64,000 nt of DNA from Candidatus Woesearchaeota archaeon (lineage in GTDB: Archaea; Nanobdellota; Nanobdellia; SCGC-AAA011-G17; UBA489). This document shows positions 1-64,000 of this stretch, piece by piece. The notes beneath the pieces are model-generated. The model ran no database searches and was not told the DNA's origin. It worked only from the letters and a program-made list of their open reading frames with translations. Position 1 is the stretch's first letter. Each line of letters opens with the position of its first letter. The stretch is from contig JABIKK010000005.1 of NCBI GenBank assembly GCA_018655015.1, positions 1 to 64,000 on the forward strand. The letters are read 5' to 3'. The position numbers and the translations under genes are program-made.

Positions 1-820
1 ATCTAACCATGGCGCCTGAAGATCTTTCTGATTGTCCTGTTATGGGGTATTTTCTTTCTTGCATACAAGTTAGTATTTCTTGTTGTGTTGCTGGATCCAT
101 ATTTCCAACTTCGTCTATGAATAGTACTCCCTTGTTTGCTTTATGTATCATTCCTGGAACCAATCTTTCATATGCAGGAGTTCCTAATCCTCCGCTTTGT
201 AATGGGTCGTGAAGTACGTCTCCTAAAAGCGCACCCGCATGACTTCCAGTAGCATCAATGAATGGAGCCTTTTCCTTTCTTGAGTTATCTATCAACATCT
301 TGGGAACTTTGATACCCTTTCTTGTTTTCTTGTTTAAATTTAAGAACAAGATAAATATTGCAATAAACATCATTGAGGATATTAATGACGCTGCTGCCAT
401 TATGTCTCCGTATTGTTTTCTAACCCACCAGGGTGAAAAAATTGATATTGCTATTAAGATGTAGAAGAAAATCATTTGACCCTTGAATTGTTTTAAGGAT
501 TCTATTTTGAATTTGTTAACATGTGTTTTTCCTTCTCCTCTGGGAAATATCCTTATTATTGGACTGTGTTCATCAGAAGGATTGTCAAAGGAAAGAATGT
601 CATCCAATTCCCCTTTGGGAATAAGCTCTGCTAATGCTTGACCAGTTAGAGATTTACCCGTTCCGGGTTCTCCAATAAGTAAAACATTTCTTCTTTGTCT
701 TGCGGCTTTTTTTATAATGTCAACTGCTTCTTCTTGGCCAACAATTTGATTTACCGTAGATGGACTTGTCTTTATATCTTTAGTTGTTTTAAATTTTTTA
801 ACAGATTTGGGACTAACCAT
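1..820 (-). CDS. lonB: ATP-dependent protease LonB, archaeal membrane type (partial, 3' end off window)
   Basis: This is the N-terminal 273 residues of archaeal LonB, the membrane-bound AAA+ serine protease that degrades unfolded and regulatory proteins at the inner face of the membrane. The Walker A motif GEPGTGKS is at about residues 50-57. Two hydrophobic membrane segments follow inside the AAA+ domain (about 110-160), which is the hallmark of the archaeal LonB family, and then the Walker B stretch GVLFIDEV (about 235-242). The C-terminal Ser-Lys protease domain lies beyond base 1. The start is the ATG at 818-820. A PRC-barrel gene lies just upstream on the same strand, 25 nt away. Identity is confident from the motif order; catalytic residues cannot be checked here. 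Confidence 0.93.
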   Translation of the reverse strand, partial: MVSPKSVKKFKTTKDIKTSPSTVNQIVGQEEAVDIIKKAARQRRNVLLIGEPGTGKSLTGQALAELIPKGELDDILSFDNPSDEHSPIIRIFPRGEGKTHVNKFKIESLKQFKGQMIFFYILIAISIFSPWWVRKQYGDIMAAASLISSMMFIAIFILFLNLNKKTRKGIKVPKMLIDNSRKEKAPFIDATGSHAGALLGDVLHDPLQSGGLGTPAYERLVPGMIHKANKGVLFIDEVGNMDPATQQEILTCMQERKYPITGQSERSSGAMVR

Positions 821-845
821 TTTAATTGAGTAAACGATTGAAAAA

Positions 846-1109
846 TTAAATTATATCTTCTTCAGATACAACTACAAAGTCTCCAATTGCTATAACTGAG
901 GAGTATGGAATTAGAAGGCTGTTGTTTGAATCTCTTTCCAAATCAAGAGCTTCTGTGTATGTTGTTGCGTTTTTTAGAACTATTTGCATTAATTCACCAG
1001 TTCTTACTTCGAAACTGATGTTGCCTACTTCTCCAAATCTTTTACCTGATTTAGTTACAACTGTTTTTCCTAAAAGTTGTTTTGAGTAGTTTTTTTCTTC
1101 TTCTGCCAT
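846..1109 (-). CDS. PRC-barrel domain protein, 87 aa
   Basis: A small single-domain protein of the PRC-barrel family. The family is a small beta-barrel found at the end of RimM, in photosynthetic reaction centre H subunits and as free-standing archaeal proteins. The typical opening is visible: a short helix, then LLGKTVVTKSGKRFGEVGN, followed by alternating beta strands and a closing segment IGDFVVVSEEDI. Free-standing archaeal PRC-barrels are thought to bind RNA or proteins, with no settled role. It lies 25 nt upstream of lonB on the same strand and probably shares its transcript. A second, related protein is at 16978-17283. Confidence 0.8.
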   Translation of the reverse strand: MAEEEKNYSKQLLGKTVVTKSGKRFGEVGNISFEVRTGELMQIVLKNATTYTEALDLERDSNNSLLIPYSSVIAIGDFVVVSEEDII

Positions 1110-1172
1110 TTTAATTAATTCAACCCTATTTGGTATATAAATCTTTTTGTGTTTGGTTAGTTTTTAAAGGAT

Positions 1173-1820
1173 TTAAATCCTTGATAAAACTGAATCTACA
1201 AAAGACTTTGGAAATGTAGATAGTAAAGAGATTGCTTTAATCTGTGGAGAGATGGTTATCCTTTTTTCTCGATGTTCATTTAAAAAGATGGATAATTTAT
1301 CCTTATCTTGAAGGTTGTTTAAGATATTTAGGATTGAGAGAGTGAATGCTGAATCTACGTCTTCTTGAGATTCACTATTAAGGGATTGAGTTATTTCTTC
1401 CTTTGAGAACTCTACTCCTTCGGAGATGGAAATGTTATCTGATAAGAGATTATCCAAGGATTGGTCTGAGAATGTGAATATTTTGAAGTATTCATCGCTA
1501 ATATCCGTTTGATCACTAGTGACCTCTTCCTTTAGGAGTAATAATTCTTCTTTTGTGAACGAAGTCGGTTTGGATTCTAAGAAATCTATAGATATTGCAG
1601 ATTTGTAATCTTCATCTTTTTCATAAACAAATAATGAGTTTGATTTTTGGAGTTGACTTAGACTCTTGGCATCTGAAATAACGACTGCCGCAACTATGAG
1701 TGATATAATAAAGAATACAATGAATACAATGAATACGGCCTTAGTTATGCTTTTGATAATAAAGAAGATTATTAGGAAAATGATTATTGAGAATAAAAAT
1801 ATCCAAAACAATATAGTCAT
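1173..1820 (-). CDS. Unknown membrane-anchored protein, 215 aa
   Basis: I do not recognise the family. The first 50 residues form two hydrophobic segments (about 2-24 and 28-49). A hydrophilic, Ser/Glu/Lys-rich cytoplasmic or external part of about 160 residues follows, predicted mostly helical, with no cysteines and no recognisable catalytic motif. The gene reads away from the candidate origin and lies upstream of the PRC-barrel gene on the same strand with a 63 nt gap, so co-transcription with it and lonB is possible. The start is the ATG at 1818-1820. The ORF is supported by sensible amino-acid composition and compact spacing; function is unknown. Confidence 0.6.
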   Translation of the reverse strand: MTILFWIFLFSIIIFLIIFFIIKSITKAVFIVFIVFFIISLIVAAVVISDAKSLSQLQKSNSLFVYEKDEDYKSAISIDFLESKPTSFTKEELLLLKEEVTSDQTDISDEYFKIFTFSDQSLDNLLSDNISISEGVEFSKEEITQSLNSESQEDVDSAFTLSILNILNNLQDKDKLSIFLNEHREKRITISPQIKAISLLSTFPKSFVDSVLSRI

Positions 1821-1860
1821 GACTGTTTAAAAAAAGAAGTAGAATATAAACTTGTTGATG

Positions 1861-1888
1861 GGTGTCACACCTTGATTTCTTATGGAAT
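1861..1888 (-). promoter_or_regulatory. ORB-like box, left, inverted
   Basis: Read on the minus strand it is TTCCATAAGAAATCAAGGTG followed by TGACACC. It lines up with the right box: TTCC, a 4 base spacer, GAAA, then AAGGTGTG against ATGGTGTG. Archaeal origin recognition boxes have a TTCC-n-GGAAAC dyad plus a G-run. This copy is the weaker one, with an imperfect dyad. Confidence 0.45.
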
Positions 1889-1960
1889 TAAAATTAAGAG
1901 GAAAAACATTTGGAATGCCACGTAAAAGCTTAAACACAAAGAAGAAGGTCTGAAACTATT

Positions 1961-2095
1961 GTTTATTTATTTTATTTATTTTTATTTATAAGATTAATTA
2001 TATTATATTATATTATATTATAATCTTTATTTTATTTGTTCTATTTTTTTATTAATTTATTTTTTAGTATTTTATTTTCGAGAATTTTGGATTTT
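1961..2095. repeat. AT-rich core, likely duplex unwinding element
   Basis: About 135 bases with only a handful of G or C. They include TTTATT-type repeats at 1963-1988 and a TATTA tandem repeat at 1999-2023. It lies between the two ORB-like boxes, as expected for a DNA unwinding element. Confidence 0.55.
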
Positions 2096-2109
2096 GTTTA
2101 TAAATAATT

Positions 2110-2137
2110 TTTCCAATGGAAACTATGGTGTGGGGTT
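2110..2137 (+). promoter_or_regulatory. ORB-like box, right
   Basis: The sequence is TTTCCAATGGAAACTATGGT followed by GTGGGGTT. It has the dyad TTCC-AA-TGGAAAC and a downstream G-string, closely matching the family consensus of archaeal origin recognition boxes bound by Orc1/Cdc6. It lies 54 nt before the cdc6 start. Confidence 0.6.
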
Positions 2138-2190
2138 TTGTTTGGCATCACAGATATCCTTAAATAAAATCTGCGGTTTCATCAGGATAA

Positions 2191-3408
2191 ATGGTTGATG
2201 TCAAGAATTTTCTGAGAGATTATGCGAAAAAAGAGAGTTTATTCAAAAATAAAAAAGTTTTACAGTCTAATTATACGCCAGATAAAGTTCCTTATAGGGA
2301 GGATCAAATCAACCTTTTAGCAGGCATTCTCGCACCTTCTTTGCGTATGGAAAGGCCAAGTAACATTTTTCTTTATGGTAAGACTGGAACTGGCAAAACT
2401 CTTGCAATTAAACATGTGACTGATCAAATTTTAGAGGTTGCTAAAGAAAGCAATCTTAATCTTAGGGTTATTTACCTTAATTGTAAACTGAAAAGGATTG
2501 CTGATACTGAATATAGGCTAATAGCTCAGATATCAAGAGAATTAGGGCAGGACATCCCTCCTACAGGGTTGCCTACTGATGAAGTATACAAGATATTTAC
2601 TAAGATTCTTGAAGAAAATAAAATGTTGTTGCTTTTGGTTTTAGATGAAATTGACGAGGTTGTTAAGAATACAGGTGATAAAATTTTATACAATCTAACA
2701 AGGTTAAATTCTGAATTAAAAAATAGTGAGATATCTATTGTAGGTATTAGTAATGATTTAATGTTTATTGATCAAGTTGATCCCCGTGTTAAAAGTAGTT
2801 TAAGTGAGGAAGAACTTGTTTTCCCCCCCTACAACGCAATACAATTACAAAAAATATTGAAAGAGAGATCTGATATCTCCTTTGAGAAAAGTGTTATCGG
2901 GGAAGGAGTAATTGAAAAATGTGCAGCTTATGCTGCTAAAGAACATGGTGATGCACGGAGAGCTTTAGAATTGTTAAGAGTTGCTGGTGAGTTGGCTGAG
3001 CGGAATAATTCTGAAAAGATTGCAGTTAAATTTATAGATCAAGCAGAAGAAAAAATTGAAAGAGATCGCGTTATTGATATTGTTTCTACACAACCCAAAC
3101 AATTCAAAATAACATTGTACAGTATTTTACTGTTCTCGAACTTATGCTCCAAAAATGGAAATTCCCAAGATATATACACTGGTGATATTTACGAGTTGTA
3201 TAAAGAAAATTGCTTAAAATGCGGCACTAAACCCCTAACGCAAAGACGAATTGGCGATATTATAGCTGAGTTAGATATGTTAGGAATAATTAATGCTAGA
3301 GTGATAAGCAAAGGGAGGTATGGTAGGACTAGAAGGATTACGTTGGGAGTTCCAGAAAACATTACAAAAAAGATTAACGATATGTTGAAGGAAGGACTTG
3401 GGTTATGA
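2191..3408 (+). CDS. cdc6: Orc1/Cdc6 replication initiator
   Basis: An AAA+ initiator that binds origin recognition boxes and recruits the MCM helicase. Walker A GKTGTGKT is at residues 63-70 and Walker B LLLVLDEIDE at about 146-155. The sensor-2 region HGDARRALELLR is near 250, and a winged-helix DNA-binding domain occupies about 300-400. At 405 residues it has the usual family length. The ATG at 2191 is about 25 nt after a TATA-like element, suggesting a leaderless message. The stop overlaps the start of the PolD small subunit by 4 nt, so initiator and polymerase are translationally linked. An autoregulatory link to the ORB-like box upstream is plausible. Confidence 0.95.
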   Translation: MVDVKNFLRDYAKKESLFKNKKVLQSNYTPDKVPYREDQINLLAGILAPSLRMERPSNIFLYGKTGTGKTLAIKHVTDQILEVAKESNLNLRVIYLNCKLKRIADTEYRLIAQISRELGQDIPPTGLPTDEVYKIFTKILEENKMLLLLVLDEIDEVVKNTGDKILYNLTRLNSELKNSEISIVGISNDLMFIDQVDPRVKSSLSEEELVFPPYNAIQLQKILKERSDISFEKSVIGEGVIEKCAAYAAKEHGDARRALELLRVAGELAERNNSEKIAVKFIDQAEEKIERDRVIDIVSTQPKQFKITLYSILLFSNLCSKNGNSQDIYTGDIYELYKENCLKCGTKPLTQRRIGDIIAELDMLGIINARVISKGRYGRTRRITLGVPENITKKINDMLKEGLGL

Positions 3409-5108
3409 CACAGAAAATAAATAAGGAAGTTTTAGAGTCTTTTCTAGAAAAAGGTTTTTTATTAGCGCCCGATATTTTAGACGAAGAGGGTTTCGATTCA
3501 GATTTTTTGAACTTAGTTGACACAAGAATATTATCAAAAGATAAACCTGTTGTTATTGGATTAGATATTTACAAAGGAGTTTCTAGAAAGGGTGTTTCTG
3601 GCATTAATTGGATTGAATTTGAGAAGAGTAGAGTTTTGCATGAGAAGGGAAAAACAAATAGAGTTTATTCTTCATTTTTAGAATTAATTTTTGATGAACC
3701 TAAGGAAGAACAGGGATACACAATAATAAAAAAAGAAGAACCTGTCGAAGAAGTTATTGAGGAGGTTGTGGATGAAGTTCCTGTTAAGGTTGAGAAAAAT
3801 CAAACTAGCTTGTTGGATGCAGGTTATCCTCTGAAAGTTGTAACTAGTTATGGTGATGAATCCAAACTTAGAGAAGTTAAAGATTTTGTTAATCATTACA
3901 AAAGTAGGTATAATTTTTTGAGAAAGCTTGTTGCTGGAAGACAAGAAATGCAGAATGTTATTTCTATTAATCGTGCTGCACCCAAGGAACGTGGGGACAA
4001 GGTCGCTCTTATTGGTTTAGTGTATGACAAGAGAATTACTAAGAAAGGTAATACTATGATCACATTAGAGGATACAACTGGGACAATTAGGGTTATTTTT
4101 GATGCCAATAAAGCAAAAGGTATCGAATATTTGTGTAATGATGAATTAATTGGTGTTGTTGGAACTGTTAATGAAAATTTTATGTTCGCAACTGAATTAA
4201 TTTTTCCAGATATACCTGAAAAAATCGAGACTAAATTGTTTAATGAAGAAGTTTGTGGTGCGTTTATTTCTGATGTTCATGTTGGAAGTACTTGGTTTAT
4301 TGAAGATAAGTTTTTAGAATTAATTGATTGGTTGAATGGAAAACACAAGGATCCTAAGATGGTTGAGCTGAGTAAGAAAATCAAATTTTTGTTTATTACT
4401 GGCGATATGGTTGATGGTGTAGGAATTTATCCCAATCAAGATAAAGAATTAACAATAAAGAGTATCAGAGGACAGTATGATCGCTGTACCGAATTTATTA
4501 AGATGATCCGAGAGGATATTCAAATTATTTTATGTCCTGGCAACCATGATGCGAGAAGAATTGCCGAACCACAACCACCTTTAGATGTTTATGCAGAGTC
4601 TTTAAAGCAAATAAAAAATTTAACGTTGGTTTCTAATCCCGCGATGGTTAATGTTCTGGGGAAAGAAGGTTTTGAAGGGTTCAACATTTTACTTTATCAT
4701 GGATATAGCTATGATTACTATGCGGCTAATATAGGCCCAATTATGCAGGACGGTGGCTATGATCGTGGTGATTTAATAATGAAGTTTTTGTTAAAGAAAA
4801 GACACCTTGCTCCAGTTCATACTTCTACCTTGTTTGTTCCAAACGGTAAAGAAGATTATTTAGTTATTGATCAAGTTCCAGATATTTTTGTTTCTGGACA
4901 TATTCACAAAAGTTCAGTTTCGAAGTATAAGGGTGTTACAAATATTATGGGGTCTTGTTGGCAATATAAAACAGATTTCCAAGAAAAAGTTGGACATCAT
5001 CCAGAGTACTGTAAAGTTCCGATTTTTAATTTTGGAACAGGCGATACAACAATTATAGACTTTGCACCAGAGAATAAAGCTCTCAATAAAGAAAATGGAA
5101 ATGAATGA
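3405..5108 (+). CDS. polB: DNA polymerase II (family D) small subunit DP1
   Basis: The proofreading subunit of archaeal replicative polymerase D. The N-terminal ~190 residues are poorly conserved, with an acidic linker near 105-130. An OB fold (about 195-275) follows. The C-terminal calcineurin/Mre11-like phosphoesterase carries all expected metal motifs: SDVHVGS (~288), GDMVDG (~332), CPGNHDARR (~376) and SGHIHKS (~496), so the 3'-5' exonuclease should be active. The gene starts in an ATGA overlap with cdc6 and ends inside the start of the large-subunit gene. At 567 residues it is slightly short for the family. Confident assignment. Confidence 0.95.
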   Translation: MTQKINKEVLESFLEKGFLLAPDILDEEGFDSDFLNLVDTRILSKDKPVVIGLDIYKGVSRKGVSGINWIEFEKSRVLHEKGKTNRVYSSFLELIFDEPKEEQGYTIIKKEEPVEEVIEEVVDEVPVKVEKNQTSLLDAGYPLKVVTSYGDESKLREVKDFVNHYKSRYNFLRKLVAGRQEMQNVISINRAAPKERGDKVALIGLVYDKRITKKGNTMITLEDTTGTIRVIFDANKAKGIEYLCNDELIGVVGTVNENFMFATELIFPDIPEKIETKLFNEEVCGAFISDVHVGSTWFIEDKFLELIDWLNGKHKDPKMVELSKKIKFLFITGDMVDGVGIYPNQDKELTIKSIRGQYDRCTEFIKMIREDIQIILCPGNHDARRIAEPQPPLDVYAESLKQIKNLTLVSNPAMVNVLGKEGFEGFNILLYHGYSYDYYAANIGPIMQDGGYDRGDLIMKFLLKKRHLAPVHTSTLFVPNGKEDYLVIDQVPDIFVSGHIHKSSVSKYKGVTNIMGSCWQYKTDFQEKVGHHPEYCKVPIFNFGTGDTTIIDFAPENKALNKENGNE

Positions 5109-8100
5109 AGAAACAAAAAATTACCTTGAAGGTATTGATTCGGAAGTGAACATAGTACTTGCTTTAGCAAATAGATGTAGGGCTAAAGGTCTAGATCCCG
5201 AGGATCATGTTGAAATTATGCTTGCAAAGAATATGGCTGAAAGAGTTGTTGGAATTATTAGTGTTGTTGCGCCCGAGTTGAAAGGTTCTGGGTTAGTTGA
5301 AAGGATACATGAACTTGAAGAAAAATACGGTATGCAGGATTGGAGAATTGCTTTAACTGTTGCACTCGAAACTGCTCAAGAAAAATTTGTTAAATTTGAT
5401 GATAAGGTTAAAGCCATGGAAATAGGCTTAAGGGTAGGTATGGCTTATATTACCAATGGTGTTGTTTCTTCCCCATTAGAGGGATTTACGAAATTAGAAG
5501 TTAAAAAAAGACGGGATGGTAAGGAGTACTTAGCATTGTTTTATTCTGGCCCTATTAGAAGTGCTGGTGGAACTGCAAGTAGCGTTTCTTTGATTATAGG
5601 CGATTACATTAGGAAGAATATGGGGTATGAACCTTATGATCCAGATGAAACAGAAGTAAGAAGAATGTGCACAGAACTAACAGATTACCATGAGAGGATT
5701 ACTAATTTACAATATTTTCCTTCTGATGAAGAAATAACTTTTCTGATTAACAATATTCCAATCCAAATTGATGGCGACCCAAGTGAAAAAATTGAAGTAA
5801 GTAATTACAAACGTCTTGATAGAATTGAAACGGATAGAATCAGGAATGGTGTTTGTTTAGTAACTGGCGAAGGAATTGCCCAGAAAGCTCCAAAACTTTG
5901 GAAGCAATTATCTGTTTGGGGAAAAGACTTTGGTTTAGAGAACTGGAATTTCTTGAAAGATTTTGTTGATTTACAAAAGAATGTAAAAGCAAAAAAGGAA
6001 GTTAAACCCGAAGGTGAAAAAGATGAGAAAGTAAAACCTGATTACACTTTTATCAAAGATATTGTGGCAGGAAGACCTGTGTTCACACATCCAATGGCTA
6101 AAGGTGGTTTTAGGCTAAGGTATGGCAGGACTAGGGTTTCTGGCTTTTCTGTAGATTCACTACACTCTGCAACAATGGCTGTTTTACAAGACTATATTGC
6201 GATAGGTACACAGTTGAAAGTTGAACGCCCTGGGAAAAGTACAGTTATTACCGTTTGTGATTCAATTGAGGGTCCAATTGTAAAATTAGAAGATGGATCT
6301 GTTTGTAAATTAGACTCAGTAGAAAAAGCAAAAGCTGTGAGGGACAAAATTAAAGAAATTATCTACTTAGGGGATATTCTAATTTGTTATGGTGATTTTT
6401 TTAATAGAGGTCATGGACTAGTTCCTGTTGGTTATTGTGAAGAGTGGTGGGCGCAAGAAGTTTTAGAGGCTGCTGAGAAAAAAGGTAGTGGTTATTTTGA
6501 AGAGTTATTGGAAAAAATAAAAAAAGATTATTTCTGTGAAATTTCTTTAGAAGAAGCAATAAATATTTCTGAAACTTTTAGTGTAGCATTGCATCCAAAA
6601 TATACATATAATTTTTCTGCGATAAGTATGGATGAATTAAAAGAAGTTAGTGAATGGGTTAAGAGTGGAAGTTTTTTAGAGGCTAAAGTCGTTTTACCTT
6701 TTAATGATAAAATTACTGCTAAAAGATCACTTGAATTATTAGGGGTACCCCACAAAGTTGTTAGTAATGAATATGTTGTAGTGTTTGGGGTGGATTCTAA
6801 GTTGTTGAAGTTTTATTTTGATAATCTGGATTTTAGCAAAGGAAGCGTCCTGGAGGCTTTAAACAAGAAGTTTCCAATCGCAGATAAGTTGGGAACAACA
6901 GTTGGTGCAAGAATGGGTAGGCCTGAAAAAGCAAAGATGAGAAAGTTAACTGGAAGCCCCCACGTATTATTTCCTGTTGGGGAAGAAGGGGGAAGATTGA
7001 GATCTTTTCAATGTGCAGTTGATGTTGGAAAAGTTAAGAATCAATTTCCAGTATACTCTTGTGAGTGTGGTAATGAATCTGTGTACCCTACTTGTGAAAA
7101 GTGTGGTAAACCTACCAAGAAAAAATATCTTTGTAGAAAGTGTGGAATGACAGAGGTTAAGTGTCATCCCGAAGAGATTACTGAACATAAAATGTGGGAT
7201 TTAGAAATTGGTAAATACTTTGATAGTGCTGTAAAACTTTCAGGTATAAACCGAAGTATGCTACCTGATTTAGTTAAGGGTGTGAGGGGGACTAGTAACA
7301 AGAACCACGTGCCTGAGAATTTAGTTAAGGGTTTGTTAAGAGCTAAACATAAAATATATGTGAACAAGGATGGAACGACAAGATATGATATGACTGAATT
7401 ACCAGTTACACATTTTAAAGCGAAAGAAATTGGTACAAGTGTAGAACAATTGAAAAAATTAGGTTACCTTAAAGATATTTCTGGAAATGATTTGGTTGAT
7501 GAAGATCAAGTTTTAGAATTAAAAATACAGGATGTAATTATGCCCGCACCCCAGGGAGCACCCGAAGAAGGCTCAGATGCTGTTTTTACAAGGGTTACAC
7601 AATTTGTTGATGAATTACTTACTAATGTTTATGGCGAAAAAGGATTTTACAATGTTAAGTCTAAAAATGATTTAGTGGGTCAATTAGTTCTTGCTTTAGC
7701 ACCCCATATAAGTTCCGGTGCAGTTGGAAGAATTATTGGCTTTAGCAATGCTCAAGGAATTTTAGCTCATCCTTACTTTCATAGTATGGTAAGAAGGGAT
7801 TGTGATGGTGATGAACTTTGTTGTATTATGCTAGTTGATGCAATGTTGAATTTTTCAAGACAGTACTTGCCTGCACATCGTGGGAGTACACAAGATGCAC
7901 CTTTGGTTCTTACAAGTATTTTGACTCCTGCGGAAGTTGACGACATGGTTTTTGATATGGATGTTGCATGGAAATATCCCTTGGAGTTGTATAGGGCAGC
8001 ACAAAATTGTGGAAAGCCATGGGATATTAAAATTGATCAGTTAGGTAGTAGGTTGGGAACAGAAAGACAATACTTCGATATGGGTTATACTCATAAGGTG

Positions 8101-8553
8101 AGCGATTTCAACGCGGCTGTTAATTGTAGCGCGTATAAGACATTGCCAACTATGGATGAAAAGGTTCAAGGTCAGATGGTTGTTGCACAACAAGTTAGAG
8201 CAGTTAAAACTGATGATGTTGCAAGATTAGTTATTGAAAGACATTTTATTCGGGATATCAAGGGTAATTTGAGGAAGTTTAGTATGCAACAGTTTAGGTG
8301 TGTTAAATGTAATGAAAAGTATCGTAGACCTCCGATTGCAGGGCACTGTACCCAAGGAAAGTGTTTCGGGAAGATTATATTTACAATTTCTCAAGGGAGC
8401 ATTGTGAAGTATTTGGAGCCTAGTTTGAAATTAGCTGAGCAGTTTAAGATTTCTTCTTACTTACAAGAAACTTTAGATATAACCAAGATGAGGGTCGAAA
8501 GTATTTTTGGTAAGACTCCCGAAAAGCAAGAAGGACTTGTTAAGTTTTTTTAA
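5095..8553 (+). CDS. polC: DNA polymerase II (family D) large subunit DP2
   Basis: The catalytic subunit of polymerase D, with the double-psi beta-barrel fold shared with RNA polymerases. The catalytic motif RRDCDGDE is at about residues 900-907, with no intein inserted there. A Cys-rich zinc module is at about 655-700, and a second (CVKCNE, then CTQGKC) near 1068-1092. The last eight residues, QEGLVKFF, form a canonical PCNA-binding PIP box. I take the ATG at 5095 (or 5101) because the family starts just before the EETKNYLEGI-like helix; the upstream ATG at 5062 would add 11 unrelated residues inside DP1. The length is 1152 residues. Its 3' end overlaps the convergent transporter gene by 4 nt. 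Confidence 0.95.
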   Translation: MEMNEETKNYLEGIDSEVNIVLALANRCRAKGLDPEDHVEIMLAKNMAERVVGIISVVAPELKGSGLVERIHELEEKYGMQDWRIALTVALETAQEKFVKFDDKVKAMEIGLRVGMAYITNGVVSSPLEGFTKLEVKKRRDGKEYLALFYSGPIRSAGGTASSVSLIIGDYIRKNMGYEPYDPDETEVRRMCTELTDYHERITNLQYFPSDEEITFLINNIPIQIDGDPSEKIEVSNYKRLDRIETDRIRNGVCLVTGEGIAQKAPKLWKQLSVWGKDFGLENWNFLKDFVDLQKNVKAKKEVKPEGEKDEKVKPDYTFIKDIVAGRPVFTHPMAKGGFRLRYGRTRVSGFSVDSLHSATMAVLQDYIAIGTQLKVERPGKSTVITVCDSIEGPIVKLEDGSVCKLDSVEKAKAVRDKIKEIIYLGDILICYGDFFNRGHGLVPVGYCEEWWAQEVLEAAEKKGSGYFEELLEKIKKDYFCEISLEEAINISETFSVALHPKYTYNFSAISMDELKEVSEWVKSGSFLEAKVVLPFNDKITAKRSLELLGVPHKVVSNEYVVVFGVDSKLLKFYFDNLDFSKGSVLEALNKKFPIADKLGTTVGARMGRPEKAKMRKLTGSPHVLFPVGEEGGRLRSFQCAVDVGKVKNQFPVYSCECGNESVYPTCEKCGKPTKKKYLCRKCGMTEVKCHPEEITEHKMWDLEIGKYFDSAVKLSGINRSMLPDLVKGVRGTSNKNHVPENLVKGLLRAKHKIYVNKDGTTRYDMTELPVTHFKAKEIGTSVEQLKKLGYLKDISGNDLVDEDQVLELKIQDVIMPAPQGAPEEGSDAVFTRVTQFVDELLTNVYGEKGFYNVKSKNDLVGQLVLALAPHISSGAVGRIIGFSNAQGILAHPYFHSMVRRDCDGDELCCIMLVDAMLNFSRQYLPAHRGSTQDAPLVLTSILTPAEVDDMVFDMDVAWKYPLELYRAAQNCGKPWDIKIDQLGSRLGTERQYFDMGYTHKVSDFNAAVNCSAYKTLPTMDEKVQGQMVVAQQVRAVKTDDVARLVIERHFIRDIKGNLRKFSMQQFRCVKCNEKYRRPPIAGHCTQGKCFGKIIFTISQGSIVKYLEPSLKLAEQFKISSYLQETLDITKMRVESIFGKTPEKQEGLVKFF

Positions 8554-9710
8554 TTTAACATTAGTTTAGCATAAAAGATTAATGTTGGAATCATTAAAGA
8601 CCCCATTAAAACAGTTTTTGAAGTTTTTAGTCTGTAGGGTAAATATCCAATTACACTTGAGACGATCATAAAAATAAATCCTAAAATTCCTGAAAGTGCG
8701 AGAGTTATAGAAGATATCAAAATTATTGTCGCACGACTTAACTTTTTTGTACTTATTTTATTTCTTAGTTTTACGAATGCTCTTGAGAGGAGTATGCATG
8801 CTAGGGTGCATGGAAATAAGATCATCAATGAAAGTGCGAATAAATTGAATATTTCTGAAAGATTAGAGAATCCTAGTTCTCTTATCACCGCAACCGCACC
8901 ATTCCTCGATTTGTTTAATTCTATCAACATCACTAAACTAAAAAGAATATTCACCGTGTTTAGGCAACCAGTCAAAATCAGGTAGTCTCCTTTAGAATTG
9001 TTTTTAGTTATTGTTGTTTGTATTGTTGCTGCCTGGGCCGGGCCCACGGATGGAAGGAATGAGAAGAAGGAACCAAAGAATAAAGATTTTGTAATTGTAT
9101 TTAGGCTGTCTTTAGTTATTTCCGGTTCAGTTATTTTTTGTTGTGTTACATTTTTTTCAGAATTTATTAATAACGCGGGTATCCCAAATAACCCTGTGAA
9201 AATTGCTAAAAGTGGTTCGTTTATTTGAGAGTTTAATGCAACGTATCCTATTATTCCAGATAATACAAAAATACCTAATGCGATTAGTTTGTTCTTTTGA
9301 TGTAAGACTAAGAATATGGCTGTTAGTAAAAGAAATAAAGGAATTATTTTTTCAATGGTGTAATAGGTTGGTTTGATTATTTTTAGCATTAAAGGTATCA
9401 TTATGGAGATAAAGATTAGTGAGATCACGGATCCAACTAAAGTTAATAACACTGCTTCATGCGCTTTTCCTTTTTGCGAATATTCTTGGGAGGGATGTAA
9501 TGCTAGTGCAGATTCTGGATCTGGAGATGAAAGATGAATTGTAGGTATTGTGTTAAGGAATGTATGGGCGATTGCTGTTATGAAGATTATTGTAATCATC
9601 CCGTCAAAGGCAACATTTGACAATACTGTTGCAACTAAATTTGGATGTATTCCTGGTATGAGTCCGGTGATTGTTCCAAGAAGAACCCCTGCTAAGGTTT
9701 GCAGTAACAT
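8550..9710 (-). CDS. TctA/DUF112-family integral membrane protein, archaeal type
   Basis: A polytopic membrane protein of 386 residues with about nine or ten hydrophobic segments. The N-terminus GVLLGTITGLIPGIHPN (about 8-24) is the signature glycine-rich loop of the TctA family (the large membrane subunit of tripartite tricarboxylate transporters), and a repeat of the motif (SFLPSVGPAQAA) appears near residue 218. The archaeal single-gene members have no TctB or TctC partner, and none is seen here, so substrate and even transport function are unproven. It is convergent with polC (4 nt overlap) and divergent from the Fe-S operon. Confidence 0.75.
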   Translation of the reverse strand: MLLQTLAGVLLGTITGLIPGIHPNLVATVLSNVAFDGMITIIFITAIAHTFLNTIPTIHLSSPDPESALALHPSQEYSQKGKAHEAVLLTLVGSVISLIFISIMIPLMLKIIKPTYYTIEKIIPLFLLLTAIFLVLHQKNKLIALGIFVLSGIIGYVALNSQINEPLLAIFTGLFGIPALLINSEKNVTQQKITEPEITKDSLNTITKSLFFGSFFSFLPSVGPAQAATIQTTITKNNSKGDYLILTGCLNTVNILFSLVMLIELNKSRNGAVAVIRELGFSNLSEIFNLFALSLMILFPCTLACILLSRAFVKLRNKISTKKLSRATIILISSITLALSGILGFIFMIVSSVIGYLPYRLKTSKTVLMGSLMIPTLIFYAKLMLN

Positions 9711-9795
9711 CTTGAAAGGTCATATTTACTCTTTAAATCCAGTTATTAGCAGTTTACGGCATTATTACGGTTGTTGGAAGATAGGAAAGCTTTTA

Positions 9796-9813
9796 AATTA
9801 ACAATTGTTAATT
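9796..9813. promoter_or_regulatory. 18-bp perfect palindrome in the Fe-S operon promoter
   Basis: AATTAACAATTGTTAATT is a perfect inverted repeat with no spacer. It lies at the end of the TATA-like stretch TTTTAAATTA (9791-9800) and ends 10 nt before the regulator ATG, so it would cover the transcription start. This is the expected place for a repressor operator. The HTH protein encoded directly downstream is the obvious candidate ligand. Confidence 0.5.
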
Positions 9814-9823
9814 GAGATTTAAG

Positions 9824-10207
9824 ATGGAATCTGATTTGAAAGTAATTCATTCGCAGGAAATTGAAGCGTGGTATGTTCTTCCCTTGATTAGGAAAGAGTT
9901 AGCATTGGCTATGAAACAAGAAGGACTTGATCAAAAAAGTATTGCTAAATTACTCGGTGTTACTGCTGCGGCCATTTCTCAATATGTTAACAATAAAAGG
10001 GGAAATGATTATAATTTGGATGAGCATCTTAAAGTAGATTTTATTAATTCTGCTAAAATTATTAGGAAAGATTCTAGTTTGATTTTCTCCGAAGTTCAGA
10101 AACTGTTGAAAATTCTTTGGAAAGAAGGCATTGTATGTAAAATTCATAGATCTAAAAGCTGGCATCCAGACGAGGGCGAGTGCGGAATTTGTTTTGAAAA
10201 TGAATAA
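9824..10207 (+). CDS. Xre-like HTH transcriptional regulator with C-terminal cysteines
   Basis: A 127-residue predicted repressor. A clear helix-turn-helix, QKSIAKLLGVTAAAISQYVN, is at about residues 38-57. The C-terminal tail carries CKIH and ECGIC, that is three cysteines plus nearby histidines, which could bind a metal or Fe-S cluster. It is the first gene of an operon with iscS, iscU and an IscA-type gene, and overlaps iscS by 8 nt. By analogy with bacterial IscR (a different HTH family) it may sense Fe-S status; that is inference. I prefer ATG 9824 to the in-frame TTG at 9812, which lies in the palindrome. The short distance from the TATA box suggests a leaderless message. Confidence 0.8.
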   Translation: MESDLKVIHSQEIEAWYVLPLIRKELALAMKQEGLDQKSIAKLLGVTAAAISQYVNNKRGNDYNLDEHLKVDFINSAKIIRKDSSLIFSEVQKLLKILWKEGIVCKIHRSKSWHPDEGECGICFENE

Positions 10208-11378
10208 GAAAATTTATTTGGATAATTCTGCTACAACCAGAATGGATATGGATGTTAAGGACGAGTTTGACAAGTATTGTGTTGATGTTTATGGTAATCC
10301 TGGAAGTTTTCATACTGAAGGATTGAAAGCTAAACAAGCAGTTGCAAATGCTCGTGAAAGAATTGCAAAAGTTCTGAATTGCAAAAGTTCTGAAATTGTT
10401 TTTACTTCCGGAGGAACTGAAAGTGTTAACCTGGCCATAAAAGGATTAGTCTATGCTAGTAACGGAAAAAGAAAACAGATTATAACGACTAAAATTGAGC
10501 ACCATGCAGTTTTACATACTTGTGAATATTTAGAGAAGAAAGGTTTTGATGTAATCTATCTTAATATTGATGAAAATGGTGTTGGTGATATTGATCAACT
10601 GAAGAAAGTTATATCTGAGAACACTTTATTGGTTTCAATTATGTATGCAAATAATGAGATAGGAACAATTCAAAATATTTCCGAAATTGGTAGGATTTGC
10701 AAAGAACATAATGTTAAGTTCCACACTGATGCTTGTCAAGCTACAGGATATTTAGATTTAGACGTTGATAAATTGAATGTTGATCTGATGACTATTAATG
10801 GAAGCAAGGTATATGGGCCGAAGGGTGTTGGGCTATTGTATATTAAATCTGGAACTGTTATAGAACCTTTAATGCATGGTGGCGGACAAGAAAATAATAA
10901 GAGATCCGGAACTGAGAACGTTCCTGGCATAATGGCGTTTGCTAAAGCTGTAGAGATTAGCGAAGCCAAGAAAGAGAAAGAAGTTGTTAGATTAACAAAA
11001 TTAAGAGATAAGTTAACTAATGGAATATTGGAGAGTATACCTAAATCTAAATTAAATGGTCACCCGTCTACGAGGTTGCCTAATAACGTTAATATTAGTT
11101 TCTTAGACGTCGAAGGAGAGGCAATATTATTGTATTTAGATTCTAAGGGCGTTTATGCTTCAAGTGGCAGTGCTTGTACCTCCAAGACGTTAGACCCTTC
11201 ACATGTAGTTGTTGCAATGGGAGTTCCTTATGAGTATGCTCATGGAAGTATTAGGTTTACACTTGGAAGGGAAACTACTGAAGAAGATATTGATTATGTT
11301 CTAGAGATTTTACCTGAGATTGTTTCTAATCTAAGAAAGATATCTCCTTTTAATGTGGAGCTTACTGTAAAAAAATGA
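10200..11378 (+). CDS. iscS: Cysteine desulfurase IscS/NifS
   Basis: A PLP-dependent enzyme that takes sulfur from L-cysteine as an enzyme persulfide and passes it to the IscU scaffold. Visible motifs: N-terminal IYLDNSATT, the EHHAVLH segment near residue 100 that stacks on PLP, the PLP lysine in NGSKVYGPKG at about 202, and the mobile loop SSGSACTS with the active cysteine at about 325. The protein of 392 residues is full length. The ATG at 10200 overlaps the regulator stop by 8 nt; an upstream in-frame start at 10131 would only add residues that read through the regulator gene. The iscU start overlaps its stop (ATGA). Confidence 0.95.
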   Translation: MNKKIYLDNSATTRMDMDVKDEFDKYCVDVYGNPGSFHTEGLKAKQAVANARERIAKVLNCKSSEIVFTSGGTESVNLAIKGLVYASNGKRKQIITTKIEHHAVLHTCEYLEKKGFDVIYLNIDENGVGDIDQLKKVISENTLLVSIMYANNEIGTIQNISEIGRICKEHNVKFHTDACQATGYLDLDVDKLNVDLMTINGSKVYGPKGVGLLYIKSGTVIEPLMHGGGQENNKRSGTENVPGIMAFAKAVEISEAKKEKEVVRLTKLRDKLTNGILESIPKSKLNGHPSTRLPNNVNISFLDVEGEAILLYLDSKGVYASSGSACTSKTLDPSHVVVAMGVPYEYAHGSIRFTLGRETTEEDIDYVLEILPEIVSNLRKISPFNVELTVKK

Positions 11379-12019
11379 CACAATTAGAAGTGATTGGAAG
11401 TGAAAATAAAGATTGGTTTTATACTGAGAAAGTTAAAGATCACTTTTTTCATCCTAGGAATATATTTAAAACCGAACAAGAAGTTAAAGAGTTTAATGCT
11501 GATGGCGTTGGATTAGTTGGAAGTCCTGCTTGTGGGGATGGAATGAAAATGTTCATCAAAGTAGAGGATGATAAAATAAAAGCAATTAGGTGGCAAACAT
11601 ATGGTTGTGGAACTGCAATTGCAAGTACCTCTGCGTATAGTGTTATGTTGCTTGAAGATGGCGGGTTGAGTATTGAGAATGCATTGAAGATTAAACCTAA
11701 GGATATTGCTGATTATCTTGGTGGTGTTCCTGCTAGGAAATTTCATTGTAGTGTATTAGCTGACAAGGCATTGAGGGAAGCGGTTAATGATTACTTTAAA
11801 AAAAGTGGACAAGAAGATAGGATTGTTGAAGGTTCAGCTAAAATTATAGATAAAATTTTAAAGATTACAGACCATGACATAGAACATGCTGTCTTAGAAG
11901 GGGCTTATGACTTTGAGGCTGTTCAGAGAAAGACTAAAGTTGGCATTCATGATAAGGCTTGTATTCCAGAAGTTGAGAGGTTAATAGTGGTTTACAAGGA
12001 GAAGTATTTTGGTGATTAA
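11375..12019 (+). CDS. iscU: IscU-type Fe-S scaffold with C-terminal extension
   Basis: The scaffold on which [2Fe-2S] clusters are built from IscS sulfur. The three ligand cysteines are present: C53 in SPACGDG (with the regulatory Asp 55), C78 in YGCGTA and C125 in FHCSVLA. The IscU core ends near residue 145. About 70 further residues follow, with one cysteine (DKACIPE) and no NifU-like thioredoxin-fold CxxC, so it is not a standard NifU. It starts in an ATGA overlap with iscS. The function of the tail is unknown. Confidence 0.9.
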   Translation: MTQLEVIGSENKDWFYTEKVKDHFFHPRNIFKTEQEVKEFNADGVGLVGSPACGDGMKMFIKVEDDKIKAIRWQTYGCGTAIASTSAYSVMLLEDGGLSIENALKIKPKDIADYLGGVPARKFHCSVLADKALREAVNDYFKKSGQEDRIVEGSAKIIDKILKITDHDIEHAVLEGAYDFEAVQRKTKVGIHDKACIPEVERLIVVYKEKYFGD

Positions 12020-12020
12020 A

Positions 12021-12602
12021 ATGGATAAATTAGAAGCTAAAAAAATTACAAAAGATATGACTATTGGATCAATCTTAGAAGGACATCCCGATAAGGCTAT
12101 GAAACTTTCTGAAATTATGGCTGAAGCAGGATTACATTGTGTGGGTTGTGGCGCTGCAGTGTTCGAAACATTGGAACAAGGGGTTATTGGTCATGGTTTT
12201 GATGAAACTATCTTGAATAAACTTATCGATGATTTAAATGGTGCTCTTGAAGAGGCAGAGGTTGTTATTGAAGAAGGTGAACCTTTAGATTTGACAGATG
12301 CTGCTGTTGCAAAAGTTAAGGAAATTGAAGTTAAAGAAAAGAAAGAAGGTTATGGATTGAGAGTTGCAGTTCTTGCTGGTGGCTGTGCTGGTTATTCCTA
12401 CTCCTTAAATTTACAGGAAAAGCCAGAGGGCAGCGATGTTGTTTTCGAAATTAAAGGCATAAGAGTTTTTGTTGATAGGGATAGTGTTCACATCTTGAAA
12501 GGTACCGAAATAAATTATATTGATTCTTTAGAAGAAAGCGGATTTAAATTTAGCAATCCCAATTCAAAAAATAATTGTGGTTGTGGAAAGTCTTTTAGTT
12601 AA
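12021..12602 (+). CDS. DUF1858 - IscA/HesB-type carrier fusion
   Basis: A 193-residue two-domain protein. Residues ~8-75 match DUF1858, the small helical domain with a CxxC pair (C40, C43 in HCVGCG) found at the start of ScdA/Ric-type proteins. Residues ~88-193 form an A-type Fe-S carrier (IscA/ErpA/HesB): GGCAGYSY with C122 and the C-terminal NCGCGKSF with C186 and C188, the three canonical ligands. It is the last gene of the Fe-S operon, and presumably receives or delivers clusters. The ATG at 12021 follows the SD GGTGA at 12011; the upstream TTG is disfavoured. The fusion itself is unusual. Confidence 0.88.
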   Translation: MDKLEAKKITKDMTIGSILEGHPDKAMKLSEIMAEAGLHCVGCGAAVFETLEQGVIGHGFDETILNKLIDDLNGALEEAEVVIEEGEPLDLTDAAVAKVKEIEVKEKKEGYGLRVAVLAGGCAGYSYSLNLQEKPEGSDVVFEIKGIRVFVDRDSVHILKGTEINYIDSLEESGFKFSNPNSKNNCGCGKSFS

Positions 12603-12681
12603 TTCTTAATATTGTGTATCCTATCACAGAACAGAGAATTGTTAGTGCTAATAGTCTTTTTTCTAACTCTAATAGCTTCAT
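12595..12681 (-). CDS. Possible 28-aa membrane microprotein
   Basis: A short minus-strand ORF: a charged start (MKLLELEKR) followed by a hydrophobic stretch LLALTILCSVIGYTI. It lies 56 nt downstream of the 81-aa secreted-protein gene on the same strand and slightly overlaps the end of the IscA fusion gene. The only support is the coherent single-membrane-helix composition, so it is a weak call. Confidence 0.25.
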   Translation of the reverse strand: MKLLELEKRLLALTILCSVIGYTILRIN

Positions 12682-12737
12682 AAGGGACAAAATATTCTGT
12701 TTATTTTATAATTCTCCTTAGAAATGTCGGAAAGATT

Positions 12738-12983
12738 CTAACAATAAGTTGTATCTAGGTTTCTAACCCACCTATCATTCATAGGTTTTACTTTACAACA
12801 GTTGGTGTAAGTAGTAGTTATTGGAGCTGGAGAGTGGGGCGCATAGCACGCACCAAGTTCTAATGGTTGAACTGGTTGTGTTGCTAATCCCGAAGGATTC
12901 GTGATCATCTGCCCAGATAACAATGTTGCAGCTAGAATGAATGTTACAGCTAAAACAAAGTTCCTATCAGCTTTTCTTTCCAT
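12738..12983 (-). CDS. Small exported Cys-containing protein, 81 aa
   Basis: No family recognised. The N-terminus is a signal peptide or anchor: MERKADRNF, then a hydrophobic stretch of about 18 residues (LAVTFILAATLLSGQM). The remainder is Pro/Thr-rich with four cysteines (ACYAP, TNCCKV and a C-terminal Cys), consistent with an exported, disulfide-bonded peptide. The ATG is at 12981-12983. It is transcribed in the same direction as the Hef nuclease gene, starting 38 nt past that gene's stop. Confidence 0.55.
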   Translation of the reverse strand: MERKADRNFVLAVTFILAATLLSGQMITNPSGLATQPVQPLELGACYAPHSPAPITTTYTNCCKVKPMNDRWVRNLDTTYC

Positions 12984-13020
12984 TCTTTTGTAGTCGAGTA
13001 GATACTATTTAAAGGTTTCT

Positions 13021-13695
13021 TCATTTATCGTTTAAGCCTGCGTATTCCTCATTTATGACATCGATGATTTTTTCTGCTTTTTTCTCGCCCATTCTATCGA
13101 TTTTTCTTAGATCGAGTTCTTTTGCAGTGAATAAGTTCCTTATACTCCTAAATTGTTTTAGAAGCGATCTTGCGAGTGTTGGTCCCACTCCCGGGAGAGT
13201 TTCTACGATATATTCCTGTTGTTCTTTTAATGTTGGGGCTTTTCTTTTTGGGATTAGTGAATAATGTCTTGTTGGCTTTTCCATTCTCTTTGCAATCACT
13301 GCGAGTAATGAGGCTGTATCTTTTGATGTCTTTGTATGGATTGTTGGGATTTGGAAATCAATCGCAATTGATGCGAGCATTCCCCTAATTGCGTTTGGAT
13401 GAAAGTTCCTTAGAGTGTATATGTTTTGATCGCCTTCAATGATAAGTAATTGTTTTGTGAAATTTCTTTTTAGTTCAAGTAGTTGTCTTAATATTCTTTT
13501 ATCCATTATGGAATTTAAAAAATCGGCTTGTGTTTTCTTCTCTATTCCTAATGCGTGAACGTTTCCTTGGATGTCCTTTGTTTCAATTATGAAATCAGCT
13601 ACTTCTAGTTGTTTCATGGTTACTTCAAAACCTTTTTTTGCAAGGTCGATTGTTATTCCAGATCTTTTCTCTCTGTGATCAACCAGTATCTTCAT
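13021..13695 (-). CDS. Hef-type ERCC4/XPF nuclease, stand-alone
   Basis: This corresponds to the C-terminal half of euryarchaeal Hef, a structure-specific endonuclease acting on forked and flapped DNA. The XPF nuclease motif is slightly altered: VDHREKR (5-11), VADF (~33-36) where GDY/GDF is usual, and IEKKTQADF (~50-58) where ERK is usual. HPNAIRGMLASIAIDF matches the family core. Two helix-hairpin-helix motifs occupy about 160-215 (ETLPGVGPTLA, IDRMGEKKAEKI). Its ATG lies inside the end of the helicase gene (17 nt overlap), with an SD-like AAGGGG just upstream, so the two halves are translationally coupled. Confidence 0.88.
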   Translation of the reverse strand: MKILVDHREKRSGITIDLAKKGFEVTMKQLEVADFIIETKDIQGNVHALGIEKKTQADFLNSIMDKRILRQLLELKRNFTKQLLIIEGDQNIYTLRNFHPNAIRGMLASIAIDFQIPTIHTKTSKDTASLLAVIAKRMEKPTRHYSLIPKRKAPTLKEQQEYIVETLPGVGPTLARSLLKQFRSIRNLFTAKELDLRKIDRMGEKKAEKIIDVINEEYAGLNDK

Positions 13696-15178
13696 TTAGA
13701 TTCCCCTTCATGTAATTTAGTAGGCTGTGCATTTTTACTTCCTTCCTTTTTGCAGTCCAAAGCATTGCCTCGTCCAGTGTTTTTTCTGCAATTAGGTTTA
13801 TTATCTTACCTGGCTTTATTCTCGCAACCCTTCCAGAACGCTGTATTTTTCTTATCTCTGATGCAGTGTGATCATAGAATACGGCTATATCTAAAGAACC
13901 GATCGATATTCCTTCTTCGCCTATGGAAGTGCAAATGAGAGTATTATACTCATTATTGTTAAATTTTGAGATTGTGGCTAATTGGTCTTTTTGGGTTACT
14001 CCATTTTTTTGCCCAACAAGAGTTATAGGTTTAATTTTGTCTATCTTTGATAATTCTTCTTTTATTTCACTAACCGTGGATCTGTAATTTGCAAAGACTA
14101 TTACTTTTATTTGAGGATTTGTTTTATATTCTTTTTTTAGAATTTCTAATAGTTTTTTGAATTTTGGATGTTGTTCCTTCGAGTTTATTAACTCGTTTGT
14201 TAAACTAATGCTTTTTTCTATTAGTTTATTTTTTAGTAGGTTCTTTGATGCCTTGCTGGTTTCATTTTTTAATTTGTCAAAGTAATTACTTAGGGCCTTT
14301 GGTGTTTGGGTTTCTATTAGTCCTAACGCATGATTCACTTTGATCATTTCTGCAACTTCTGAGACGCCCCTGTATGCAAGAAAATCACCATTTTTTATTC
14401 TTGCTTGGAATCCTCTTTGGTACATTAGAAGATCGGTTTTATTTATTGCTGAAGGAGGTTTTAGAATTCCGTATTTTTTTAATCCGCTTGCTTTTGCCTT
14501 GTAGAATGTTCTTAAGTTGTTTTGAATCTTTTGAAATTTATCTGGAAGTTTTACTTTTATGTTTTCACTTTCTTTAGCTTGCAGATGGTCGGATAAATCT
14601 TCATCAACTTCCGTTCTGAGTTCGATGTTTTTTATGAATAGGTTCGAACAGACTTCAGACACCTTTTCTTTTGTTGCGCCAGGTGATGCAGTTAATGCCA
14701 GGATTAGTTGGTTTTTTGATTGTAAATTGTATTTCTTAGCAACAATTGTGTTTGCAAACTTTTCCTTTGAGCGGTGGCATTCGTCTACGATTAACAAGGA
14801 AGTATTTTCTAGAGATATTCTTTTATTTTCTACATCGTATTGAACTGTTTGGGGTGTAGCTACAATGACTTGTGAGCTGTTGAATAATTCTTTTCTTGTT
14901 TCTGGTTTTATTGTTCCAGTTAGTAATGTTATTTCTTCTTCGGGTATGTTTGTGGAATTTTTGATTTCATTAGCAATTTGTGATGACAATGGTTTTGTGG
15001 GGGATATGATTACAATCTTACTTTTTGGAAATTTATTTAGCCTTTCAACTAATAGCATGATTGCAAGTTTGGTTTTGCCTGTACCTGTTGGCAGACAAAC
15101 TAATGTATTCTTGTCTTCTATTGATTTGAAGATGTTGGTTTGATATTCTCTGGGAGTAAATTTTTCTATTTTGTACAT
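13679..15178 (-). CDS. Hef-type SF2 helicase, stand-alone
   Basis: An SF2 helicase of the Hef/FANCM/Mph1 group, matching the N-terminal half of fused Hef. It remodels stalled replication forks. Visible motifs: Q-like FTPREYQ (7-13), Walker A LPTGTGKTK (29-37), VDECHRSK (~131-138), LTASPG (~163), and motif VI IQRSGRVAR near residue 456. A helical insert of about 120 residues between the RecA domains matches the FANCM/Hef thumb-like insert. It ends with ...EDTG and a stop where the fused protein would continue. The nuclease follows in a different frame with its own start. Confidence 0.9.
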   Translation of the reverse strand: MYKIEKFTPREYQTNIFKSIEDKNTLVCLPTGTGKTKLAIMLLVERLNKFPKSKIVIISPTKPLSSQIANEIKNSTNIPEEEITLLTGTIKPETRKELFNSSQVIVATPQTVQYDVENKRISLENTSLLIVDECHRSKEKFANTIVAKKYNLQSKNQLILALTASPGATKEKVSEVCSNLFIKNIELRTEVDEDLSDHLQAKESENIKVKLPDKFQKIQNNLRTFYKAKASGLKKYGILKPPSAINKTDLLMYQRGFQARIKNGDFLAYRGVSEVAEMIKVNHALGLIETQTPKALSNYFDKLKNETSKASKNLLKNKLIEKSISLTNELINSKEQHPKFKKLLEILKKEYKTNPQIKVIVFANYRSTVSEIKEELSKIDKIKPITLVGQKNGVTQKDQLATISKFNNNEYNTLICTSIGEEGISIGSLDIAVFYDHTASEIRKIQRSGRVARIKPGKIINLIAEKTLDEAMLWTAKRKEVKMHSLLNYMKGNLNEDTG

Positions 15179-15206
15179 TTTAGCTAATCCTTAAAAACCT
15201 AGGTCT

Positions 15207-15494
15207 ATGAATTGGAATATGATTGTTAAGTTGTTTGGAGCATTGGATGTTTACGTTAGTTTGCTACTGATTTTAGCTAATTTTGGTGTGCAAGGCCCTA
15301 TTGCTATGGTTGCAGTTGTTTTACTCCTTATTAAATCTCTCGTGTTCTTTGGAGGTTTGTTGAGTTTCTTGGATATTTTTGGAGGGCTAATGCTTTTGTT
15401 TATGCTGCTTGCAGGCGTATCAGTTTATCCCTTAGTTTTGTGGCTATTTGTACTATGGTTCTTGCAGAAAGGACTTTTTAGTTTCTTGAACTAG
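15207..15494 (+). CDS. Small integral membrane protein, 95 aa
   Basis: A very hydrophobic protein with three or four membrane segments and few charged residues (MNWNMIVKLFGALD at the start). No family recognised. It starts 28 nt from the divergent hef helicase gene and ends next to the convergent M50-like gene. There is a TTAAAAACC element at 15189 but no clear SD, so it may be leaderless. Function unknown. Confidence 0.6.
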   Translation: MNWNMIVKLFGALDVYVSLLLILANFGVQGPIAMVAVVLLLIKSLVFFGGLLSFLDIFGGLMLLFMLLAGVSVYPLVLWLFVLWFLQKGLFSFLN

Positions 15495-16244
15495 TTACTT
15501 TTGTTCTTTAACGTAAACTAGAATATAGAATACTGACATGAGTATTAATGAGAGAATTACTCCTAAGAGGATTGAGCCTCCGAAGGTTAATACCTTGGAG
15601 AGATAGAATGAAAGAATTATGGCTGCTAATGAGAAGATGTACAATGCTGGTGCGCCCATGAAAACTCTTGTTCCGTTTAATCTCGAGATTGGAAGCATTG
15701 TGGAAAAGGCAATTGAGAAAGGTATTATTGAAATGCTTGCAAGACTTGAACTTATGTTTGTTATGAAAATTGCTATGATTGTCAATGTTATAGGACCTAT
15801 TAAGGAGATGAGTGCTAATTCTCTGTCTGTGGGTTTCTCCCATTTTTTACCCACTCTTCCTGTTTTTGAAGCGATAAATTTAGGGCATAAAATTGCTGAG
15901 AAGAAAAGCTTACCAAGACTTAACACTGATGTAAGTGCAGGTATGATCAACCATGAGGGGAAACCTTTACCACTAAACGTAGTGGATCTTGTAAGCCCAT
16001 ATCTCTTTATGCTCCATAGTGAAAATTCTGTTGAAATTCCTTTTCCTTCAGAATATGCTTTTGTTATCTTAACAAAGATCATTAAGAATATCAAGGACAT
16101 TACAAATTGAAGTATTAGATTTTTTACCCAGAATATTGAATTAAATACGGATGATCCATCATCAAAGCCAAATACGAATCCAAGAAGTGCTGCAGCGATA
16201 ACTATTGATTTAATTTCTTGCCAGTTTGTTTTTTCTTTGACCAT
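15495..16244 (-). CDS. M50/site-2-protease-like membrane protein lacking HExxH
   Basis: A polytopic membrane protein of 249 residues. The order of segments resembles archaeal site-2-protease (M50) homologues: a middle strand EFSLWSIKRYGLTRS, a helix DRELALISLIGPITLT like the family's E-x-x-I-x-L-x-GP motif, and LPISRLNGTRVF matching the family's LP-x-x-x-LDG region. The HExxH zinc motif is not found and the Asp of LDG is Asn, so it should not be an active protease. Its start overlaps the end of the TraB gene by 43 nt, implying coordinated expression. The distant assignment is an inference from these motifs. Confidence 0.55.
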   Translation of the reverse strand: MVKEKTNWQEIKSIVIAAALLGFVFGFDDGSSVFNSIFWVKNLILQFVMSLIFLMIFVKITKAYSEGKGISTEFSLWSIKRYGLTRSTTFSGKGFPSWLIIPALTSVLSLGKLFFSAILCPKFIASKTGRVGKKWEKPTDRELALISLIGPITLTIIAIFITNISSSLASISIIPFSIAFSTMLPISRLNGTRVFMGAPALYIFSLAAIILSFYLSKVLTFGGSILLGVILSLILMSVFYILVYVKEQK

Positions 16245-16909
16245 TCTTGTTTTTTTAATAAGTTTGTAATTCCGTTTATATGGCCAGCGCCAACGACTGC
16301 TACCACTTTAGTATTATCTCTCGCAATTTTATATAAACCTTTTGACATATGTATATCTCTTTCTGTAATTAGTACCTTGTAAAGTGAAGGATAAAAAACT
16401 TTTAGTTGTTTGGTTAGTTCCGATATTTTTTCTTCTGTAGGGACCTTTGAAATATCAAATCCGCGGTGTTTATTTTTCATGAATAATACTTTCAGAAATT
16501 CTCTTACAAATCTTATTTTCTCTTTCCAGGTTATGTTTTTTGAGATTCCTTTTAATGTCAGTTTAATATCTTTATCGATCAATGCAATTGGGATATTTTC
16601 TTTTTTCGCAATTTTAATTGCCTGTTTCATCTCTGCTCCAGGAGAAGACTTTGTCACCTTGCTTATTTTTTTCTCAAGCCAAGCCCCAAGAATTCCAAAA
16701 GTGTAACCTTTGATTCCAATTTGTCTTATTGCTTTCAGGGCAGATCCTTTTTTCCTTTTATGGATCATTGTAAGGAATCTATCCTTGTCAAGTTCGATTG
16801 CAACCATGTTTGGCTTCTCTTTTAAGATGGTTTTTTCAACCTCAGTTAGACTGTCTTTTGACACGTGAGAGGTGCCTACAAATACTATATTTTTAAATCG
16901 TCTTAGCAT
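16202..16909 (-). CDS. TraB/PrgY-family protein
   Basis: A member of the TraB domain family (TraB/PrgY/GumN, Tiki-related), predicted metalloprotease-like proteins. Family motifs: FVGTSHVSKDS (10-20, GxxH), IELDKDRF (~39-46) and the C-terminal VVGAGHINGI (~205-214) with the second conserved GxxH. Some archaeal TraB proteins carry a C-terminal membrane domain; here the next gene (43 nt overlap) encodes a separate membrane protein instead, which may replace it. The ATG is at 16907. Divergent promoter with the PRC-barrel gene at 16978. Confidence 0.85.
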   Translation of the reverse strand: MLRRFKNIVFVGTSHVSKDSLTEVEKTILKEKPNMVAIELDKDRFLTMIHKRKKGSALKAIRQIGIKGYTFGILGAWLEKKISKVTKSSPGAEMKQAIKIAKKENIPIALIDKDIKLTLKGISKNITWKEKIRFVREFLKVLFMKNKHRGFDISKVPTEEKISELTKQLKVFYPSLYKVLITERDIHMSKGLYKIARDNTKVVAVVGAGHINGITNLLKKQEWSKKKQTGKKLNQ

Positions 16910-16977
16910 ATTGTCAAATAATACGGAAACTTTTATAAAGATTGGGCTATCAATTAGCTTGTTTTGGAGGATTACAA

Positions 16978-17283
16978 ATGCTTAAACTAAAAAAGATGAC
17001 TTCGGTGTATGACATGAAAGTATTTACTGATTCTGGTGATTATTTTGGCGATGTAGAAGAAGCAATCGTTACTATGACTAAGGTTTTTGGTTGGAGAATA
17101 AGGGCGACTAGAAATTCTTCGCTTTCTAAGGTTCTTGGTGGAGCGAAAGGCGTTATTGTGCCTCACAGATTAGTTAAGGCTGTGGGAGATATTATGGTAA
17201 TAAGTAAGACGGCAATTCCAGAGTATGGAGAGATTGGCGAAGGCGAATCTGTTGCCCAAGAGAATATACCAGAAGGGGTTTAG
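16978..17283 (+). CDS. PRC-barrel domain protein, 101 aa
   Basis: A PRC-barrel protein similar in layout to the one at 846-1109: KKMTSVYDMKVFTDSGDYFGDVEEA at the start (given here as key pattern MKVFTDSGDYFGDVEEA), then strands ending in KAVGDIMVISK. The C-terminal ~20 residues are acidic. ATG 16978 has a good SD (GGAGG, 16966-16970) and a TATA box (CTTTTATAAAG, 16929-16939), ruling out the in-frame start at 16942. It is the first gene of the membrane-protein cluster that leads to the secretion ATPase. Free-standing PRC-barrels may act as protein or RNA adaptors; its role here is unknown. Confidence 0.75.
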   Translation: MLKLKKMTSVYDMKVFTDSGDYFGDVEEAIVTMTKVFGWRIRATRNSSLSKVLGGAKGVIVPHRLVKAVGDIMVISKTAIPEYGEIGEGESVAQENIPEGV

Positions 17284-17307
17284 CTCCAAAAAACATGAGG
17301 TGATTTA

Positions 17308-17847
17308 TTGGTTTCTCCACTATACGGTTCAATAGAGTTTATGAAATCCTTTGGGATTTTTGATATAGTTTTACCTTTTTTATTAGTTTTCACAGTTATT
17401 TTTGGTATTCTTGAAAAGACAAAAGTTTTTGGAACCGAAGGCGATACGTCCCGGAAGAATCTTAATGCAATGGTGGCGTTTACAATTGCATTCTTTGTTG
17501 TTGCTGCAACCCAGATAGTTGCTTTGATGCAAGCAGCATTACCTTACATAATGTTCTTATTGATTTTAATAATCATGTTCATGATTCTGTTTGGTTCAAC
17601 TGTTGGAGAAGGAGAACTTAATCTTTGGGATCAGATTGGCGGTAAAAAAACTAAAGGGATATTTGCTTTTGGTTTGTTTATTGCAATAATTGCTATTGTC
17701 CTTGGAGCTATGGGTACACTTGAGAGTCTCATAGACTGGTTGTTTTTGTATATTACTGGCCCAGTGCTTTCTACTGTGATTCTTTTGTTGATAGTAGGAA
17801 TCTTTATGTGGGTAGTTGTTGGTGGAAAAACTGAGAGTAAGGATTAA
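17308..17847 (+). CDS. Five-helix membrane protein, tandem paralogue 1
   Basis: A 179-residue integral membrane protein with about five membrane segments. It opens with FDIVLPFLLVFTVIFGILEK followed by TKVFG, a pattern shared with the next two genes. A second common element is a helix rich in Ala/Phe (MVAFTIAFFVVAA). I know no function for the family; it seems typical of small-genome archaea. The start is a TTG at 17308, chosen because a strong SD (GAGGTGA, 17297-17303) sits 4 nt before it; the next ATG (17341) would cut into the conserved part. It follows the PRC-barrel gene by 24 nt. Confidence 0.7.
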   Translation: MVSPLYGSIEFMKSFGIFDIVLPFLLVFTVIFGILEKTKVFGTEGDTSRKNLNAMVAFTIAFFVVAATQIVALMQAALPYIMFLLILIIMFMILFGSTVGEGELNLWDQIGGKKTKGIFAFGLFIAIIAIVLGAMGTLESLIDWLFLYITGPVLSTVILLLIVGIFMWVVVGGKTESKD

Positions 17848-17913
17848 TTATTCCATGCAAAAAGTATTAAAAGGACTTAATCTTTGGAATATTATTACTG
17901 AGGTGTAAACTGA

Positions 17914-18462
17914 ATGGATTTTTATGAGCTCCTAGGAAATTTTGATCAAATAGGTGGTTTTGATCTATTGTTACCATTTATTCTTGTATTCACTTTAGTG
18001 TTTGCAGTTCTACAGAAAATTAACTTGTTCGGAGATAAGAAGAATATTAATATGATTGTGTCTTTGGTGATTGCAATCTTCTTTTTGAATAATACTTATT
18101 TGATATTTGTATTACAAAAGTTTTTACCTAATGTTTCGATTATACTAATAGTATTCCTAATGCTCTTGTTATTGGTAGGAGTCTTTGGTGGTGAAACGGA
18201 TTTCAAGGAAGGTATGCTTGGATGGGCGTTCATAGTTTCGTTAATAGCTATTGGCTTTGCATTATTTTCAGATATGTTTAGTCCTGTTTCAGGCGGAGGC
18301 GTATCCGATTGGTGGTATAACTTTATCGGACCAGGAAACATGGGTATGGCATGGACACTTTTATTTTTGGCGATATTCATATTTACAATTACACGAGATA
18401 AAAAAGATAAGAATGAATTTATGAAATACATAGGCAAGGGCATCAAGAAATTATCAAAGTAA
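17914..18462 (+). CDS. Five-helix membrane protein, tandem paralogue 2
   Basis: A 182-residue paralogue of the previous gene: FDLLLPFILVFTLVFAVLQK then INLFG, followed by a helix MIVSLVIAIFFLNN and three further membrane segments. The C-terminus is basic and cytoplasmic (RDKKDKNEF, GKGIKKLSK). ATG 17914 is preceded by an SD GAGGTG (17900-17905). The stop is 1 nt before paralogue 3. Function unknown; a membrane-embedded part of the nearby pilus-like machine is one possibility. Confidence 0.7.
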   Translation: MDFYELLGNFDQIGGFDLLLPFILVFTLVFAVLQKINLFGDKKNINMIVSLVIAIFFLNNTYLIFVLQKFLPNVSIILIVFLMLLLLVGVFGGETDFKEGMLGWAFIVSLIAIGFALFSDMFSPVSGGGVSDWWYNFIGPGNMGMAWTLLFLAIFIFTITRDKKDKNEFMKYIGKGIKKLSK

Positions 18463-18463
18463 G

Positions 18464-18979
18464 ATGGCAACTATATTAGAAGCAAGTGGATTAGGAAGCA
18501 TCATCAGTATGATAATGGTGTTCTTACTAGTTTTTGTTGTTGTTTTTGCATTGTTAAAAAAATCTAAATTCTTTGGTGGCGATGGCTTTGACGCAATAAT
18601 TGCTTTTGTATTTGCAGTGTTTACTATTATGGTTCCCGAGACTCAGGTAGTTGTTGGTAATTTTTTGCCATGGTTCTTTATGTTCCTTTTATTAGCATTA
18701 GTGATATTCATGTTCTTTATGTTCATGGGTGTGAAGGGAGAGACTATTGCGGGATTAGCGAAGGAACCGTTTATGCAGGTAGTGGGGATTGGGGCTATTG
18801 TGGTTCTGTTCTTCATTTCAATGACTCAAGCCTTTGGTCCGTTTTTATTAGTTGATCCTAATGCTGTAGGCTTTTGGGCTACAACAAAAAGATTCTTGTT
18901 TACGAGGGAATTCTTAGGGGTAGTAGTGTTATTTTTCATTGGGGCTTACTCTATTACATTTTTGTCCCGTAATGATTAA
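18464..18979 (+). CDS. Five-helix membrane protein, tandem paralogue 3
   Basis: A 171-residue third paralogue: ISMIMVFLLVFVVVFALLKK then SKFFG and a helix DAIIAFVFAVFTI. The most diverged of the three. It retains the order of a long first hydrophobic hairpin, a basic-aromatic loop and three more membrane segments. Its end meets the convergent coiled-coil gene head on (18979/18980). Function unknown. Confidence 0.7.
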   Translation: MATILEASGLGSIISMIMVFLLVFVVVFALLKKSKFFGGDGFDAIIAFVFAVFTIMVPETQVVVGNFLPWFFMFLLLALVIFMFFMFMGVKGETIAGLAKEPFMQVVGIGAIVVLFFISMTQAFGPFLLVDPNAVGFWATTKRFLFTREFLGVVVLFFIGAYSITFLSRND

Positions 18980-19675
18980 TTATTTTTTAAGATCTTTCAG
19001 AATTTTTTCTAACTCTTTTACGTTGCTGGTTAAAGGGCTGATTATATTTGAGAGTAGTTTACCCAATGCCTTAATTTCTACACCTACATCTGATACAGAT
19101 TCATCGTACTCCTTTACCTTTCCTACAACAGAGTTTTGAAGGTTTTCAAATCTGTTTTCAACTCTCATTAATTCTTGTTTGATTGCATCAATATCATTTG
19201 TGATCTTATCTTTCCATGAAAGAATGTCGCCAAATTCTTCAGTCATTTTTTGCCATTTTTCACTTATGATTGATTCTGCAATTTCTTCAATGTCTTCTGT
19301 TGTTGCACCAAGACTTGATGAAGGATAATTAAATGGTTCTTGTTCTGCAGGCCATGATTGTGGCTGATAACTTTCTTGCACTTGTTCCATTTGCGGTTCT
19401 TGTATTGCTGGTTCTGAAAGAATAGATGGTTCTGGTGCTGCAGGTTCTTTTTCTTCCGAGTAAAGAACTGAAGGTTTCATTTCCGAAGGCGCCTCTTGAG
19501 GAACCAATGCTGCAGATTCGGCTGCAGGATTTGATTGTGATTTATTAAGTGCTTCAGAAATTTGTTGAAAAGAATATCCTTCTCCTTGAAGGGTTTGAAT
19601 TATCTCTGTATTTGATTTCCCCGTACCCTGGAGCTCATGTACTTTGTTTGTCGGTGTATCTTCTGGCAATCTCAT
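18980..19675 (-). CDS. Coiled-coil protein with N-terminal UBA-like helices and Pro/Glu/Gln linker
   Basis: A soluble 231-residue protein. The N-terminal ~50 residues (TPTNKVHELQGTGKSNTEII, then a segment with ISEAL) form a small helical bundle of the UBA/HTH type often seen in archaeal secretion clusters. A low-complexity Pro/Glu/Gln/Ser linker (about 50-120) and a C-terminal coiled coil (about 125-230, ending ELEKILKDLKK) follow. The coiled coil recalls the FlaC/FlaD/FlaE group of archaellum cytosolic proteins in style, but I see no clear homology. It follows the 125-aa gene in an operon divergent from the GspE ATPase gene. Start ATG 19675; a TTG one codon upstream is possible. Confidence 0.65.
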   Translation of the reverse strand: MRLPEDTPTNKVHELQGTGKSNTEIIQTLQGEGYSFQQISEALNKSQSNPAAESAALVPQEAPSEMKPSVLYSEEKEPAAPEPSILSEPAIQEPQMEQVQESYQPQSWPAEQEPFNYPSSSLGATTEDIEEIAESIISEKWQKMTEEFGDILSWKDKITNDIDAIKQELMRVENRFENLQNSVVGKVKEYDESVSDVGVEIKALGKLLSNIISPLTSNVKELEKILKDLKK

Positions 19676-19691
19676 CAACCTCTTTTAGTAT

Positions 19692-20069
19692 TTACTCGCT
19701 TATTTCAGATTTAAACCTTTCTAATCTCTTTTCTAGTTGTTCATCTGTTACTAACTCAATAATATTTAACATATCCATGTATTTTTCTAGTACTTTGATT
19801 TGATCTTTCTTTGCAAAAATGCTCATTTCTTTAACTAAATCCTTTACAACCTCTTGAGTATTTTGTGTTCCTAGCCTTGCTTTCTTTGTTTCAAGAGAAA
19901 TATCTCTTAAACCCCCCATTAGTTTTTTGTATTCTTCAATCATATTTTGATTGATTACAAGGAGTCTTTCAGTTAGAATGTTGTACTTATTTTCAAGAGC
20001 TCTTATTCGCCCATTAAGATCTGCAATTATGTGACTCGGATCTGTTTGATTGAATTGTGGGGCTGGCAC
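19692..20069 (-). CDS. Coiled-coil protein, 125 aa, divergent from the secretion ATPase
   Basis: A soluble, helix-rich protein. Residues ~10-75 form a coiled coil (DLNGRIRALENKYNILTERL), and the C-terminus ends in an amphipathic segment ITDEQLEKRLERFKSEISE-like (ELVTDEQLEKRLERF). No family recognised. The start is a GTG at 20067-20069 with an SD-like AAAGAGG just upstream. It is transcribed divergently from the GspE gene across a 107 nt promoter region. Together with the following coiled-coil gene it may form a cytosolic scaffold for the machine (inference from location). Confidence 0.65.
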   Translation of the reverse strand: MPAPQFNQTDPSHIIADLNGRIRALENKYNILTERLLVINQNMIEEYKKLMGGLRDISLETKKARLGTQNTQEVVKDLVKEMSIFAKKDQIKVLEKYMDMLNIIELVTDEQLEKRLERFKSEISE

Positions 20070-20104
20070 TTTCCTCTTTTTTACCTCTTGATGGTCTTAG
20101 GTTT

Positions 20105-20160
20105 GGGCTTATTTAAATACTTTGTTAGATTTTTCAGGGGAGCAATTTATATAAATTTGA
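20105..20160. promoter_or_regulatory. Divergent promoters: coiled-coil operon and GspE operon
   Basis: Two TATA-like elements point in opposite directions. GTATTTAAAT (minus strand, 20111-20120) would serve the coiled-coil genes. TTTATATAAA (plus strand, 20146-20155) lies about 25 nt before the GspE ATG, implying a leaderless ATPase message. Confidence 0.5.
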
Positions 20161-20176
20161 CAGTTAGAACTAATGT

Positions 20177-22459
20177 ATGGCTTTTCAAAAAGAGGGAATC
20201 TATCAGGTAATTAGAGAGGGAAAAGAAGAAGTTCTAAAAGTGAATGCTGCGGCTTGGTCACACTCTCCGTCTGTGGAGGACGTTCCTAATGTAATGTCTG
20301 ATGTTATTGATATGCTGGTTGCTTCTCCTGGAATAAAAAGAATTATATTTAATCAACGTAAGAAGTTTGTTTATTCTTATGATCAAACGCAGATGTTATT
20401 AGAAATCTCTGGGATATATATTCACTTAGTTAAAGGTAAAAGAGTTTTGAGTATTTCCCAGTGGGGCTTTGATGAAGTTAGTTCTAGATTTTATGGGGAC
20501 AAAGTGGGGGAAGTTCAACATTTAGTTATGGGCCTGTTGAGAAGTGATCCGCTTGGTGCTTTTGTTGAAACACAAAGAATTTTGAGGGAAGAAAAAATAT
20601 TATTACAAAGAGATAAGGATGAAAGAATTGCAAAGGCAAGAACAAATTATATTACCCTTCTAATGGAAATTGTCGATTTGTTAGAAAAAACTCGTTTAGT
20701 TCAAATGGTTAGAGATAGGCTTGATGGTTTTCATTTAGGTGATAGAAGTTTGTATAGGGACATCTTCAGGGCTACAGTTACTCCTGATTTTATGTATACT
20801 CGTTTGAGGGCTAATCCTCCGTTGGATGGCGAAGAGTTAGATTATTATTCTGTTGGTAGTAATGAGGTTACAATTTTTAGAATGCCTAACGATATCAAGA
20901 CCTATTACCACGCAGTTCCCATAGAGTTTAAGTTAAAAGAAGATGAGTATGAGTTGTTGGATTTAGCAAAGAGTGTTTTGGCAGGCCATAAGCCAAGGAA
21001 CGACGAGTTTTTGGACCCCCCACGAATGCGTACAACATTCTATAATATTGGTAGAGATCTATTGGACGAACTTGCAAAAAACAAAGGTTTTGATATTCCT
21101 TATGAAAGAGTTTGTGAACTTGCAAAAATATTAGTTAGGTATACTGTCGGGTTCGGTTTAATTGAAGTTTTATTGGCTGATAAGAAAGTTCAAGATGTAA
21201 CTATTAATAGTCCAATTGGGAAGTCTCCAATATTTTTAGTTCACCAAGATTATGGCGAATGTTTTACTAATATTTTACCTAGTTTTGATGATGCTGAAAG
21301 TTGGGCAACAAAGTTTAGATTAATTAGTGGAAGACCACTGGATGAAGCAAATTCTGTTTTGGATACTGAGTTGTCTATTCCTGGTGCAAGAAGTAGAGTT
21401 GCAATTATGACTCGACCTCTTAGTCCAGACGGTTTAGCTTTTGCAATGCGAAGACATAGGGATAGGCCTTGGACTTTACCCTTATTTGTAAACAATAGAA
21501 TGATTAGTCCACTTGGTGCAGGTTTGATTAGTTTTTTGATTGATGGGGCAAGAACCATGCTTGTTGCAGGAACAAGAAGCAGTGGTAAGACAAGTTTACT
21601 TGGAAGTTTCTTAGTTGAGATTATGAGGAAGTACAGAGTAATTACGGTGGAAGATACATTGGAATTACCTGTCGAATATATGCGTAAGCTAGGATATAAT
21701 ATTCAAAACATGAAAGTTAGATCTGCATTAACCAAGGGCGGTTCTGAGCTTGGTGCTGATGATGGAATTAGAACTAGTTTGAGACTTGGTGATAGTAGTT
21801 TGATTATTGGAGAGGTTAGGAGTTTAGAGGCGAAGGCTTTGTATGAAGCTATGAGAACTGGTGCTTTAGCCAATGTTGTTGCAGGAACAATCCACGGAGC
21901 AAGTCCTTATGGAGTTTACGATCGTGTTGTGAATGATTTAGAAGTTCCTAAAACTAGTTTTAAAGCAACAGATGTGATTGTTGTTGCGAACCCCGTTAAA
22001 ACTGCAGATGGTTTGAGTAGTTGGAAAAGAGTTTTACAATTAACTGAAGTTAGAAAACATTGGAAAGATGATCCACTAATCGAAAGAGGGTTTGTAGATT
22101 TAATGAGGTACGATACCAAGAAAGATGAATTAATTCCAACTGCAGATTTATTAAATGGTGAAAGTGAAGTTATAAAATCTATTGCTGGAAGTGTTAGAGA
22201 ATGGGTTGGAAATTGGGATGCAGTTTGGGAAAACATATTGTTAAGAGCAAAGATAAAGCAAACTTTAGTTGAGTATGCAAGAAAGGCTAATAATCCAGAA
22301 ATTTTAGAATCTAATTTTACTGTGATGTCTAATGATATATTTCATCGTTTGATTGAACAAGTTAGAGGTGAAGTTGGATCTATTGATTCTAATCGTGTAT
22401 TTTATGAATGGGATGATTGGATTAGAAAATCAATAAAAAGTACTAAAAAGAAAATTTAA
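20177..22459 (+). CDS. Type II/IV secretion ATPase (GspE/VirB11/FlaI superfamily)
   Basis: A hexameric traffic ATPase that drives assembly of type IV pili, archaella or pseudopili. Walker A AGTRSSGKTS is at about residues 462-471, the Asp/Glu box VEDTLELPV at about 491-499, Walker B-like LIIGEVRS near 536, and the His box GTIHGAS near 570. The N-terminal ~300 residues and the C-terminal ~150 residues have no clear match and make it longer (760) than FlaI (about 550). The gene for a GspF/TadC-type platform follows 13 nt downstream with its own SD, the usual pair. No FlaH gene is nearby, arguing for a pilus or secretion role rather than an archaellum. Confidence 0.9.
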   Translation: MAFQKEGIYQVIREGKEEVLKVNAAAWSHSPSVEDVPNVMSDVIDMLVASPGIKRIIFNQRKKFVYSYDQTQMLLEISGIYIHLVKGKRVLSISQWGFDEVSSRFYGDKVGEVQHLVMGLLRSDPLGAFVETQRILREEKILLQRDKDERIAKARTNYITLLMEIVDLLEKTRLVQMVRDRLDGFHLGDRSLYRDIFRATVTPDFMYTRLRANPPLDGEELDYYSVGSNEVTIFRMPNDIKTYYHAVPIEFKLKEDEYELLDLAKSVLAGHKPRNDEFLDPPRMRTTFYNIGRDLLDELAKNKGFDIPYERVCELAKILVRYTVGFGLIEVLLADKKVQDVTINSPIGKSPIFLVHQDYGECFTNILPSFDDAESWATKFRLISGRPLDEANSVLDTELSIPGARSRVAIMTRPLSPDGLAFAMRRHRDRPWTLPLFVNNRMISPLGAGLISFLIDGARTMLVAGTRSSGKTSLLGSFLVEIMRKYRVITVEDTLELPVEYMRKLGYNIQNMKVRSALTKGGSELGADDGIRTSLRLGDSSLIIGEVRSLEAKALYEAMRTGALANVVAGTIHGASPYGVYDRVVNDLEVPKTSFKATDVIVVANPVKTADGLSSWKRVLQLTEVRKHWKDDPLIERGFVDLMRYDTKKDELIPTADLLNGESEVIKSIAGSVREWVGNWDAVWENILLRAKIKQTLVEYARKANNPEILESNFTVMSNDIFHRLIEQVRGEVGSIDSNRVFYEWDDWIRKSIKSTKKKI

Positions 22460-22472
22460 CAGGTGAATCTTA

Positions 22473-24611
22473 ATGCCTAAGAAAACTGATGATATAATTA
22501 GGGAGTATGAGAAGAAACTCGAGGATGAGTATGGTCCTGGCTATGTTGAAGCTTTTGAGCCCGACTTGGTAAACAAAGAATATGACTTGTTTCGTTCTGA
22601 AGTTTTAGAAAGGAAAGTAACTAACTATGAAAAATGGTGTTATTTTGCTGAAAGAATATTGAAGATTTCACCTTCTAAGAAAGACTTACCTAATCTTAAG
22701 AAGAGTATAGAAGTTGCACATTTGAATGTAACTCCTGAAGCCGCCGCTTCCTTTGGGGCTTTGGTTGCTTTTGGTTTGATATTATTTGGCGTTTTGGTTA
22801 TGGGAATAACTTATGCCTTTGGGAGTATTAGTTTCTTCTTCCCAATATTTTTGATTATGGCGGGTGCCTTGGCAATAAAACCGTTGAGCAATATACCTAT
22901 TTACCTTGCTAATCGTTGGAGACTAGAAGCAAGTAATCAGATGGTTCTTTGCATTTTGTATATTGTTATGTATATGAGACATACAAGTAATTTGGAACAT
23001 GCAGTTAAATTTGCGGCAGGACATATTGGTGCACCGTTAAGTTTAGATTTTAAGAAAATATTTTGGGATATTCAAACTGAAAAATATTTTAGTATTAAGG
23101 AAAGTTTGGATAAATATTTAGAAAATTGGAGAGACCATAACCTAGAATTTGTTGAGGCCTTTCATTTGATTGAAGGTAGTTTGTATGAGCCCAATGAATC
23201 TAGAAGAGTTATGCTCTTAGAAAAGTCTTTGGAAGTTATGCTTGAAGGAACTTACAATAAAATGTTGCACTACGCACATAATTTGAAAGGGCCAATAACA
23301 ATGCTTTACATGTTAGGTGTTATTTTGCCTATTTTAGGATTAGTTATTTTTCCATTAGTTGGAAGTTTTATGGGTGGCGCTGTTAAGTGGTATCATTTAG
23401 GAATGTTGTATAATGTTATTTTGCCAATTGTTCTCGTAATTATGGGAAATAATATGCTTGCTAAAAGGCCGACAGGTTATGGCGAAAGTGAGTTATTAAA
23501 AAATAATCCCGAATTTAAAATTTATGAACAATGGGTTGTTGATGATAAGGTTGTTCCAATAAGCCCGAAGGCTGCAAGTATTTTTGTGGGCAGTGTAATT
23601 GTTTTAATTGGTTTGTTGCCTTTGTTAATTCATTTTGTTAACCCTGGTTATGAAATGTCTTTAGGGGCACTTGGTCCATTATTAGATTACAAGGGAGAGA
23701 ATGGCCCTTATGGTGTGGGTGCTTTGATGCTTGGAATGTTAGTTCCTTTGGGAATTGCAATTGGAATTTCAATGTACTATGGGATTAAGACTAATCGGTT
23801 GATTAAGATAAAAAAGAAGGTTGATGATCTTGAAGAAGAATTCAGTGGCGCCGTTTTTCAGTTAGGAAATAGAATTGGAGATGGAATTCCTGCAGAAGTT
23901 GCTTTTGGAGAAGTTGCAAGGACTATGAGTGGTACGCCGACTGGTAATTTCTTTAGTACTGTTGATAGAAATATTAGAAAATTAGGTCATGGAATGAGTA
24001 AGGCCGTTTTCGATTCTAGAGTGGGTGCAATTTTATTGTTTCCAAGTAATTTAATACACAGTACGATGAAGGTCTTAGTTGAAAGCGCAAGAAAAGGTCC
24101 AAAAGTTGTGAGTGCTAGTTTGATTACAATCAGTAAGTATGTTGATAGAATAAAACAAGTTAATGAAAGATTGAAGGATTTGCTTGCAGATGTTCTGAGT
24201 AGTATGGTTAGTCAAATTAATTTTTTAACTCCTTTAATTGCAGGAATTGTTGTTGGTGTTGGTAGTATGGTTACAACAATTATTGGTAAACTTGGCTCTG
24301 CCTTTGAAACCGTTGGTGGTGCAGGGTCTGAGATCCCTTCTAATTTTGGCGCACTTGCAAGTATAATGAACATCAAAGATGCAATCCCTGGATATTTCTT
24401 CCAACTAGTTGTAGGATTGTATGTGTTGGAGATTACAATAATACTAACAATGTTGAGTACTAGTATTGAAAGGGGAATGGATAAGACAACAACTAGGTAT
24501 AGGATTGGAAAAAACGTTAAAAGAAGCATGTTGCTGTATTGTGTTGTAGCCTTGATAGGTGTAGTATTGTTTAATTTATTAGCTAATACTGTTAGTTTTG
24601 TTCCACAGTAG
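22473..24611 (+). CDS. GspF/TadC/FlaJ-type membrane platform protein
   Basis: The inner-membrane platform that couples the traffic ATPase to filament assembly. At 712 residues it contains two GspF-like cytoplasmic helical domains (about 160-265, with AVKFAAGHIGAPLSLDF, and about 440-560, with FQLGNRIGDGIPAEVAFGEV) separated by blocks of membrane helices (about 90-150, 265-330, 365-450, 575-712). This is the double arrangement of archaeal FlaJ/TadC-like proteins. The start ATG 22473 follows the SD AGGTGA. It is downstream of the ATPase in the same operon. Confidence 0.88.
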   Translation: MPKKTDDIIREYEKKLEDEYGPGYVEAFEPDLVNKEYDLFRSEVLERKVTNYEKWCYFAERILKISPSKKDLPNLKKSIEVAHLNVTPEAAASFGALVAFGLILFGVLVMGITYAFGSISFFFPIFLIMAGALAIKPLSNIPIYLANRWRLEASNQMVLCILYIVMYMRHTSNLEHAVKFAAGHIGAPLSLDFKKIFWDIQTEKYFSIKESLDKYLENWRDHNLEFVEAFHLIEGSLYEPNESRRVMLLEKSLEVMLEGTYNKMLHYAHNLKGPITMLYMLGVILPILGLVIFPLVGSFMGGAVKWYHLGMLYNVILPIVLVIMGNNMLAKRPTGYGESELLKNNPEFKIYEQWVVDDKVVPISPKAASIFVGSVIVLIGLLPLLIHFVNPGYEMSLGALGPLLDYKGENGPYGVGALMLGMLVPLGIAIGISMYYGIKTNRLIKIKKKVDDLEEEFSGAVFQLGNRIGDGIPAEVAFGEVARTMSGTPTGNFFSTVDRNIRKLGHGMSKAVFDSRVGAILLFPSNLIHSTMKVLVESARKGPKVVSASLITISKYVDRIKQVNERLKDLLADVLSSMVSQINFLTPLIAGIVVGVGSMVTTIIGKLGSAFETVGGAGSEIPSNFGALASIMNIKDAIPGYFFQLVVGLYVLEITIILTMLSTSIERGMDKTTTRYRIGKNVKRSMLLYCVVALIGVVLFNLLANTVSFVPQ

Positions 24612-24664
24612 GAGTATTTAAATAATTGAAAACGATTATAAATGATTGAATCTGGTGTTTTAAG

Positions 24665-27001
24665 ATGGTGAAAGGGGTAAAGAACTTTATATTGAATGGA
24701 TCGATGCGTTTTGTCTTTTTGTTCGCTTTAGTTTTTTTGTTTATATCAAAAAATGCCAATGCTGTAGTCTACATGGGCCAGTCTTATTCTGGTTGGGGAA
24801 TGATGGGGTATGGTTTTAATGATTTACAAAGCTTTTATTATGCTTATCCTGGTTGGATAGATTTTGCAGTTTTGTTTGCTTTATTTTATTCAGCTGCGCT
24901 TGGAGTTTTTGGTAAGAAATTTGAAGAGAATAATGCCGGAAAGGGTTTGGCTGTTGCAATTGGTTTAGTTTTATCTTTGAGTGTTGCTTTGTTTGAAGCT
25001 GCGCAGGGAGTTTACATGTGGCAATGGGGAGCACCTATTGTAATTGTGGCTTTATTGTTTGGAATATTTTTTGGAGTTTATGCTTTAGCAAGGAAAACAA
25101 AGTTAGGTGGTTTTACTGCGTTTTTGTTAGCTGCGCTTGCTACATATTTAATTTGGTTAGGAATAGTTACATGGACTGGAATGGGCCAAGGAACTTTTAT
25201 TAGTTTTACACTTGCGAATATTGATTTGAGTAATTGGCTTTTTTGGATTATGCTTGTTGCTGGGGTAATAATACTCATTGCTTTGATAGTATCTATGTGG
25301 TCTGGTGTGTCAAGAACCCCACTGCCTCAGGCTCAGGGTCCAAATCGTCCAGGTCCGCCAGGACGACCCGGAGTGCCAGGAGCACCGGGAACGCCTGGAG
25401 CACCAGGAGCACCGGGAACAGGTGGACCAGGAACAGGTGGACCAGGAACAGGTGGACCAGGAACAGGTGGAAGTCCACAACCTTCTACTCCTAATGCGCA
25501 AATGGTTAATCCCCACTTAGTTAGAAGGCTTGGACAGATTTATAGAAAACTTATTTCTTTAATTAGGGGAAATTCAAAAATAACGGCTCAGTTGATTGCG
25601 GTCTTGGCTGAATTAAAAAATGCGGCCCACAATGAACACTCTCTCTTGACAGATAGGGCAGGAATAACAAAAAGACTTGACTTACTAATTACTGATCTTG
25701 GAGTCTTTAACAAAACATTAATTTCTAAAGGCAACAACCTTGATGGCCTAGAAAATATGCGGGCTTACTTCAAAGGTCTATTTACTGAAATGAATAAAAT
25801 TTTAACAAAAACTAATCACGTTAATTCCCTAAAAGGTTTTGAAAGAAGGGCAAACAGACTCGCAGGTGCAATGTGGGATAAATATCTTGAACAAATGAGG
25901 AAAGCTGTTAAAGCTCTTAAGTCTGGGAGTTGGAGATATCTAGGGAAAGATGTTGGAAAACTTACTCTTGATCAGTTTCTAGAAATTCTTAATGGGTGGG
26001 AAAGGGAAGTTGGTAAATCTGGTGGGAAAGTTTGGAATAAAGGCGATAGTAATGATCAGACTAATGCTGGTGAGCTTGCTAAGATTGCAGATGCACATGA
26101 TCCAACTACTGAAGTATTATTAAAAAAACTTTATAGGGAAATCGCAAGGGGAAGTTATCCTGACAAGACTCTTAAGTATGAGGAAGTAACGAGGTCAAGG
26201 TTAACAGAGCTTTTCAAAAGGGCGACTGAAGCATACAAATCAAGGGACCCTCAAGAATTGGTAAAAATTAGAGATGAGATGAATGAAATAATTAGTGAAT
26301 CAATTAGGTCTCAACAAAAAGCCTTAGGTCCTGGTCAAAAAGCATTGACTCTTGGGGCGGGATCAGAGAATAATTTTAAAGTTTTAGACCAAAGAATAAT
26401 ACCTCCAATCAGAAAATCTCATTTTTGGAGCTCAAAAACTAAAGGGAGAACTAAATCATTAGTAACTTTTGCCCATGAAGCTTATTATAGTGACTTTGGA
26501 CAAAATAAAAACAAGCCAACCCTTAGGAAACATTTACTTGTTGATCTTATGGTAGCTTTTGAAGTTGTTGAAAACCTCAGAAAAGATTTGGAGAAAGTTA
26601 ATTATCAAAATAAAAACCCTAAGGTATACTCTTCATTTTTAGAGACTTACAATCAAATTATGCAATACAGGCAGCTATTTCGTAAGCTTTCAACAGATTT
26701 TGGATCTGGATCGTTTAATGGGTATTCAAGATCTGCTTTTAATAAATTAGTTAAAAATAATAATTTTGTAAAAAAATATAATTCTGAGTATGGAGTGGAT
26801 CCTGTTTCAGATAATTGGGCTGAGCATTTTACAAACATAACTGCTTTAGATTTTATGTTTAATTTTGCACTCTCCAATAAGGATGTAAAATTCTTTCCAC
26901 TAAATTATTTTAATGTAGCCTATTCAGCAGCAGTAAGGTTATCCACTGAATTATTCCCTAAAATGAGGAGAACACAGAAAAAAATATCTGAAGGATTTTA
27001 G
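24665..27001 (+). CDS. Membrane protein with collagen-like Gly-Pro linker and large helical domain
   Basis: No family recognised. There is an N-terminal signal-like segment (VFLFALVFLFISKNANA, ~17-33), four or five membrane segments up to about residue 212, and then a Gly/Pro-rich linker (~219-275) with collagen-like GxP/GPx triplets (PGPPGRPGVPGAPGTPGAPG) and four GGPGT units. Residues ~280-778 form a hydrophilic, mostly helical domain rich in Lys. The membrane block recalls other small-genome archaeal proteins next to secretion ATPases. It follows the GspF gene by 53 nt with its own TATA-like element (24614-24622), so it may have its own promoter. It could be a stalk or cytosolic adaptor of the machine; unproven. 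Confidence 0.75.
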   Translation: MVKGVKNFILNGSMRFVFLFALVFLFISKNANAVVYMGQSYSGWGMMGYGFNDLQSFYYAYPGWIDFAVLFALFYSAALGVFGKKFEENNAGKGLAVAIGLVLSLSVALFEAAQGVYMWQWGAPIVIVALLFGIFFGVYALARKTKLGGFTAFLLAALATYLIWLGIVTWTGMGQGTFISFTLANIDLSNWLFWIMLVAGVIILIALIVSMWSGVSRTPLPQAQGPNRPGPPGRPGVPGAPGTPGAPGAPGTGGPGTGGPGTGGPGTGGSPQPSTPNAQMVNPHLVRRLGQIYRKLISLIRGNSKITAQLIAVLAELKNAAHNEHSLLTDRAGITKRLDLLITDLGVFNKTLISKGNNLDGLENMRAYFKGLFTEMNKILTKTNHVNSLKGFERRANRLAGAMWDKYLEQMRKAVKALKSGSWRYLGKDVGKLTLDQFLEILNGWEREVGKSGGKVWNKGDSNDQTNAGELAKIADAHDPTTEVLLKKLYREIARGSYPDKTLKYEEVTRSRLTELFKRATEAYKSRDPQELVKIRDEMNEIISESIRSQQKALGPGQKALTLGAGSENNFKVLDQRIIPPIRKSHFWSSKTKGRTKSLVTFAHEAYYSDFGQNKNKPTLRKHLLVDLMVAFEVVENLRKDLEKVNYQNKNPKVYSSFLETYNQIMQYRQLFRKLSTDFGSGSFNGYSRSAFNKLVKNNNFVKKYNSEYGVDPVSDNWAEHFTNITALDFMFNFALSNKDVKFFPLNYFNVAYSAAVRLSTELFPKMRRTQKKISEGF
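25424..25480 (+). repeat. 15-bp tandem repeat in the collagen-like linker
   Basis: The unit GGTGGACCAGGAACA encodes Gly-Gly-Pro-Gly-Thr and repeats nearly perfectly about four times. Upstream (25345-25420) looser GGACCxGGA-type units give GxP triplets. The near-identical DNA copies point to recent repeat expansion. Confidence 0.8.
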
Positions 27002-27041
27002 ATAAGAAATATTTATATAGCTTAAAAATGGTGATAAAAAC

Positions 27042-27464
27042 ATGGCAGAATTATTAATACTTCCCGCAATTTATTTAGGGATAGTTATTGGTTTGTACGA
27101 AGCTATTTTAGTGCATAGGGATGTAAGTGTGCCTGCACATAGGTTTGGCCATATGCTACATGCTCTAATCTTTGCATTGGTTGCTGTTTTTGCAACAATG
27201 AATGTAGAATTTGTATTTGCTTCAATCCCTGCCTTGGCTAATATTCCTTTAATTGGATCACCATTAATATTTAGGATTGCTATAGGTATTATTGCTATGT
27301 TAAAGATTCATGCAATTAGTGCGGCTGCACCTGGAATGGCTGGTGGAAGTGTTGGACTAAAAGAAAAATGGAGTCATAGTTTTATTGTTGCAGTATTAAT
27401 TGTTGCAGCACCATACGTTTGGCCGTTTATTGAGCCAGTAGTAGGATTTTTACCAGGAATTTAA
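27042..27464 (+). CDS. Four-helix membrane protein, 140 aa
   Basis: An integral membrane protein with about four membrane segments and a conserved-looking polar loop HRDVSVPAHRFGHMLHAL (~27-44) with several histidines. Family unknown to me. The ATG at 27042 follows an SD-like GGTGA (27030-27034) and a TATA-like ATTTATATAG (27010-27019), which suggests its own promoter. It is paired with the DUF5652-like gene 1 nt downstream. Confidence 0.65.
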   Translation: MAELLILPAIYLGIVIGLYEAILVHRDVSVPAHRFGHMLHALIFALVAVFATMNVEFVFASIPALANIPLIGSPLIFRIAIGIIAMLKIHAISAAAPGMAGGSVGLKEKWSHSFIVAVLIVAAPYVWPFIEPVVGFLPGI

Positions 27465-27465
27465 A

Positions 27466-27714
27466 ATGTTTGACTTAGGATTAAATGCAACTTCTTATTT
27501 ACCGTTCTTGTTAATACCTACAGTGTTTGTTATTGCAATATTGTGGGAATTAATATGGAAAGGGTTGGCTCTTTGGAAAGCTGCTAAGAGTGGACAAAAG
27601 TATTGGTTTATTGCAATTTTAGTGGTAAACTCTTTAGGATTATTGCCTATAATTTATTTAGTCTTTTTTCAAGGAAAGAAATTAACTAAGAAAACAAAAA
27701 AGAGAAAAAAATAA
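27466..27714 (+). CDS. DUF5652-like small membrane protein
   Basis: An 82-residue protein with two membrane helices. The segment WELIWKGLALWKAAKSGQKY between them, and the following FIAILVVNSLGLLPIIYL, match my memory of the DUF5652/phospholipase-D-nuclease N-terminal-like group common in small archaeal and CPR genomes. The C-terminus is very basic (KKLTKKTKKRKK). Function unknown. It overlaps no gene but follows the 140-aa membrane protein by 1 nt. It is convergent with the voltage-sensor-like gene. Confidence 0.7.
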   Translation: MFDLGLNATSYLPFLLIPTVFVIAILWELIWKGLALWKAAKSGQKYWFIAILVVNSLGLLPIIYLVFFQGKKLTKKTKKRKK

Positions 27715-28263
27715 TTATTTCTTTTTATCATGTGCGTGATGTTTACCTGTTGTTCTTTCAAAGTAAGGTAATATTTTTATGAATCTAGGTATTCTTGAAA
27801 TAGGTCTTATGAATCTTATTGCAAATTTGGATCTAGACATTTTTCCTAGTTTTTCTGCCTCTCTTACAATTCTTGCCGTTTCTTTTTCAATAGAAGTTAC
27901 TTCTTTTATCCCTATTCCTGCATGTAATGCTGTTTGACTTTCTTTTACTGTATCTGAAAATCTGAATAGTAAGTATGCTTCTTCTGCCGCTCTGATGAAT
28001 AAGTAGAATGGGAAGACTGCTAAAATGTCTAACCAATAAAGTTTGATGAATGGTTTTATTTTTCTGACTCTTATATACTTGAATCCTAGGTCAACTACGA
28101 ACAAAGAAATTACAATTATATCTACTATTTCTATTTGGTGCTCATAGGTATGTGCTAAATCTTTGAAGAAAAAAGTTATTATGATTACTATGAGAAGGGC
28201 TAATAATGCATAGGGGATTAGTTTATCTACTAAATGTTCTAGTTTATGAAACCCCTTTTTCAT
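27715..28263 (-). CDS. Voltage-sensor-like membrane protein without a pore
   Basis: A 182-residue protein resembling the S1-S3 part of voltage-gated cation channels: helix 1 (~15-34), helix 2 with acidic residue and basic end (VDIIVISLFVVDLGFKYIR, ~46-64), a loop and helix 3 WLDILAVFPFYL (~76-87). After a ~55-residue soluble helix comes an Arg-rich segment RFIRPISRIPRFIKIL (~150-165) spaced like S4. No pore helix, selectivity filter or S5/S6 follows. It may be a regulatory or divergent sensor; similar short proteins are annotated as ion transporters. Start ATG 28261. Confidence 0.6.
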   Translation of the reverse strand: MKKGFHKLEHLVDKLIPYALLALLIVIIITFFFKDLAHTYEHQIEIVDIIVISLFVVDLGFKYIRVRKIKPFIKLYWLDILAVFPFYLFIRAAEEAYLLFRFSDTVKESQTALHAGIGIKEVTSIEKETARIVREAEKLGKMSRSKFAIRFIRPISRIPRFIKILPYFERTTGKHHAHDKKK

Positions 28264-28337
28264 GTAATTGTGCCTTCTTTTCTTTATTTAAACTTAACTT
28301 GGAAAGGCTTAAATATTTTGTTGGTGGTTAGGAGCTT

Positions 28338-28442
28338 ATGAGAGGTCAGTTTAATTATCTTAATGTTCTTATTGTCTTTATTATATTCGTCATAGTAGTA
28401 GTTGTTATTTTGAAAAAGGTCTTGGGTGGTATTCTTGGTTAA
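28338..28442 (+). CDS. 34-aa single-helix membrane microprotein
   Basis: MRGQFNYLNVLIVFIIFVIV and a short basic/glycine end (KKVLGGILG). One membrane helix. It has a TATA-like element (CTTAAATATT, 28304-28313) and an SD GGAG (28331-28334) close to the ATG. Its stop overlaps the start of the next gene, which supports it as the first gene of the prepilin-like operon. Function unknown. Confidence 0.65.
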   Translation: MRGQFNYLNVLIVFIIFVIVVVVILKKVLGGILG

Positions 28443-29337
28443 GATTTTTAGAAAAGGGATTTCACATTTACAATCACTACTTAGTTTGTTTTTTTTGATA
28501 GCCTTCATTATCTTTGCAGTGTTTTTTCTAAATAGAATTGCTGAAACTTCTGAAGGACCAATAAGGGATGATACTTGTAGGGCGAGTGTTGAAGCTAAAT
28601 CTAAATTTAAGCTGGAAACATTTGGTAGTCCTTTGGATTTGAACTGTCATGAGGAAGAAACAGTTTCTAAGGCTAAAACTAAAAGTCAAATTAATTTAGA
28701 TCTTGCAACTGAGATGTATAGGTGTTGGTATAAGTATGGTGAGGGTAAAAGAGATTGGTATGATAATTGGGATTTTGACGAAACAGATTTACATTGTAAG
28801 GTTTGTTCTAGGGTTTCATATCCTGACGCGAAGGACCCCCCAACTTTTGAAGAATTTAATATTTACTTGAATGAAAAGGAATTACCTGGAAAGGACATTA
28901 CCTTTGCGGATTATTTTGTTGGTGGTGAAAATGCAATAATCCAATTTGGTGGTCCTGGAACAGGTATTAATCCCGACGAGGTAATGGATCTTAGTAAATC
29001 TATCTATCTTGTGTACACCATCGCTAAGTTTGATAAAGATAGGATTGATGATTTAAGGGAAGCTTATAGTAAACATACAGATGGAGTAGCTTATGGTGTC
29101 GGGAGCGTCTCTGATGAGGTGGGAAGTGAAATCGACCCCGATACTGCTCTTGCGTTAGCAGGTACATTTGGGGCAGGAGTTGTTGGAAGTTTAGTTGGTT
29201 TAGGCCCCCTTGGCTGGGTTGTACTTTTTGTAGGGACTGCAAGTTACACGCTATACACGACTTCAGGTGCTGCAGATATACCCTATTATTCGTTAGCTTT
29301 ATTTAGTGCGGATGAACTTGTTGAGGTATGTGGATAG
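28435..29337 (+). CDS. Membrane-anchored exported protein with C-terminal hydrophobic hairpin
   Basis: A 300-residue protein of unknown family. The N-terminus KIFRKG followed after about 8 residues by a long hydrophobic helix (SLFFLIAFIIFAVFFL) resembles a prepilin-type or type II anchor. The middle is acidic with cysteine pairs (DDTCRAS, LNCHEE, CWYKYG, CKVCS). Near the end lies a Gly-rich hydrophobic segment (ALAGTFGAGVVGSLVGLGPL, about 240-270). I choose TTG 28435, 5 nt after the SD GGTGG (28426-28430), over the GTG inside that SD. It overlaps the 34-aa gene by 8 nt. A structural or peptidoglycan-independent surface role is possible; no function claimed. Confidence 0.6.
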   Translation: MVKIFRKGISHLQSLLSLFFLIAFIIFAVFFLNRIAETSEGPIRDDTCRASVEAKSKFKLETFGSPLDLNCHEEETVSKAKTKSQINLDLATEMYRCWYKYGEGKRDWYDNWDFDETDLHCKVCSRVSYPDAKDPPTFEEFNIYLNEKELPGKDITFADYFVGGENAIIQFGGPGTGINPDEVMDLSKSIYLVYTIAKFDKDRIDDLREAYSKHTDGVAYGVGSVSDEVGSEIDPDTALALAGTFGAGVVGSLVGLGPLGWVVLFVGTASYTLYTTSGAADIPYYSLALFSADELVEVCG

Positions 29338-29352
29338 TGAGGGTCAATTAAA

Positions 29353-29487
29353 ATGGAAGGTGAACAAGTTGGCTGGTTGATTTTTTTTATTGCGTTAGCG
29401 ATAGTACTTTTTGTAATTGTTCAAGGTATGGTGACTGGGCAGTACAATTTATGGGATAAATTGGTTGAGAAATTGGTGTTTAAATGA
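29353..29487 (+). CDS. 44-aa single-helix membrane microprotein
   Basis: MEGEQVGWLIFFIALAIVLF, then a Gly/Thr turn and a basic amphipathic tail (WDKLVEKLVFK). One membrane helix. The gene follows the 300-aa protein gene by 15 nt, with GAGGGTCA as a possible SD, and overlaps the next small gene by ATGA. Position and coupling support it as real. Confidence 0.65.
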   Translation: MEGEQVGWLIFFIALAIVLFVIVQGMVTGQYNLWDKLVEKLVFK

Positions 29488-29624
29488 TAAAAAGAAAAAG
29501 TGCAAGTTTTGAATTTGAGAAATTAATTAAGTTAGTCTTAGTAATTATCGTTGTCGTTGTTTTATTCTATTCATTAACTACGGTTAAGGATACAGGAGAT
29601 ATGTTTTTGAGTATATTTAATTGA
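29484..29624 (+). CDS. 46-aa prepilin-like membrane microprotein
   Basis: The start KRKSASFEFEKLIKLVLVII has a basic cluster, a small residue and a Glu five residues into the hydrophobic helix, the pattern of class III (type IV pilin) signal sequences. The whole protein is little more than the pilin helix. ATGA overlap with the preceding microprotein. The prepilin peptidase at 38508-39386 could process it. Confidence 0.65.
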   Translation: MIKRKSASFEFEKLIKLVLVIIVVVVLFYSLTTVKDTGDMFLSIFN

Positions 29625-29660
29625 GGTATATTTATAAATTTGAGAGGTTTAATGGATTAA

Positions 29661-31247
29661 ATGATGTTTGGAAAAAAAGGGGAAATGTCTCCGATGGGGA
29701 GAGTTGCATCATGGATTATTATTTTAATAGTATTGGTTGTTATAATGTTTGGACCTGTTTCAAATCTGAGGGCAGGAACTAAAGATATTGGAAATAAGTC
29801 TGGAGAATTTGGTGCATCTTTGAAGGCTTTGGAACTTGAAAGGTTAATGGGTACAGACAGAGACGAACTAACTGGTGATGAGAAGGAAAAGTTAGCAGAG
29901 GATCCTAATTTGGATGCTAAGAATAAAATGAACCGGGCGTGGAAGTATATCGATGAAAGAAAGTATGCGGCTGCAAAAGATCTTCTTGATTCTGCGCGAA
30001 AAAGTTTAGATGAAGAAAAAGATAAGAGACTTTTAGATGAGATTGATGCCCTGTATAAAAAGGCCAATGGGCTCGGAGAGCAAAGAGTTTGGGAAACTGA
30101 ATTAGAAGAAATTGAAAAGAGATATGTTTTATATGCTGGCTCAGGAAATATAGAAAAACTTACTGAAATTAGAGATGATTTAATTGAATTTAAGAATGGA
30201 AAGTATGGTCTTGCATGGGATAATGCAGAAAAGTTACTTAAAAGGGTGAAAGTTGAGCTTAGCTCATTAGAAGTTAATTCTGAACAGGATTCTAGGGATA
30301 TCTTGAAAGAATATGCCGATTTATTGGAAAATGAATTGCCTAGTGGAAAAGATCCCAAGACATATTACTTAGATCTTGCAAGGAATTTTGTTCAAAAACT
30401 TCCAGAAAGATCTCGAGAGATATTTGACCTTTTTAGAAAATCTGAAGAGTCTACATCCGATAGTTATTCTAAATCAATTTCTATTAAAGAACTTGGTGAC
30501 TATCTTTATTCAAGGAGCGATTTGAAAGGCAATGCTGCATATGAATATGGCAGAGTTGTTGGAGACGTTGAATTAAAATCTGCACTTAATTCGGAAGATT
30601 TGAAAGTTGTTCTGCGTAACAGGGGTCTTCTCATAGATGAGGGTTACATGTCTTTTGTTAAATGGGATGTAGATCTTACAACTTCAATGATATATGATCC
30701 TGGACCAATATCTTATGAAAAAAGTATTGCGTTAAGTTTTCCTACTTGGTTTTTGTTTGATAAGGATGTAACTAGAACTGGGTTTAACGAGATTTTTCTC
30801 AATGATGCCCAAACTCTTAGTAAGTCCAAAACTGGAACTAATTTTAATATTGAATTTTGGCATAAACCCTCTAATTATGTTCAGGAAGTTATGAAACAAA
30901 CTGAAGGTGCTGAACTTGAAAGGTTTAAGACGAACGACCCACTCTACGTTGTAATTCGGTTTTGGGAAGAAAATGGCCTTTTGATAGGTCATTGTTCTAA
31001 TTTTGACCAAAAGGATGCACAAAAGAAAACTTTATTTTCATTTTATATGATAAATAACAACAAAATATTTCACAATGAGGGGATTTATTTTCAGAAGTGT
31101 TACGGTGCTAATGGAGATCTTTTAGAAAATGGAGAACTCGCAGACTTAACGTTTGAAGGTTATGATAAATTAGAAAAAAGTGAGCGTTTAAGGTTCGGGT
31201 TGAAGTTTAATCGTCCATTTAAGGATGTTAAAGAGTATGGTTCTTAA
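29661..31247 (+). CDS. Large prepilin-like exported protein, 528 aa
   Basis: The N-terminus FGKKGEMSPMGRVASW, then a hydrophobic helix (IIILIVLVVIMFG, ~22-34), follows the KKG-plus-helix pattern of the operon. The mature part begins with a helix-rich, Lys/Glu-rich region with tetratricopeptide-like helical hairpins (about 70-160: DAKNKMNRAWKYIDERKYAA). From about residue 240 a mixed domain follows with one cysteine-containing stretch (GHCSNFDQKD, FQKCYGANG). Family unknown. Start ATG 29661 (a second ATG follows directly); a TATA-like TATATTTATAAATT lies at 29627-29640. Confidence 0.7.
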   Translation: MMFGKKGEMSPMGRVASWIIILIVLVVIMFGPVSNLRAGTKDIGNKSGEFGASLKALELERLMGTDRDELTGDEKEKLAEDPNLDAKNKMNRAWKYIDERKYAAAKDLLDSARKSLDEEKDKRLLDEIDALYKKANGLGEQRVWETELEEIEKRYVLYAGSGNIEKLTEIRDDLIEFKNGKYGLAWDNAEKLLKRVKVELSSLEVNSEQDSRDILKEYADLLENELPSGKDPKTYYLDLARNFVQKLPERSREIFDLFRKSEESTSDSYSKSISIKELGDYLYSRSDLKGNAAYEYGRVVGDVELKSALNSEDLKVVLRNRGLLIDEGYMSFVKWDVDLTTSMIYDPGPISYEKSIALSFPTWFLFDKDVTRTGFNEIFLNDAQTLSKSKTGTNFNIEFWHKPSNYVQEVMKQTEGAELERFKTNDPLYVVIRFWEENGLLIGHCSNFDQKDAQKKTLFSFYMINNNKIFHNEGIYFQKCYGANGDLLENGELADLTFEGYDKLEKSERLRFGLKFNRPFKDVKEYGS

Positions 31248-31295
31248 ATTGGCCAACAAAACATTTATATATCGTTAGAGGGAATGTGAATACTA

Positions 31296-31739
31296 ATGGG
31301 AAGAAGTGATTTTAGAAATTTCTTAAAAGATAAGAAGGGTGTGGAGCTTACACTTAACACAGTTATAATTGCTATCCTTGTTGTTTTAGTTTTAATTGTT
31401 GTTATTGGATTCTTTTTAGGAGGAACATCCAAAGCAAAGAATACTATTTCAGATATTTTTAGTGCTGGTATTGCTGGAAGCGATTTTGGCCTTGCAGTAC
31501 AACAATGTGAAAATTATTGTGATCAGGCTAAAGATTGGAGCCCTGCTTTGAAAGAGAAGTCTCCTTATTGTACTAAAGCATTTAATTTAGACATTGAGGG
31601 AACTGGAGAAGCGAAGACGCACATTAATGGCGAAAAGAAAGTAGCAAATTCATATTACTGTGGCGGAACTACTCTTAGCATACCTTGTCCCGAGTTGGAG
31701 TCAGCTTGTGGTAATAAGGAAGATGTTACTGCTGCTTAA
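31296..31739 (+). CDS. Type IV pilin-like Cys-rich protein, 147 aa
   Basis: A prepilin-like start: KDKKGVELTLNTVIIAILVV and further hydrophobic residues, with KKG followed by V-E at the mature N-terminus as in archaeal class III signal peptides. The mature domain (about 95 residues) has six or more cysteines (CENYCDQ, PYCTKAF, YYCGG, IPCPELESACG), suggesting disulfides. It has its own TATA element (CATTTATATATC, 31263-31274). Likely a pilin or minor pilin; no exact family. Confidence 0.7.
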   Translation: MGRSDFRNFLKDKKGVELTLNTVIIAILVVLVLIVVIGFFLGGTSKAKNTISDIFSAGIAGSDFGLAVQQCENYCDQAKDWSPALKEKSPYCTKAFNLDIEGTGEAKTHINGEKKVANSYYCGGTTLSIPCPELESACGNKEDVTAA

Positions 31740-31781
31740 TTTTTAGACAAGTTTATATATTTAGTTCTTAGTTCGTAATTT

Positions 31782-32312
31782 ATGTTGAATAAAAGGGGTG
31801 GAGTTGGACCTTTCGGGGAGCAGACCGGAGCTTCGTTGGTTGAAGTTATGATTTTTTTAATTTTTATAGGGATAGTTTTAGGTGCTATTGCACAGAACGA
31901 TTCTATTGACAGAGATTCTTTATCTTCATTTGGTCGGTTGGATGGAGTTATAAGAGAAAAAGCAATGGTGATTGGTTCGGAGGACGTTGTTCCGATAAGT
32001 ATGGATAGTGATTATGCTCTTGTATTATTTGACAAAAAAATAAATAGCTGTGAAGGGAAAAAAATATTGAAGCCTGAAAATAAATGTAAGGATCGTGCTT
32101 GTTTATGTCTTTGCGAAATAGGTGCCAAAAGTGAAATGTGTGCAATTGCAAGCGCTAGGTGCTTAACTTACACGTTCGATCTTACAGAAGACTGTAGCTA
32201 TTTTAAGGGCCAATCAAGTCCATATACATTGCATGTAATGAATCTGAAAGGTAATATTTCTGTTTCAACTGAAAGGATTGATCCGTTAGAAAGCAATATA
32301 AATATTGCATAG
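31782..32312 (+). CDS. Prepilin-like Cys-rich protein, 176 aa
   Basis: Starts NKRGGVGPFGEQTGASLVEV then a hydrophobic helix (MIFLIFIGIVLGAI); the GASLVEVMIF part resembles the pilin helix with Glu near its start. The mature domain has nine cysteines, including CKDRACLCLCEIG (~105-117), and may bind metal or form disulfides. A TATA element TTTATATATT (31751-31760) gives it its own promoter. The next gene begins 12 nt after its stop, forming a tight run of six genes. Confidence 0.65.
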   Translation: MLNKRGGVGPFGEQTGASLVEVMIFLIFIGIVLGAIAQNDSIDRDSLSSFGRLDGVIREKAMVIGSEDVVPISMDSDYALVLFDKKINSCEGKKILKPENKCKDRACLCLCEIGAKSEMCAIASARCLTYTFDLTEDCSYFKGQSSPYTLHVMNLKGNISVSTERIDPLESNINIA

Positions 32313-32324
32313 CCTGTTCTTTAT

Positions 32325-32693
32325 ATGTACAAAAAGGGGTTTTCATTGTCACCATTATTTATATTTTATATAGTGGTACCTTTGATTATTTTATTTTTAA
32401 TTTTTCCAAAGATTCAGGCGAATAAAGATGACACTGCTTATTTCTTAGACTTTCATTCGAAAGATATCGCACAAGGTTCACAGGCTTTTTTATGGGCTGA
32501 TGGGGAAGGAGAGTATGCCTATAATTTGCGTTATGGTTATGAGGTTGCAATAGATAATAGTCGTGGAGAGATTTTTGTTAAGTCTGGTGGGATGCAAGAT
32601 AGTTACAAATTTAAAACGAGAAATGGATATGTTTTAGATGCTTCAAAAATTGAAGATGGATCGTATTTAATTTCTAAAAGGGGTGTTAGTTAG
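32325..32693 (+). CDS. Prepilin-like protein, 122 aa
   Basis: Starts MYKKGFSLSPLFIFYIVVPL and continues hydrophobic to about residue 28: KKG followed by F-S-L, close to the classical pilin start. The mature part of about 95 residues is rich in Tyr, Gly and Asp and predicted beta-rich (GEYAYNLRYGYEVAIDN), without cysteines. A minor-pilin-like role is suggested by position among similar genes. Family unknown. Confidence 0.65.
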   Translation: MYKKGFSLSPLFIFYIVVPLIILFLIFPKIQANKDDTAYFLDFHSKDIAQGSQAFLWADGEGEYAYNLRYGYEVAIDNSRGEIFVKSGGMQDSYKFKTRNGYVLDASKIEDGSYLISKRGVS

Positions 32694-32694
32694 A

Positions 32695-33102
32695 ATGCCA
32701 GGGTTTATGCTTTTTAGTGAAGAGGTTAAATGGATATGGATAATTCCAGTCATAGCCGTAACGGCTTTAGTAATTGTGCTTGGTTTGGACTCTTTTTTGT
32801 CTAGGGAAGTTAATTCTGATAATGTGGATTTTTTATTAGAGAAAGAATATTTTAAACGGAACCTTGCAGAGAATGGAGTTCTTCACCCTGAAAAGCTAGA
32901 TGGACTTCAAATAATTGCAAGTACTGGGGTATTAATTAAAGTTGGAGTTGATGAATATCACTCTAATAAAGATAGGTATGATGAACGTGTATTCTGTGGA
33001 GCATTTAATGATAAGTATAGGTGTCATGATTTTGAGGAAGTCTATTTAGTGAATGATAAGTTGGAGATTGTAACAATCAGGATGGTGAGGAAAATTGCAT
33101 AG
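32695..33102 (+). CDS. Membrane-anchored protein in prepilin-like operon, 135 aa
   Basis: A short N-terminus, then one hydrophobic helix (IWIIPVIAVTALVIVLGL, ~14-31) and a mature domain of about 100 residues with two cysteines (VFCGAFNDKYRCHDFEE). It lacks a clear KKG motif, so it may be a simple anchored protein. ATG 32695 starts 1 nt after the previous stop, with GGGGTG as SD; the in-frame GTG at 32683 overlaps the upstream gene and is less likely. It overlaps the next gene by 8 nt. Confidence 0.6.
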   Translation: MPGFMLFSEEVKWIWIIPVIAVTALVIVLGLDSFLSREVNSDNVDFLLEKEYFKRNLAENGVLHPEKLDGLQIIASTGVLIKVGVDEYHSNKDRYDERVFCGAFNDKYRCHDFEEVYLVNDKLEIVTIRMVRKIA

Positions 33103-33631
33103 AAAAGGGGCGACACCAATTTTGGATATAGTTTCATTAATTCTTTTATTTGCTCTATCGGTATCTTACTTATGGACTCTCTCATTTGCTGGGAATTTTT
33201 TTGGTGGTGAGGATTTACAAGAGATCGGAGCGTTGAGGACTCCTTCTAATGTTGCGTATGGCGATGCTTTCTTGAATATGCCTTTTGTAGAAGATTTGAC
33301 AATTGCCGATTTTATTGTTCAAGCTTCTGAAGAAGATTATGTTAAGTTGAGAGACCAGATGAATATTTTCTTTAAGGATACTGAGTTTGAATGGTATCTA
33401 GCCATTTATCTTGATAAGGATGATGAAAATCCCAAGATTGTTTACGGTCGTGAAAACTGGAGATTTAGAAATGGGTTTAATGGTTATGAAGATTATTTGA
33501 TCCCTAACTATGTTGAAGGCAATGTTATGAAGGTTACACTTGCTATTGATAAAGGAATATGGATTCCTGGCGAGGAAGCTGAAGAGAGATATTATAATGC
33601 TCCTGGCAGTGCGATAGGACAGGTGGTGTAA
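33095..33631 (+). CDS. Prepilin-like protein, 178 aa
   Basis: A TTG start at 33095 with SD GGTGAGG (33084-33090); MHRKGATPILDIVSLILLFA gives RKG plus a hydrophobic helix. The mature domain is acidic, with no cysteines, and ends in a segment IPGEEAEERYYNAPGSAIGQ. Stop and next start are adjacent (33631/33632). Family unknown; likely a surface or minor-pilin component. Confidence 0.62.
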   Translation: MHRKGATPILDIVSLILLFALSVSYLWTLSFAGNFFGGEDLQEIGALRTPSNVAYGDAFLNMPFVEDLTIADFIVQASEEDYVKLRDQMNIFFKDTEFEWYLAIYLDKDDENPKIVYGRENWRFRNGFNGYEDYLIPNYVEGNVMKVTLAIDKGIWIPGEEAEERYYNAPGSAIGQVV

Positions 33632-34432
33632 ATGTTTATGAAATGTAAAAAGGGGTTTTTCCTTGTCTTCTATTTACTTGTGGTATTTTCTTTGATGGTT
33701 TCGGTTATAATTATTTTATTTGGTAATCGACCAGATGTGGATGATGATGCTAGATTAGGACAGATGGTTTTTGATATTTATGATGTTAGTATTGAAGCGG
33801 ATAAATATAGTTTTTTTATTAGAAAAGTTGGAGAGTATTCTTTACTTGGTTCAATGAAGGAAGAAATGGAAAAAGGTTTGAACAATGAGAATTGTTTGGT
33901 GTTTTATTCTGAAGGGTGTATTTTTGAACCTGAGAAAATAGTGGATTCTTTTGCAAGTAGTGTTGGGAGCCATTTTGATAAATACGTTACAAGAGTTTCA
34001 TCCGAGAACTTCACTTTTGATACAAGTTTTAATGGAGAATTTATTTTCTTAAACGGAGAATCCGATGCAAAATTAAATTTTGCTGAAAACCCTAAGAAGA
34101 TGAATTTTACAAAAGATTTAGATTTCGAAGTTTCTATTAAATATGATTTTTCATGGTATAAAGAAATGGAAGATTCATTAAGGTTAAATTTAATTTGTTT
34201 GGAACATGCAAAAGATGAACAACAAGTGGATAATATTGCGGAAGGTAGTTCTGGTAGGAATCCTCCAGAATGTTTAATGGAATATCCTAAATTTTCCGAG
34301 ATCACAAAGAAAAATAATGTTTTGTCTTTCAACTATGGGGCCGAAGGGTATCTATTTGAGGATAGTTTTAATGTTCCATTGGCTGTTGATTTAGGTGGCT
34401 TTAGAGACAAGGTTATGGGCAATATTGCCTGA
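33632..34432 (+). CDS. Prepilin-like protein, 266 aa, last of the run
   Basis: Starts MFMKCKKGFFLVFYLLVVFS with a hydrophobic helix to about residue 30. The larger mature domain has an acidic beginning (RPDVDDDARLG) and a few cysteines (NENCLVFYSEGCIF, LICLEH, PECLMEY). In size and position (last of a set of small pilin-like genes) it recalls the largest minor pseudopilin (GspK-like) of other type IV systems, though I see no sequence support for that. No gap to the preceding gene. Confidence 0.62.
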   Translation: MFMKCKKGFFLVFYLLVVFSLMVSVIIILFGNRPDVDDDARLGQMVFDIYDVSIEADKYSFFIRKVGEYSLLGSMKEEMEKGLNNENCLVFYSEGCIFEPEKIVDSFASSVGSHFDKYVTRVSSENFTFDTSFNGEFIFLNGESDAKLNFAENPKKMNFTKDLDFEVSIKYDFSWYKEMEDSLRLNLICLEHAKDEQQVDNIAEGSSGRNPPECLMEYPKFSEITKKNNVLSFNYGAEGYLFEDSFNVPLAVDLGGFRDKVMGNIA

Positions 34433-34498
34433 GTTTTTAATACATTCATGATGTATAACAACAATCTATAAAAAGAGACTTTTCGTTTACTGACTAAG

Positions 34499-35506
34499 AT
34501 GATGGGTCTAAGTCTCGATGAAATTGTTTCTCAAATAAAAGAAAAGAAAGGTCTATCTGAAGAAGATATTAAATTAAGGATTTCTCAAAAAAGAGACAAA
34601 TTAAGTGGCCTTGTTAGCGAGGAAGGAGCTGCACATATTATTGCTAATGAGTTGGGGATAGATTTGATGGAATCTATTCGTAAACATGGATTAAAGATAA
34701 TTAAATTGAAACCTGGGATGAGAGTGGGTGTTACTGGCAAAGTTTTGAAAAATTATGAAGTTAGAACTTTCACAAGAAATGAAAAAGAGAGTAAGGTTGG
34801 AAGTTTTTTGATGGGGGATGATTCTGGTTTGATCAGGATTGTTTTATGGGATGAAAACCATATTGCAAGAATGGAGAACGGAGAAATAAAGCCCGATACA
34901 ATTCTTAAGATTGAAAATGGAACTGTTAAAGAAAATAATGGTTACAAGGAGATGCATCTTGGTAATTTTAGTCAGATAGAAGTTAATCCTGAAGGGGTTG
35001 ATGACATTAAAGTTGTTCAAACAAATAATACTACTGGGGACATGGGTGAATCTGAATTTAAAATATCTAAGTTAAGTGATGCTAATTCTGGGGATAATGT
35101 TACGGTGTATGGGACAATTGTTCAGTTATTTGAACCAAGATCTTACGATGGTTGTTCTGAATGTGGGAAGAAAGTTGTTGATGGGAAATGTGGCGCACAT
35201 CCAACTGGCGTTGTGAAGAAAATTCCAATATTGAATTTCTTTTTGGATGATGGCAATGCTGGTATGAGGGCTGTTGCGTTTAGAGATGCTGCAGCAAAGC
35301 TATTGGATTTAGATGAGGCTGGAATGGAAGCTTTAATTGGGAATGCTGCTGCTTTTGAAGATATTAAGGTGAAGATGCTTGGGGCGCAGAAGGTTTTGAG
35401 TGGAAGAGTGACTTCAAATGAACTTTATAATCGGAATGAGTTTATGGTGAGAAACGTTCATGCAATGGAAACTAAGGATGTTTTATCCAAAATGCTGAAT
35501 CAATAA
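34499..35506 (+). CDS. rpa: Replication protein A (ssDNA-binding OB-fold protein)
   Basis: An archaeal RPA41-like single-strand DNA-binding protein that protects ssDNA in replication and recombination. The N-terminal ~60 residues (ISQKRDKLSGLVSEEGAAHI) are the conserved archaeal RPA helical domain. An OB fold (about 70-165: LKPGMRVGVTGKVLKNYEV and FLMGDDSGLIRIVLWDEN) and a second OB-like domain (about 185-330) with a zinc-finger-like CSECGKKVVDGKCGAH follow. A TATA-like CTATAAAAAG lies at 34465-34474. A membrane-protein gene follows 30 nt downstream, then the radA region. Confidence 0.9.
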   Translation: MMGLSLDEIVSQIKEKKGLSEEDIKLRISQKRDKLSGLVSEEGAAHIIANELGIDLMESIRKHGLKIIKLKPGMRVGVTGKVLKNYEVRTFTRNEKESKVGSFLMGDDSGLIRIVLWDENHIARMENGEIKPDTILKIENGTVKENNGYKEMHLGNFSQIEVNPEGVDDIKVVQTNNTTGDMGESEFKISKLSDANSGDNVTVYGTIVQLFEPRSYDGCSECGKKVVDGKCGAHPTGVVKKIPILNFFLDDGNAGMRAVAFRDAAAKLLDLDEAGMEALIGNAAAFEDIKVKMLGAQKVLSGRVTSNELYNRNEFMVRNVHAMETKDVLSKMLNQ

Positions 35507-35536
35507 TTTTTTAAGCTAAAAGGTGTGCTAGAGAAC

Positions 35537-35911
35537 ATGGTAAAAAGACGTGGTAAGAAAACTAAGGTTAGTATTAAGCGTGGAAACGATTTTTTATCAA
35601 TTTTTATTTTAGTAGTTTTGTTACTTGTATTTGCTAGTTTACGTTTTGGCGGATTTTTAACTGGGAGTGCTATTACTGATATTAAGGTTGAAAATGAAGT
35701 TTGGAGAGTTAACTCTTGTAGTATTGAATCTGCAAGTGATATGGCTTTGGAACTAAAATGGAATTATGGGTGTGGTGTGGATTATTGTCGTGAAGCTACC
35801 TATGGATTAGAGTTGCCTTTGAGAAATATTGTGGACTTAAAATGTGACACTAGTGATCAAAGGTCTAAGTGGGAAGGCTACTGTAAGGATATCTTTGAGG
35901 CTATATGCTGA
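35537..35911 (+). CDS. Single-pass exported Cys-containing protein, 124 aa
   Basis: A basic N-terminus (VKRRGKKTKVSIKRGND) leads into one hydrophobic helix (FLSIFILVVLLLVFASL, ~23-39). The mature part of about 75 residues carries seven cysteines (NSCSIE, YGCGVDYC, LKCDTS, GYCKD, EAIC), implying disulfides. Family unknown. ATG 35537 preferred to the GTG at 35525, which overlaps the SD-like AGGTG. Confidence 0.55.
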   Translation: MVKRRGKKTKVSIKRGNDFLSIFILVVLLLVFASLRFGGFLTGSAITDIKVENEVWRVNSCSIESASDMALELKWNYGCGVDYCREATYGLELPLRNIVDLKCDTSDQRSKWEGYCKDIFEAIC

Positions 35912-35980
35912 AATTTTGGCATTTACCGCATTTACTTTCTATCATACATTTCTTTAAAAAAACCAGAGAATTAACGATCT

Positions 35981-35995
35981 TGTCCTAAGAGGACA
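35981..35995. promoter_or_regulatory. Inverted repeat just upstream of the TATA box of the radA operon
   Basis: TGTCCT-AAG-AGGACA, six-base arms with a 3-base centre, directly abuts the TATA-like CATATAAAA (35994-36002). The position fits an activator or repressor site for the 96-aa gene plus radA. Further down, CTTTTGC-TAA-GCAAGAG (36017-36033) can form a hairpin in the leader. Confidence 0.4.
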
Positions 35996-36048
35996 TATAA
36001 AATCAAAACCTTATGGGGCTTTTGCTAAGCAAGAGTAGGAGAAATTAA

Positions 36049-36339
36049 ATGAAAAATGAAAAAAGTTCTATGGACACAGTTCCAAATAGGCCATTCAAAG
36101 AATGGAAGGCAGGCAATTTGAAAGTTGCTTTGTGGAAAAATAAGAAAGACATGGAAGACGGTTCTGAAATCGAATTTAAGACAGTTAGCTTGACTAGAAG
36201 TTATAGGAAGACTGGCGAAGATATATGGAGACATGATGTTATTAATTTACGTAGAAATGATCTTCAAAAAGCAATATTAGTTTTGCAGAAAGCGCAAGAA
36301 GATTTATTGCTTTTTAATAATGAAAAGGATGATGAGTGA
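36049..36339 (+). CDS. Conserved small protein upstream of radA, PC4-like candidate
   Basis: A 96-residue basic protein. The central pattern (KEWKAGNLKVALWKNK, then KTVSLTRSYRKT, then DVINLRRNDLQKAILVLQKA) shows alternating beta strands then a helix, resembling small ssDNA-binding proteins of the PC4/Whirly fold. I recall similar archaeal proteins encoded next to radA but no firm name. It has an SD AGGAG (36036-36040) and is followed by radA after 10 nt, so a DNA-repair role is plausible. Function is inferred only from context and fold pattern. Confidence 0.7.
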   Translation: MKNEKSSMDTVPNRPFKEWKAGNLKVALWKNKKDMEDGSEIEFKTVSLTRSYRKTGEDIWRHDVINLRRNDLQKAILVLQKAQEDLLLFNNEKDDE

Positions 36340-36349
36340 GGTGTGAGTG

Positions 36350-37306
36350 ATGAGCAAGAAAGAGATTAAAGTTACAGATTTGCCTGGAGTTGGTGCAGCT
36401 ACTGCTGAGAAGTTGGCGGAGGCTGGCTTTGACTCTTTGATGGCATTGGCAATTGCTACACCTGCAAAGGTGGTTGAGATTGCTGGTGTTGGAGAAGCTC
36501 CTGCTAGGAAAATAATCAATGCTGCAAGAAACTCATTGGATATGGGTTTTGAAAGTGGATTAGATTTACTTGATAAAAGAAAAAGCGTTGTTAAGATAAG
36601 TACTGGCTCAAGCAATTTTGATGAAATGCTGGGTGGCGGAATTGAATCAGGTGCAATAACAGAATGTTATGGGGCTTATGGTTCAGGTAAGACTAGTCTT
36701 GCACATCAGTTAGCCGTTAATGTTCAATTACCTAGAGAGCAAGGTGGTGCTGAAGGCGTTGCTGTTTGGATTGATACCGAAGGTACTTTGAGACCGGAGT
36801 ATTTGAAACCGATTGCAACAGAGAAAGGAATGGATCCTGACGAAGCTCTTAAAAATTTTAGAGGAGTAAGGGCATTTAACTCTGACCATCAAATGTTGTT
36901 GGCCGAAAAGGTTGAAGATTTGATTAAGAAAGATGGGTTGCCAATTAAATTGATTATTGTTGATAGCTTGATGGGGCATTTCAGAAGTGAGTTTGCTGGA
37001 CGTGGTACGTTGGCAGATAGACAACAAAAGTTGAATAAACATTTGCATGCGCTTTTGAAGATTGCAACACAATATAATATTGCAATTTACATTACAAATC
37101 AAGTGATGTCTAAGCCGGATACTTTCTTTGGAGATCCGACTGAACCTATTGGTGGACATGTTGTTGCACATACTAGTACGGTTAGAGTTTATCTTCGTAG
37201 AGGTAAGAAAGGAACTAGAGTTGCCAAGTTAGTTGATGCACCTGCATTGCCAGATGGTGAAGCTGCATTTATGATAACTAGTGGTGGAATAAAGGACGTT
37301 GCTTAA
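36350..37306 (+). CDS. radA: RadA recombinase
   Basis: The archaeal RecA/Rad51 homologue that catalyses strand exchange in homologous recombination. It has an N-terminal helix-hairpin-helix domain (LPGVGAATAEKLAEAGF, 11-27), Walker A GAYGSGKTS (~108-116), Walker B LIIVDSLMGHF (~204-214), and DNA-binding loop L2 region TFFGDPTEPIGGH. The linker polymerisation motif that is usually FxxA reads FESG (~67-70). Start ATG 36350 with SD GAGGTG (36338-36343); the GTG one codon upstream is possible. 318 residues, full length. Confidence 0.95.
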   Translation: MSKKEIKVTDLPGVGAATAEKLAEAGFDSLMALAIATPAKVVEIAGVGEAPARKIINAARNSLDMGFESGLDLLDKRKSVVKISTGSSNFDEMLGGGIESGAITECYGAYGSGKTSLAHQLAVNVQLPREQGGAEGVAVWIDTEGTLRPEYLKPIATEKGMDPDEALKNFRGVRAFNSDHQMLLAEKVEDLIKKDGLPIKLIIVDSLMGHFRSEFAGRGTLADRQQKLNKHLHALLKIATQYNIAIYITNQVMSKPDTFFGDPTEPIGGHVVAHTSTVRVYLRRGKKGTRVAKLVDAPALPDGEAAFMITSGGIKDVA

Positions 37307-37316
37307 CGTTCTTTAC

Positions 37317-37390
37317 TGTCCCCGCCAGGATTTGAACCTGAGTCTCAACCTCCGCAAGGTTACGTGCTATCCAGGCTACACCACGGGGAC
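37317..37390 (-). tRNA. tRNA-Arg (anticodon GCG)
   Basis: Read on the minus strand: acceptor GTCCCCG pairs with CGGGGAC, the D arm contains TAGCCTGGATAG, and the anticodon stem TAACC/GGTTG encloses loop TTGCGGA with anticodon GCG. The T arm TCAGG-TTCAAAT-CCTGG closes the cloverleaf. CCA is not encoded and no intron is present. It reads CGC/CGU codons. Confidence 0.93.
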
Positions 37391-37476
37391 TTAATGTTCT
37401 TTTCTCCTATCTTCTTTTAAAGCCTTTTCTGGGGTTTAGTAAGTTTTATAAATCCATTTCAGAGGTTTTTGATACA

Positions 37477-37653
37477 ATGGACAAAAAAGCAAACAAATGT
37501 GCCAGTACAGGCATAGAAATTACAAATGATAAGGGAAGCGTTATCTTTGATTGCCCTGGATGTGGGAAACATAAGGTAATAAGGTCTTATAATGCTAGAC
37601 AGACTTCCGCACAATACGTTTGTTCTGAATGTGGCTTTGTAGGTCCAAATTAG
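37477..37653 (+). CDS. Small zinc-ribbon protein (DUF1610/HVO_2753 type)
   Basis: A 58-residue archaeal zinc-ribbon protein predicted to bind RNA and act in translation. The motifs are CASTG, FDCPGCGKHKVIRS and YVCSECGFVG, giving two zinc-binding knuckles, in the family's usual order. A TATA box (TTTTATAAA, 37444-37452) and SD (AGAGGT, 37461-37466) precede it. The EF-1B gene follows 10 nt downstream, the common archaeal gene pair. Confidence 0.88.
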   Translation: MDKKANKCASTGIEITNDKGSVIFDCPGCGKHKVIRSYNARQTSAQYVCSECGFVGPN

Positions 37654-37663
37654 AGGTATTAAA

Positions 37664-37942
37664 ATGGCTAAAGTTATTATTACATTCAAAGTTATGCCCG
37701 AAAGTTTAGATGTTGACCTAAATGGGATTAAAGAAATTCTAAAAAATAAGATTGCTAGTTTTGAAGGAAATATTCTTGGAGAGATGACTGAAGAGCCTGT
37801 TGCTTTTGGTTTGAAATCTGTGGTTGTTAAATTTGCATATGATGAAGCTAAAGGTTCAACTGATGATCTTGAAGATGAGTTAACAGCTGAAGAAACAATT
37901 CAAAGTGTTGAAGTTTTGAGTGTTGGAAGAGCAATGGGATAG
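37664..37942 (+). CDS. ef1b: Translation elongation factor 1-beta (aEF-1B)
   Basis: The guanine-nucleotide exchange factor for aEF-1A. At 92 residues it has the family's normal length: MAKVIITFKVMPES (first strand), then a helix, FGLKSVVVKFAYDE, an acidic loop (STDDLEDEL) and the C-terminal IQSVEVLSVGRAMG typical of the archaeal family. SD GAGGT (37652-37656) lies in the end of the zinc-ribbon gene. Confidence 0.93.
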   Translation: MAKVIITFKVMPESLDVDLNGIKEILKNKIASFEGNILGEMTEEPVAFGLKSVVVKFAYDEAKGSTDDLEDELTAEETIQSVEVLSVGRAMG

Positions 37943-37971
37943 TTTTTATATTCTGATTATTTTATTTTAAC

Positions 37972-38511
37972 ATGACCGAAGAAAAGAAATGTATTTTTTG
38001 TGGAATTACTGATGGGTCTATGCAGAGTGCTAAGATTTATGAGGATGATTTGGTTGTTTGTGTTTTGGATATTTTTCCTGCATCAAAAGGACATGTTTTA
38101 GTTATTCCTAAGAAACATATTGCTATTAGTGCTCAACTGGATGAAGCTTTATCTGCACATTTATTTAATGTTGGAAACAAAATGTCTGCAATATTGTTTG
38201 AGGCGATGGAAGCTGAGGGAACTAATTTATTGATTGCAAATGGTGCTGCTGCAGGTCAAAAAGTGGATCATTTAGTTTTACATGTTATTCCGAGGTACAA
38301 GGATGATGGTGTTAATATCACGTGGAACTCTGAGCAAATTAAAGAAGATGAGTTAAAGTATACTTTTGAAAAAATAACTTCTATGACTCAAGGTGCTAAA
38401 GCTCCTACTGAAGAAAAACCTAAGGAAGAACCCGTTAAAGATGTGCCTTTAGAAGAGGTTGTGGAAGATTTAGAAGAAGAGACCTTTGATGAGGAAGAGA
38501 GAATACCTTAG
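37972..38511 (+). CDS. HIT-family protein with altered catalytic triad
   Basis: A histidine-triad nucleotide-binding protein (HINT/Fhit superfamily). N-terminal CIFCGI (7-12) with a zinc-type CxxC, the core GHVLVIPKKHIA (~39-50) and GAAAGQKVDHLVLHVIPR (~90-107). The triad normally reads H-x-H-x-H; here it is H-L-V-L-H, so the central nucleophile His is Val at about 102. Nucleotide binding may remain but standard hydrolysis seems unlikely. The C-terminal ~45 residues form an acidic tail (VVEDLEEETFDEEER). TATA-like TTTTTATATT at 37942-37951. Confidence 0.85.
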   Translation: MTEEKKCIFCGITDGSMQSAKIYEDDLVVCVLDIFPASKGHVLVIPKKHIAISAQLDEALSAHLFNVGNKMSAILFEAMEAEGTNLLIANGAAAGQKVDHLVLHVIPRYKDDGVNITWNSEQIKEDELKYTFEKITSMTQGAKAPTEEKPKEEPVKDVPLEEVVEDLEEETFDEEERIP

Positions 38512-39386
38512 ATAATTGGGATAAATAATGCTCCGCCTACAATTAAAGTTACTATTGTTCCGATTAAGAATGGTGGTACAAAAGGAATACCTTCTTTGAC
38601 TAATACTTGTTTTATATTTGCTTTTTTTAGTAATTCTATTTCTTTCTTATTTATTCCATAGGGATTAACCTTGCAAATTAGTTTCCTATTTTTGTAAACA
38701 TCTTTTTGTACCCAATCACCTTCAGTTAATTTGTTTACAGGTATTTCTTTGAACATGCATGCTAATTCTGTGCTCTTTAGTGCAGTTATTAGGTATGGGA
38801 TTATTAAGAGTATTAAAGCAAGAAGTCCTGTTAGTGATCTTGTGTTTGCGGGGAATATTGTGAAGGATGAAACGAACAAGAGTATGGCTATGATTAACAC
38901 ACCCATTTTTATTCCAACTGTTTTATGTGAGTGATTTAATTTTTTGAATTCTTTTTTGAATGAATCCTTATGTTTGAATGAAAGGTAAATTGCGTAGATT
39001 ATTCCATATATTGCTCCGACGATCAAAATGTTCAATAGTAATATTGCTGCGAAAGGGATTATGGAAGTTTCTATTAAATATGCAGGCCTTATTGCGAATG
39101 CAGAACCTAACGCAGTTATAAGTTTTGTATCGCCTCCACCCCATTGTCTAGTGTAGTACATCAAATTTCCGAAGATGAAAAATATTACAAAAAATATTAA
39201 TGTTTGAACAACGTAGGTTTGATCTCTTAGTAAAATTGATTGTAACCCTCTTGTTGCAATTACGAAGAAAAGTAAACTGTAGCTCAACCAATCTGGGATT
39301 TCTCTTGTTTTTAAGTCCGATATTGAGGCAATTGTTAGGATAACTAATGTCGCTGCCGTGATCAATATGTCGAATAAGACAATCAT
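38508..39386 (-). CDS. Archaeal prepilin peptidase (A24 family, FlaK/EppA-like)
   Basis: A membrane aspartyl protease that cleaves class III signal peptides of archaeal pilins and archaellins. Both catalytic aspartates are visible: ISDLKTREIPDW (D24) and the GGGDTKL motif (D86) before a membrane helix. About seven hydrophobic segments and a C-terminal cytosolic domain (about 200-270: VNKLTEGDWVQKDVYK) follow. At 292 residues it is full length. It lies apart from the pilin-like genes but in the same 25 kb neighbourhood. Convergent with the HIT gene (4 nt overlap). Confidence 0.9.
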   Translation of the reverse strand: MIVLFDILITAATLVILTIASISDLKTREIPDWLSYSLLFFVIATRGLQSILLRDQTYVVQTLIFFVIFFIFGNLMYYTRQWGGGDTKLITALGSAFAIRPAYLIETSIIPFAAILLLNILIVGAIYGIIYAIYLSFKHKDSFKKEFKKLNHSHKTVGIKMGVLIIAILLFVSSFTIFPANTRSLTGLLALILLIIPYLITALKSTELACMFKEIPVNKLTEGDWVQKDVYKNRKLICKVNPYGINKKEIELLKKANIKQVLVKEGIPFVPPFLIGTIVTLIVGGALFIPII

Positions 39387-39440
39387 TAGTTTATAAGCAT
39401 CAGAATAGGTTTATAAACTTTTTAGATTTTTGTGTAGTGA

Positions 39441-40505
39441 GTGGTTTCTATAATCGGGGCTGGACCTGTAGGTAATTATCTGGCTAGTAAGCTTTCTGCC
39501 GAAGGTGTCAAGGTTGATGTTTATGAGGAGCATTCTAAAGTTGGAGTTCCGATTGCTTGCACGGGGATACTAACTTCTTATTTATCTGACTTTGTCAAAG
39601 TTAGTGAAGATTATGTAGTGAATAAAATTGATAGAACTGATGTGTATTCCCCTAATGGTAGCTCTGTAAGTATTAAGTTGAAGAAGAATTTTATTGTTGA
39701 TAGAACTCTTTTTGATTCCCATTTTGCCGAAGTTGCTGAGTCTAATGGTGCTAAGATTCATGTTAATCGTAAACTTGTTTCTTTGAACAATGGTTTGATG
39801 AAATTTCAGAAAGGTAGAGATGTTAGAAGTGAAGTTATTGTTGGTGCAGATGGTCCAAATAGTGTTGTTGGTAGGAGTGCAGGTATATTTGGAGATAGAA
39901 ATTTTGTAGTTGGGCATCAAGCAAGAGTTAAGTTGAAAGAGAAAATTGATTCTAATGTAGTTGAATTCTTTTTGAATGAGGGGAATTATATTGGTTGGTT
40001 GGTTCCTGAAGATGAAAGAGTTGTTAGGCTCGGTGTTGCTTCACATGTAGGAACTGATAATTATTTTAATGAACTGCTAAAGAAAAGAAATGGCAAGGTT
40101 CTTGGTTGGCAGAGTGGCGTGATTCCAGTTTATGATCCTAAATTAAAAATTGAAAAAGATAATGTTTTTTTAGTTGGAGATGCTGCAACGCAGGTTAAGG
40201 CTACAACCTATGGAGGGATAATCCCTGGAATGCATGCTGCTGATGTTTTGAAAGATGTTATTCTGAATGGTGGAAGTTACACTAAATGTGTAAAGAAAAC
40301 AATTGGAAAGTCCTTGAAGACACATTTACATATTAGAAAATTAATGAATAAGTTTTCTAAGGATGATTATAATGAGTTGGTTAAACTTTGTAATAAAGAT
40401 TCTGTTAAGAAATTAATTTATGAACACGATAGAGAATATCCTAAGAAATTATTAACTTCTTTATTGTTAAAAGAGCCAAGATTCTTGAAATTTATTCGTT
40501 TCTAG
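39441..40505 (+). CDS. Geranylgeranyl reductase family flavoprotein
   Basis: An FAD-dependent oxidoreductase of the geranylgeranyl reductase family, which saturates isoprenoid chains of archaeal lipids. Motifs: the FAD-binding IIGAGPVGNYLASKL (4-18), the family signature GVPIACTGIL (~34-43; Cys in the active loop), VGADGPNSVVGR (~135-146) and the second FAD motif VFLVGDAATQ (~240-249) with GGIIPGMHAA. 354 residues is slightly short. The GTG start at 39441 gives the exact N-terminus expected for the Rossmann fold. Tail overlaps the convergent gene by 14 nt. Confidence 0.9.
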   Translation: MVSIIGAGPVGNYLASKLSAEGVKVDVYEEHSKVGVPIACTGILTSYLSDFVKVSEDYVVNKIDRTDVYSPNGSSVSIKLKKNFIVDRTLFDSHFAEVAESNGAKIHVNRKLVSLNNGLMKFQKGRDVRSEVIVGADGPNSVVGRSAGIFGDRNFVVGHQARVKLKEKIDSNVVEFFLNEGNYIGWLVPEDERVVRLGVASHVGTDNYFNELLKKRNGKVLGWQSGVIPVYDPKLKIEKDNVFLVGDAATQVKATTYGGIIPGMHAADVLKDVILNGGSYTKCVKKTIGKSLKTHLHIRKLMNKFSKDDYNELVKLCNKDSVKKLIYEHDREYPKKLLTSLLLKEPRFLKFIRF

Positions 40506-40938
40506 AATAATTAGTGGGGTTTATTTCAACAGCATCACTTATTTCTGGTTGAACTGCTACTGCGTTTCTTCTACGTCTGTTGATAAGGGCTAATGCCCCG
40601 ATACCAAGAGCTGCTGTTCCGGCACCTGCACCGATTGGTCCCCAAGGAATTCCATTATCCTCTACATTAGATTCAATACTTTCTTGAGCTGATGTGAAAA
40701 GATGTCTTGTGTTACTTTCAGAAGGATTATCCTCTGAGCTACACTTCAAATTGTATGCTCCCAATAATAAGGCTGTTGCCGATACACCCATGACAACTTG
40801 CTTCCCTAGGTTTGGTGCGGCTGTTTCTAATATGTTATATGCTCCGACTGCACCTTGCTTAACTATTTTACCTGCCCCCGTTACTAGTGGCCATATTGTG
40901 TCTTTTACAATGCAATAATTTCCTTGTGTGTTTGTCAT
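40492..40938 (-). CDS. Unknown two-helix membrane protein, 148 aa
   Basis: Hydrophobic segments at about 45-62 (QVVMGVSATALLLGAY) and 98-118 (GAGAGTAALGIGALALIN) followed by a basic stop-transfer RRRR. The linker between them is Ser/Glu/Asn-rich (SSEDNPSESNTRH). Family unknown. Start ATG 40936; convergent with the reductase gene. Confidence 0.5.
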   Translation of the reverse strand: MTNTQGNYCIVKDTIWPLVTGAGKIVKQGAVGAYNILETAAPNLGKQVVMGVSATALLLGAYNLKCSSEDNPSESNTRHLFTSAQESIESNVEDNGIPWGPIGAGAGTAALGIGALALINRRRRNAVAVQPEISDAVEINPTNYSRNE

Positions 40939-41071
40939 TTTGTTAAAATCACTAATTTTATTGAGTGGTGGATGTTTATAAGCTTTACTCTTTTTGTCAC
41001 TTCGTAGTAGTCATTGAATCTAGATTCTTGTGCCTAAAAATGCTTAAATATCTTCTAAAGGCTATTATGCT

Positions 41072-41596
41072 ATGTTTAGTGATACTTTTAGATCTTATGT
41101 TCAAGAACATCAATTCAAGAGGATTCCAGGGACTAAAGAGCATGAACAGGGTCTTTTTGGGCCAGTTATGCCTGATGAAGTGGCTGAAGAGGCTTTTACA
41201 ACTTCAAATGATGGCCTTTTGGGCAAACTAGAGGGTTTCTATTATCATGATTACTCTGGCGTTGCACCTTTTTCTGGGTTGTTACATGATAGTGCAGGGA
41301 TGATGCTTGCTGGCTTTTTAGGTTTTCAGAGTAGACTTCGATGTCTACCTTCTCTTTTGTTGGCTACTTCTGTGGCGTTTGTTCCGGAGGCAGTAAATTG
41401 GTCTAATGGTTATCTTGAAAGTGGCCAAGTTCCACTTCAATTAGGAATGGATGTTGGTCAAGTTGTGATGAGTTATGTTTTTGGAAAATCTGTTGGTTTT
41501 ATTTTAGATACAAGAAGAAACGAAAATAATCCAATAAACTATGGAGATTCTCAAGGCGGTAGAGAATGGTGGAAGCTTACAGGTCGTAGAAAGTAG
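41072..41596 (+). CDS. Unknown protein with hydrophobic central segments, 174 aa
   Basis: I do not recognise it. The N-terminal 60 residues are hydrophilic. Then come moderately hydrophobic segments (SGLLHDSAGMMLAGFLGF, SLLLATSVAFVPEAVNW, VGQVVMSYVFGKSVGFIL) and a polar, basic C-terminus (WWKLTGRRK). The pattern of Asp/His and Trp/Asn in apparent membrane helices resembles small VanZ-like or phospholipid-related membrane proteins, but this is only an impression. A TATA-like CTTAAATATC lies at 41044-41053, giving a leaderless ATG. Confidence 0.5.
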   Translation: MFSDTFRSYVQEHQFKRIPGTKEHEQGLFGPVMPDEVAEEAFTTSNDGLLGKLEGFYYHDYSGVAPFSGLLHDSAGMMLAGFLGFQSRLRCLPSLLLATSVAFVPEAVNWSNGYLESGQVPLQLGMDVGQVVMSYVFGKSVGFILDTRRNENNPINYGDSQGGREWWKLTGRRK

Positions 41597-41642
41597 TTCA
41601 GCAAGATTTAAATATACATGGGAGAGGTTAATACTTATTGAG

Positions 41643-42869
41643 GTGTTGAATATTAAAAAGAATTATAATTTTTCTGGAATACACAAAAAAGGTGCAGTGC
41701 CAGGTGCAGCTTATTTAGTGATGATGATTGCATTGCTTTTAGTTTTATATGTTGTTATGTTGCCTGAAGGTGAGAAACTTGAACTTATGGGTGAAGGTGG
41801 AGTTGCTCTTCCTGGACAAGGTGTTCCTTTGGAGAATGGAAGACTTTTAGAACCATCTCATTTGTTATTGAGCGATAGTCCTGGATTGATGAAGCCTTTC
41901 TTGTATGATGTTACACAGAGAAATCTTGCGAGCGTAAACTTGTTTTCCTTGGAAGAACAGAATTATGAGTCTGTAGCAAATAATCTTAACCTAGAAAGTA
42001 GCGTGTTTAAGAGCGATCAAGTTGATTTTGTTTTTACTGTTAATGATTTGAATAATTTGAGAGATATTAAATTATTATTTTTTGTTATTGAAGGAGAAGG
42101 CGAACTTGTTGTAAAATTAAACGGTGCTAAAATATTAAGTGGCGAAGTCACGAATGAAATGTTGCCTTTAACCTTGCCTAGTTCAATGATAGGGGATGTG
42201 AATACTCTAACATTTGAAGTTAAGAGACCAAGTCTTTTCCAATTTATTTCATCTAATGAATATGTGTTGAAAGATGTTGTACTAATTAAAAACTATTTAG
42301 TTCAAAATAATTACGAAGCCAGACAGTTTGTTCTATCTAATTCCGAACTATCTGATATTAATCATATGTCTCTTTTGTATCGTTTGAACTGCATGACTGT
42401 TAACGAAAATGGAAGAATAAGATTAATGTTGAATGGAAAAATTGTTCATGATGCCTTATCTGTTTGTGATGCAGGGATAACAGAAGTTGACTTTAGTTTA
42501 ACAGATTTAATTGAGGGAAGAAATGTTTTGGAGTTTACTGTTGATGCTGGGCAGTATGTTCTTGAGAATCCAATAATTGAGATAGATTATACTCAACAGG
42601 ACTATTATAGGTATTACTTCATTATGGAAGTTCCAGATATCTTTGAGGTTGTGAACGGTGCCGACGTGGTATTACAGGCTAGATTTACTAATGATGGTTA
42701 TATCAAGGCAGGTAACTTCTTTGTTAATGGCTATCCTGTTAATTTTGATACTAATAGGGATGAATTTGTTACAAATTTGAATGGATTAATCTATGAGGGC
42801 CAGAATGTAATTACTGTTGTCCCGGATACTACTTTTGAAATGGTGACCCTTGATGTCTTCCTTGCTTAG
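41643..42869 (+). CDS. Prepilin-like exported beta-rich protein, about 408 aa
   Basis: The N-terminus has HKKGAVPGAAYLVMMIALLL, the KKG plus hydrophobic helix pattern. The mature part consists of two or three beta-sandwich-like repeats (VVKLNGAKILSGEV and IRLMLNGKIVHDA; each strand-turn-strand followed by LTFEVKRP or VLEFTVDAG), likely carbohydrate- or surface-binding modules. The start is uncertain: GTG 41643 or TTG 41646 lie at the predicted leaderless position after TATA-like TTTAAATATAC (41607-41617). The upstream ATG at 41541 is inside the preceding gene. Family unknown. Confidence 0.65.
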   Translation: MLNIKKNYNFSGIHKKGAVPGAAYLVMMIALLLVLYVVMLPEGEKLELMGEGGVALPGQGVPLENGRLLEPSHLLLSDSPGLMKPFLYDVTQRNLASVNLFSLEEQNYESVANNLNLESSVFKSDQVDFVFTVNDLNNLRDIKLLFFVIEGEGELVVKLNGAKILSGEVTNEMLPLTLPSSMIGDVNTLTFEVKRPSLFQFISSNEYVLKDVVLIKNYLVQNNYEARQFVLSNSELSDINHMSLLYRLNCMTVNENGRIRLMLNGKIVHDALSVCDAGITEVDFSLTDLIEGRNVLEFTVDAGQYVLENPIIEIDYTQQDYYRYYFIMEVPDIFEVVNGADVVLQARFTNDGYIKAGNFFVNGYPVNFDTNRDEFVTNLNGLIYEGQNVITVVPDTTFEMVTLDVFLA

Positions 42870-42890
42870 TTGTATGTTTTTTGAGGTGTA

Positions 42891-44360
42891 ATGTTGGCAG
42901 AAAATACTGGAAGCGGAAAAAGTAATGATCTTCCAAGAGATAAACCTCCAAAGAAGAAATTTTCTGATAATTTTAATTGGCAAGAATTGACTAAATTTGC
43001 CCTTGCAATTTTAGGATTTTGGATTTCTGCTCAGTTTTTGAAAGGAACTACTTGGTTGATGGTTATTTGGTTCTTCTTAGGCTTGTTTATGGTGTTCCAA
43101 GTTCTGAAGATGATTCCCATTCATGATAACATAAAATTAGTTGTTAGAACTGTTTTAATTTTTGGGATGATTGCAATTGGTGTTTTATTTTTAGTGGCAG
43201 GTTATCAAAATGGAAGCTACAAAGAATTATTAATTGGTGTTGAGGAAACTGGTGCTGAAAGAGCAGTGGGGACTACTTGGGAAAAGATCTGGGGAAGTAT
43301 TAGGCATCCTGGACGTATTGGTGAGGAATTTAGTGATTGGAGTAATGTAGATGTTGCTGAAGAAGATGTGAAAAAAGGAATAGAGTTTTTTGATCTTAGA
43401 ACTAGAAGGCCTTGGTTTGAAGAGGGGAGCGAAATTGTGATTTATGGTTCGGCTAAGATAACATCTTTGCCTAAGATTGACACAAAAGTTACATTTGACT
43501 GTAGTATTAATGATACTGATATTGAAGGAAAGGATTATGATCCAAAGGGTAAACTAACTTTGAGAGGTATTGAAGGAAATACTGTTGATGTTTATGCTGG
43601 ACATGATGAAGAAGTAAGTTTTGAATGTATTTTGAATGGAATTCCTTTGAACTTAAGTAATAAAGAAAGGGAAGATAAAGAAGAAGACTCCAAAATATTT
43701 AAGGCCTTAATCGAAGGAATTTATTATGACTTTACAACTACAACGATATTAGGAGTTTATAATATTAAGAAAGAAAAATATGACCTGTTAATTGATCCTG
43801 AAGATTCTATTCCCGATAAAAATTTCAATGGGAAAATTTCAAGTAAATGTATTGATGGTTGTGGCCTTACAACTGTTCCATTAACAACGGATCAACTAAT
43901 ACAAACCGAAGTAGGTTCCAATTTGTTAAGAGTTATACTGAAGAAAGATTCAGACTGGTATGGTAATATTGATCGTGTTTCAAAAATTGATGTTAGGATG
44001 CCAAGCAATTTTAGATTAATCGGATGCGAGGACTTTGGAGGAGATGGAATTTTGGATGAAAGTGATCCTTACCTAGGTATATTGAATCATAATTTAAGAG
44101 ATGAAAAATATGAATATAGTGGTGGTCGTGACTTTTCATTTTATTGTGATTATGATGTTGTGGAGCCTAGAGACTTTTTAGGAAAGAGTGACATTATGGT
44201 TGCATCTACTTATGATTATAAGGTCGAAGGTAAAAAAACAGTTAAAATAGTTGAAAAAAGAACTAGTGATTATGGCTCCGGAAATATTGCAGATCCTGGA
44301 ACTGGAAGTGATTTAGATGGGGATGATGGAGAAGGAGATACGAGGTATTACTATGCGTAA
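42891..44360 (+). CDS. Membrane protein with large extracellular domain, 489 aa
   Basis: An N-terminal cytosolic basic stretch (~1-30), then three or four membrane helices (about 35-108: FALAILGFWISAQFL, WLMVIWFFLGLFMVF, TVLIFGMIAIGVLFLVAGY) and a hydrophilic domain of about 370 residues with about seven cysteines (TFDCSI, FECILN, SKCIDGCG, IGCEDF, FYCDYD), probably extracellular and disulfide-bonded. The C-terminus is Gly/Asp-rich. Family unknown. SD GAGGTG (42882-42887). It overlaps the lipoprotein gene by 8 nt. Confidence 0.65.
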   Translation: MLAENTGSGKSNDLPRDKPPKKKFSDNFNWQELTKFALAILGFWISAQFLKGTTWLMVIWFFLGLFMVFQVLKMIPIHDNIKLVVRTVLIFGMIAIGVLFLVAGYQNGSYKELLIGVEETGAERAVGTTWEKIWGSIRHPGRIGEEFSDWSNVDVAEEDVKKGIEFFDLRTRRPWFEEGSEIVIYGSAKITSLPKIDTKVTFDCSINDTDIEGKDYDPKGKLTLRGIEGNTVDVYAGHDEEVSFECILNGIPLNLSNKEREDKEEDSKIFKALIEGIYYDFTTTTILGVYNIKKEKYDLLIDPEDSIPDKNFNGKISSKCIDGCGLTTVPLTTDQLIQTEVGSNLLRVILKKDSDWYGNIDRVSKIDVRMPSNFRLIGCEDFGGDGILDESDPYLGILNHNLRDEKYEYSGGRDFSFYCDYDVVEPRDFLGKSDIMVASTYDYKVEGKKTVKIVEKRTSDYGSGNIADPGTGSDLDGDDGEGDTRYYYA

Positions 44361-45375
44361 TGTTATTATTTTATTGGTTCTTGGATTACTTTTAACAGGA
44401 TGTTCTCAAATGACAACTAGAATGGATAGTCCACTTTCATTTGGATCGTTTGGAAGTGGTTCTGAGAAAAATGCTGGATTGGAACAGGAGAACTACCAGT
44501 TTAGTGGTCCTCAAAAAGGAGTAGTTGTGAACTTTAGAAAAGGGGCACCGAATGATCCTATTAGCGGAAGGTTTAGGGTGATTGCCGACATTGCAAACTA
44601 TATGGACAATTTTGCTTCGCTTGAATTAGATGTTTATGATTCTGGATCTTTAGAGGGATTTAATTATCTTGATGCAGTTCCAAAAGAAATTGGTCCTGCC
44701 ATAATTGATGACGAAGGGAAATTCTTTAAGCCCTCTACTCAAATAGTAGACATGGGAGAGTTTATTTATAGCAATGTAGATGATAGCTCTGAAATATATT
44801 TTACTTCGAAAGTAAGGTACTCTATGCAAAATGCCGCAGAAGTTACTTTTTGTGTGACTGATACTTTTGGTGAGAGTTCAACCAACTGTCCCGAAAGTCA
44901 ATCCTTGTCTGGAGGTAATCTTGGTGAGTCAAATTCAAGGGCGCCAGTTACAGTTAGAAGTGTTAAAAAAACACATGGGGGGGGAGATGGTTCAGCTACA
45001 CTAAATTTAGATATCCAAATAAGTGATGTTGGCGGAGGAAGAATTATAGACTTATTTGAAGAAGGTGAAATTTACAACAACTTTGTTGAGTTTAGTATTG
45101 GTTCTTTAGAAGGTCTTTCAAATAAATTTTATTGTGACTCAGAAGAATCGGTTGATCGATCTGGAAGGCATGATTCCGAGGAAACAATCTTTCCAATGAA
45201 AATAAAACTTGAAAAAGGCAGATCAGCTAATGTGTTCTGCAGTACTAATGCGGATGTTAACTCTGCGATAAATAATGTTAGGGCAGAAATTAGTTTAGAC
45301 TATAGATATGAATATGAGACTAAAACTGATGTAATTAAGGTGATTAGTGGTATTTCAAGAGCGAGTTTAGCATGA
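44353..45375 (+). CDS. Lipoprotein, unknown function, 340 aa
   Basis: MRNVIILLVLGLLLTGCSQM is a lipobox signal peptide (L-L-T-G-C), so the mature protein would be lipid-anchored outside the membrane. The body is acidic and beta-rich with a few cysteines (TFCVTD, FYCDSEES, VFCSTN). ATG 44353 has the SD GAGGTA (44342-44347) and overlaps the upstream stop by 8 nt; the in-frame ATG at 44317 would bury the signal peptide. A second lipoprotein gene follows 39 nt downstream. No family recognised. Confidence 0.7.
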   Translation: MRNVIILLVLGLLLTGCSQMTTRMDSPLSFGSFGSGSEKNAGLEQENYQFSGPQKGVVVNFRKGAPNDPISGRFRVIADIANYMDNFASLELDVYDSGSLEGFNYLDAVPKEIGPAIIDDEGKFFKPSTQIVDMGEFIYSNVDDSSEIYFTSKVRYSMQNAAEVTFCVTDTFGESSTNCPESQSLSGGNLGESNSRAPVTVRSVKKTHGGGDGSATLNLDIQISDVGGGRIIDLFEEGEIYNNFVEFSIGSLEGLSNKFYCDSEESVDRSGRHDSEETIFPMKIKLEKGRSANVFCSTNADVNSAINNVRAEISLDYRYEYETKTDVIKVISGISRASLA

Positions 45376-45414
45376 GGGTTAGTTTTTTAAAGAACACAAC
45401 ACTCAGGAAATAAG

Positions 45415-46368
45415 ATGAAGGTAAACAAAAGAGGGAATGTTTTAGTTTTATTCTTCTTAGTGGGATCTTTGTTTCTGGCAGGATGTCAGGGAACGACCGA
45501 AGATGCTCCTTTAGAAGGTCCTTATGTGGGTGGAACACAGGGATTACAGTTTGCATTCCAAGAAGGAGAACCTCCAGTATCAGTTTTAGATGATAATCAA
45601 GAGACATTTTATTTTACATTAGTTGTTAGAAATCTAGGAGAATTTACAGTTCCTGAAGGAAAAGCAATTGCATCATTAAGTGGTGTGGATGCTAATGCAT
45701 TTGGAATGGGATCATTAGATACAATGAATTTAGTTGATATCCAGAGTGTTTCTCCAGACCAAGGATTTGTAATTGAAGGTGCTGAAGAACTATTAGAGTT
45801 TGAAGAAGCAAGTTATGTTAACGATGTTGCAACAACATTTAATATTCCTATAAGGTCTGACCTTTGTTATATGTATCACACTGAAGCATTGACTGCTCCT
45901 TGTTTGAAAAAGAATGTGGTGAAACAATCTATTGGTGATGTTTGTGAGACTAACAATCCTTTACTACAATTGTCCAATTCAGGTGGGCCAATCCAAGTGA
46001 GTAATATGAGGCAGAAGGCAATTGGTTCAAGCAAGGTTCAATTTACATTTACTGTTGAGAATGTGGCAGAGGGAATAGTTTACTTGCCAGATACATTTAC
46101 TGACTCGTGTAGGGGTGGAGATGACAATAAAGATATGGTTAAGGTGTCTTTAAGAAATCCTCAAAATAACTTTGTTGCTGAGTGTACTGCTTTGGGTAAG
46201 AGCGATAGTGGTCAAATAAGGTTGGTTAATAAGAGAAAAGAATTAACTTGTACTGTGGATACTAGTAGTTTACAAGAAGTTAGTTATCAAGATATATTAT
46301 TTGTAGATGTTGATTATATGTACAGGGAAGCAATAACTACTAACTTGAAAGTCGAGAATGCGATTTAA
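45415..46368 (+). CDS. Lipoprotein, unknown function, 317 aa
   Basis: A lipobox signal peptide FLVGSLFLAGCQG (~14-26) preceded by VNKRGN. The mature domain resembles in style the preceding lipoprotein: an N-terminal low-complexity spacer and beta-rich folds (FYFTLVVRNLGEFTVPEGKA, VQFTFTVENVAEG) with cysteines (DLCYMYH, APCLKK, DVCETN, DSCRGG, AECTAL, LTCTVD). The two genes look like distant paralogues, in an operon with the 489-aa membrane protein. Possibly parts of one surface complex. Confidence 0.7.
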   Translation: MKVNKRGNVLVLFFLVGSLFLAGCQGTTEDAPLEGPYVGGTQGLQFAFQEGEPPVSVLDDNQETFYFTLVVRNLGEFTVPEGKAIASLSGVDANAFGMGSLDTMNLVDIQSVSPDQGFVIEGAEELLEFEEASYVNDVATTFNIPIRSDLCYMYHTEALTAPCLKKNVVKQSIGDVCETNNPLLQLSNSGGPIQVSNMRQKAIGSSKVQFTFTVENVAEGIVYLPDTFTDSCRGGDDNKDMVKVSLRNPQNNFVAECTALGKSDSGQIRLVNKRKELTCTVDTSSLQEVSYQDILFVDVDYMYREAITTNLKVENAI

Positions 46369-46402
46369 TTAATTTTAAATAGTTAATTTCTTTATTGTTT
46401 TC

Positions 46403-46963
46403 ATGGAATTAAATGTTTTAAAAGATGAATATTCTACTTGTTCTAAATGTCCTGAATTAGTGGACTATAGGTCTCAAGTTGTTTTTGGATCTAAGCATAT
46501 GAATAAATGCCCCGTCATGATTATTGGCGAAGCTCCTGGAAAGGTTGAAGATGAAAATGGAGAACCTTTTGTTGGAAGAAGTGGACAAATTCTTAATAAA
46601 TTTTTAGAAGAAATTGGGTTAACTCGGGATAAGGTTTTTATTACTAACACTATATTGTGTAGGCCTCCCGAGAATAGGAATCCTAAGAGTGATGAACTTC
46701 TTCATTGTAGGGAAAGGTTGGATAAGACTATTGAGATATTAAATCCTAAAGTGATTATCACGCTCGGTAATTTTGCTACTAAGTATTTACTTGAGACCAA
46801 AGAAGGAATTACCAAAGTTCGTGGAAAAGTTTATGAGAAGAATGGGCGAAATATTGTGCCCATGGCCCATCCTGCCGTGGTGTTGTATAATGGTAGTTCT
46901 GAGGCAATTATGACTCAGTTTAGGGCTGATTTTAGTGTTGTTAAGGGCCTCTTGGGGAATTGA
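46403..46963 (+). CDS. udg: Uracil-DNA glycosylase, family 4 (4Fe-4S)
   Basis: Removes uracil arising from cytosine deamination; the archaeal/thermophile type with a [4Fe-4S] cluster. The cluster cysteines are CSKC (13, 16) plus single Cys near 86 (TILCRPP) and 102 (LLHCRER). The active-site motifs are GEAPGKVEDENGEPFVGRSG (42-61) and MAHPAVVL (~153-160). 186 residues is the usual length. It depends on Fe-S assembly, linking it to the isc operon at 9.8-12.6 kb. Confidence 0.93.
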   Translation: MELNVLKDEYSTCSKCPELVDYRSQVVFGSKHMNKCPVMIIGEAPGKVEDENGEPFVGRSGQILNKFLEEIGLTRDKVFITNTILCRPPENRNPKSDELLHCRERLDKTIEILNPKVIITLGNFATKYLLETKEGITKVRGKVYEKNGRNIVPMAHPAVVLYNGSSEAIMTQFRADFSVVKGLLGN

Positions 46964-46999
46964 AGGAAAACTTTATATATTCTTGAATATGCATTTCAT

Positions 47000-47011
47000 C
47001 ACCTTATGGTG
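47000..47011 (+). promoter_or_regulatory. Small hairpin covering the ribosome binding site of the 201-aa secreted protein
   Basis: CACC-TTAT-GGTG pairs the SD GGTG (47008-47011) with an upstream CACC. A TATA-like TTTATATATT (46972-46981) starts the transcript close by. The stem is short (4 bp), so the effect would be weak. Confidence 0.3.
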
Positions 47012-47016
47012 GTAAA

Positions 47017-47622
47017 ATGAATAACTCAAAAGTATTTACACTGGCAATTTTAACAGCCTTATTTGTATTGACATTTAGCGTTGTTGCCGAGGCAAGTTAT
47101 TTTACTGATTTTTATGGTCCTAGGGAAACTTATTTTAGCGGAGCCGATAGCCGTAGTAGAAACTCTGATTCATATAGCAACTTTGGAAATTTTGATCGTT
47201 CTCTAACAGATTCTCGTTCAGGTAGTTCTTTTGATACTGTAGCAAATGGATATAGTAATAGTAATTATGGTTCATATAAACAAGATGGATATGTTGCAAT
47301 GAGTGATGGATATTCTTTTACAAAAAAACCATGTAGTACAAGAACTGTTAATGCAAATTTTGTTGGAAAGTATGGCGACTATAGAATCACTGAGAGGGTT
47401 TGTGATGGAATCTCTGGAGATTTCTACAAATCTAACGATTATAGGAATAATGTTAATAATAACGTAGGATACAATCAATATGACTACGGTTCTAATATGC
47501 ACCAAAATAACCAAAGAGATAATTATGATTTGAGAGAGAATTCAAATACAGGTTACAAAAATAGTGGTTATACTCATGGTCAATCAACATCTTTCGGTGT
47601 TGGAACAAGAATTATCTTTTAA
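47017..47622 (+). CDS. Secreted Tyr/Asn/Ser/Gly-rich low-complexity protein, 201 aa
   Basis: A clean signal peptide (LAILTALFVLTFSVVAEA, ~9-26). The mature protein is dominated by Ser, Asn, Tyr, Gly and Asp (YSNSNYGSYKQDGYVAMSDG) and has one cysteine pair (KKPCSTRT, RVCDGI). Such composition is typical of adhesive, amyloid-like or cell-surface matrix proteins. It is a single gene with TATA box and SD GGTGG (47008-47012). Family unknown. Confidence 0.7.
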   Translation: MNNSKVFTLAILTALFVLTFSVVAEASYFTDFYGPRETYFSGADSRSRNSDSYSNFGNFDRSLTDSRSGSSFDTVANGYSNSNYGSYKQDGYVAMSDGYSFTKKPCSTRTVNANFVGKYGDYRITERVCDGISGDFYKSNDYRNNVNNNVGYNQYDYGSNMHQNNQRDNYDLRENSNTGYKNSGYTHGQSTSFGVGTRIIF

Positions 47623-48416
47623 CCTATGTGGCGCAGGTAGCTAGGTATCTTTTCTATTTGTTCTGGTTTACTTTTTATTTCTTGTTTTTTATTTGTCTTT
47701 TTTGCTTTTACACGACTTGAATTTGGAAGTATAACTTCTGCTTCAAGCTCTTTGTCTATTTTTTTATTGTTTAAATTTAAATTTAGTTTTTTGTTAAGAT
47801 GTTTTACTACTTTTCTCGCTTCATTTAGTCCTATGTACCCTGGATTTTCAAATGTTTCAACTAACATTGTTATTGCAGGTATTTTTTTCCTTCCAGCTAA
47901 TCCTGGAAGTAGACCTGTAACCCCTACAATTGGCCCTATAAATTCATGTAGTTGCTTTTTTGTCTTTTTTGAATGTGCATACTTTTTTAACATGCTTTCA
48001 TTGTTTGCCGTGAAGTATATGTTTGGATCATCTGGAACTTCCTGTAAGGCTATTCCTCCAAGAGTTATGATTTCTTTTCCTTTTGTTTTTTCAAAAGCCT
48101 CGATCAATGTATTACAAAAGGAATGGCATGAATTCTCTGTTGTTGGTTGAACATCTCCAGACAATAGTAAAATATTTCTTCCTTTGATTTTTGCAGAGTA
48201 AATTTCTATGCTGGGTAATTCGATTAAGTTTTTTTCATTAACAAATACATAATGCGGCATTTCATTTGATCTCATTTCATATAGTTTTTTAGCCTTGAGA
48301 GCATCAATTAAGTATTCGACTGCAATCTTCCCAACATTACCTACGCCTGGAAGTCCCTCTATTAAGATGGGGTTTTTCGCACTTTGTTTTGTAGTTTTGT
48401 TAATTGTCCAACTCAT
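47619..48416 (-). CDS. Proteasome assembly chaperone-like protein (PAC2 family)
   Basis: An archaeal PAC2/COG2047-type protein, related to eukaryotic PAC2 chaperones and possibly to purine-nucleoside-phosphorylase folds. Motifs: LIEGLPGVGNVGKIAVEYLI (~18-37), GDVQPTTENS, ITLGGIALQEV (~120-130) and GVTGLLPGLAGRKKI (~164-178). The C-terminal ~35 residues are Lys-rich. It follows nop10 with a 17 nt overlap, a usual archaeal order (eIF2-alpha, nop10, PAC2). Confidence 0.9.
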   Translation of the reverse strand: MSWTINKTTKQSAKNPILIEGLPGVGNVGKIAVEYLIDALKAKKLYEMRSNEMPHYVFVNEKNLIELPSIEIYSAKIKGRNILLLSGDVQPTTENSCHSFCNTLIEAFEKTKGKEIITLGGIALQEVPDDPNIYFTANNESMLKKYAHSKKTKKQLHEFIGPIVGVTGLLPGLAGRKKIPAITMLVETFENPGYIGLNEARKVVKHLNKKLNLNLNNKKIDKELEAEVILPNSSRVKAKKTNKKQEIKSKPEQIEKIPSYLRHIG

Positions 48417-48570
48417 TTTGTTTTTTTGCCATTCTCCTATATTTTCCGTATTTGTCTTCTAGACTAAATTTTGCAGGTTTTGGAGTTATTGTTTTTTCCT
48501 TACAACTATTACATTCTTTTTCAAGTGTATATTTTTTGCAGTTTTTACATTGCAGAATTTCTGTTTTCAT
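48400..48570 (-). CDS. nop10: Nop10, H/ACA ribonucleoprotein component
   Basis: A 56-residue zinc-ribbon protein of H/ACA RNPs that guide rRNA pseudouridylation with Cbf5, Gar1 and L7Ae. The sequence shows ILQCKNCKKYTL, ECNSC, then TITPKPAKFSLEDKYGKYRR, the conserved Nop10 core. The ATG at 48568-48570 overlaps the stop of the aIF2-alpha gene (ATGA), and its end overlaps the PAC2 start by 17 nt. Confidence 0.92.
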   Translation of the reverse strand: MKTEILQCKNCKKYTLEKECNSCKEKTITPKPAKFSLEDKYGKYRRMAKKQNELDN

Positions 48571-49361
48571 TTCTTTGGTTTATGGACATCAAAGTGCCCG
48601 TTTTCTTTTTCTATTTCTGTTTTGATAGCTTCTAGAATTTCTTCTGTTTGCATTTCTAGTTCCCTAGGTTCCGAAGCTGTTATTGTGATATTGTACTTTG
48701 GGGCCGAAACATAATTAATTTTAACGTTATATTCTTTTTTCTTTGCTAATTCGATTGCTTTCTTTAAGGTTTTTTTAATTGATTCAATTCCATCACTTGT
48801 TGGGCAAGATAATTCTAAATCTCTTATATTTTTTATTTCTTGGGGTTTTAGTCTTGCTTTGATAGTTTCTTCAAGAAGCTCGCTCACTTTTTTATCAAAA
48901 TTCATGCCAGGGAGTATGTCTTCTCCATCTGCAATTTCTTGGAATATTTGACCAACTGTCTCTAAATCCTCTGTTAACTTGGCTTCAATATCTTTATAGA
49001 TTTTTATTGGATCTAATTTAAGTTGTTTAGAAACAGATTCAATTATTTTTTTACATTTATCTTCTAATTTGATTTCTCTTAGTTTGTTAAGTTTCTGTCC
49101 GGTTGTAACCCTTCTTAATGATAAGTCTAGGTTGCCGTATCTTTCATTTTTTCTTAGAACCTTACAAATTATTTTCTTACCTTCTTTAACGAAGTCTCTA
49201 ATGGTTCTAATTCTTCCAGGAGATATCTCAGAAATATGAATGATCCCTTCTTTGTGTTCGTATTCTTCTAGTTGAACAAAAACTGTTGTTCTTTGGATTT
49301 TTCTAACCATGCAAACAACGATTTCTCCTTCTTCTGGGAAACCTTTTTTCTTTTCCTGCAT
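48567..49361 (-). CDS. eif2a: Translation initiation factor 2 subunit alpha (aIF2-alpha)
   Basis: Part of the heterotrimeric factor that brings initiator tRNA to the ribosome. An N-terminal S1 domain (about 8-85: GEIVVCMVRKIQRTTVFVQL, EGIIHISEISPGRI), a helical domain (about 90-175) and a C-terminal alpha-beta domain (about 180-260: VKINYVSAPKYNITI) are in the expected order. 264 residues, normal. It sits between rps27e (1 nt overlap) and nop10 in a translation operon. Confidence 0.95.
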   Translation of the reverse strand: MQEKKKGFPEEGEIVVCMVRKIQRTTVFVQLEEYEHKEGIIHISEISPGRIRTIRDFVKEGKKIICKVLRKNERYGNLDLSLRRVTTGQKLNKLREIKLEDKCKKIIESVSKQLKLDPIKIYKDIEAKLTEDLETVGQIFQEIADGEDILPGMNFDKKVSELLEETIKARLKPQEIKNIRDLELSCPTSDGIESIKKTLKKAIELAKKKEYNVKINYVSAPKYNITITASEPRELEMQTEEILEAIKTEIEKENGHFDVHKPKK

Positions 49362-49549
49362 TAGCTTAATACCTCGAGAATTCTAGCTTTGATCATGCCT
49401 TTGCCCCCACTTGGGTCTGCAAGTTCTTTTCCACAAACAGTGCATACTACTTTTGAAGCTGGCTTACCAAAAATAATTTGGTTGTTCTTACATTTAGAAC
49501 ATGAAACCTTGATGAATTTGCTTTTTGGTTCTCTAATTAATTCTTTCAT
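49361..49549 (-). CDS. rps27e: Ribosomal protein eS27
   Basis: A small zinc-ribbon protein of the 30S subunit. 62 residues with VSCSKCKNNQIIFGKPASKV and VCTVCGKELADPSGGK, the two CxxC pairs of the family. First gene of the rps27e - eif2a - nop10 - PAC2 operon, divergent from the small membrane-protein gene at 49637. Confidence 0.95.
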   Translation of the reverse strand: MKELIREPKSKFIKVSCSKCKNNQIIFGKPASKVVCTVCGKELADPSGGKGMIKARILEVLS

Positions 49550-49636
49550 TTTATTGATATTTTCTGAATTTTGTTTATAAATCTTCTCTTTTGATTTAGC
49601 GTAATGTTTATATATTTCTCCCTTTATAAATAAAAT

Positions 49637-49870
49637 ATGGGGAAGGTGAGAATAAAGAAGAATTGTATTTCTAAAGTACCAATACTGTTAGACATCATAG
49701 CTTTTTTAATGGGAATTTTGGTTGTGTTGATTCTTGCTTTTTCAGGCGGTGCGATGAAGTATTGGAGATATAACGCATTTAAGGGTCTTTATGGATCTAT
49801 TGCACCTTTGGCTTTAGTTCTTTTTGTAGTAATACTAATTGTAATTTATTTGAAGATTAACGAGAATTAA
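49637..49870 (+). CDS. Small two-helix membrane protein, 77 aa
   Basis: A basic N-terminus (MGKVRIKKNCISK), two hydrophobic segments (PILLDIIAFLMGILVVLIL, ~15-33; SIAPLALVLFVVILIVIYL, ~54-72) and a short polar loop. Family unknown. TATA-like TTTATATATT lies at 49608-49617. Its end overlaps the convergent rpl44e gene by 4 nt. Confidence 0.55.
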   Translation: MGKVRIKKNCISKVPILLDIIAFLMGILVVLILAFSGGAMKYWRYNAFKGLYGSIAPLALVLFVVILIVIYLKINEN

Positions 49871-50187
49871 TTTTTTTCTTCAATAGTTAGTTTTTTTGCT
49901 CTAGTCCCTGAGGATTTTACTTGAGTTTTTTTACAAGTAGTGCATGTTAATCTGAAGTCTGATTTTTTAGAGGTTTTTGCTCCAGTTCTTTTATATCCAG
50001 AAATAGGTTTTCTTGAAAATTTTCCATGGTTTCCAAACCCTGCTTTTGCAGAACCTCTCTTTGTGAGTCTTGCCATAGAACCACTTTTTAGTGTTCCCCT
50101 TTCTTTCTTTTTAGCAAGGGCTACAGTATGTTCTGTTTGAGCCTTACATTTTGGACAAAATGTTTTTTTACTTTTTGGAGTTTTCAA
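49867..50187 (-). CDS. rpl44e: Ribosomal protein eL42 (L44e)
   Basis: A 50S zinc-binding protein near the E site. 106 residues with the paired motifs FCPKCKAQTEHTV (~10-22) and LTCTTCKKTQVKSSGTRAKK (~80-99), enclosing the basic Gly-rich middle. This is the upstream gene's (GINS) downstream neighbour: its start overlaps the GINS end by 20 nt. The usual L44e-S27e adjacency of archaea is interrupted only by the 77-aa gene on the other strand. Confidence 0.95.
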   Translation of the reverse strand: MKTPKSKKTFCPKCKAQTEHTVALAKKKERGTLKSGSMARLTKRGSAKAGFGNHGKFSRKPISGYKRTGAKTSKKSDFRLTCTTCKKTQVKSSGTRAKKLTIEEKN

Positions 50188-50797
50188 TTTGTATTTCCTC
50201 TGCCCTCTTTCTTGTTATTAAGAGCTCGGCGGTTTTCTTCGGTAAAAAGGACATATCCTCTTGTTCGAATGGGCCGTAGATATTTAAATCATCAGCAACG
50301 AATTTTGGTACTGAATGTAAAAATCTTACCATTCTACCATTTTCTGATTCACTTTGTTCTGTTTTTATATCTTTTGGTGCTACTTCTTTTTGTTTTATCA
50401 CTACTTTTTTGCTTATTAAAACATTGTGGAGTATTCCCTTTCTATAATTGTCTAAAAGCTCTAGGACTTCGTTGTATAGTCTTTTTTCTTCTGGGAGCAT
50501 ATTTGTTCCAGATTCTTTGATATTTGCTCTTGAGGAGAGCATAGCGAGGTTCACGATCTTGTTTTCTCTCTTTTCATAGAATTCTTTGATTATTTTTCTT
50601 GCATTTTCTAGTTGTAATTGAGTTTTTTTTGAATCTGATGAAAATATTGAGTCTGAGGATTGTTCTGTTTTTAGAACTGCTTTTTTTTCTTCAAGATATT
50701 GTGATGTTTGATCAAAGAACTCTTCATCTAGCTTTTGCAGTTCTGGATTAATTTTCTCCTTCCTGAGTAGCTCAAAGAGCGTTTCGAATGTTAGCAT
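50168..50797 (-). CDS. GINS complex subunit (Gins51-like)
   Basis: A subunit of the GINS complex, which with MCM and GAN forms the archaeal CMG-like helicase. The N-terminal two-thirds is helical (LTFETLFELLRKEKINPELQ; MLPEEKRLYNEVLELLDNY). The C-terminal ~50 residues form the B domain: HSVPKFVADDLNIYGPFEQE then FLPKKTAELLITRKRAEEI, typical of Gins51. Start ATG 50797 has a G-rich SD right before it; the GTG at 50809 is less likely. A GAN/RecJ-like partner is encoded at 62082-63509. Confidence 0.85.
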   Translation of the reverse strand: MLTFETLFELLRKEKINPELQKLDEEFFDQTSQYLEEKKAVLKTEQSSDSIFSSDSKKTQLQLENARKIIKEFYEKRENKIVNLAMLSSRANIKESGTNMLPEEKRLYNEVLELLDNYRKGILHNVLISKKVVIKQKEVAPKDIKTEQSESENGRMVRFLHSVPKFVADDLNIYGPFEQEDMSFLPKKTAELLITRKRAEEIQIENSKK

Positions 50798-50884
50798 TAA
50801 ATCCCCCACGATTATCTTACAATGTGGCCTTATTAAATTTTATGGCTAGGAAAGCTTATAACCTCCTTTTAAAGGGTTTTGAGT

Positions 50885-51832
50885 ATGAAAATTAAAGTTG
50901 TAGAAGAGGACTTTAGAGTCGAGGAAATAGCTTCTTTTGATTTCAAGGATTTCAATGAAATTGAAGGACAGACCTATGGTTGTTTTTTACTTACTAAGAA
51001 AAGAAGGAATACTTCTGAAGTAATATCTGAAGTTGCTAGACGTCTAAGGATTAAGACAAGGTCTGTTGGTTTTGCAGGCAATAAAGATAGAATTGCAATC
51101 ACAAAACAGTTTATTTCCATCCCTTTAGATTCTGAAGAAGAGGTTTCTAATGTAACCGGTTTAGAGATTAATGAGGTTTCTTTAATTTTTAAAGGTTGGA
51201 TTGATGAAAGAATAACTCTTGGAAGTTTAGTGGGTAATAAATTTGAAGTTATTGTAAGAGGTCTTGAGAACGAGAGAGAGATTGAAGTTGGGAAAGTGAA
51301 GAACTTTTTTGGCGAACAGAGGTTTGGAACAAATAATATTGATGTGGGAAGAGCATTAGTTAAAAATGATTTTGAAGAGGCATCTAAATTAATTGGATTG
51401 GAAGTAGATGATAGGAATTTTGTAAACGCTCTCAGGGGACTGGATTCAAGGCAATCAAGATTTTATGTTAGTGCGTATCAATCGTGGTTATGGAATGAAG
51501 TTGCTGAGAAAATTGATAATGTTGATTGTTTGGAGTTAATCGGATTCTTAACTGAATTTGAGGATGAAGTAGTTTCAAAACATTATAGTGGGCTCTTATT
51601 GAAGGAAGGCATTAGTAAAGAGGGTTTTATGATTAAGCAGTTGAAGGAAGCAAGTTTGGAAGGGTCCAAGAGGAAGTTATTTTTAGACGTTAAAAATTTC
51701 AGTTACGAGTGGGGTGTTGATGAGATATTGGAAGGGAAGAAGAAATGCAAACTTCTTTTTGAGTTGAGTAAAGGTTGTTATGCTACAGTTTTGGTGGATT
51801 CACTATTTGGTCCGACTTGGAAAAGTATTTAA
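50885..51832 (+). CDS. truD: tRNA pseudouridine(13) synthase TruD
   Basis: Converts U13 of tRNAs to pseudouridine. The catalytic motif GFAGNKDRIAITKQFI (~61-76) with its Asp, NFFGEQRFG (~140-148) and the C-terminal RFYVSAYQSWLWNEVAEK (~197-214) identify the family. 315 residues is a little short for archaeal TruD (which often exceeds 350), with a reduced insertion domain. The ATG at 50885 suits the strand MKIKVVEEDFRVEEI. Confidence 0.93.
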   Translation: MKIKVVEEDFRVEEIASFDFKDFNEIEGQTYGCFLLTKKRRNTSEVISEVARRLRIKTRSVGFAGNKDRIAITKQFISIPLDSEEEVSNVTGLEINEVSLIFKGWIDERITLGSLVGNKFEVIVRGLENEREIEVGKVKNFFGEQRFGTNNIDVGRALVKNDFEEASKLIGLEVDDRNFVNALRGLDSRQSRFYVSAYQSWLWNEVAEKIDNVDCLELIGFLTEFEDEVVSKHYSGLLLKEGISKEGFMIKQLKEASLEGSKRKLFLDVKNFSYEWGVDEILEGKKKCKLLFELSKGCYATVLVDSLFGPTWKSI

Positions 51833-51882
51833 GCTATTATGTTTAAACTTTTTATATGAGGGGTGTAGATAGAGAGAGGAAA

Positions 51883-53631
51883 ATGCTCCATGAGCATGAG
51901 ATAGTTTTATTTTCTTTTATGTTTGCATTTTTCGTTATAGGTTTATTTGTTTGGGGTTTTGATGCTAATGCATTAGATTACTCTGTTGAAGGTGTTTCTT
52001 TTGCTGATGGAACTTCCCTTAATTTAGTTGCAGAAAACGGAATAGAGAAAACTACTGATCTTATCTTGACTAATCCTTTAGATGGTGATTCTGCCATTGT
52101 TGTTTTGGAATTAGATTATGTTTGCGAAATATTTAGTGAAGAGGTTATTGTTGATGCGCAAACAGTTTGTGAAACTTTTAATTATGAGTTCTTGGACGGA
52201 TCAGTTATTTATCCAGGTGAATCTATTCGTGTTAGATTAATGTTTATTTCTGAAAATACTGTTAGTGCTGAAAGTATTTTTAATGTGATTACAACTGGAG
52301 GAATAACTACGTTTATAGTTAAGTTTGATTCTTCAGTAAATGGAGTTTCTACTGACACAGATTTGTTTGAGAATCCATTGTTTGAGTTGTTGAGGGATGC
52401 TCTTGGTTTAGGGGATGGTGTTTCTGCTGAAGGACTTTTAGATCCGATTATTTATGCAGATAGTACTACTGATTTAGGACTTACATTACAGCCTCAATTA
52501 TTTTTTGGTTCACAGGATGTTACATTATTAGATCAGAAAACAAAGACTATTGAATTTGTAAACTTGGCTCCCGAAGCAATTACTATTGAAGGGATTCAAG
52601 GCAGTTTACAAGGCATTATCTTGTCTGGAGATTTAAGTGTAGTATTGGCTGAAGGTGAAAGAATTCCTTTAGATGTTACTTGTGCCCCTACAGAAATAAT
52701 GTCTTTGAATGGAGAGGTGTTAACACTTCTAACAGATAGAGGAAATTTAGATCTTGAGATTTATTGTGATGGAATTGAGGGTCTTTCTAATGTGATAGAC
52801 AATACTGCTCCAGTGGTTAATATTCTTGAACCCGTTGCTAGTTCGGTTAGCGGGGCCACAAATGTTAAAGTTGTTGCCTATGATGGTGGCGCCATGTATG
52901 ATGTTGCTGTTTTGAAAGTGTATTTTGGTTCTAAACTAATTAAGAGATACACAACTCCTGCAATCAAAGGAAGTAATGTTTATGAGTTTAGTGTGGACAC
53001 GGCTGGACTGAGTTTAGGTTCTGATGAACTTTATGCTACTGCTGTAGACTACGCAGGAAATAGTGGTTTATCTGAAAAAGTGACATTAACTATTATTGCG
53101 CCCCCTATTGCGGTTGCTGCAGATGAAGCTGTTACAACAGATCCCGTGACTGAAGAGACAATTGTTCAAGAACCAGTAATTCCATTAGTTCAAGTTAATT
53201 TTGGAAGTGGTTATACTGCGGTTACAAGTGAAGATTTGATTAATGCTGGTGTTGCCGATGTTAAGATTGAATATCATGTATTTGGTGTCGGAGATGTTAA
53301 GTTTGAGTTTAAATCTGCTAATTTAGGAAATGTCAATCTGGATCAAGTTAAAAATAAAAATGTAGTTAAAAAATCTATAAGTGGGGCAGAAATAATAGAT
53401 ATGCCTCAATTTGTGATAGATTATTTTTTGAAAACTCTTGGAGCCGATTCTATGATTATGCCTATGAATAAACCTCAAGGGTATGTGCTTGGTGACGAAT
53501 TAATTGCTTATTACTATAGGGAAGATGGCAGTTCTTTTCAAATAATGCCTGATGATTTAATTTCTATATCTGAAGACGGTGAAATGTTATACTTAGAAAT
53601 GAAATCAAACTCTATTTTGGAAGGGAGCTGA
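51883..53631 (+). CDS. Exported surface protein with Ig-like repeats, about 582 aa
   Basis: The N-terminal hydrophobic signal (LFSFMFAFFVIGLFVWGF, ~8-25) leads to a beta-rich protein. Tandem Ig/cadherin-like domains are suggested by PVVNILEPVASSVSGATNVK and VTLTIIAPP, a common surface-protein pattern. The C-terminal ~150 residues are a further alpha-beta domain. I prefer ATG 51883, about 25 nt after TATA-like TTTATAT (51850-51856), to the ATG at 51856 within it. The next secreted-protein gene follows 5 nt downstream. Family unknown. Confidence 0.65.
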   Translation: MLHEHEIVLFSFMFAFFVIGLFVWGFDANALDYSVEGVSFADGTSLNLVAENGIEKTTDLILTNPLDGDSAIVVLELDYVCEIFSEEVIVDAQTVCETFNYEFLDGSVIYPGESIRVRLMFISENTVSAESIFNVITTGGITTFIVKFDSSVNGVSTDTDLFENPLFELLRDALGLGDGVSAEGLLDPIIYADSTTDLGLTLQPQLFFGSQDVTLLDQKTKTIEFVNLAPEAITIEGIQGSLQGIILSGDLSVVLAEGERIPLDVTCAPTEIMSLNGEVLTLLTDRGNLDLEIYCDGIEGLSNVIDNTAPVVNILEPVASSVSGATNVKVVAYDGGAMYDVAVLKVYFGSKLIKRYTTPAIKGSNVYEFSVDTAGLSLGSDELYATAVDYAGNSGLSEKVTLTIIAPPIAVAADEAVTTDPVTEETIVQEPVIPLVQVNFGSGYTAVTSEDLINAGVADVKIEYHVFGVGDVKFEFKSANLGNVNLDQVKNKNVVKKSISGAEIIDMPQFVIDYFLKTLGADSMIMPMNKPQGYVLGDELIAYYYREDGSSFQIMPDDLISISEDGEMLYLEMKSNSILEGS

Positions 53632-53636
53632 TCGAT

Positions 53637-54803
53637 TTGAAAAAATTTTTAACATTAGTTTTGTTTATGGTTTTAATTGTATTTTCTTCATCTGTAATTG
53701 CTCCGGGACCTGGTCCGCCAATTAAACCGGTTCCATTGGCATTTGTTACAGGAACAGATGATTATGCATTGACAGCTTTACAAGCTGACGACATCACGAT
53801 TGATCTTTCTGTTACTGGAACTGCAAAAGCTACAAATGATGTATTGGTACTGAGGGCAGAAGACGGAACCGATTATCTTGCTTTTGAACTAGCTGTGGAT
53901 TATACAACTGATGCAGATTCGGAAGACAATGTTACTAATGTCTCTCTTGAAAATGTTGTTGTGGACTTTGATCTTGATAATAATAAAATACTTGCAACTT
54001 CTCCCGGAACTTCTGCAGTATCAGCAATAAGTAAGATGTATATTCCTAAGCTAAGTGGTGCCAATGTGATTGTAGTTTGTAGTGGAGCTACAACAATTGC
54101 ACAAACAGGAACTGGTTGCGGTTCTACCGAAGGGGTTACAGAAGAATTAATTTACCTAAATGGTTACACCGGAAGATATACACTTAATTCATATTCTTAT
54201 GGGGGTAATGATTACTGGGAGGTTGAAGGGGTTACTGGAACAGGATTACATATATTCTCTTTGGATTTTGGTGGTGGAGATGGTTTAGATTTTGTAACTA
54301 CTGGAGAAGTTATTGATATGGATGAAGGCATTTCTAGGAATGTTATCTCCAGGGAAAGTTTGGAATATTTCTTATTGTACAAAGGAGATAAATATAAAAT
54401 TATGGTGAGATCTGTCGATGCAGGAAATAACTTTGCATCAATTTATGTTGAAGGAAAGGAAAATATACTTTCTGTAGAAATTGGCGACTCTAAAGAGCTT
54501 GATTTAGACCATGATGGTGTTGTGGATATTGTTCTAATGGTAGATAACATCAAATATCCAGATGTTTATTTGACTATTTCCCTCTATACTGAAGAGTTTA
54601 CTTTTGATCCAAAAGATCAAACAGAAACTACTAAAGATAGGGGAACGATGTTCGGTTCAGGTGACTTGTGGAGTAGATTTGTTGGAGATGAGGAGAATTC
54701 TAAGGCAGTTGTTTTTGTATACTTAGTAATTGGTTTGATTTTTGTAGGATTTGCTGTTTTGTTTGGTGGGAAGATCGTTGGGAAAGTTTGGCAGGCAACA
54801 TAG
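53637..54803 (+). CDS. Surface protein with signal peptide and C-terminal membrane anchor, 388 aa
   Basis: A signal peptide (FLTLVLFMVLIVFSSSVIA, ~4-22), a Pro/Gly patch (PGPGPPIKPVPL) and a Thr/Asp/Gly-rich beta domain (about 35-320), then a C-terminal transmembrane helix (VFVYLVIGLIFVGFAVLFGG, ~360-379) with a short basic tail. That is the topology of a wall- or membrane-anchored surface protein. The start is a TTG (53637) with GGGAG upstream. Paired in an operon with the preceding exported protein. Low charge and high Thr/Ser suggest glycosylation, not shown. Confidence 0.68.
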   Translation: MKKFLTLVLFMVLIVFSSSVIAPGPGPPIKPVPLAFVTGTDDYALTALQADDITIDLSVTGTAKATNDVLVLRAEDGTDYLAFELAVDYTTDADSEDNVTNVSLENVVVDFDLDNNKILATSPGTSAVSAISKMYIPKLSGANVIVVCSGATTIAQTGTGCGSTEGVTEELIYLNGYTGRYTLNSYSYGGNDYWEVEGVTGTGLHIFSLDFGGGDGLDFVTTGEVIDMDEGISRNVISRESLEYFLLYKGDKYKIMVRSVDAGNNFASIYVEGKENILSVEIGDSKELDLDHDGVVDIVLMVDNIKYPDVYLTISLYTEEFTFDPKDQTETTKDRGTMFGSGDLWSRFVGDEENSKAVVFVYLVIGLIFVGFAVLFGGKIVGKVWQAT

Positions 54804-54842
54804 TTTAGGTAGTTTTATATATTTTAATTCTGGGGAACTTAT

Positions 54843-55895
54843 ATGTTCAAGTTTTTGAAGAATAAGGTTAAGGATGCTTTAGATAAGATAAGCAAGAAAG
54901 TAGAGGATGAGGTCCCGGATGAGGTCCCAGAGGTTCTTGAAGAGGCTAAGGAGACTAAAAAAGAAGAATCTAAGGAAAATGAAGTTAAGCCTACTGAAGT
55001 TAAAGAAGTTAAATCTAAAGGAATTATTAGCAAAATAAAGAAATCTATTTCTACTAAAAAAATAAGTGAGTCTAAATTCGAAGAACTTTTTTCTGAACTA
55101 GAAATGGCATTACTAGAAAATAATGTTGCGCTGGATGTTATTGATAAAATAAAAAAAGATCTCATTGGAGATATTGTTGATAAGCCAATAAAAAGAAATG
55201 AAGTCACCAGCAAGATTCTAAATAGTTTAATGGGGAGCATTGAAAGTTTATTTGATGTAGAAAGTGTTGATGTTGTTAAAGAGATAAAGAATAAATCTGA
55301 AAAACCTTATGTAATTTGTTTTGTTGGTGTTAATGGGTGCGGTAAGACCACAACAATCGCAAAGGTTGCAAATTATCTTAAGAAAAATAAATTAAATGTT
55401 TTGATGGTTGCAGGAGATACATGGAGGGCGGCAAGTATTCAACAATTAGAAGAGCATGGTAAAAATTTAGATATTAGGGTGATTAAACATAATTATGGTA
55501 GTGATCCTGCTGCAGTAGCATTTGATGGTATCAAGGCAGCAAAATCTAATAATGTTGATGTTGTGTTGATTGACACTGCTGGAAGGCAGCATAGTAATAA
55601 AGATTTAATGAGGGAATTAGAAAAGATAGTTAGGGTTTCTAAACCAGACTTGAATGTTTTTGTTGGTGAAAGTATTACTGGTAATGATTGCGTTTTACAA
55701 GCTAAACAATTTGGAGATGTTGTTGATTTGGGAGGAGTTGTTTTAACAAAAGCAGATGTGGATGAAAAAGGGGGGGCCGCAGTTTCTGTTGGATATGTGA
55801 CTGGAAAACCAATATTGTTTTTGGGAAAGGGGCAAGAGTACGAAGATCTTGAAGTTTTTAATAAAAAAAGTATAATGGATTCATTAGGAATTTAG
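54843..55895 (+). CDS. ftsY: Signal recognition particle receptor FtsY
   Basis: The SRP receptor GTPase that docks ribosome-SRP complexes at the membrane. The N-terminal ~75 residues are highly charged (DEVPDEVPEVLEEAKET), typical of the A domain, followed by the N domain and a G domain with G1 GVNGCGKTTTIAKV (~161-174), the insertion-box GDTWRAASIQQL, G3 DTAGRQHSN (~241-249), and the C-terminal PILFLGKGQEYEDLEVF. 350 residues. TATA-like TTTTATATATT at 54812-54822. Genes for exported proteins surround it. Confidence 0.95.
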   Translation: MFKFLKNKVKDALDKISKKVEDEVPDEVPEVLEEAKETKKEESKENEVKPTEVKEVKSKGIISKIKKSISTKKISESKFEELFSELEMALLENNVALDVIDKIKKDLIGDIVDKPIKRNEVTSKILNSLMGSIESLFDVESVDVVKEIKNKSEKPYVICFVGVNGCGKTTTIAKVANYLKKNKLNVLMVAGDTWRAASIQQLEEHGKNLDIRVIKHNYGSDPAAVAFDGIKAAKSNNVDVVLIDTAGRQHSNKDLMRELEKIVRVSKPDLNVFVGESITGNDCVLQAKQFGDVVDLGGVVLTKADVDEKGGAAVSVGYVTGKPILFLGKGQEYEDLEVFNKKSIMDSLGI

Positions 55896-55947
55896 ATTTA
55901 TTTCTTTTAAAAAGGTTTAAATAGGCGTTACCCATGTGATTCAATAG

Positions 55948-57081
55948 ATGGCTACAAAAAAGAGGGCTACTCGTAAGAAGTGTTCGAATTGTCATAAACT
56001 TACCAGTACTGAACATAAGTTTTGTCAACATTGCGGACATAATTTGACGCCACATAAAAAAAGAGGAGTGCATAAGTGCCCTAATTGTAAGGGTGTTATA
56101 GAGGGACATTCTCGATATTGTAAGCATTGTGGAACTAGTATTGATACCTATGCCCACCATGCATTTGTTAGACTTCTGATGTTTTTTATTGTTTTTTTAG
56201 TTGTGGCTTTCGCTTTACTAATATTCTTTTCACCTGCATTAGTTGATTATGGAGGGGAACAAGTTACTGTTTCTGAAACAAAAGATCCATTTTTGAGGAT
56301 GGGTAACGCCGTTTGCACATGGAAAGATGATTCATTTAACCTTTGTACTAACGTGAACTGGGATGGAAATGAGAATGATTATGTTAAATGTAGTTTTTCA
56401 GGAAATATAGATGAGAAAAGTTGGACTTCAAGCCCGCTCACTTGTTGTGGAGATGTTGGGACTGATGAAGGAATTAAATTAGCGAGATCTTTTTTGTTTG
56501 ACGAAGGTGGGAATACTTATGAGGATGAAGGCGTGAGCGTTTCTTGTTCTGGAAAACCTTCTTCGTTTGGAAGTAATCAATTTTTACCAAAGCCTCTTGA
56601 AGAATATGAGATGAGTTATTGGTTTACAGCTAAATCAGCTAGTACTTCTGGCAAGGGCAGGGGTACTGAGTACATTAATTTCCCAAGTAGGGTGAAAAGT
56701 TGTGAATACACTGGTCGTTGGATAACTACTAGGGATATTAGTTCTGACTTTTGTATTGGGGCCGAAGGTGTGTTCAGTGGATATGCAGATCTTTTCGAAC
56801 AAACAGTTTACAGTGACCCTGGAACATTTAGGTGGGAGGGAGTTTCAGAGAATTTACTCAATCCTGAAGGAGTAGTTTATGAAAATTATGCAGTTTATTC
56901 TTCTTTATGTAGTCCTGATTTTGGCATAACTCCCAAATATTATGTAAGGGGTAACTTGGGAAGTGTAAATAGTACAACTGGCTTTGGAACAGATCAACTA
57001 GCTCTATCATGGGATTATTATAGTAACTTTCCACGCCCAGGTGTAAATATTTTCCTAGATTTAAACTGTACACTTTATTAA
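55948..57081 (+). CDS. Double zinc-ribbon membrane protein with exported Cys-rich domain, 377 aa
   Basis: Two N-terminal zinc ribbons (CSNCHKLTSTEHKFCQHCG, ~13-31; CPNCKGVIEGHSRYCKHCG, ~44-62) face the cytosol. One transmembrane helix follows (LLMFFIVFLVVAFALLIFF, ~72-90), then an extracellular part of about 280 residues with many cysteines (NAVCTWKDD, FNLCTNVN, LTCCGDVG, DFCIGA). No family recognised for the outer domain. It follows ftsY by 52 nt and precedes a signal-peptide gene; a TATA-like TTAAATAGG is at 55916-55924. Confidence 0.7.
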   Translation: MATKKRATRKKCSNCHKLTSTEHKFCQHCGHNLTPHKKRGVHKCPNCKGVIEGHSRYCKHCGTSIDTYAHHAFVRLLMFFIVFLVVAFALLIFFSPALVDYGGEQVTVSETKDPFLRMGNAVCTWKDDSFNLCTNVNWDGNENDYVKCSFSGNIDEKSWTSSPLTCCGDVGTDEGIKLARSFLFDEGGNTYEDEGVSVSCSGKPSSFGSNQFLPKPLEEYEMSYWFTAKSASTSGKGRGTEYINFPSRVKSCEYTGRWITTRDISSDFCIGAEGVFSGYADLFEQTVYSDPGTFRWEGVSENLLNPEGVVYENYAVYSSLCSPDFGITPKYYVRGNLGSVNSTTGFGTDQLALSWDYYSNFPRPGVNIFLDLNCTLY

Positions 57082-57131
57082 GAAAGTTTTATAAGGATGA
57101 ATTAGAGTGATTAAATGGTAGGAGGATGATG

Positions 57132-57722
57132 ATGAGGGACCATACAGTTTTTGCAGTCGTGTTGTTAGTTTTCGCAATAGGTTTTTATTCATTTACTTCT
57201 GTTAGTCCTACCGGTCAAGCTTATGGAGTTTATTCTGTGGGTGAACTTTATGATGGTCCTGTAACAACAGCTGCAGGTAATCACTTTTGGTCAGACAATA
57301 ATCCTCCACCATTGGGTAATCCTTTAAGGGTTAAGAGTCTCTTTGAGGGAGAAGTTAATGAGGAAAGAGGAACAATACAACTTTGTGTTGAAAGAGCCTT
57401 ACAATATTTACATCAAGCTACATTCGAAGAAGCAAAATATCAGTTTAGACGAACTGGTGTTTGCATGGGTGTAAATCCTGAGAACTTAGATATTGATGGT
57501 GATGGTTTTTTGACTAGAGAGGATATTGAGATCTCCGAAGCGTATTATAGTTTAAGTGGAATTACAAAAATACAAAAGAATGAATTAAATGAATTGCTTC
57601 CTTGTAGTGCTAGTAATGAGGGAAGACGTATTTTCCTGTCTGGCGAGTATAAAACATGTATTAACCTTAGGAATTCTCCTGGTTACAAATTCTTGAATTG
57701 GGACATGTTTGGTTATGTTTAA
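57132..57722 (+). CDS. Exported protein with EF-hand/dockerin-like calcium motif, 196 aa
   Basis: An N-terminal signal anchor (VFAVVLLVFAIGFYSF, ~6-21). Near residues 118-130 the segment DIDGDGFLTREDIE matches the calcium-binding loop of EF-hands and dockerins (D-x-D-x-D-G-x-x-x-x-x-E/D). Four cysteines flank it. Start: of three consecutive in-frame ATGs I choose the last (57132), 6 nt after the SD GGAGG (57121-57125). It may attach to another surface protein via calcium; only one loop is clear. Family unknown. Confidence 0.65.
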   Translation: MRDHTVFAVVLLVFAIGFYSFTSVSPTGQAYGVYSVGELYDGPVTTAAGNHFWSDNNPPPLGNPLRVKSLFEGEVNEERGTIQLCVERALQYLHQATFEEAKYQFRRTGVCMGVNPENLDIDGDGFLTREDIEISEAYYSLSGITKIQKNELNELLPCSASNEGRRIFLSGEYKTCINLRNSPGYKFLNWDMFGYV

Positions 57723-57775
57723 AGGGCCTTTTATAGGGGAAAGACTTATTAATTGACTATCCTTTGGTGGTAACC

Positions 57776-58444
57776 ATGGCGGGCTTAGATGAGACTACTA
57801 AGAATATATTATTGTTCTTAGGCTTGGTTGTGTTAATTGGAGCAATAGTTTTTATTACTCTTAGTTTCTTTGATGATTCTGATCCTTCTTTAGATGTTGA
57901 AGAAAACATAAATGAAAGTATTGAGAATTTAGAAGAGTTACCTGATCAAGGTTTAGAACTTACAGAAGTAGTTGTTTCTTCTCAATTTAGTGACTCTGTT
58001 AAGCCAGATCACATACAGAAAGGAAGCATGAAAATAAGACTGGGAAATGTTTATGCTGAAGAATCTAATGGAGGGGAATGGGATTTGTATATTGAAGTTC
58101 TTGGCGAAGATTTGTTAGTTGATGAAGGCGAAAGTAGAGCTGCAGGCAATTTCTTTTTTAGAAGTCCACTTTCTTGGAATGCGGACTTGATGAAGCATAG
58201 AAAAGATTTGAATCCTCTTCTAACTTGCGATCTTAATTCAGAAGGAAGGTTCTGGAATACAACTTATTGCATAAGTCTGAACGCATTGGACGAAGGTTAT
58301 TTTGGTCAAACTGTTAGATTAGTTTATACTGACAAAAGTATTGCAGATGTTGAGGAGCTTACCTTACTTGCACTAACAAGAGAAGATAGGACTTTTATTT
58401 TTGAATTACAAATACCGAAAGAGTTTTATGAGCAATTAGTTTAA
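57776..58444 (+). CDS. Single-pass membrane protein with exported domain, 222 aa
   Basis: One hydrophobic helix near the N-terminus (ILLFLGLVVLIGAIVFITL, ~11-29) and an acidic exported domain of about 190 residues, rich in beta strands, with two cysteines (LLTCDLN, TTYCISLN). Start ATG 57776, SD GGTGG (57766-57770), TATA-like CTTTTATAGG (57728-57737). It is followed 7 nt later by the pilin-like gene and probably co-transcribed. Family unknown. Confidence 0.62.
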   Translation: MAGLDETTKNILLFLGLVVLIGAIVFITLSFFDDSDPSLDVEENINESIENLEELPDQGLELTEVVVSSQFSDSVKPDHIQKGSMKIRLGNVYAEESNGGEWDLYIEVLGEDLLVDEGESRAAGNFFFRSPLSWNADLMKHRKDLNPLLTCDLNSEGRFWNTTYCISLNALDEGYFGQTVRLVYTDKSIADVEELTLLALTREDRTFIFELQIPKEFYEQLV

Positions 58445-58451
58445 AGTTTGT

Positions 58452-59147
58452 ATGTTAAAAAGAGGGCAAGGGTCTTTTGAGTACATTGTGCTTTTAGGTA
58501 TTATTCTAATTGTAGTTTTGCCCCTGTACATATATGGTGTGGATAGAATTGATGATTCTTTTAGGCTGAGTAATGCAGAAGATGCATTGGGAATTGTTGT
58601 ACTAGCGTCAAATGAATTAAATGAATTCGGTAGAGGGAATAAGAGAATTGTTAAAATTCAAGTTCCTTCTGGGGTTGATGAATTTTATATCAATAAGGGC
58701 GAAATAGTTTATTCTCTTAATGGTGTCAATGTAAGTAGGGGTATTAGTTTTGAGGCTTTGGGAGAGCTACCTACCAATCCCGGCTTGCATTCTGTAAGAA
58801 TTAGATCTATTGAGGATGGCATCATTGTTTTGGGTGACTGGTTGCGTATTAATGAAATTATTCCAGAGTGTGTTGTTTTTCCTCCAAATCCCAATAGAGA
58901 AATTCGTGTGGATATTTTTGGATCTGGATTTGAAGAAGGTGCAGTGTTGTATGTTAATGGTGAATTACTAAGTTCTGAATATGTAGAATATCAAGACTTT
59001 GAATGGATTAAGTTATTTTTGACAACGGGCGTGTTTTCTGGAAATGCCCATGGAAAGGAGTATGATGTGATTGTGGAGAATCTTGGTGGGGCAAGGTCCA
59101 ATGAAGAAACTTTTTTAATCTATGCAAATAACAAGCAATGTCCTTAG
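58452..59147 (+). CDS. Class III signal peptide pilin-like protein with IPT/TIG-type domain, 231 aa
   Basis: MLKRGQGSFEYIVLLGIILI is a canonical archaeal class III signal sequence: KRG, then Q-x-S-x-E-x-x-x-L at the start of the hydrophobic helix (the DUF361 pattern of archaeal pilins and archaellins). The C-terminal ~90 residues (IRVDIFGSGFEEGAVLYVNG, then VIVENLGGA) look like an IPT/TIG immunoglobulin-like domain, found in surface adhesins. The prepilin peptidase at 38508-39386 is the likely processor. 7 nt downstream of the preceding gene. Confidence 0.8.
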   Translation: MLKRGQGSFEYIVLLGIILIVVLPLYIYGVDRIDDSFRLSNAEDALGIVVLASNELNEFGRGNKRIVKIQVPSGVDEFYINKGEIVYSLNGVNVSRGISFEALGELPTNPGLHSVRIRSIEDGIIVLGDWLRINEIIPECVVFPPNPNREIRVDIFGSGFEEGAVLYVNGELLSSEYVEYQDFEWIKLFLTTGVFSGNAHGKEYDVIVENLGGARSNEETFLIYANNKQCP

Positions 59148-59189
59148 GCATATGGGCAATTTTATAAATACCTTAAACTAGGCTTTCTC

Positions 59190-60545
59190 ATGGTACTTGA
59201 TAGTCTTGGAGATGCCCTCAAAGGGGTTTTTAAGAAGCTTACTAACTCGGTTTATATCAATGAGAGGTTAATTGATGAGTTAGTTAAAGAGGTTCAGAGA
59301 GCGTTATTGAGTTCTGATGTTAATGTTAAGTTAGTTTTTGAGCTGACAAATAAGATTAAAGAGAGATCTCTTGGTGAGAAACCTCCTAGCGGAGTTACAC
59401 CCAAGGAACATGTTGTTAAGATTGTATATGAAGAATTAGTTCACTTCTTTGGCAAGGAGAAAAAAGGTATTGAAATTTCTCCCAAGAAAAAACCCTTTTT
59501 CATTATGTTGGTAGGGTTATTTGGTGCAGGAAAAACAACTACGATTGGTAAACTTGCAAAATATTATTCTAATCGTGGAAAGAAGGTTGCAGTTGTGGGA
59601 TTAGATGTTCACAGGCCTGCTGCACATCTACAACTGAAACAGGTTGCTGAAAAAGTTAAGGTCGATTCTTTTGTTGATGGAAAAGTTAAGGATCCAGTTA
59701 AATTGTGGAAATCCTTTGGAAAAGATCTTGATAAATATGATTTAGTTTTAGTTGACACTGCTGGAAGAGATGCTTTAAGTGGGGATTTAGTTAAAGAGAT
59801 TAAATCTGTAAGTAAAATTGTAGAACCTGATGAAATATTATTAGTCCTTAGTGCAGATATTGGACAAGCGGCATCGGATCAAGCTAAAATGTTCCATGAA
59901 GCTTGTGGTGTGACAGGTGTTATTGTTAGTAAGTTAGATGGAACTGCAAAAGGTGGTGGAAGTTTAAGTGCTTGTGCTGTGACTGGTGCTCCTATCAAGT
60001 TCATTGGTGTTGGTGAACGTCCAGAAGACTTGGAGGTGTTTAATCCTGAAGGTTTTGTTGGAAGATTGCTTGGCTTAGGTGATTTAGAAGCTTTACTTGA
60101 GAAAGCAAAGGGTGCAGTTGATGAAGGGCAAGCTGAAGAAATGAGTAAGAAGATGTTGAGTGGAGATTTTAATCTAATTGACATGTATAATCAAATGGGT
60201 GCCATGAAAAAGATGGGGCCTTTAGCAAAAGTTATGGAAATGATTCCTGGTGCTGGAGGAATGAATATTCCTAAAGATGTTTTAGAGGGACAACAGGATA
60301 AGATGGAATCTTGGAAGTTTATTTTAGATAGTTGTACAAAAGAAGAACTAGAGGATCCAGACTTAATTGGTAGAAATAGGATTGAGAGGATTGCGAATGG
60401 TAGTGGTAGGGATATTGCTGATATTAGGAGCTTATTGAAACAGTATAAACAAAGTAAGAAAGTTATTAAGATGATGAAAGGCAAAGATCCTGAGAAATTA
60501 ATGAAGAAGTTCGGTAAAATGGGTGGACAAAAGTTCAAGTTCTAA
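59190..60545 (+). CDS. srp54: Signal recognition particle protein SRP54
   Basis: The GTPase subunit of SRP that binds 7S RNA and signal sequences. N domain (1-90), then G1 GLFGAGKTTTIGKLA (~108-122), GLDVHRPAAHLQL (~135-147), G3 DTAGRD (~188-193), G4 SKLDGTAKGG (~248-257). Methionine-rich M domain after about 325 (MYNQMGAMKKMGPLAKVMEM) with the RNA-binding motif RIERIANGSGRD (~394-405). 451 residues. TATA-like TTTTATAAATA at 59159-59170. The FtsY gene is 3.3 kb upstream. Confidence 0.95.
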   Translation: MVLDSLGDALKGVFKKLTNSVYINERLIDELVKEVQRALLSSDVNVKLVFELTNKIKERSLGEKPPSGVTPKEHVVKIVYEELVHFFGKEKKGIEISPKKKPFFIMLVGLFGAGKTTTIGKLAKYYSNRGKKVAVVGLDVHRPAAHLQLKQVAEKVKVDSFVDGKVKDPVKLWKSFGKDLDKYDLVLVDTAGRDALSGDLVKEIKSVSKIVEPDEILLVLSADIGQAASDQAKMFHEACGVTGVIVSKLDGTAKGGGSLSACAVTGAPIKFIGVGERPEDLEVFNPEGFVGRLLGLGDLEALLEKAKGAVDEGQAEEMSKKMLSGDFNLIDMYNQMGAMKKMGPLAKVMEMIPGAGGMNIPKDVLEGQQDKMESWKFILDSCTKEELEDPDLIGRNRIERIANGSGRDIADIRSLLKQYKQSKKVIKMMKGKDPEKLMKKFGKMGGQKFKF

Positions 60546-60611
60546 TTATTATTTTCTTTTGTAGTAATGCTTATTAATGAATTGTTTTTTATTTAGTTAG
60601 AGGTGATAGTA

Positions 60612-60713
60612 GTGAAGATTCGATGTGAACGATGTGATAAAGAGGCCTTTAAGTTGGAAGAAAATTCTAGTCTATTAGGAGATTACTTCTGTGAAGAGTG
60701 TAGAAGCGAGTAA
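60612..60713 (+). CDS. 33-aa zinc-ribbon microprotein
   Basis: The coding sequence starts with a GTG and has an SD AGGTGA (60601-60606). The protein has two CxxC knuckles, CERCDK and CEECRSE at its ends, separated by 19 residues (KLEENSSLLGDYF). It resembles the minimal treble-clef or ribbon of larger zinc proteins. It lies between srp54 and bud32, on the same strand. Small size makes the call tentative, but SD, start and metal ligands all agree. Confidence 0.6.
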   Translation: MKIRCERCDKEAFKLEENSSLLGDYFCEECRSE

Positions 60714-60744
60714 ACCTTTTAAGTTAATTCTAGTTGTTTAAATT

Positions 60745-61356
60745 ATGAAGTTAATTGGTAATGGTGCCGAAGCTAGAGTTTATTTGGACGCTAAAAAAAA
60801 TATTGTTCTAAAAAGAAGAATCGAGAAAGGTTATAGGATTACCGAAATTGATAAAAAATTAAGAGTTAGAAGAACGAGGAGAGAAGCTAAAGTTCTTGCT
60901 AAGTTGGGAGACATATGCCCTGATGTAGTTGATGTGTTTGACAACGATATTTCTATGAACTATTTGGAAGGTCCGATGGTTAAGGATGTTGTAGATGGAA
61001 TGATTAAAAGTAAATCTTTGAAGATCTTCAAGTTGGTTGGAGAAAAAGTTAGTAAGATGCACTCAATGAATGTGATTCATGGGGATTTAACAACTTCCAA
61101 TATGATTGTTTTAGGTAATGATGTTAAATTGATTGACTTTGGATTGTCTTTTTCTACAGATAAGGCTGAGCATAAGGCCGTCGATGTTCATTTGTTTAAG
61201 CAGGCATTAGAAAGTAAACACCATGAACACTTTAAGATTTATTTTGAAAGTTTTTTGAAAGGGTATAAAAAGGGAAACATTGATTATTCAGAAGTTATTG
61301 ATAGGCTTGAAAAGGTTGAAAAAAGAGGAAGGTATAAGAGAAGAGTTGGAGCATAA
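60745..61356 (+). CDS. bud32: KEOPS complex kinase Bud32
   Basis: The small atypical kinase/ATPase of the KEOPS complex required for t6A modification of tRNA. Motifs: IGNGAEARVYLD (nucleotide loop, 4-15), KRRIEKGYR (~23-31), VIHGDLTTSNMI (~110-121, catalytic) and LIDFGLSF (~129-136). 203 residues is the stand-alone size; it is not fused to Kae1 as in some Euryarchaeota. The C-terminal RGRYKRRVG matches the family tail. TATA-like CTTTTAAGTT at 60716-60725. Confidence 0.93.
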   Translation: MKLIGNGAEARVYLDAKKNIVLKRRIEKGYRITEIDKKLRVRRTRREAKVLAKLGDICPDVVDVFDNDISMNYLEGPMVKDVVDGMIKSKSLKIFKLVGEKVSKMHSMNVIHGDLTTSNMIVLGNDVKLIDFGLSFSTDKAEHKAVDVHLFKQALESKHHEHFKIYFESFLKGYKKGNIDYSEVIDRLEKVEKRGRYKRRVGA

Positions 61357-61391
61357 GTTATTTAAACTGCTTTTTTAGGTTTAATCTTCAT

Positions 61392-61464
61392 AGCCCCGTA
61401 GTGTAGTGGTCAAGCATGGGGGATTTTGGGTCCCTCGACCCAGGTTCGAATCCTGGCGGGGCTA
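61392..61464 (+). tRNA. tRNA-Gln (anticodon TTG)
   Basis: Acceptor AGCCCCG pairs with CGGGGCT, the D arm contains TAGTGGTCAAGC, and the anticodon stem GGGGA/TCCCT encloses loop TTTTGGG, giving anticodon TTG. The T arm CCAGG-TTCGAAT-CCTGG is canonical. CCA is not encoded and no intron is present. Position 61464 is the discriminator A. Confidence 0.93.
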
Positions 61465-61512
61465 TTTTTCTTAATGAAAAATCTTATAAATGAATTAATC
61501 GAGATTTTACAG

Positions 61513-61564
61513 AAGGGTGAATCAGTGAAAGCTGAGTCATACTGGATTTATTCTAGTGACCCTT
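61513..61564 (+). promoter_or_regulatory. Candidate three-way-junction RNA in the rps15 leader
   Basis: Three nested helices close a junction just before rps15. P1: 61513-61518 with 61559-61564 (AAGGGT/ACCCTT). P2: 61519-61525 with 61532-61538 (GAATCAG/CTGAGTC, one A-G mismatch, loop TGAAAG). P3: 61541-61546 with 61552-61557 (ACTGGA/TCTAGT with one G-U, loop TTTAT). It ends 8 nt before the ATG, after a TATA-like CTTATAAAT (61483-61491). S15 is known to bind three-way junctions in 16S rRNA and in bacterial rpsO leaders, so autoregulation is a reasonable guess. A 13-codon GTG-started ORF (61525-61566) overlaps it. Confidence 0.4.
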
Positions 61565-61572
61565 AATTCAAA

Positions 61573-62028
61573 ATGGCAAGAAGATACTCAAAGAAGAAAG
61601 GCGTAAGTGGTAGTACTAGACCTGTTAATGTGGATAATTCTGCATGGGTTAACAAGGATGTAAAGGCTGTTACAGATGTTATAGTTGAGCTTGCTAAGGC
61701 TGGTAAAAGTGCTAGTCAAATTGGAATTGTTTTAAGAGATTCTTATGCGGTTCCAGATGTTAAAGAGGCTTTTGGTAAAAGTATCGGTACTATTCTAACT
61801 GAAGGTGGAATTAAAAAAGAAGTTCCAGATGATTTATTATCTTTGATTAGAAGGGATATTGCAATTGCTAAGCATATTGAATCCAATAAGAAGGACATGA
61901 CTGCTAAGAGAGGACAGCAATTAACTTTGAGTAAGATTAACAAACTAGTTGGATACTACAAAGCAACTAGTGTTCTAAGTGCTGATTGGACCTATGACAG
62001 ATCCAAAGCTATGCAGTGGATTGTTTAA
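61573..62028 (+). CDS. rps15: Ribosomal protein uS15 (archaeal S15/S13e)
   Basis: A 30S protein that binds the central domain of 16S rRNA early in assembly. 151 residues, the archaeal length with the N-terminal extension (ARRYSKKKGVSGSTRPVN), then GKSASQIGIVLRDSYAVPDV (~40-59) and the C-terminal S15 core (IVLRDS..., HIESNKKDMTAKRGQQLTLS, WTYDRSKA). It is first of the rps15 - recJ-like - rps3ae run, a conserved archaeal order. Its leader holds a possible structured RNA. Confidence 0.95.
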   Translation: MARRYSKKKGVSGSTRPVNVDNSAWVNKDVKAVTDVIVELAKAGKSASQIGIVLRDSYAVPDVKEAFGKSIGTILTEGGIKKEVPDDLLSLIRRDIAIAKHIESNKKDMTAKRGQQLTLSKINKLVGYYKATSVLSADWTYDRSKAMQWIV

Positions 62029-62081
62029 TATACTTTCAAGTTTAGATATCTACTTAAAATGAATTTCTTTATTATCCTAAA

Positions 62082-63509
62082 ATGGGGCAGGATCTTTTAG
62101 ACTACATAGGTGAAGTATCTTCAGATTTTTTAGATGTGGTGAGTAAAAGTTCTAAACCTGTTAGAATTGTTGGTAACTTGGATACAGACGGGATAACTTC
62201 TACTTCAATTATTTGTAAGACATTATCTAGATTGGATATTCGATATGTTGTCTCTGTTGTAAAGCAAGTTAATTCGGAATTGTTGGATGCCCTAAAAAGA
62301 GAGGATTATGATGTGATTATTTTTTCTGATTTAGCGACTGCTTATATTACTGAATTGAGTAATGAATTTGATAACGATATATTTGTTTTAGATCATCATT
62401 TTCCAGAGGTGGAGGAAAAAAGAGTTGGAAAAGTTAGGCAAGTTAATCCTCATTTGTTTGGTGTTAATGGTACCAAAGAAATATCTGCTGCAGGAATTTC
62501 TTATTTCTTTGCAAAGAGCCTTAATGAAGTGAATAAGGATATGTCCTATCTTGCATTGGTAGGTGCTATTGGAGATATGCAGGAAGATTATGGGTTTAAG
62601 GGAATGAATTGTTTAATTTTAGAAGATGCACTTTCAGAAGGAACTGTTGAGATTAAAGAAACTTTGAGATTATTTGGTATTCAAACTAAACCCTTGCACA
62701 AAGTTTTAGAGTATAGTACTAACCCTTACATTCCAGGCGTTACTGGAAGTGAAAGGGGAGCCATTAAGTTTATTGAGGATTCGGGAATAGAATTATATGA
62801 TAAGGCTAGGAAGGTTAGAAGACTTGTTAATTTAAGCAAACAAGAGTTAGCGAAATTAGTTACCGCTATTGAAATTAAGAAAACTTCTGGAACTATGGCA
62901 GAATCTACAGTCGGACCTGTATTTTTGCTAAAGGATGAAGATGAGGATAGTTTAAAGAAAGATTTGAGAGAGTTTTCAACTTTATTAAATTCTTGTGGTC
63001 GAATGGGTTGGCCTAGTTTGGGGATTGGCGTATGTTTGGGCGATAAGGTTGCATCCAAGAAGGCGAATGAATTATTGAGAAGTTATAGAAAAGAAATAAT
63101 TGATGCTTTGAATTGGTATTATGAAAATAGAAGTACTCCCAATGTTTTGGAGAAAAAAGGTTATGTGATTATTTTAGCGGGTTCGAACATAAGGGATACG
63201 ATTATTGGGACACTTGCATCTTTGTTAGCTAAAAGTAAGGTTTATCCTGATGGGACAATTATAATGTCCACTGCATATACTCTTGATGGACTCATTAAAG
63301 TTAGTTTGAGGATTACAGGAGATACAGATTCTGATACAGACTTGAGAGTGATTATTAAGGAGTTAGTTGCTGAAGGCGGAGGTTATGGTGGAGGGCATAA
63401 GTTGGCGGCAGGTGCTTCTATTCCTCAAGAGAAGGAAGATATTATGGTGAGAGAAGCTATTTCTTCTTTGAATAAATATGTTAGTAGCAGGGCTGTTACT
63501 GCTGAATAA
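62082..63509 (+). CDS. DHH-family RecJ-like exonuclease (GAN-like)
   Basis: A single-strand exonuclease of the archaeal RecJ/GAN group, which associates with GINS and is related to eukaryotic Cdc45. DHH-domain metal motifs: GNLDTDGITS (~31-40, where most have DxD), FSDLAT (~86-91), LDHH (~103-106), GAIGDM (~161-166). The DHHA1 domain has GGGYGGGHKLAAGAS (~431-445). 475 residues. The gene sits between rps15 and rps3ae; the GINS subunit is encoded at 50168-50797. Confidence 0.9.
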   Translation: MGQDLLDYIGEVSSDFLDVVSKSSKPVRIVGNLDTDGITSTSIICKTLSRLDIRYVVSVVKQVNSELLDALKREDYDVIIFSDLATAYITELSNEFDNDIFVLDHHFPEVEEKRVGKVRQVNPHLFGVNGTKEISAAGISYFFAKSLNEVNKDMSYLALVGAIGDMQEDYGFKGMNCLILEDALSEGTVEIKETLRLFGIQTKPLHKVLEYSTNPYIPGVTGSERGAIKFIEDSGIELYDKARKVRRLVNLSKQELAKLVTAIEIKKTSGTMAESTVGPVFLLKDEDEDSLKKDLREFSTLLNSCGRMGWPSLGIGVCLGDKVASKKANELLRSYRKEIIDALNWYYENRSTPNVLEKKGYVIILAGSNIRDTIIGTLASLLAKSKVYPDGTIIMSTAYTLDGLIKVSLRITGDTDSDTDLRVIIKELVAEGGGYGGGHKLAAGASIPQEKEDIMVREAISSLNKYVSSRAVTAE

Positions 63510-63554
63510 GGCGATAGAAAGGTTTATAACTGGTTTTTTAATTTGTTACCTAAT

Positions 63555-64000
63555 ATGGCAAAAGGTAAAAAAAATAAGAAGAATAGCACAAAAGGAATTG
63601 CTAAACCGAAGCCTAAGATTACTAAGAAGCAAGCAACCGTTAGAAAGAAGAAGAAAAAATGGTTCGGCATTATTGCTCCTAAGGAATTTAATAATAAGCT
63701 AATCGGAGAGACTTTTGCTGCAGAGCCTGGAGAAATGGTTGGAAGGGCTTTAAAAGTTAATTTAATGAATTTGTATAATGACTATAAGAGGCAGGGCGTT
63801 AATCTTAGATTGAAAGTTGTTTCTGTAAATGATGATAATGCTGTTTGCAAGACTGTTGGTTATGAATTATTAAAATCGCATTCAAGAAGGGCTGTTAGAA
63901 AAGGAACAGATAAGATGGACGATTCTTTTGTAGCAGAATCCAAAGATGGGGCTAAATCAAGAGTTAAGCCAATGATAATTACAAGGCATAGAGTTTCAGA
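63555..64000 (+). CDS. rps3ae: Ribosomal protein eS1 (S3Ae), partial at window end
   Basis: The first 148 residues of eS1, a 30S protein. The N-terminus is very basic (AKGKKNKKNS), followed by KKKWFGIIAPKEFNNKLIGE (~37-56), then TFAAEPGEMVGRALKVNLMN and the core with KSHSRRAVRKGTDKMDDSF. The ATG is at 63555. TATA-like GGTTTATAAC (63521-63530). The last gene of the rps15 cluster, cut by the window end. Confidence 0.93.
   Translation, partial: MAKGKKNKKNSTKGIAKPKPKITKKQATVRKKKKKWFGIIAPKEFNNKLIGETFAAEPGEMVGRALKVNLMNLYNDYKRQGVNLRLKVVSVNDDNAVCKTVGYELLKSHSRRAVRKGTDKMDDSFVAESKDGAKSRVKPMIITRHRVS

Follow-up and report, generated by a model that had tools for sequence, protein, structure and literature searches.

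The window, a stretch of 64,000 nucleotides from a Candidatus Woesearchaeota assembly of 0.7 Mb, most of whose named relatives within the class are likewise Candidatus Woesearchaeota, carries near its end, on the forward strand and in this order, a tRNA gene, a TATA box, a folded element, rps15, a RecJ-like DHH gene and rps3ae. The rps15 gene (61573–62028, with its ATG at 61573) encodes a uS15 protein of 151 amino acids that is recognised by Pfam PF08069 and PF00312 and by uS15 chains of the PDB. It is followed by a RecJ-like DHH phosphoesterase gene (62082–63509; Pfam DHH, DHHA1 and DHH-CID), the second gene of a probable operon, and by rps3ae (eS1; 63555–63998; Pfam PF01015), the third, which is truncated by the window end. 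The TATA box CTTATAAAT occupies positions 61483–61491, its first base lying 32 nt upstream of position R1 of the element (61515). The tRNA gene (61392–61464) is on the same strand, with about 50 nt separating its end from the leader, and directly precedes the rps15 TATA box.

The original prediction placed three helices of 6, 7 (with one mismatch) and 6 bp at 8 nt before the rps15 start codon, and the minimum free energy (MFE) fold of 61513–61564 reproduces them as a three-way junction of −17.9 kcal/mol (z −3.6), with 0 of 200 shuffles as stable. P1 pairs AAGGGU (61513–61518) with ACCCUU (61559–61564) over 6 bp, and the start codon stands 8 nt after it. P2 comprises in this fold 7 bp (61519–61526/61531–61538) with one A·G mismatch and a GAAA apical loop (61527–61530), and P3 comprises 6 bp (61541–61546/61552–61557), to which the fold adds one extra U·G pair. 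The G-C pair next to a G-U pair that had been pointed out in P3 is likewise present, as G61544·U61554 next to G61545-C61553. When folded in 154 nt of context, the element region is unexceptional (z −0.5), so that a comparison of relatives was needed.

Across rps15 loci taken from 50 genomes of the window's order, most leaders were found to share a motif consisting of RGAUAAGYCGGU, a loop, GCUUACUUAUACC and then a UUCU-bearing hairpin. A covariance model (R2) detects the element in 66 of 103 genomes of the order and in 100 of 378 genomes of the class, and a second model (R3) in 118 of 371 genomes sampled across the phylum, all within the same class; every genome with the element has exactly one match in these searches. 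The rps15 gene was detected directly downstream in 62 of the 65 loci fetched with flanks, a count that includes a few genomes seen before, and in 59 of 62 once matches already examined among the first 50 loci are left aside. At the remaining three loci (L135, L144 and L155) the rps15 operon has gained a small unrelated ORF between the element and rps15, which explains these apparent elements before other genes, and the association of the element with the rps15 operon is essentially complete. The inserted ORFs (for L144 see L161, for L155 see L162) are of unknown function and differ in each genome, and the leader would act on them first; the gene set of rps15, DHH/RecJ-like gene and rps3ae is also present in L161 and L162. 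One match in a MAG labelled Methanosarcinales (L193, JAFCBX010000038.1) was set aside, as its leader is almost identical to that of a Woesearchaeota record (L196) and the contig is probably mis-binned.

Compensatory changes among relatives, which the original prediction had named as the check on its three helices, are clearest in P2. Its core is a hairpin of ten positions (61517–61526 and 61531–61540) with a conserved mismatch, usually C·U among relatives, and its base is extended by two pairs, R1-G2 (61515–61516) with C61542-U61543, beside a conserved purine (61541) that is bulged once these pairs form. In an alignment of 100 sequences (A3), whose fitting favours most P2 pairs because they were already part of the model, 91% of the cells of the extended P2 are paired, and changes on both sides occur in nine of its twelve pairs, with 159 such cells. 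The covariation score of P2 is about twice that of shuffled alignments, is reached by 0 of 500 shuffles and is lost once the partner strand is slid by one column or more. The R1-Y29 pair, which lay outside the model used for fitting, is G-C in 59, A-U in 30 and G-U in 10 of the 100 sequences; A-C does not occur, and on a weakly supported tree of rps15 proteins the pair type switches at least 21 times. G2-C28 and one inner G-C pair of P2 are invariant in all 100, and the pair beside the invariant P2 G-C is G·U in 68, A-U in 20 and U-A in 8. The apical loop is variable, with long insertions in three relatives (L012, L048 and L124) that keep the P2 body, some of these insertions carrying a hairpin of their own; the loop is unlikely to serve as a contact site.

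P3 (61541–61557) varies in length and sequence, and its pairs show no excess covariation in a fixed alignment register. Since the absence of such a signal is attributable to the changing length of the hairpin, P3 was tested by folding, where it beats shuffles at p < 0.05 in 72 of 99 leaders. Its UUCU (61551–61554) is nearly invariant overall and invariant in an alignment of 26 sequences. The properties of P2 and P3 also bear on the idea that the conserved feature is a DNA element, namely an operator palindrome. In favour of this idea, P2 shows dyad symmetry (AAGT..ACTT) and coincides with the predicted start of the transcript; however, many of its variants are G·U pairs (68 of 100 at one pair), the bulge and the mismatch are asymmetric, and P3 stays a hairpin while its sequence changes. 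Because of the G·U pairs and the asymmetry we reject the palindrome, to which we would give almost no weight, in favour of a structured RNA.

P1 gains support only in subsets of lineages, the window's genus among them, and is not general. By duplex energy alone it is weak (p = 0.185 in the window), and it was therefore retested by full folding with shuffled or swapped flanks. A P1-closed junction appears in 24 of 100 predicted folds, compared with 10 ± 3 when flanks are shuffled and 12 ± 3 when they are swapped between genomes, and this set includes all four examined members of the window's genus as well as L005 of a sister genus. G61515 and G61516 of the window are claimed both by P1 and by the conserved base of P2, and of these competing pairings P1 is favoured energetically (−18.6 versus −8.5 kcal/mol), so that the two may be alternative states. 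Of the original reading as an archaeal S15 leader, a folded RNA leader that accompanies the rps15 operon is thus upheld across the class, whereas the P1-closed junction as drawn is not, the best-kept part being P2 with R1-Y29 and G2-C28, which compete with P1.

The position of the promoter places the element within the message. Of 100 leaders, 95 have a TATA-like box whose first base lies 28–39 nt before the element, with a mode of 31. From this position and the usual archaeal spacing between TATA box and transcription start, transcription in the window is predicted to begin at 61509–61515, either right at the 5' edge of the element or only a few nucleotides away from it; the element would then make up nearly all of the 5' UTR. 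Among eight leaders of the order that lack the element, the TATA box lies 30–33 nt before the ATG in six (L006, L007, L035, L036, L043 and L046), which fits leaderless rps15 genes, and the other two (L019 and L028) have longer leaders without a recognised element. The leader was probably lost in genus g2 (L006 and L007), which belongs to the window's own family. Since several families without the element look leaderless, the control appears to be dispensable. That some relatives manage without it, and that it occupies nearly the entire leader close to the AUG, would also suit a 5' UTR element with a purely structural role, which helps translation to start or stabilises the messenger but exerts no feedback control. 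However, one would expect a general stability element to precede other genes too, and this one occurs as a single copy per genome, always at the same operon; we regard such a role as quite improbable.

The original prediction knew of no described archaeal example of an S15 leader, but S15-Halobacteria and S15-Methanomicrobia were published in 2020: such leaders lie before rpsO, recJ and rps3ae in Halobacteria and Methanomicrobia, resemble the rRNA junction and have S15 as their presumed ligand (Eckert and Weinberg 2020, PMC7247131). Like S15-Methanomicrobia (RF03137), the Nanoarchaeial leader is a structured 5' leader of archaeal rps15 with recJ and rps3ae downstream. The model of RF03137, in contrast, consists of a leading hairpin followed by a stem enclosing two hairpins, resembling the 16S junction, and it gave no match to Nanoarchaeial leaders at E values up to 10; as a control, it recognised a Methanomicrobiales leader (L223) with 62.4 bits. 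S15-Halobacteria shares the downstream gene set and the presumed S15 ligand, but is described only for Halobacteria, and it is set apart from the present element by this description and the lack of an Rfam match. In bacteria, S15 binds the 5' UTR of rpsO and represses its own gene through leaders that present stacked G-C/G-U pairs or a three-stem junction. The Nanoarchaeial element has a step of R-U next to G-C in P2 and P3, and its P1–P3 can form a junction, but the bacterial leaders differ in structure and lineage, and no bacterial S15 family of Rfam matched the Nanoarchaeial leaders. Searches of Rfam with the window and 25 related leaders, at E values up to 5 or 10, returned no relevant family.

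The conserved RNA structure, its exclusive link to the rps15 operon and its position between the TATA box and the start codon are observed. By this position and conservation the element is very likely an S15 leader, outside both described archaeal families. We therefore consider it probable, with good confidence, that the element acts in cis as an RNA leader of the rps15 operon, is confined to Nanoarchaeia (Woesearchaeota and relatives) and represents a third type of archaeal S15 leader working by translational autorepression, S15 binding being what we infer. S15 as the ligand, repression as the outcome and translation as the controlled step are each most likely, judging from position and gene association. 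Based on this reading, we propose the following hypothetical mechanism, in which (i) transcription would start at or a few nucleotides before the element; (ii) P2, with the purine bulge at its base, its conserved mismatch and its invariant G-C by G·U/A-U, would form together with P3 the binding site for free uS15, P1 closing in some lineages; (iii) excess S15 would bind and stabilise the fold a few nucleotides upstream of the AUG; and (iv) the bound protein would hinder the small subunit and lower rps15 translation, possibly together with that of the downstream recJ-like and eS1 genes.

Archaea have so far yielded few cis-regulatory RNAs. A search of the open literature found no such leader reported in DPANN archaea and no cis-regulatory RNA reported for these small-genome lineages. 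The element is a compact target of about 45–50 nt supported by covariation, and it would add another independent solution to S15 binding, a standard case for the evolution of RNA–protein recognition. Its absence from some families with leaderless-looking rps15 offers a natural experiment on the purpose of the leader.

A comparison with 16S rRNA bears on how S15 might recognise the leader. Steps of the form 5'-RG-3'/5'-CU-3' occur in both P2 and P3, and the invariant G-C beside G·U/A-U in P2 and the R-U beside G-C in P3 are reminiscent of the stacked G-U/G-C to which bacterial S15 binds. At the equivalent place in 16S h22, a reading by eye of 12 relatives shows A-U or G-C beside G-C in most and G·U in one, and the step is absent in the window's genus. 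Model R3, run on 12 loci with the 16S genes of relatives, gave matches at chance level only, and no 16S match was obtained in the window's own assembly. The want of convincing 16S mimicry, together with the presence of genes for eS1 and a DHH protein in the operon, would agree with a conserved rps15-operon leader that regulates alike and responds to another protein, such as the operon-encoded eS1, or to a small molecule. This alternative is nevertheless unlikely in our view, since nearly every locus has rps15 as its first gene and retains it where a small ORF intervenes, and the leaders that precede this gene set in other archaea are presumed to bind S15 (PMC7247131). Taking S15 as the ligand, we tentatively extend the preferred reading, in a form that we hold to be possible but doubtful: the leader may represent a third, independently shaped class of archaeal S15 leader across Nanoarchaeia, able to bind uS15 with no copy of the 16S sequence, and it may switch folds, with G61515-G61516 pairing either with C61542-U61543 at the P2 base or with the strand after P3 to form P1, and S15 selecting the fold that hides the start site. 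As a side observation, 16S matches in two relatives (G003:C4:21278-23576 and G058:C5:2405-4823) span about 2.3–2.4 kb compared with the 1478 positions of the model, which suggests insertions (introns) of about 0.8–0.9 kb in these 16S genes.
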